In this document: piece by piece, positions 1 through 12,762 of the stretch
Position numbering within the stretch: position 1 is the first letter of the stretch
Layout: each line of letters opens with the position of its first letter
From: Azonexus sp.
Lineage (GTDB): Bacteria > Pseudomonadota > Gammaproteobacteria > Burkholderiales > Rhodocyclaceae
DNA: 12,762 bases
Assembly: GCA_031285115.1 (NCBI GenBank)
Contig: JAITWU010000322.1
Location: 1 to 12,762 of the forward strand
Direction: 5' to 3'
Position numbers and translations under genes: made by a program
Notes under the pieces: model-generated
Told to the model about the DNA's origin: nothing
Database searches by the model: none
The model's input: only the letters and a program-made list of their open reading frames with translations

Positions 1-261
1 CATATGGAAAACGTACACATCGGCGTTGTCTCGGAGGACGGCATTGCATTTGTCCCCGATTCAACTCAGGAAGATCAACTGCCCGCCGGCGACGGTGCGC
101 TGGAAGAGGAACAGACGGAAACGCCTGACATCATGGACGGCGTTATCGGCGAGACCATCCCGCGCACCGTCGCCGGCGGGCAGTTGATCTTCCTGAGTTG
201 AATCGGGGACAAATGCAATGCCGTCCTCCGAGACAACGCCGATGTGTACGTTTTCCATATG
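1..261. repeat. 100-bp perfect inverted repeat with 61-bp spacer
   Basis: Bases 1-100 are the exact reverse complement of 162-261, with a unique 61-bp spacer (101-161). The left arm starts at the first base of the window, so the repeat may extend beyond it. Each arm carries the same reading frame beginning MENVHIGVVSEDGIAFVPD, outward-in on both strands. Read on the plus strand, the frame crosses the spacer as a plausible acidic peptide; read on the minus strand, the spacer gives a basic, unlikely peptide. This could be a foldback chimera at a contig end, a real inverted duplication, or an invertible segment. The sequence shows the repeat itself beyond doubt; its cause is open. Confidence 0.95.
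61..258 (-). CDS. 5' part of an unrecognised gene, cut by the inverted repeat
   Basis: The minus-strand ATG at 258 has a good ribosome-binding site (AAGGAA, 7 bases upstream) and sits behind the conserved leader at 262-346, so a gene truly starts here. The first 32 residues (MENVHIGVVSEDGIAFVPD and onward) fall within the repeat arm. Beyond about position 162 the frame enters the spacer and then the opposite arm, and its sequence no longer looks natural; the spacer reads better in the opposite orientation (containing EEEQTETPDIMDG). The genuine gene therefore probably continues with the inverted spacer and then past the left edge. I do not recognise the family. The stop at 61-63 is likely an artefact of the repeat. 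Confidence 0.45.
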   Translation of the reverse strand: MENVHIGVVSEDGIAFVPDSTQEDQLPAGDGARDGLADNAVHDVRRFRLFLFQRTVAGGQLIFLS

Positions 262-346
262 GAATTTCCTTGTTGAATGGAAAGCGCGGGCACAACGGCA
301 ACCCCAGCGGGCAGCGTTGCGACCCGCAGGGGTTGAATAATGAAAA
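262..346 (-). promoter_or_regulatory. Conserved two-hairpin leader, copy 1 (gene at 258)
   Basis: In coding direction: a pyrimidine-rich tract, CAACCCC (335-329), then a GC hairpin. The stem pairs CAACCCC/GGGGTTG (299-305 with 329-335), an A-A mismatch, then GCGGG/CCCGC (307-311 with 323-327), with an 11-base loop. A second hairpin, TTTCC/GGAAA (265-269 with 279-283, 9-base loop), places the AAGGAA ribosome-binding site in its 3' strand. The same plan recurs in seven other leaders in this window. Confidence 0.75.
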
Positions 347-383
347 GGTGCGCCGTCCTGGAAAGAACGTCGCAGAGGTTGAA

Positions 384-1049
384 TCAGACGGTCAGCAAGC
401 CATCGCGCACACCTTGGCTCACGTACCGCAGAAAGTGATCGGTGATACTGATGCGCATCGCCTCAATTCCACCCAAGGGCGGATAGTTCGGTTCATCAAG
501 CCGCTTGTAAGCGTCCTTTTCCAGACACCAGTCCTGCAAGGACGCTCGCCAGTCATCAAGCAGCGCCACCGGCGAGAGCTGGCAGGTCATGGCCCAGGCA
601 CGCTCCAGCAGCAACTGCTGAACCTGTTCCTGATCCTGTCCCGCCAGCGTGCGGTGCAGCACCCAGCCAATCCGGTTGGCCCGGTCGGCCTGCTCGAAAG
701 CGGCGTCATAAATCCAGGTTTGTGACAGCGGCCCGAATACGTTCTGTCGCGGCAAGCGTCCCGAAAACTTGGACAGTTGTCCGGCTGATCCGGCTTCAAC
801 GAGGTGATGCTCCCCATCTTCACCTTTGAGGTGAAAACGGGTCACGCCGCCTTCCTTGACTCCGAGTTCCAACGCGGCCAGAAACTGCATCACAACACCG
901 TCGCGGCCATAGAACGAGAGGAATTTCAATTGCCCTTCGCTGTTGCGCAAACAGGCGTCGGCGAACAGTTCGGGGAATTCCTCGATGCGATACAAAAAAA
1001 TGGGCGGTGGCGCGTCGCGCTGGCCGCCCCCGGTTGATTGAATTGCCAT
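384..1049 (-). CDS. Hypothetical ICE-associated protein, 221 aa
   Basis: The chosen start, ATG at 1049 (MAIQSTGGGQRDAPPP), has AGGA 8 bases upstream; a longer frame opens at 1073 but has no ribosome-binding site. It lies 20 bp after the stop of the 129-residue gene upstream, with no conserved leader between, so the two are probably co-transcribed and may work together. The protein is soluble, mixed alpha/beta in composition, with no signal peptide or membrane segment. The N-terminus is Gly/Pro-rich, followed by FLYRIEEFPELFADA and a central Gly-rich FHLKGEDGEHH stretch. I see no catalytic motif. It resembles the conserved hypothetical proteins carried by PAGI-type elements, but I cannot name a family. 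Confidence 0.8.
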   Translation of the reverse strand: MAIQSTGGGQRDAPPPIFLYRIEEFPELFADACLRNSEGQLKFLSFYGRDGVVMQFLAALELGVKEGGVTRFHLKGEDGEHHLVEAGSAGQLSKFSGRLPRQNVFGPLSQTWIYDAAFEQADRANRIGWVLHRTLAGQDQEQVQQLLLERAWAMTCQLSPVALLDDWRASLQDWCLEKDAYKRLDEPNYPPLGGIEAMRISITDHFLRYVSQGVRDGLLTV

Positions 1050-1069
1050 GATGTGATTCCTGAAGAAGC

Positions 1070-1459
1070 TCAAGCATGGTTGGCGGCACGATCGGCGTGA
1101 TACGCGCGAACCTTATTTCGCCACTCCGCACTTTGCTCGGGTGCCATGTCCAGGTAAGACAAGGGACACGAGAAGTAGAACGGGTGCATGGTTTCACCCA
1201 GCGATGCATATCCCCATTGACCCTTGTGACAATCGAGCAAATCGCAACGTATCAATCGTATGAACTGGCCCGGTGCCAGATCCTTGAGCGCACCTTTCTG
1301 CTTCGCGGTAAGTTCGGCGACCGACCACAACACACCGTAATCGCCTTCGTGGCAAATGGCATGGGCTATGGTTTTGCAGCTAACCTGCTCTGTGTCATAA
1401 GGCTTGGTGAGATCTCGAATCAATTCCTCACGAGATTCATTTTTGAAAAGCCAACCCAT
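1070..1459 (-). CDS. Conserved ICE hypothetical protein (MGWLF..., 129 aa)
   Basis: Starts at ATG 1459 with AGGAG 6 bases upstream; an in-frame codon at 1510 lies inside the leader and is rejected. The protein opens MGWLFKNESREELIRDLTKP and has a central LWSVAELTAKQKG, a Cys-containing RFIRCDLL-like segment (FIRLIRCDLLDCHKGQWGY), and a C-terminal MHPFYFSCPLSYLDMAPE / SAEWRNKVRAYH block. This overall pattern matches small conserved hypothetical proteins that I recall from proteobacterial mobile elements (possibly the DUF6927 group, not certain). Biochemical role unknown. The Cys and Trp-rich C-terminus suggests a compact folded domain. It leads a probable two-gene unit with the 221-residue gene and carries leader copy 2. 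Confidence 0.85.
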   Translation of the reverse strand: MGWLFKNESREELIRDLTKPYDTEQVSCKTIAHAICHEGDYGVLWSVAELTAKQKGALKDLAPGQFIRLIRCDLLDCHKGQWGYASLGETMHPFYFSCPLSYLDMAPEQSAEWRNKVRAYHADRAANHA

Positions 1460-1460
1460 G

Positions 1461-1526
1461 ATGGGCTCCTTTGAAAATAGCGAGGCAGCCCTTGCGGGGG
1501 CATGCCCCACAGGGTTGATGAGAAGG
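1461..1526 (-). promoter_or_regulatory. Conserved two-hairpin leader, copy 2 (gene at 1459)
   Basis: The GC hairpin pairs AGCCCT/AGGGTT (1487-1492 with 1511-1516) and GGGG/CCCC (1496-1499 with 1505-1508). The ribosome-binding-site hairpin pairs GGGCT/AGCCC (1463-1467 with 1487-1491) and CCT/AGG (1468-1470 with 1483-1485) with a one-base bulge, burying AGGAG. The two stems compete for bases 1487-1491, so only one can form at a time. Confidence 0.75.
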
Positions 1527-1544
1527 TTTGCTTGGCTATACGTT

Positions 1545-1937
1545 TCAGGCAGCTTCGGCTAGCCCGACAGACGGAATCTGGTTAGCGGCCTGCTGGGCAT
1601 AGTGATTGGCGATGCGTGTTTTAAGGCCATCGACCTCGGCCATCGCAAGCGCTGTTTCGTGCTGGAGACGAACAGCTTTTTCGGTAATGCGCGTTACTGT
1701 GTTGGCCAACAAATTGGCAGAAAAATCACCGCGCCCTGGACGAGTGCTAAATACGTGGCAAACCATGCCGTTTTCAACGATGGTTGAAACGCTGGCGTTG
1801 CTGACCAATTGACCATACGTGTTCCTGCGTGTCGATATGGTCAGTATTCGATTGTTCTCCAGAGGCGTTTCTGTCTTGGCTGTCCAGCCATCTTTGGTCC
1901 TGCTTACAAAGCCTACCAAAGCATCAAAGTTTTCCAT
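1545..1937 (-). CDS. ICE hypothetical protein, 130 aa; paralogue of the 2403-2774 product
   Basis: ATG at 1937 with AAGGAG 7 bases upstream. The N-terminal half is a beta-rich repeat-like domain: KDGWTAKTETPL, RILTISTRR, and a Ser/Thr-rich strand NASVSTIVENG. The C-terminal half is helical (about residues 77-118, with VTRITEKAVRLQHETAL). The same order and key residues appear in the neighbour at 2403-2774 (SGWRAETRQPL, RVLRVITRR, EQTVRRQHQQVL), showing an old tandem duplication. The pattern is one I associate with orphan proteins in Pseudomonas-type ICEs, and no function is known to me. No membrane segment or signal peptide. Transcribed behind leader copy 3. Confidence 0.85.
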   Translation of the reverse strand: MENFDALVGFVSRTKDGWTAKTETPLENNRILTISTRRNTYGQLVSNASVSTIVENGMVCHVFSTRPGRGDFSANLLANTVTRITEKAVRLQHETALAMAEVDGLKTRIANHYAQQAANQIPSVGLAEAA

Positions 1938-1938
1938 G

Positions 1939-2002
1939 TTTGCTCCTTGAAAGATGTGGAGCGGCCCCGTGTGGGTACGCGCCCCACGGGGTTGATGAAG
2001 AT
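1939..2002 (-). promoter_or_regulatory. Conserved two-hairpin leader, copy 3 (gene at 1937)
   Basis: The GC hairpin pairs CCCCGTG/CACGGGG (1965-1971 with 1985-1991), a one-base bulge at 1972, then GGG/CCC (1973-1975 with 1982-1984). The ribosome-binding-site hairpin pairs GCTCC/GGAGC (1942-1946 with 1958-1962), with an 11-base loop, and buries AAGGAG. The tract before CAACCCC reads TCTTCAT in the coding direction. Confidence 0.8.
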
Positions 2003-2006
2003 GCCT

Positions 2007-2024
2007 GGATCACCAGGGTGACCC
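2007..2024 (-). terminator. Hairpin between the 70-aa gene and leader copy 3
   Basis: GGATCACC (2007-2014) pairs with GGTGACCC (2017-2024), with a 2-base loop. One pair is G-U in minus-strand RNA but a mismatch in plus-strand RNA, which argues for function on the minus strand. The pyrimidine tract that follows is short, so termination is uncertain. A very similar hairpin occurs at 2846-2863. Confidence 0.45.
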
Positions 2025-2077
2025 GGTACGTTTCAAAGGCTGAACGCACCCTCAAACCATTGCTCTGATCATGCGAC

Positions 2078-2123
2078 GGTTTGCCCCGATCACCTCGCCC
2101 TGGCGAGGAAATCCGGGCAAGCC
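2078..2123. other. Long near-perfect hairpin in intergenic DNA
   Basis: A stem running from 2078 to 2123. TTGCCCCGAT (2081-2090) pairs with ATCCGGGCAA (2111-2120) with one C-C mismatch; a symmetrical two-base internal loop follows; CCTCGCC (2093-2099) pairs with GGCGAGG (2102-2108). Three further outer pairs are possible. There is no T-run on either side. It lies in the 170-bp gap after the 70-residue gene. It could be a structured RNA, a REP-like element, or a Rho-independent barrier without a U-tract. Confidence 0.6.
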
Positions 2124-2193
2124 TTCGCCTGCCGTAAGTTGAAGATCAAGGTGGTCAATTTCAGAGAATTGTGGCAATACCTGTAAACCCACC

Positions 2194-2406
2194 CTATGCG
2201 CTATGAACTTGCTCGCAAAGACAAAATTCCCTCAACGCAGCAGCAGCCTCTTCAATATCGAATACAACCGCTGCTCGCCACGTATCCTTGCAATAAGCAC
2301 CAAAAATTCCGTCACAGTACGGAGAATCAGACCGAAACCCGGCATCAATTTCCTTGTGTAATCGACTCAAAGCAGCCCGGCAATCATCAGCAGTGAGATA
2401 TTTCAT
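2194..2406 (-). CDS. Small hypothetical protein, 70 aa, translationally coupled
   Basis: The start codon overlaps the stop of the upstream gene in an ATGA (2403-2406), and GGAAAGG lies upstream inside that gene, so translation is probably coupled. The protein, MKYLTADDCRAALSRLHKEI and onward, is an acidic helical protein with five cysteines and an Ala/Glu-rich helix near the C-terminus (DIEEAAAALREFCLCEQ). No known domain recognised. A much longer frame upstream (to 2601) lies antisense to nothing real but overlaps the neighbour in another frame and has no ribosome-binding site. Confidence 0.75.
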   Translation of the reverse strand: MKYLTADDCRAALSRLHKEIDAGFRSDSPYCDGIFGAYCKDTWRAAVVFDIEEAAAALREFCLCEQVHSA

Positions 2407-2774
2407 GATGTCGCCTTTCCATATTTCGACGTGAAATGCTCGGACAGGTAGGTTTGCAGGTTTTCCAGAAATCCTAGGACTTGCTGGTGTTGACGGCGTA
2501 CCGTTTGCTCCGAGACACTTGCAACATTGCGCATAACATTGAAATGAAGTTCTATGTTCGCATTCGGTTCGGTATGAACATATGGGATGGTGCAATGACA
2601 AAGTTCCCCACTCTCATTGACCTTCATGAGAAAAGCCGAAGATGTGAGTACCTTGCGATCGTGACCTATCCTACGTGTTATCACCCGCAGCACCCTACTT
2701 CCGCCTAGCGGCTGGCGCGTTTCTGCACGCCATCCTGACTGTTCTTTTTTGACGATGGTTACAGATGTTTCCAT
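2403..2774 (-). CDS. ICE hypothetical protein, 123 aa; paralogue of the 1545-1937 product
   Basis: ATG at 2774 (METSVTIVKKEQSGWRAETR) with AAGGAA 10 bases upstream. The frame opens earlier, at 2852, but that part is the leader. It shares with the 130-residue neighbour the order GWxAxTxxPL, RVLxxxTRR, a Ser/Ala strand, an acidic turn before a hydrophobic-Cys-His segment (GELCHC versus GMVCHV), and a C-terminal helix with a TVRRQHQ-type core. The first gene of a coupled pair with the 70-residue ORF. No function known; soluble, no signal peptide. Confidence 0.85.
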   Translation of the reverse strand: METSVTIVKKEQSGWRAETRQPLGGSRVLRVITRRIGHDRKVLTSSAFLMKVNESGELCHCTIPYVHTEPNANIELHFNVMRNVASVSEQTVRRQHQQVLGFLENLQTYLSEHFTSKYGKATS

Positions 2775-2775
2775 G

Positions 2776-2840
2776 ATTTTTTGTTCCTTAAAAAACGAAG
2801 CGGCCCCATGCGGGATCGCGCCCCGCGGGGTTGAGGAAAA
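2776..2840 (-). promoter_or_regulatory. Conserved leader, copy 4 (gene at 2774)
   Basis: The GC hairpin pairs CCCC/GGGG (2804-2807 with 2827-2830), a two-base bulge, then GCGGG/CCCGC (2810-2814 with 2822-2826). In coding direction it is followed by CGTTTTTT and then AAGGAA. The ribosome-binding-site hairpin is weak here (CTT/AAG around the U-run), the poorest of the eight copies. The GC hairpin with a nearby U-run could also act as an attenuator. Confidence 0.65.
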
Positions 2841-2863
2841 ATTCAGGATCACTGTGGTGATCC
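2837..2863 (-). terminator. Terminator-like hairpin after the methyltransferase gene
   Basis: GGATCAC (2846-2852) pairs perfectly with GTGATCC (2857-2863) around a 4-base loop. In the minus-strand transcript TTTTT (2841-2837) follows after four bases. It sits 15 bp past the stop codon at 2878, directly before leader copy 4. The spacing to the U-run is longer than ideal, so it may be partial. Confidence 0.5.
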
Positions 2864-2877
2864 GTTAGGCTTGAAAC

Positions 2878-4020
2878 TCAGGCGATCTTGATGATCTGCC
2901 CGCGCCGCTGGCCGGCGGTGAGTTCGATCGCATTGATGACCGGCACAAACTTGTCGAGAAGAACGATGGTCTGGCTGACCTCGCCCTGATCATTGACTTC
3001 CGAGTTCACGGTGCGCTGTTTGGTTTTGAAGGTGTCGCCCTTGATGAGAAACTCGCGCCCTTCGACCGAATGAATGCGGCCCTGTATCTGACCGGCAGCC
3101 AACGACAGCGCCAGGTGCCAGGGTGTCATTTCGCGCAAGGGTGGCCGGCAAGCGGCCTTGACTTGGTTGAAATGCACTTCAAGACTGGGCCACAGCAGGC
3201 TGTTATTCAAGCGCCGCAATTCATCGCCGAGTTGCGGCGCGTCGATGCGCACGGCATGGAAGGTGAATTCCTGACCCGGCTCAATCGCCGGTATCTGGTA
3301 CGGTTCATCCTCCCAGCTTTCGGGCAGTACGGGCGTTAGCTCAGGTTTTTCTTTGGCCTGCACCAGCATGTCAAGAACGGCTTTACTGGCGTTGGCCGAG
3401 CGTCGTCGCACCCCAACCACCACGCATTGCTTGAAACGCTGCTCGGGAGCCATGAAGACCCGCACGCGGTCATAGTTGCGCGCCAAGTGGGCGCGGATGT
3501 CATCATCGAGCGCATAGAACGGGATGATGTAAACCAGGATGCCGCCATAGGCGATCAAGGGCGTGGCCATGCGCAGGAAGGTTCGCTCCAGTCGCTCGGC
3601 CTTGGCATGATCGAGTTCGGCCGAGCTTACGTTGGCGCCGTCCTTGACACCATAACCATAGGGCGGATTGAGAAACATCAGGCCGATCGAGCGCGCCTTG
3701 ACCACCACGTCGTTCAGATCGGAATGGATCACACGGTCGAGAATGGTCTTGGCGTGCCAGGCTCGTTCGGAATCGAGTTCCACGCCCAGGGTTTCAAGCT
3801 GCGGCGGATCGCCGTCGGGATGATCGAGTCGCGCCTGATCGCGCAGCCCCTGCTCGATGTCGGCCAAGGCGGTGCCTTCACCACAACACGGATCAAACAA
3901 ACGCGCTGGGCTGCGCTGTGCGCACAACAGATGGGTGATGCAGCCCACGGTATCTTCATCGGTCGGGAAATATCCGTTCTTAATGAAATTGCGGGCCAGT
4001 CGAGAGAACATGAGTGCCAT
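2878..4020 (-). CDS. N6-adenine DNA methyltransferase-like protein (DUF6094-type), 380 aa
   Basis: A class I SAM-dependent methyltransferase. The SAM-binding motif I is FDPCCGEGTALADI (about residues 42-55), an acidic motif II is GVELDSE (79-85), motif III is SDLND (100-104), and the catalytic motif IV is NPPY (118-121), the signature of amino-methyltransferases acting on adenine. The region after 230 lacks recognised motifs and may contact DNA or partners. ICEs of this type carry such orphan methyltransferases with no restriction enzyme; they may protect the element from host restriction or mark it, which is inference. ATG at 4020 has GGAG 8 bases upstream; the first residues MALMFSRLARNF fit. 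No restriction gene adjoins. Transcribed behind leader copy 5. Confidence 0.85.
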   Translation of the reverse strand: MALMFSRLARNFIKNGYFPTDEDTVGCITHLLCAQRSPARLFDPCCGEGTALADIEQGLRDQARLDHPDGDPPQLETLGVELDSERAWHAKTILDRVIHSDLNDVVVKARSIGLMFLNPPYGYGVKDGANVSSAELDHAKAERLERTFLRMATPLIAYGGILVYIIPFYALDDDIRAHLARNYDRVRVFMAPEQRFKQCVVVGVRRRSANASKAVLDMLVQAKEKPELTPVLPESWEDEPYQIPAIEPGQEFTFHAVRIDAPQLGDELRRLNNSLLWPSLEVHFNQVKAACRPPLREMTPWHLALSLAAGQIQGRIHSVEGREFLIKGDTFKTKQRTVNSEVNDQGEVSQTIVLLDKFVPVINAIELTAGQRRGQIIKIA

Positions 4021-4090
4021 CGTTGAGTCTCCAAAGAATTGGACGGCACCGGCCCAGACGGGCTGGTTCCCGTCCGGGGTTGAGAAAAAG
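4021..4090 (-). promoter_or_regulatory. Conserved two-hairpin leader, copy 5 (methyltransferase)
   Basis: The GC hairpin pairs CCC/GGG (4053-4055 with 4076-4078), a mismatch, then GACGGG/CCCGTC (4057-4062 with 4069-4074). The ribosome-binding-site hairpin pairs TCCAA/TTGGA (4030-4034 with 4039-4043) around a 4-base loop and covers the GGA of GGAGA. In coding direction TTTTTCTCAACCCC starts the leader. Confidence 0.8.
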
Positions 4091-4125
4091 AACTGCTGAT
4101 CTGTTCAAGGGAACAGAGTAATCAG
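4085..4125 (-). terminator. Terminator-like hairpin overlapping the stop codon of the small membrane protein
   Basis: TCTGTTC (4100-4106) pairs perfectly with GAACAGA (4111-4117), loop AAGG; CTGAT/ATCAG (4096-4100, 4121-4125) can extend it past a bulge. In minus-strand RNA, TTTTT (4089-4085) follows six bases after the stem. The TGA of the upstream gene (4107-4105) lies at the loop edge. Confidence 0.5.
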
Positions 4126-4299
4126 AACAATAATAAAAATCGCAGCGATTAAGCACGCGCCGATCACCAGCTTGTCCTGCCACTGCATCGGAGCCGGACG
4201 CAGGTCCTCGTCAAATACGGGTTGTAATGGCAGGTCGCCCGTAACACAGTCGAAGTTAGCCTCCTGTTTAACAGGGGGGGATACGTGTGAGTGATTCAT
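4105..4299 (-). CDS. Small single-pass membrane protein, 64 aa
   Basis: ATG at 4299 (MNHSHVSPPVKQEANFDCVT) with GGAG nearby in the ribosome-binding-site hairpin. Residues 1-43 are polar and acidic with PPV and PAPMQWQDK; residues 44-63 form one strongly hydrophobic helix (LVIGACLIAAIFIIVLITLF), and the protein ends Pro. There is no signal peptide; the N-terminus is expected in the cytoplasm, with a tail anchor. No family recognised. A role at the membrane, such as entry exclusion or conjugation accessory, is only a guess. It is preceded by 500 bp without a convincing gene, containing leader copy 6 and a candidate structured RNA. Confidence 0.75.
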   Translation of the reverse strand: MNHSHVSPPVKQEANFDCVTGDLPLQPVFDEDLRPAPMQWQDKLVIGACLIAAIFIIVLITLFP

Positions 4300-4372
4300 G
4301 ATCGTCTCCAAAAAAAATGGAGACGACCGGCCCCGTCGGGGACGATAGTCCCCATGGGGTTGATGAAAAGAA
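4300..4372 (-). promoter_or_regulatory. Conserved two-hairpin leader, copy 6 (small membrane protein)
   Basis: The clearest copy. The ribosome-binding-site hairpin pairs CGTCTCC (4303-4309) with GGAGACG (4319-4325) perfectly, with a loop that in minus-strand RNA is A followed by eight U. The Shine-Dalgarno GGAG is fully paired. The GC hairpin pairs CCCC/GGGG (4331-4334 with 4356-4359) and GGGGAC/GTCCCC (4338-4343 with 4348-4353). Confidence 0.85.
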
Positions 4373-4373
4373 A

Positions 4374-4392
4374 ATTGCCTGGCCTTACGGCC
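4374..4392 (-). terminator. Small GNRA-loop hairpin followed by U-rich tract
   Basis: In the minus-strand transcript GGCC-GTAA-GGCC (4392-4381) is followed by AGGCAATTTTC. The four-base stem is short but has a stable GNRA tetraloop. It marks the boundary between the hairpin-rich region and leader copy 6. Confidence 0.35.
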
Positions 4393-4436
4393 CCGCGCAC
4401 TTGCAAGGCTGAGTGCGCCTGAAATCATCTTCGGTT

Positions 4437-4534
4437 TGAGCGATGGTTTCCCTGAACGCCCTGCCCTTGTTCTTGGCCGCTGAGGAGCGGCTCTGACAAG
4501 GAACTGGACACTCAGGGAACCCATCGCGGGTTCC
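4437..4534. ncRNA. Candidate structured RNA with nested helices and an alternative hairpin
   Basis: An outer stem pairs 4440-4455 with 4512-4527 (15 of 16 pairs). Inside are CCTTGT/ACAAGG (4465-4470 with 4496-4501) and GCCGCT/AGCGGC (4476-4481 with 4486-4491, loop GAGG). A competing perfect hairpin, GGAACCC/GGGTTCC (4516-4522 with 4528-4534, loop ATCGC), uses the 3' strand of the outer stem, so the two folds exclude each other. No convincing reading frame crosses the region. It lies upstream of the small membrane protein on the minus strand, so it may be part of its leader or an independent RNA; an origin or oriT-like DNA structure is another option. Direction not proven. Confidence 0.5.
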
Positions 4535-4799
4535 GGGAGTTTGAATGACACGTTTGAGGCTGCTCCTGGCTGTGCTTGAAACACATGCCTCGCACCGATA
4601 CGGAGCCCAGATGCGTGCAGGAAAGGCGCGCCAGTCACGCACGGGCTTGGCTCTAGCCCACGCGTGCTCGGTCGCAAAGCCGCGGCAGCATCAGGTCTGC
4701 CGCCACCCAAGTTTGTAATGCTGTCCCGTTACGGGCTGTCGTTTGCGCAGATCATCTGCGCAAGCGGCAACCCGCGCCAGGCGGGATGTCGAAAAAGCG
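4535..4799. other. Gene-free region with several inverted repeats
   Basis: No frame here has a plausible start and protein-like composition. It holds GGGCT/AGCCC within GCAC/GTGC (about 4635-4667), GCGGCAG/CTGCCGC (4682-4688 with 4697-4703), CCCG-TTA-CGGG (4726-4736), and a 21-base near-palindrome of two 10-base arms around 4753 (4743-4763). CCCGC/GCGGG-type pairing near 4770-4785 lies just past the toxin-antitoxin stop codon and could serve as its terminator. The density of dyads would also suit an operator or replication/transfer origin, but I see no iterons. Confidence 0.5.
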
Positions 4800-5135
4800 C
4801 TATGCCGATTGAAGTGCTGGCTCAGGCTGGGTGTGTGCAATAGGCTGGACAGCCAAGCGCATGCCCATGGCGTTGAGTATCGAGGTCAAACTCTTGAGTT
4901 CAGGATTACCTTGAACGGAGAGAGTCCTGTAGAGAGTTTTTGCGTTGAGTTCAGCTTGCTCAGCCAGCTTGGAAACGCCACCGAAGGCCAGCGCCAGACG
5001 ACGCAGTGTAAGCATCAGCTCTTGCTGATCGCCATCTTCGAGGACGGCGTTCAGTAATTCCGCTGCGTACTCTGGGTCTTTACGCAATCCTTCGATAACG
5101 GCTTCTTCATGGGGACGAGATGGCGGGAATGGCAT
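4800..5135 (-). CDS. HigA-type (XRE) antitoxin of toxin-antitoxin module 1, 111 aa
   Basis: Antidote of a RelE-type toxin and, by family, the DNA-binding autorepressor of the operon. A helix-turn-helix lies at about residues 42-77: LTLRRLALAFGGVSKLAEQA then LNAKTLYRTLS, followed by LKSLTSILNAMGMRLAVQ, the pattern of probable addiction module antidote proteins. The N-terminus (MPFPPSRPHEEAVIEGLRKD) is the toxin-contacting type. ATG at 5135 with GGAGG 5 bases upstream; it overlaps the toxin stop by one base (TGATG), so the two are translated together. Toxin-first order is typical of the HigBA group. Longer frame to 5303 rejected. Confidence 0.9.
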   Translation of the reverse strand: MPFPPSRPHEEAVIEGLRKDPEYAAELLNAVLEDGDQQELMLTLRRLALAFGGVSKLAEQAELNAKTLYRTLSVQGNPELKSLTSILNAMGMRLAVQPIAHTQPEPALQSA

Positions 5136-5461
5136 CACAACCTCCGTACACGTTGCTGATAGTCTTCCCAGTAGCCGATGGCGCGGTCGATGTCGGCGTC
5201 CTGAGTACTCTTGTCGCCGCCGCAAAGCAGCAGCACGATGGTTTGACCGGTCTGGGCGTAGTACACCCGGTAACCCGGTCCAAAGTCGATCTTGATCTCC
5301 CATACACCCTTGCGGGTCGCGCGTACTGTGCCCAGATTACCTTGAACAATTCGGTCAACCCGACGTTCAATGACCGTCTTGGTTTTAGCATCACGCAGGG
5401 AGTCAAACCACTCTTGGTATACGTCAAACCCATCTTGGGTCACGTAATGTTTGATTTCCAT
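5135..5461 (-). CDS. RelE/ParE-family toxin of module 1, 108 aa
   Basis: A small toxin of the addiction module killer type, related to HigB/RelE mRNA interferases that act on the ribosome. Diagnostic segments are the N-terminal EIKHYVTQDGFDVYQEWFDS, the middle VWEIKIDFGPGYRVYY, and the C-terminal VLLLCGGDKSTQDADIDRA. Full length for the family. ATG at 5461 has only a weak upstream AGGCG; expression may be low, as is usual for a toxin. The gap to the DUF3275 gene is 42 bp, with no conserved leader and no clear promoter. The module is complete and looks active. A host mobile element would gain maintenance from it. Confidence 0.9.
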   Translation of the reverse strand: MEIKHYVTQDGFDVYQEWFDSLRDAKTKTVIERRVDRIVQGNLGTVRATRKGVWEIKIDFGPGYRVYYAQTGQTIVLLLCGGDKSTQDADIDRAIGYWEDYQQRVRRL

Positions 5462-5503
5462 GTTTCATTATTCGCCTAAAAGCGACTCCGTGCAACTCAA
5501 GCT

Positions 5504-6151
5504 TCAGACCGGATGGAAGGTTTGATCGCCCTTATCGAACCAGTAATCCAGTTCGTTTTTGAGGTAGAACGCCTGGGTGCGCAATCGCAGCCTGTCGATC
5601 GACGTATCGAGTTTGATGGGCTGACGACTTTCGATCAAGGCACACAAGTCTTCGGTAAATAGTGCTCGCAGTTTGTCCTGCGTTGCTTGGGCTTGCTCTG
5701 GTGTATCAAGAGTAGCGGGTTCATTGCTTTTTGGGTCAGGGTTCCGACCTCGCCCAATCGCCATCAGTTTGCTCTTGAGAGCACCAAGCTCTTTATTCCG
5801 TGTTTGAGGAACAGGTTTTACTGTGACTGGCGGCGTTTCATCCAGAGGGTCCGGCTCGCCTGCTGTATTGTTTTCGGTGCGATCAATGTCGGCTTGCTCT
5901 TCGCCCCTGACTTGCAAGTCTTGCAGCTTGGCCCGGATCTCGGTAAGCACCCAACCCGCCTCGGTAACGTAGGTTCCCGGATAAATGTGAACAATCCAGG
6001 CTGTGACTTGGAAGTTGCCCTCATCAAACGGTTCGAGCACCTGATCCTTGACTTTGAAATTTCCGATGCCCGTAATCAGGGTGCCAACGGAAAAAGGACC
6101 GTTGCGGGATTGAATTTTTTTGACGCGCAGGGTGCCATCAACTTTGATCAT
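5504..6151 (-). CDS. DUF3275 family ICE protein, 215 aa
   Basis: Begins MIKVDGTLRVKKIQSRNGPF followed by VGTLITGIGNFKVKD and GNFQVTAWIVHIYP, the conserved N-terminal domain (about residues 1-85) that I know as DUF3275, found almost only in integrating conjugative elements of proteobacteria. The middle (about 90-150) is polar, with acidic and Pro-rich stretches and a likely disordered linker. The C-terminal about 60 residues, EQAQATQDKLRALFTEDLC onward, are helical and end in QTFHPV. Function unproven; its usual company with the DUF3577 replication protein suggests element maintenance. ATG at 6151 has AGGA upstream; the first codons of the longer frame (from 6184) lie in the leader. Confidence 0.85.
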   Translation of the reverse strand: MIKVDGTLRVKKIQSRNGPFSVGTLITGIGNFKVKDQVLEPFDEGNFQVTAWIVHIYPGTYVTEAGWVLTEIRAKLQDLQVRGEEQADIDRTENNTAGEPDPLDETPPVTVKPVPQTRNKELGALKSKLMAIGRGRNPDPKSNEPATLDTPEQAQATQDKLRALFTEDLCALIESRQPIKLDTSIDRLRLRTQAFYLKNELDYWFDKGDQTFHPV

Positions 6152-6235
6152 GTCGTGTTCCTTTTGTGAATGCAGCGGACGCACGACGGCCCCTTGAGGG
6201 ACGTTGCGTCCCGCATGGGGTTTGGAGGAAAAAAG
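6152..6235 (-). promoter_or_regulatory. Conserved two-hairpin leader, copy 7 (DUF3275)
   Basis: The GC hairpin pairs CCCC/GGGG (6190-6193 with 6217-6220) and GGGACG/CGTCCC (6198-6203 with 6207-6212). The ribosome-binding-site hairpin pairs GTCGTG/CACGAC (6152-6157 with 6182-6187) and TCC/GGA (6159-6161 with 6177-6179), burying AGGA. It follows directly on a strong terminator (6229-6266), yet no promoter is visible between, so read-through or antitermination may be needed. Confidence 0.8.
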
Positions 6236-6266
6236 CTATTCGCACCACGTCCGAAGACGTGATGCG
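6229..6266 (-). terminator. Strong UUCG-loop terminator
   Basis: In minus-strand RNA an 11-bp stem (6266-6256 with 6251-6241) closes a UUCG tetraloop; one pair is G-U on this strand only. AATAGC and six T (6234-6229) follow. This is the best intrinsic terminator of the left half. It would end transcripts coming from the 93-residue gene or the hairpin-rich stretch. Confidence 0.8.
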
Positions 6267-6419
6267 GATAGAGGCTGGGAGTCAAGAACCAGATTTCCGA
6301 TCCGGTTCTAAATGTGAAGGGTGCTCTGAACCTGCTCGTTTAGGGTTCGGTAGGGTGCAGGGTGCCTTCAAGATGCCCTGACCTGCAAGCAGGCGTCCGG
6401 TTATCAAGGGCTGAACCGG
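6229..6419 (-). ncRNA. Candidate small RNA: string of hairpins ending in a terminator
   Basis: Reading on the minus strand there are five successive stems: CCGGTT/AACCGG (6397-6402 with 6414-6419), CCTGC/GCAGG (6382-6386 with 6389-6393), GAACC/GGTTC (6328-6332 with 6344-6348), a GAACC-GAT/ATC-GGTTC stem with one mismatch (6286-6294 with 6300-6308), and the UUCG terminator. The repeated GAACC/GGTTC blocks could re-pair. A 64-codon frame (6282-6476) overlaps this but has no proper ribosome-binding site and low-complexity C-terminal composition. Transcript start not identified. Confidence 0.4.
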
Positions 6420-6504
6420 CTCGTGCACAGGTTTGAACGTGACACCTGTAAACACGCGGAAAACGGTATCGAGCATACCACCGCTTGAACAAGTACCAGC
6501 TTGA

Positions 6505-6786
6505 CTATGTCTGCTCGTTTTGCGGAAAAGGCTGGTACCCGTGTGTGTCAGCAACCTCAAGTTCCCATCCCCACGTTCCCAGAAGGTTTGCCGCCCGCAG
6601 GGCGGTTTCCTGCCGTTCGGTGAGGGCTTGCTCGTGGGTGTGCCAATGCCCGTAGAAGTATCTTTCGTGGAAATCATGAACGATAAAAATGATGAAGAGC
6701 GTCCTGCCTTCTGTCGCCGTGTGAAACGACATAGCGCCCTTGGGAATATCTATACCCGCCTGTTTGAGGGTTTCGATGTTGCTCAT
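6505..6786 (-). CDS. Hypothetical protein, 93 aa
   Basis: ATG at 6786 (MSNIETLKQAGIDIPKGAMS) with AGGAG 7 bases upstream. The fold seems compact: LFIIFIVHDFHERYFYGHWH gives a beta-strand then an aromatic and His-rich turn (four His in about 14 residues), followed by a helix (EQALTERQETALRAANLL) and WGWELEVADTHGYQPFP. The His cluster might bind metal, but no known motif matches. It is the first gene below the terminator of the DUF3577 unit, so it needs its own promoter; only a weak TATAAG is visible upstream. Family not recognised. Confidence 0.75.
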   Translation of the reverse strand: MSNIETLKQAGIDIPKGAMSFHTATEGRTLFIIFIVHDFHERYFYGHWHTHEQALTERQETALRAANLLGTWGWELEVADTHGYQPFPQNEQT

Positions 6787-6870
6787 TTTGAATCTCCTGC
6801 TTATACAAGGCACCGCATTCCGCGATGCGTGTTCGTCTGGATTGAGGACGTCAACTACAACGCATGACAT

Positions 6871-6910
6871 AAAACAACCCCCGGCCGCAGAAGCGGCTCA
6901 GGGGTTGTGT
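6871..6910 (-). terminator. Strong terminator after the DUF3577 gene
   Basis: ACAACCCC (6874-6881) pairs with GGGGTTGT (6901-6908), and inside it GCCGC/GCGGC (6884-6888 with 6893-6897) around a 4-base loop. In the minus-strand transcript TTTTATG follows at once. It lies 12 bp past the stop codon at 6923. Confidence 0.85.
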
Positions 6911-6922
6911 CACGGAGACGGT

Positions 6923-7609
6923 TTAGTAAGGGATGTAATCGTCGTCTGCTTCGTATGCAGGTTCACCATTCATCTCCTCATCGCCACCGGTCGCTGCCGG
7001 TGCGCCCTGTGCGGGACGCGCGGCGCTTTGGCTCTGGGGCTGCTCTGCAGGCTTGCGGTTTTCCGGGACGGCGCTTTGAGCCGTTTGAGGATCACCTTGA
7101 GCTTGCTGCTGGCCTGTTTTGTCTTGGTCGTTGCGCTCGAGTTGATAGTACAACTCACCATTGACCTTGAGCTTGTAGATGAGTAACAGCCGCCCTTTAA
7201 TCTGTACAGCGATTTCCCGCCGGCCAGTGGGCTCCTTGTTTTCATCGTACTCATCACGCTCGTAGGTGATGGGAGTAGCGTCACCGATTTTGAAATGGCC
7301 AAAGATTTTGTCCTTGGCATCGCATGTAAGCTTAAGAGACTCGATCAGTTCGATCGCCTTCTTGCCCACAACACGCACATCGTATGTCGCGTAACTCGGG
7401 TTATCACACGAACCATATAACGCTTTAATCGTGACCCACCATGACGGCGGCCCCTTGCGATTGCCTTTATTGACCGATACTTTCCGAATGCGGTTGAAAT
7501 AACCAATACCCGTGGTGTGCAGGTCGAAATAGTCTTTGCCTTGCTGGGCTTGGGTTTGTTGGACTTGAGCTTGGGCTTGGGTCTGAGATTGAACTTGCTG
7601 GTTAGCCAT
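6923..7609 (-). CDS. DUF3577 (STY4534-family) ICE replication protein, 228 aa
   Basis: The N-terminal 26 residues are a Gln-rich linker (QVQSQTQAQAQVQQTQAQQG). The conserved domain follows: DYFDLHTTGIGYFNRIRKVS, a Trp-Trp pair (PPSWWVTIKALYG), YATYDVRVVG, HFKIGDATPITY, and LLIYKLKVNGELYYQLE, to about residue 166. This is the pattern of the STY4534/DUF3577 family, named as an ICE replication protein; the OB-like beta-rich layout recalls single-strand-binding proteins, which is inference. The C-terminal tail is Gln/Ala/Pro-rich and ends acidic (ADDDYIPY), like the partner-binding tails of SSB. ATG at 7609 with GGAG 6 bases upstream; a TTG at 7621 is rejected. It has its own promoter, a 177-nt leader and a terminator, so it is a single-gene unit. 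Confidence 0.9.
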   Translation of the reverse strand: MANQQVQSQTQAQAQVQQTQAQQGKDYFDLHTTGIGYFNRIRKVSVNKGNRKGPPSWWVTIKALYGSCDNPSYATYDVRVVGKKAIELIESLKLTCDAKDKIFGHFKIGDATPITYERDEYDENKEPTGRREIAVQIKGRLLLIYKLKVNGELYYQLERNDQDKTGQQQAQGDPQTAQSAVPENRKPAEQPQSQSAARPAQGAPAATGGDEEMNGEPAYEADDDYIPY

Positions 7610-7715
7610 GATGATCTCCAAAAAAATGGACAGGAGACCGGCATAACCAAGCCAAGCCGCAAGGCCAGGACAGGGAAAGCTGATTCCCCGTCCGGGTTGC
7701 AGTTAAAGATGCTCT
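7610..7715 (-). promoter_or_regulatory. Conserved two-hairpin leader, copy 8 (DUF3577)
   Basis: The most diverged copy. GGAC/GTCC (7668-7671 with 7690-7693) and GGG/CCC (7673-7675 with 7686-7688) form the GC hairpin after TGCAACCCGG. The ribosome-binding-site hairpin pairs GATCTCC/GGAGACC (7613-7619 with 7633-7639); one pair is G-U only in minus-strand RNA, and the loop holds seven U. A candidate RNA motif named after DUF3577 has been published; whether this is that motif needs a covariance search. Confidence 0.7.
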
Positions 7716-7792
7716 GTGACGGCCTTGGGAGCCAATCAGTACGCATTCCAAGAGCTGATGCGTCGCGTGTGCCTTGCGGCAGTCACGGCACC

Positions 7793-7831
7793 AATCTAGC
7801 ACGTTGACCAACGCTGTCAAGCGGCGTTGAC
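7793..7831 (-). promoter_or_regulatory. Promoter and dyad operator for the DUF3577 gene
   Basis: TTGACA (7820-7815), a 16-base spacer and TAGATT (7798-7793). CGTTG/CAACG (7802-7806 with 7809-7813) lies in the spacer, CAACGC/GCGTTG (7809-7814 with 7824-7829) brackets the -35, and CGTTGAC is repeated at 7802-7808 and 7825-7831. This arrangement fits a repressor site. Predicted transcription start near 7786, giving a leader of about 177 nt. Confidence 0.65.
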
Positions 7832-7974
7832 ATTAGGCCGTTGCGCCCGGACATCATCGCCCCCCATGCTCAAATTAAGGGCGATCTGTGCTCTGCCCCG
7901 CCGTTGCTGGCCTGGGCGATGTTGCCTGGTAGTTGTCCCCAGACTTGTTCACGGAAATTGTGCGTTCTGGCTTG

Positions 7975-8424
7975 TCACACTTGGCGGACATAGAAACAGC
8001 CGGTTTCTGCGTCAAAGATTTTCTCGGCTGCTTCCAGTGCTTGTTGTGCATCATCGGCGATGACTCGACTCATCCGTGCCGGTTCAGCCAAAGCTACAGC
8101 TTCATGCAGCGGCGGTTGTTCGACTGGTACGACATCCCATAGTTTGCGCACCCCATGCACAAGCGTGGCACAGATCTCGTATTCATCGAATCCACTTTCC
8201 TCCTCATCTCTTTTGACACGATCAAACGCGCTGGTCCAAGCATCCTCGACGGATGCGCCGCGATACGTGCCGCGCCATGTCCGCCCTGTGCGCTTGTTCG
8301 TAACGAGAACATCCCAAGTAGCAAGGCGCACACGCAGAATCCGGGCGGCGATGCCCGATAGGTTCAGAGGGAGAGGAATGTGGCCTTGCAAACCCAGGCC
8401 GAGGTTTTGGTCTTGACCGCTCAT
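7975..8424 (-). CDS. Hypothetical protein, 149 aa
   Basis: ATG at 8424 (MSGQDQNLGLGLQGHIPLPL) with a strong AGGAGG. Residues 30-60 contain RVRLATWDVLVTNKRTGRTW then RGTYRGASVEDAWTSAFDRV, a beta-rich part followed by a helix; the C-terminal third is helical and acidic (ADDAQQALEAAEKIFDAETG). No signal peptide or membrane segment. Family not recognised. It is an independent unit: promoter at 8530-8558, leader of about 100 nt with three hairpins, and no neighbour close downstream. The 150 bp after its stop hold only one hairpin (7856-7862 with 7879-7885). Confidence 0.75.
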   Translation of the reverse strand: MSGQDQNLGLGLQGHIPLPLNLSGIAARILRVRLATWDVLVTNKRTGRTWRGTYRGASVEDAWTSAFDRVKRDEEESGFDEYEICATLVHGVRKLWDVVPVEQPPLHEAVALAEPARMSRVIADDAQQALEAAEKIFDAETGCFYVRQV

Positions 8425-8510
8425 GAAATCCTCCTTTGGGGAGCGGATGGTGAAAGGCTTCCCAGCATCACCATCCAATAAATTTTCATAAGCGTGCTGC
8501 ATGTTGCAGC
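8425..8510 (-). promoter_or_regulatory. Hairpin-rich leader of the 149-aa gene
   Basis: Three stems in order: GCTGCA/TGCAGC (8496-8501 with 8505-8510, 3-base loop), GGATGGTG/CACCATCC (8445-8452 with 8469-8476, 16-base loop), and a short CTCC/GGAG stem over the AGGAGG ribosome-binding site. It lacks the CAACCCC signature, but the plan of upstream hairpins ending in a paired ribosome-binding site is the same. Confidence 0.5.
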
Positions 8511-8529
8511 GTGATGCCAGTTGGAGCCA

Positions 8530-8558
8530 AGTATCGCTGAACACAGCGGCGCTGTCAA
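8530..8558 (-). promoter_or_regulatory. Promoter with spacer dyad for the 149-aa gene
   Basis: TTGACA (8558-8553), a 17-base spacer and GATACT (8535-8530). The spacer contains CGCTG/CAGCG (8535-8539 with 8544-8548). The stretch GCTTGACAGCG is identical to that at the DUF3577 promoter, and both have a spacer dyad, which suggests shared control. Confidence 0.65.
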
Positions 8559-8600
8559 GCAGCAGCAGTGAACCTTCAAGTGTGTTTCATCTACTTGGCT

Positions 8601-8627
8601 TTTAAAAGAAAGGAGGCCGAAGCCCCC
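8601..8627 (-). terminator. UUCG-loop terminator after the radC remnant
   Basis: In the minus-strand transcript GGGGGC-TTCG-GCCTCC (8627-8612, one G-U pair on this strand only) is followed by TTTCTTTT. It lies 5 bp past the remnant's stop codon and now also ends the toxin-antitoxin module 2 transcript. Confidence 0.8.
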
Positions 8628-8631
8628 AGGA

Positions 8632-8730
8632 TCAAAGTAAGCCGCTATCGGCCAATGATTTCGTGGTACAGCCCGCGACGATGATGTGATCCAATACGCG
8701 CACGTCACCCATCCGGGGCAAGATGAGGGC
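8632..8730 (-). pseudogene. radC: C-terminal remnant of a radC-like gene
   Basis: The minus-strand frame reads DVRVLDHIIVAG, then about twelve residues ending LADSGLL and a stop (8634-8632). This is the closing block of RadC-type JAB/MPN domain proteins, which are frequent in ICEs. The eight codons before it are unlike RadC and an in-frame TAG occurs at 8733-8731, so the catalytic HxH region and the rest of the gene are missing. The break lies about 40 bp past the stop of toxin-antitoxin module 2, as if that module had arrived and removed the radC 5' part. Only about 25 residues support the call, but the match is specific. Confidence 0.7.
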
Positions 8731-8772
8731 CTATAAGCCGGAACCGTCGAAATTTCCGTTGGTCGTCCCGGA

Positions 8773-9108
8773 TCAAACGGTTGCGAGTGTCAGGTGTCCA
8801 ACCGGCTCAGATGCCGGTCGCACCTTGATTTCGATGTCGTAGCCGAGGCGATTCAGACAGTCCATTAGCTTGCGCTCGGACAGATTGGTGAAGTCGCCGC
8901 GCATCATGCCCGACACCTTTGGTTGCGGGATGCCCATGCGTTTGGCTGCCGCTTGTTGCGTCAGACCGAGGGCACGCATCGCTTTCCTGATCTCGATCAC
9001 TAGGCCGGATTTAATTTTGAGCTTTTCAGCATCAGGCAGGCCAAGGTCGGCGAAGACGTTGCCCGAGCTGGTTTCTACCTCAATGCCTTCAATCATGCGC
9101 TTAGCCAT
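8773..9108 (-). CDS. HigA-type (HTH) antitoxin of module 2, 111 aa
   Basis: ATG at 9108 (MAKRMIEGIEVETSSGNVFA) with AAGGAG 7 bases upstream. A helix-turn-helix of the XRE type lies at about residues 50-78: LTQQAAAKRMGIPQPKVSGM followed by MRGDFTNLSERKLMDCLNRL, and the tail is IEIKVRPASE. This layout (short N-terminal extension, HTH, short beta tail) is that of HTH_37-class antitoxins, which neutralise Gp49/HigB-type toxins and repress their own operon. It overlaps the toxin by 8 bp, so they are co-translated. An unlikely start at 9126 is rejected. Confidence 0.9.
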   Translation of the reverse strand: MAKRMIEGIEVETSSGNVFADLGLPDAEKLKIKSGLVIEIRKAMRALGLTQQAAAKRMGIPQPKVSGMMRGDFTNLSERKLMDCLNRLGYDIEIKVRPASEPVGHLTLATV

Positions 9109-9466
9109 GTTGTAACTCCTTTGCAAGCGCCTCGGCTGTCTTTAACCTGGCGCGAATAATGTCCATGTCCTCTTTCGGCGTGGCGATCCCGCTCTTGCTC
9201 TTCTTCTGGAAGCAGTGCAGGACAAATATCGCTTCCGCAAACTTCACCGTATAGACCGCCCGGTACGTGCCACCGATATCGTCCTCGACGATCTCCAGCA
9301 CACCGGCACTGCCGAAGCCCTTGAGCGCCTTGGCCGCGTCGTGCTGGCCGCCGTGCTGCGCGAAATCCAGGGCGTGACCAAAAAACTTCCGCACATCAAG
9401 CGGAAGCGCCATCAGATCCCTTTTGCTGCTCCCGATCCAGACGAGTCGTTTTTCTTTGTCAATCAT
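9101..9466 (-). CDS. RelE/ParE-family (Gp49/HigB-like) toxin of module 2, 121 aa
   Basis: Recognisable by KRLVWIGSSKRDLMALPLDV at the N-terminus, the middle VLEIVEDDIGGTYRAVYTVK and AIFVLHCFQKKSKSGIATP, and the C-terminal helix ARLKTAEALAKEL: the pattern of phage-derived Gp49-like toxins, which act on translation in studied members. Full length. ATG at 9466 has no good ribosome-binding site; instead it overlaps the stop of a 39-codon ORF in ATGA, and a TATAAA lies 8 bases upstream, so translation may be coupled or the message nearly leaderless. Toxin precedes antitoxin, as in HigBA. Confidence 0.9.
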   Translation of the reverse strand: MIDKEKRLVWIGSSKRDLMALPLDVRKFFGHALDFAQHGGQHDAAKALKGFGSAGVLEIVEDDIGGTYRAVYTVKFAEAIFVLHCFQKKSKSGIATPKEDMDIIRARLKTAEALAKELQHG

Positions 9467-9582
9467 GATGACAGTTTATATCTGTTCAGGTAACCACGCA
9501 GGTCGCAGCAGCAGTCCAGTGATGATGCGTCAAGCTGTTTCCCAACGATCTCTTTCACGTGCCGATATAGCGTGGGGATCAT
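9463..9582 (-). CDS. Possible 39-aa peptide coupled to the module 2 toxin
   Basis: MIPTLYRHVKEIVGKQLDAS onward, with a Cys triplet and a basic end (RGYLNRYKLSS), has protein-like composition and shares a 4-bp ATGA overlap with the toxin start. It lacks a ribosome-binding site at its ATG and the frame stays open upstream into the YafQ remnant, where composition becomes unnatural; it may therefore be the 3' end of a gene broken at about 9590. I do not recognise it. Its role, if any, could be to feed ribosomes to the toxin gene. Confidence 0.4.
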   Translation of the reverse strand: MIPTLYRHVKEIVGKQLDASSLDCCCDLRGYLNRYKLSS

Positions 9583-9609
9583 GTGGGATCGCGGGCGGGG
9601 GTATTGAGC

Positions 9610-9843
9610 AGAAGCGGACGCTTCGACATGAACCGGCTCAAAGAGGCAATGCTGCTGCTGATTGCCAATGACGGCCCGCTTGGGCCGGAGTGGAAGGATC
9701 ATCCGTTGCACGGAACGCAATGGAAAGACTATCGTGAGTGCCACATTGGCGGGGACTTTCTGCTGGTCTATCGCATTGAGGCCGGCAAGTCACGCGAAGA
9801 AGTTGGCTTCTCCCGCGCAGGCACGCACAACTGGGCGATCTGA
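9610..9843 (+). pseudogene. yafQ: N-terminally truncated YafQ-family toxin
   Basis: The only convincing plus-strand coding sequence. From about 9610 it reads RSGRFDMNRLKEAMLLLIAN, then WKDHPLHG, WKDYRECHIGGDFLLVYRIE and GTHNW, which follows YafQ proteins closely. The key His residues (DHPL, ECHI, GTH) and the Asp before FLLVY are kept. The first 20 or so family residues and any DinJ/RelB antitoxin are missing upstream, and no ribosome-binding site is present, so it is very likely dead. It probably remains from an older insertion cut by the arrival of module 2. Confidence 0.75.
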
Positions 9844-9909
9844 CGTTCGGCGGCAAGGTCGTTGCTGGTCAGATCAGGGTAAAGAGAACTGGAGTCAGGC
9901 ACTTTATTC

Positions 9910-10320
9910 TCAAGCTTTCTGTTCGAATGGATTGAGCAGCTCCACATCAAAATGCCTGAAATCTGAAACGTTGCGCGTAACCACCACCAGCCGATGACAA
10001 ATTGCTGTGGCGGCGATCATGGCATCTTCGTACAACGTATCGGAGCGCCGGTGCATCAGCCTAGCCCAGACCCTGAAAGCCCGCTCATCCATCGGCAAGA
10101 CGTTGTACGCTGCCGGCAACGCATCGGCCCAATGCTCAATTTGATCGGCTTTTTGGCGATCCTGCTCACGGGTCAACTCAATGCCCGCCTGAATTTCCCC
10201 AAGGCTGACAGCGGAAACGTGCAGATCCTTGTCGGCCACGGTTTCGAGCCAGGCCAGAACTGCCCCGTGCGGGCGTGGCCGGCGCAGTTCGGAAATGACG
10301 TTGGTATCCAGCAGATACAT
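9910..10320 (-). CDS. vapC: VapC-type PIN-domain toxin of module 3 (FitB-like), 136 aa
   Basis: A PIN-domain ribonuclease. The acidic metal-binding residues are in place: Asp5 in LLDTNV, Glu42 in SLGEIQ, Asp99 in YEDAMIAATA, and Asp120 in VTRNVSDF. The N-terminal MYLLDTNVISELRRPRPHGA and the phrase DTLYEDAMIAATA fit the FitB/VapC subgroup found with Phd- or FitA-type partners. In studied relatives the target is tRNA or rRNA; the target here is unknown. ATG at 10320 with GAGG just upstream, 7 bp after the antitoxin stop. Complete and intact. Confidence 0.92.
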   Translation of the reverse strand: MYLLDTNVISELRRPRPHGAVLAWLETVADKDLHVSAVSLGEIQAGIELTREQDRQKADQIEHWADALPAAYNVLPMDERAFRVWARLMHRRSDTLYEDAMIAATAICHRLVVVTRNVSDFRHFDVELLNPFEQKA

Positions 10321-10327
10321 GGTCACC

Positions 10328-10585
10328 TCAAGCAATAGATTCAACCTGCCGGCGGCGTCCTCTACCGCGCTTGGGCACCAACTCGTCAGTGCGCGCCTCT
10401 GGAGCCAGCAGCCATTGCTTGAGGCTTGGCCGCACTTGCATCTGCATCTGCTGCCATACCTGCGCGGGCACCAAAACCGCGGCCTCAGCACCCCTGCGCG
10501 TGACCAGTTGCGGCCCGTCGGAAAGGCAGGTATTCAAGAGTTCACTGAAGCGCATTTTTGCCTCCAGCACGGACCAAGTTTTCAT
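10328..10585 (-). CDS. Phd/YefM-family antitoxin of module 3, 85 aa
   Basis: The N-terminus MKTWSVLEAKMRFSELLNTC followed by PQLVTRRGAEAAVLVPAQVW is the Phd/YefM DNA-binding domain (about residues 1-50); the C-terminal part (RPSLKQWLLAPEARTDEL) is the toxin-binding tail, ending in a very basic KRGRGRRRQ. It neutralises the PIN toxin and should repress the operon by binding upstream. AGGA lies 9 bases before the ATG at 10585; it is inside a small ATCCT/AGGAT hairpin. Antitoxin-first order, unlike modules 1 and 2. Confidence 0.92.
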   Translation of the reverse strand: MKTWSVLEAKMRFSELLNTCLSDGPQLVTRRGAEAAVLVPAQVWQQMQMQVRPSLKQWLLAPEARTDELVPKRGRGRRRQVESIA

Positions 10586-10609
10586 GGGTTCGATCCTTTC
10601 AAAGGATAG

Positions 10610-10631
10610 ATGACTAGGTATATGACTAGGT
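10610..10631 (-). promoter_or_regulatory. Tandem 10-bp operator of module 3
   Basis: ATGACTAGGT occurs at 10610-10619 and again at 10622-10631, a 12-bp period, between the promoter and the antitoxin start. Phd-type antitoxins bind such upstream repeats to repress themselves, so this is the likely operator. Confidence 0.65.
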
Positions 10632-10632
10632 C

Positions 10633-10660
10633 AGTTTACAGAATTTCTTCCTTCAGTCAA
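10633..10660 (-). promoter_or_regulatory. Promoter of toxin-antitoxin module 3
   Basis: TTGACT (10660-10655), a 16-base spacer and TAAACT (10638-10633). The -35 box overlaps the helicase stop codon (10659-10657), so the module has its own promoter although it directly follows the helicase gene. Confidence 0.55.
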
Positions 10661-12627
10661 CCGTTCTGATGTTGCCCAGGCAACGCCACCTTGACCGCAT
10701 CGACCACTTCCATTTCGGTTTCGCGCTTGCTCTGTAGCAACGCCCAGATCTGTTCGTCGATGGTTTCAGGAACCAAAGGCACGATCACGATCACGTTGCG
10801 CTTCTGCCCCAGCCGGTAGGCGCGGTCCTCGGCCTGTCGCATCAACGCAGGTGTCCACGGTAAAGTGGCGAACATCACGTAATTGGCTGCCGTCAACGTA
10901 ATGCCCACGCCGGCAGCCGACGTGGTGCCGATGAACACCGTCACGGCGGGATCATCCTGGAAGGCATCAACGGCCTTCTGCCGCTTTTTCAGGTTGTCCG
11001 ACCCGACCAGGGTGACGCAGCCAATCCCGATGTCATCAAGAGCCTCGCGCAACGCCTCTACCGTGGAGATGTACTCACAAAAAACGATGATCTTGTCGCC
11101 CTCGGCAAGCCCTTCGATGGTCTCCACCAGGAACTGCAATTTCAGCGATTCGAGCGTGTGACGCAGTTTGCTGATCTTGGGCATGGCCAGCAGGCTCATG
11201 TCGCGCATAACCTCCTGGTATGCGCCCAAGCCCTCGGCAGGCGAGACGTAGCGCAACTGGCGGGTTTTCTTACCCAGTTCCGGGAGCACATCCTTACTGC
11301 GCCTGAGCATCCAGCCTCTCAGGGCCTGTGCCAATAACGCACGCTTTTCGCTGGATCCAGCGTAGGTTTTTTGGAATTCCTTGAGCGAGAGCTTGCCCAG
11401 CTCGTGCCCCGTGATCCTCAACAACGTGTGCATCTCTATTTCGCGGCTGAGCAAAGGCGTGCCGGTCACGACATAGCGGCGCGGTATGCGTCTGGCCAGC
11501 AGGAACATGTTGCGGGTACGGCCTGAGTCGTACTCCTTGAGGTAGTGAGCCTCGTCGATCGCCATCGCCGCAATAGACAAACCAGTTTCCTTGACCAGTC
11601 CGCCCAGCCGCTCATAGTTGGCCACGATCCACTGGCAATTGCGCAGCACCTCCATGCGGTCGATTCCAACGATGCCGACCCGGGCAGCAGGGTAGATCAT
11701 GTGGATCTCGCGCTCCCAGTTGATCCGAAGCGACGCAGGGCAGACGATCAACACGACGCCCAATCCAGCCATCGACCGCAAGGCCACCACGACCTGCCGG
11801 CTTTTGCCCAGACCCATGTCATCGCCCAGGCACGCACCCGACTGACTCAATAGATGCTCAACGCCAACGGCCTGATAGTCGCGCAGCACTTCTTGCTGGG
11901 CCAGCGCTCGGATGGCCTGGCGATCAAAATCCAGGCCAGTGATACGCTCCAGCTCGGTTGAGAAGTATCCATCCCCCTGCAAATCTTCCGGCCCGCCTAA
12001 ACCCCGTTCTGGCGTCCGGGCGGGCACCGAAATGGCAAGATGGTTTGTTACTGGCGAAGACAGTTCTTCCAGAACCACCGGCTGCTCATGCACGAAGATG
12101 AACTCGGGAGCGATCCCAGCCAGGTGCCCCAGCCGTTCCATGATGGCATCGGGCGCGGCACGAACTTGCCAGGCAGAGGCGTATTTGTGGAAATACCCGC
12201 TCAGGGAACGCATGGCTTTCAGATACAGACCATCGTAGAGCGCGCTCACCGCAAACTTGCCACGGTTCAGTGGCCCTGCCCCATCACCCTGCTCTTGACC
12301 CTGCATCAGCGGAAATATCTGCACATCCAGCAGCGCTGTGAAGAAATCAGGCTCTGGCGCCTTCATGGCTGCCGCCACCATGCTTTCGACGCCATCCAGA
12401 TCCACGAACTGCCCCAGATAGGCGCTTTGAATCGCCTCGCAAACCTCCCCGTGCGATGTGACCTGCATCACCCACATACGGCGCGGCGCAAACCACCACG
12501 CCCCCTGTCCGGCCAGTGGACGCATCAGGCCAGGAACGGTCAAAACCTGTATCCCAATGCGCAACCCATCGCTGACGGCCTTGAGCAGCAACTCGGGCGG
12601 GCGCAGAGTGACCGGGGTGATGGACAT
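10657..12627 (-). CDS. SNF2-type DEAD/DEAH helicase, 656 aa
   Basis: An SF2 ATPase of the SNF2/SMARCAL1-like kind. N-terminal region 1-245: FAPRRMWVMQV near 46-56 recalls the HARP-type motif, the rest is unassigned. Core: Q-motif-like LRDYQAVGVEHLL (248-260), Walker A DDMGLGKS (269-276), VLIVCPASL (292-300), DEAH (358-361), motif III TGTP (388-391), LRRSKDV (441-447). Second lobe: KIIVFCEY (512-519), motif V around TSAAGVGITLTAANYV (569-584) and motif VI QAEDRAYRLGQ (598-608) with the two Arg. All catalytic motifs are intact. Such proteins translocate on duplex DNA and remodel it or anneal strands; helicases of this group are common ICE cargo. ATG at 12627 with AGGAA upstream. An IS5-like end now lies just before the ribosome-binding site. 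Confidence 0.9.
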   Translation of the reverse strand: MSITPVTLRPPELLLKAVSDGLRIGIQVLTVPGLMRPLAGQGAWWFAPRRMWVMQVTSHGEVCEAIQSAYLGQFVDLDGVESMVAAAMKAPEPDFFTALLDVQIFPLMQGQEQGDGAGPLNRGKFAVSALYDGLYLKAMRSLSGYFHKYASAWQVRAAPDAIMERLGHLAGIAPEFIFVHEQPVVLEELSSPVTNHLAISVPARTPERGLGGPEDLQGDGYFSTELERITGLDFDRQAIRALAQQEVLRDYQAVGVEHLLSQSGACLGDDMGLGKSRQVVVALRSMAGLGVVLIVCPASLRINWEREIHMIYPAARVGIVGIDRMEVLRNCQWIVANYERLGGLVKETGLSIAAMAIDEAHYLKEYDSGRTRNMFLLARRIPRRYVVTGTPLLSREIEMHTLLRITGHELGKLSLKEFQKTYAGSSEKRALLAQALRGWMLRRSKDVLPELGKKTRQLRYVSPAEGLGAYQEVMRDMSLLAMPKISKLRHTLESLKLQFLVETIEGLAEGDKIIVFCEYISTVEALREALDDIGIGCVTLVGSDNLKKRQKAVDAFQDDPAVTVFIGTTSAAGVGITLTAANYVMFATLPWTPALMRQAEDRAYRLGQKRNVIVIVPLVPETIDEQIWALLQSKRETEMEVVDAVKVALPGQHQNG

Positions 12628-12639
12628 GGTATAAGTTTC

Positions 12640-12762
12640 CTAGGGAACCTCTGAACAACTCCCTCGCGGCGGGCGCATCCCGCATTCGGGCGGTCTGCTT
12701 CGTTGCAAATGCTCGCGATACCCCCGGGTATCGCTGCGCTTTGCGCCTTGCATCCCATCCCG
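12640..12762. mobile_element. End of an IS5-group element or MITE, partial
   Basis: GGAACCTCTGAACAA (12644-12658) resembles the terminal inverted repeats of IS5-family elements in gamma- and betaproteobacteria, and it is preceded by CTAG (12640-12643), which fits the YTAR target-site duplication of the IS5 group. The interior has no long frame and a perfect 9-bp stem with 2-base loop, GCGATACCC/GGGTATCGC (12715-12723 with 12726-12734), as in non-autonomous MITEs. The other end lies beyond the window. The sequence up to the right edge contains no supported gene. Confidence 0.55.

Follow-up and report, generated by a model that had tools for sequence, protein, structure and literature searches.

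A gene-specific third helix suggests a translational RNA switch in leaders of unrelated genes of MPF_G-type ICEs

In translational riboswitches with an anti-anti-SD helix, mutually exclusive helices form around the anti-SD strand. The leader described here also has exclusive helices around the anti-SD strand, whereas it has no visible conserved ligand-binding core, as judged from the logo of the leaders. The nearest known design, compared here by its description, is that of the traH and parA switches of the gonococcal genetic island, which is mobile as well and equipped with a type IV secretion system (PMC8716806). According to that report, a rival fold frees the start in the traH leader, no rival fold was found for the parA leader, and deletion of the inner legs in a parA reporter raised the output >10-fold in E. 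coli and ~400-fold in gonococci (PMC8716806). The gonococcal island presents two single cases, whereas in the present case one design stands before many genes. In traH, the rival fold arises when the upstream part of stem-loop 1 is unavailable, whereas here this part, termed M, itself forms the rival helix with the strand termed A. In the aapA3 type I toxin mRNA, metastable SD-hiding hairpins prevent early translation (PMC6733600). Short SD-hiding hairpins proposed to act during RNA synthesis are common to both systems; however, aapA3 is a single toxin mRNA in which the early structure blocks translation, whereas the proposed early structure of the present leader, which has no known antisense RNA, would favour it.

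We analyzed a stretch of 12,762 nt from Azonexus sp. (contig JAITWU010000322.1, GCA_031285115.1), referred to as the window. The original prediction proposed that eight genes of the window share one leader. A covariance model (R2) was trained on 58 leaders from other elements with the window excluded. It comprises hairpin 1 (H1) and hairpin 2 (H2) only, and the M:A helix was deliberately kept outside the model. An earlier model (R1) was set aside because RNAalifold by itself selected M:A and left H1 incomplete. The top eight R2 matches in the window were exactly the eight claimed leaders (Table 1), and the ninth (E 0.0055) was the reverse strand of one of them. The genes start at 258, 1459, 1937, 2774, 4020, 4299, 6151, and 7609 on the minus strand, all with ATG, and their ORFs have 64-380 codons. 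The matches end at the ATG in seven leaders, and the remaining one, at 4020, extends nine bases beyond it.

Table 1. Leaders, downstream genes, and toxin-antitoxin modules in the window (R2 searched with filters off; M:A and A:S in kcal/mol)
Feature	Position	Strand	H1	A strand	SD to ATG	R2 E	M:A	A:S	Remarks
Leader of gene at 258	256..339	-	302-332	271-301	256-270	1.8e-5	-18.9	-5.2	
Leader of gene at 1459	1457..1521	-	1489-1514	1470-1488	1457-1469	7.6e-7	-13.7	-3.1	
Leader of gene at 1937	1935..1998	-	1965-1991	1947-1964	1935-1946	7.2e-5	-15.1	-10.3	
Leader of gene at 2774	2772..2837	-	2804-2830	2789-2803	2772-2788	6.3e-6	-11.5	-2.5	
Leader of DUF6094 gene at 4020	4018..4086	-	4053-4078	4033-4052	4018-4032	5e-4	-16.1	-5.7	R2 match 4009-4086
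Leader of small gene at 4299	4297..4366	-	4331-4359	4310-4330	4297-4309	5.3e-11	-12.7	-19.2	
Leader of DUF3275 gene at 6151	6149..6226	-	6190-6220	6163-6189	6149-6162	3e-7	-16.8	-12.8	
Leader of DUF3577 gene at 7609	7607..7703	-	7665-7696	7620-7664	7607-7619	3.9e-5	-18.7	-12.6	Near-identical copy on contig C234
DEAD/DEAH-type helicase gene start	61..258	-							Truncated by foldback at contig end; same N-terminus as complete 799-aa ORF, L173 9007-11406
Downstream gene	1070..1459	-							No Pfam match
Downstream gene	1545..1937	-							No Pfam match
Downstream gene	2403..2774	-							Nothing in Pfam above cut-off
DUF6094 methyltransferase-like gene	2878..4020	-							PF19587 E 5.9e-28
64-aa protein gene	4105..4299	-							No Pfam match
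DUF3275 gene	5504..6151	-							PF11679 E 6.9e-29
DUF3577 gene	6923..7609	-							PF12101 E 4.1e-32; relatives carry the annotation STY4534 family ICE replication protein
Three toxin-antitoxin modules	4800-5461, 8773-9466, 9910-10585								Identified by Pfam

No R2 match was found at the starts of the three toxin-antitoxin modules, in agreement with the claim that they lack the leader. The suggestion that the leaders belong to cassette-like units is illustrated by one clear example: the 7609 leader and ~130 bases before it are nearly identical to a leader on contig C234 of the same genome, the identity ends at the ATG, and a different ORF follows on C234. Leaders are on average most alike between orthologues (mean similarity 0.549, as compared with 0.514 for different genes of one locus and 0.477 for different loci).

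The conserved sequence of the leader is short, consisting of CA(A/C)CCC, GGGG, and the SD, and the remainder changes gene by gene; the stems vary in sequence while their pairing is maintained, as had been noticed. The predicted CAACCCC is exact in five leaders (258, 1937, 2774, 4020, 4299) and replaced by CAACCCT at 1459, CAACCCG at 7609, and AAACCCC at 6151, and GGGG is followed by CCG in four of the eight (1937, 2774, 4299, 6151). Another CAACCCC, at 6907, is not a leader; it belongs to a terminator-like hairpin right behind the DUF3577 stop. The eight leaders gave a mean folding z of -3.3 (individually -1.0 to -5.8, 300 dinucleotide shuffles), and 300 random 70-mers of the window gave -0.5 (sd 1.3). 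The second hairpin of the predicted plan, described as ending in the ribosome-binding site, is strong (A:S ≤ -10 kcal/mol) at 1937, 4299, 6151, and 7609 and weak (-2.5 to -5.7) at the other four, and a plan of two separate hairpins overlooks a third helix that joins their 5' arms. It had also been claimed that several stems gain G-U pairs in the coding-strand RNA. By eye, four H1 stems (1459, 2774, 4020, 7609) can take such a pair, but the antisense strand folds more stably in six of the eight whole leaders, and thus the strand comparison in the window does not favour RNA. Sense and antisense H1 did not differ in stability over 192 leaders (p 0.49). In these 192 leaders no U-run follows H1 (T 15-47% at each of ten positions), and positions one to five after it most often hold G. 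The leader therefore does not have the GC-rich hairpin plus U-run of an intrinsic terminator or attenuator.

The third helix, M:A, is the new part of the leader description. M consists of the 5' arm and loop of H1, and A is the 5' arm of H2 and the partner of S, the Shine-Dalgarno region. M is complementary to A in a gene-specific manner: among the eight window leaders the true M:A pairing ranks best of 40,320 assignments, and Z was -26 in 192 leaders and -17 in 77 held-out leaders. The 192-leader set was obtained from 269 filtered sites, of which 193 remained after removal of those with similarity >0.88 and 192 after segmentation, and still includes a few false sites; the near copies L025 and L030 were excluded. 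The CCC...GGG rule kept the 7609 leader out of this set; it was included in the window test. The held-out set was derived from 113 matches, 101 of them full-length and ending in ATG, which yielded 77 non-redundant, segmented leaders. The control M':S, where M' is the 3' partner of M in H1, gave Z -0.6 in the 192 leaders and -4.0 in the 77, and the control M:S gave -2.2 in the 77, indicating that these two held-out controls are not flat. A small M:A excess (0.76 kcal/mol, Z -3.8) was also seen when 200 further hairpin sites were taken from the same loci. For fixed-column M:A covariation the figure was only 12 of 500 shuffles, and sliding M:A by one column scored higher (0.294 vs 0.262). As in the gonococcal type, the second stem-loop buries the SD and start region, with an SD unpaired probability <0.3 in 173 of the 192 leaders and strongly in four of the eight in the window, and the predicted M:A provides a rival fold that would free the start, with partners other than those of traH. 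At the level of predicted pairing, these comparisons established three helices that are gene-specific, gene-oriented, and end at the start codon.

Of the 274 genomes sampled from the class, 38 carry R2 matches, among them every one of the 15 that have DUF3577. As expected for a leader, the matches sit before genes; seven annotated plasmid stretches contain 32 matches, 28 of which stop precisely where an annotated CDS starts. The 141 complete downstream proteins form 58 four-mer clusters, and the unrelated families are fewer than this since DUF3577 proteins alone split over several clusters. Leader searches covered 82 loci, with 300 of 438 matches listed, and 70 sources, with the best 150 of 408 aligned. 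Searching genome contigs with the window protein alone gave no confirmed relative, an alignment query found 427, of which 80 were kept, and a search of viral contigs gave one locus. The predicted shared post-transcriptional signal is well supported by the location on the gene strand, a 3' boundary that coincides with the start codon, the SD within helix 2, the maintained pairing, and the unrelated genes downstream. No description of the leader was found in the literature searched, which covers a minority of subscription papers.

When the window was compared with all 4227 families of Rfam 15 (E ≤10), no family reached its gathering score. There were four sub-threshold matches, of which the best falls on the foldback that ends the contig; any overlap with the coding strand of a leader was due to chance. 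Motifs named after DUF3577 and DUF3085 had been suggested for comparison; nothing so named was among these matches. In 16 relatives (gathering level or E ≤5) only radC, RNA-OUT, and a group II intron were above threshold, and in six Pseudomonas loci only radC. Like the leader, the radC RNA (RF01754) is a 5' UTR element on genes of such mobile elements, and it adjoins the leader in L022, L162, and the six Pseudomonas loci. However, it has 149 positions, another fold, and another conserved sequence, lies separately upstream of the leader in relatives (with a single 38-base overlap, in L022), and occurs in one of the 274 class genomes as against the 38 with the leader. The leader is not radC RNA: no radC match was found in the window (E ≤10) or, in the class search, in its own genome. 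The radC RNA was listed in 2010 without a function (PMC2864571), and the phrase "radC RNA" did not occur in the literature searched.

Each leader probably acts as a translational RNA switch complete in itself, and the same switch is placed before many unrelated genes of MPF_G-type ICEs. This design is suggested by the mutual exclusion of M:M' plus A:S and M:A. The four strands follow one another as M, M', A, S and would adopt a closed state, in which M:M' and A:S form and the SD is hidden, or an open state, in which A is taken up by the S-like M and S is freed. The closed state would most likely be the default, since the completed leader favours it. During RNA synthesis, before S exists, M:A would compete with H1, and the unpaired loop of H1 would be its entry point. 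As an outcome, newly made transcripts may be translated briefly, or an element-encoded RNA-binding factor may have a point at which to tip the balance. We infer that the helices exchange in cells and that the exchange controls translation. Several observations count against a switch. A:S is weak in four of the eight window leaders, and M:A is already held at minimum energy in two of the seven that were folded (2774, 258). In silico blocking of M' freed the SD (>0.5 unpaired) in only 15 of the 192 leaders. The fixed-column covariation figure, the higher score of the one-column slide, the non-flat held-out controls, the M:A excess at other hairpins, and the equal or better stability of the antisense belong here as well. 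In the gonococcal case, weakening of parA stem-loop 1 reduced expression (PMC8716806).

The same hairpins could instead act as fixed repressors, in which hairpin 2 holds translation down to a set level, hairpin 1 serves to insulate the RNA or to stabilise it, and M:A is a side effect of the two hairpins having arisen together by duplication. This is unlikely, because M:A remains gene-specific despite stems that differ between genes and, within the window, is better kept than A:S. Moreover, plain duplication should keep M':S too, which falls far below M:A in both leader sets.

A DNA-level role, with single-stranded hairpins serving in transfer as a single-strand promoter or as a protein or recombination site and the closeness to start codons being secondary, would suit the conjugative nature of the host genes and elements, the equally stable antisense hairpins, the copying of the 7609 leader block before another ORF, and the DUF3577 protein, which is predicted to have an SSB/PriB-like OB fold. 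Nevertheless, we regard it as very improbable, since the leaders end at start codons with the SD within helix 2, G-U is in excess over A-C, and no shared sequence is seen farther than ~12 bases upstream of H1 (≤0.11 bits per position). SD-burying hairpins are typical of RNA thermometers, which speaks for a hairpin 2 that melts with heat; this idea, or a transcription attenuator terminating at hairpin 1, is hardly credible given mean energies of ~-20 kcal/mol for H1 and -13 kcal/mol for A:S in the 192-leader set and the lack of a U-run after H1, and either would leave M:A unexplained.

Beyond the switch in single leaders, it is conceivable, though doubtful, that MPF_G-type elements carry an element-wide translational regulon of private three-helix switches that one event or factor opens together, with radC RNA as an optional upstream module. 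Each H1 loop would copy the ribosome-binding site of its own gene, so that a single event or factor could open all switches despite dissimilar stems. Candidate triggers would be the element becoming active, its entry into a new cell, or an SSB-like element protein.

Most work on how these elements are controlled has dealt with transcription. In ICEclc, reporter output and transcript coverage disagreed at two promoters, and further post-transcriptional control was suggested (PMC9286271). A switch that recurs ahead of many genes and has no Rfam entry could close a post-transcriptional gap of this kind, and would offer one handle on a whole accessory region. The leader also gives a structural context to radC RNA, and a loop that copies the ribosome-binding site of its own gene is a design directly testable with reporters. 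Since the same design stands before many genes in related elements, the leader is probably a common yet overlooked control of translation.

The original prediction described eight leaders in the window, named here by the start of the downstream gene (258 to 7609), in which the strands here called M, M′, A and S (5′ to 3′) form hairpin 1 (H1, M:M′) and hairpin 2 (H2, A:S), S being the Shine-Dalgarno (SD) region. These sequences read as described, with variations. Relatives were gathered and the window was left out of the model, so that the eight leaders could be tested without circularity. DUF3577 was present in 15 of 274 class genomes, and an alignment query of named genomes yielded 427 relatives, from which 80 loci were retained; comparable leaders were seen upstream of many ORFs there. 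The covariance model R2, built from 58 leaders of the relatives, had five base pairs in the outer part of H1 and twelve in H2. With filters off, its top eight window matches were the same eight leaders. Across 82 loci it gave 438 matches (E up to 0.5), and nearly all of the 300 matches listed share the strand of the DUF3577 gene.

Matches were predicted to lie upstream of many genes of integrative and conjugative elements and not at random, and this was borne out. For 146 of the 150 best matches, the model end opens an ORF of 50 codons or more, compared with 54% of 2,486 SD-preceded ATGs in the same loci, and 28 of 32 full-length plus-strand matches (E up to 0.05; seven annotated plasmid stretches) stop precisely at the start of an annotated CDS. 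The genes behind the latter include STY4534/DUF3577 genes, two DNA cytosine methyltransferases and one antirestriction protein; a RadC gene is preceded by a weaker match (E 0.1). The 141 complete proteins downstream of the best matches fell into 58 four-mer clusters. A same-strand ORF precedes the leader in 143 of 148 cases (median gap 68 nt). The leader was detected in 38 of 274 class genomes (E up to 0.001), namely 15/15 with DUF3577 and 23/259 without, and in 19 of 299 genomes of a phylum sample (E up to 1e-4) that partly overlaps the class sample, although weak single matches in both lists may be false. In another genome of the same order, the matches are spread over a 320-kb contig (G107 contig C2, L178-L180) and do not form one array.

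The window is one entire contig of a fragmented 2.6-Mb genome. Its leader-bearing genes, on the minus strand, correspond to those in the variable region of integrative and conjugative elements of the MPF_G type (DUF3577, DUF3275, DUF6094). The order DUF3577, DUF3275, DUF6094, helicase also occurs on plasmid records of Comamonas aquatica and Nitrogeniibacter aestuarii. Leader matches accompany a DUF3577 relative in ICEhin1056 and in pUM505, each classed as MOBH / MPF_G. The left contig end aligns full-length with its own reverse complement, with near-perfect outer arms of ~100 bases. This foldback, which shortens the helicase gene at 258, is probably an assembly fault, the alternative being a real inverted repeat. 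A complete helicase with the same leader lies on contig C234 (L173) of the same genome, close to integrase-like ORFs. After the DUF3577 stop, a terminator-like hairpin starts with CAACCCC and ends in TTTT; its sequence is similar to the H1 motif.

Rfam radC RNA (RF01754) is separate from the present leader, yet linked to it. A leader match lies downstream on the same strand for 11 of 12 radC matches examined; the genome of L022 holds one more radC match besides these 12. The leader begins 2, 4 and 9 nt past radC RNA in one element (L162), 12 nt past it in L022 (where in another case the two overlap by 38) and 30 nt past it in L113 (Pseudomonas).

Coordinates of features in the window and in related loci
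Feature	Locus	Position
Foldback at left contig end	Window	1-260
Terminator-like hairpin	Window	6863-6911 (-)
7609 leader	Window	7607-7740 (leader and bases upstream)
Region matching 7609 leader	L173	2465-2561
Complete helicase	L173	9007-11406
radC RNA, then directly leader	L162	18395-18613
radC RNA, then directly leader	L162	19754-19979
radC RNA, then directly leader	L162	23589-23807
radC RNA, constant 125 nt spacer, leader	L066, L080, L087, L088, L112 (Pseudomonas)	~9800-9920
radC match, no downstream leader among the matches listed	L022	13331-13476

The covariation anticipated by the original prediction was found for both hairpins. In alignment A3, fixed-column scores were 0.187 for the H1 outer stem (0.103 shuffled) and 0.271 for H2 (0.222 shuffled), with 0/500 shuffles as high in either case. 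For the rival helix M:A, the score was 0.262 (0.230 shuffled), 12/500 shuffles were as high, and a one-column shift scored higher (0.294), so that A3 alone would not prove M:A. Leader loops vary in length in A3, which was chosen for good A:S, a bias favoring H2 and not M:A. The argument that G-U over A-C pairs indicate RNA held in part. In a register search treating both alike, the G-U surplus was larger in own than in swapped pairs for M:A (85:13 versus 862:304, p 0.002), H1 (67:40 versus 824:716, p 0.041) and H2 (42:29 versus 346:375, p 0.047), and for whole leaders the sense strand had a slight folding advantage (p 0.03). However, H1 alone showed none (p 0.49), and the antisense folded better in 6/8 window leaders. 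The strand evidence for RNA is modest; where the leaders lie, at the SD and AUG, speaks more strongly for RNA.

Among 192 non-redundant leaders, the closed fold (M:M′ plus A:S) equaled or exceeded the open fold (M:A, S free) in stability in 177 finished leaders, and minimum-energy folds retained at least three pairs of M:M′ in 164, A:S in 173 and M:A in 24. When the nascent leader ended before the SD, M:A outcompeted H1 in 123/192 (median -1.6 kcal/mol). This meets the needs of a co-transcriptional exchange, in which M:A and H1 would be near-equal rivals before a closed end state is reached. Blocking M′ alone in silico opened the SD in only 15/192; together with the folding energies, this favors repression as the default, with an open state that would be transient or factor-assisted. 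As described in PMC8716806, two RNA switches of two stem-loops each, the second concealing SD and AUG, occur on the gonococcal island. For the traH switch there is a rival fold; the output of a parA reporter rose strongly on inner-leg deletion and fell when stem-loop 1 was weakened. On paper, the present leader is alike in working plan. Since its rival pairing differs, it is a candidate member of that class. A switch of this design is likely, and any particular trigger less so.

The 7609 leader and ~130 bases before it match C234 with two or three differences. The match stops at the ATG, after which C234 has a 96-aa ORF that is not DUF3577. A near-identical block before two different ORFs, with identity ending at the ATG, shows that the leader with its upstream region can be transferred to another gene as a block.
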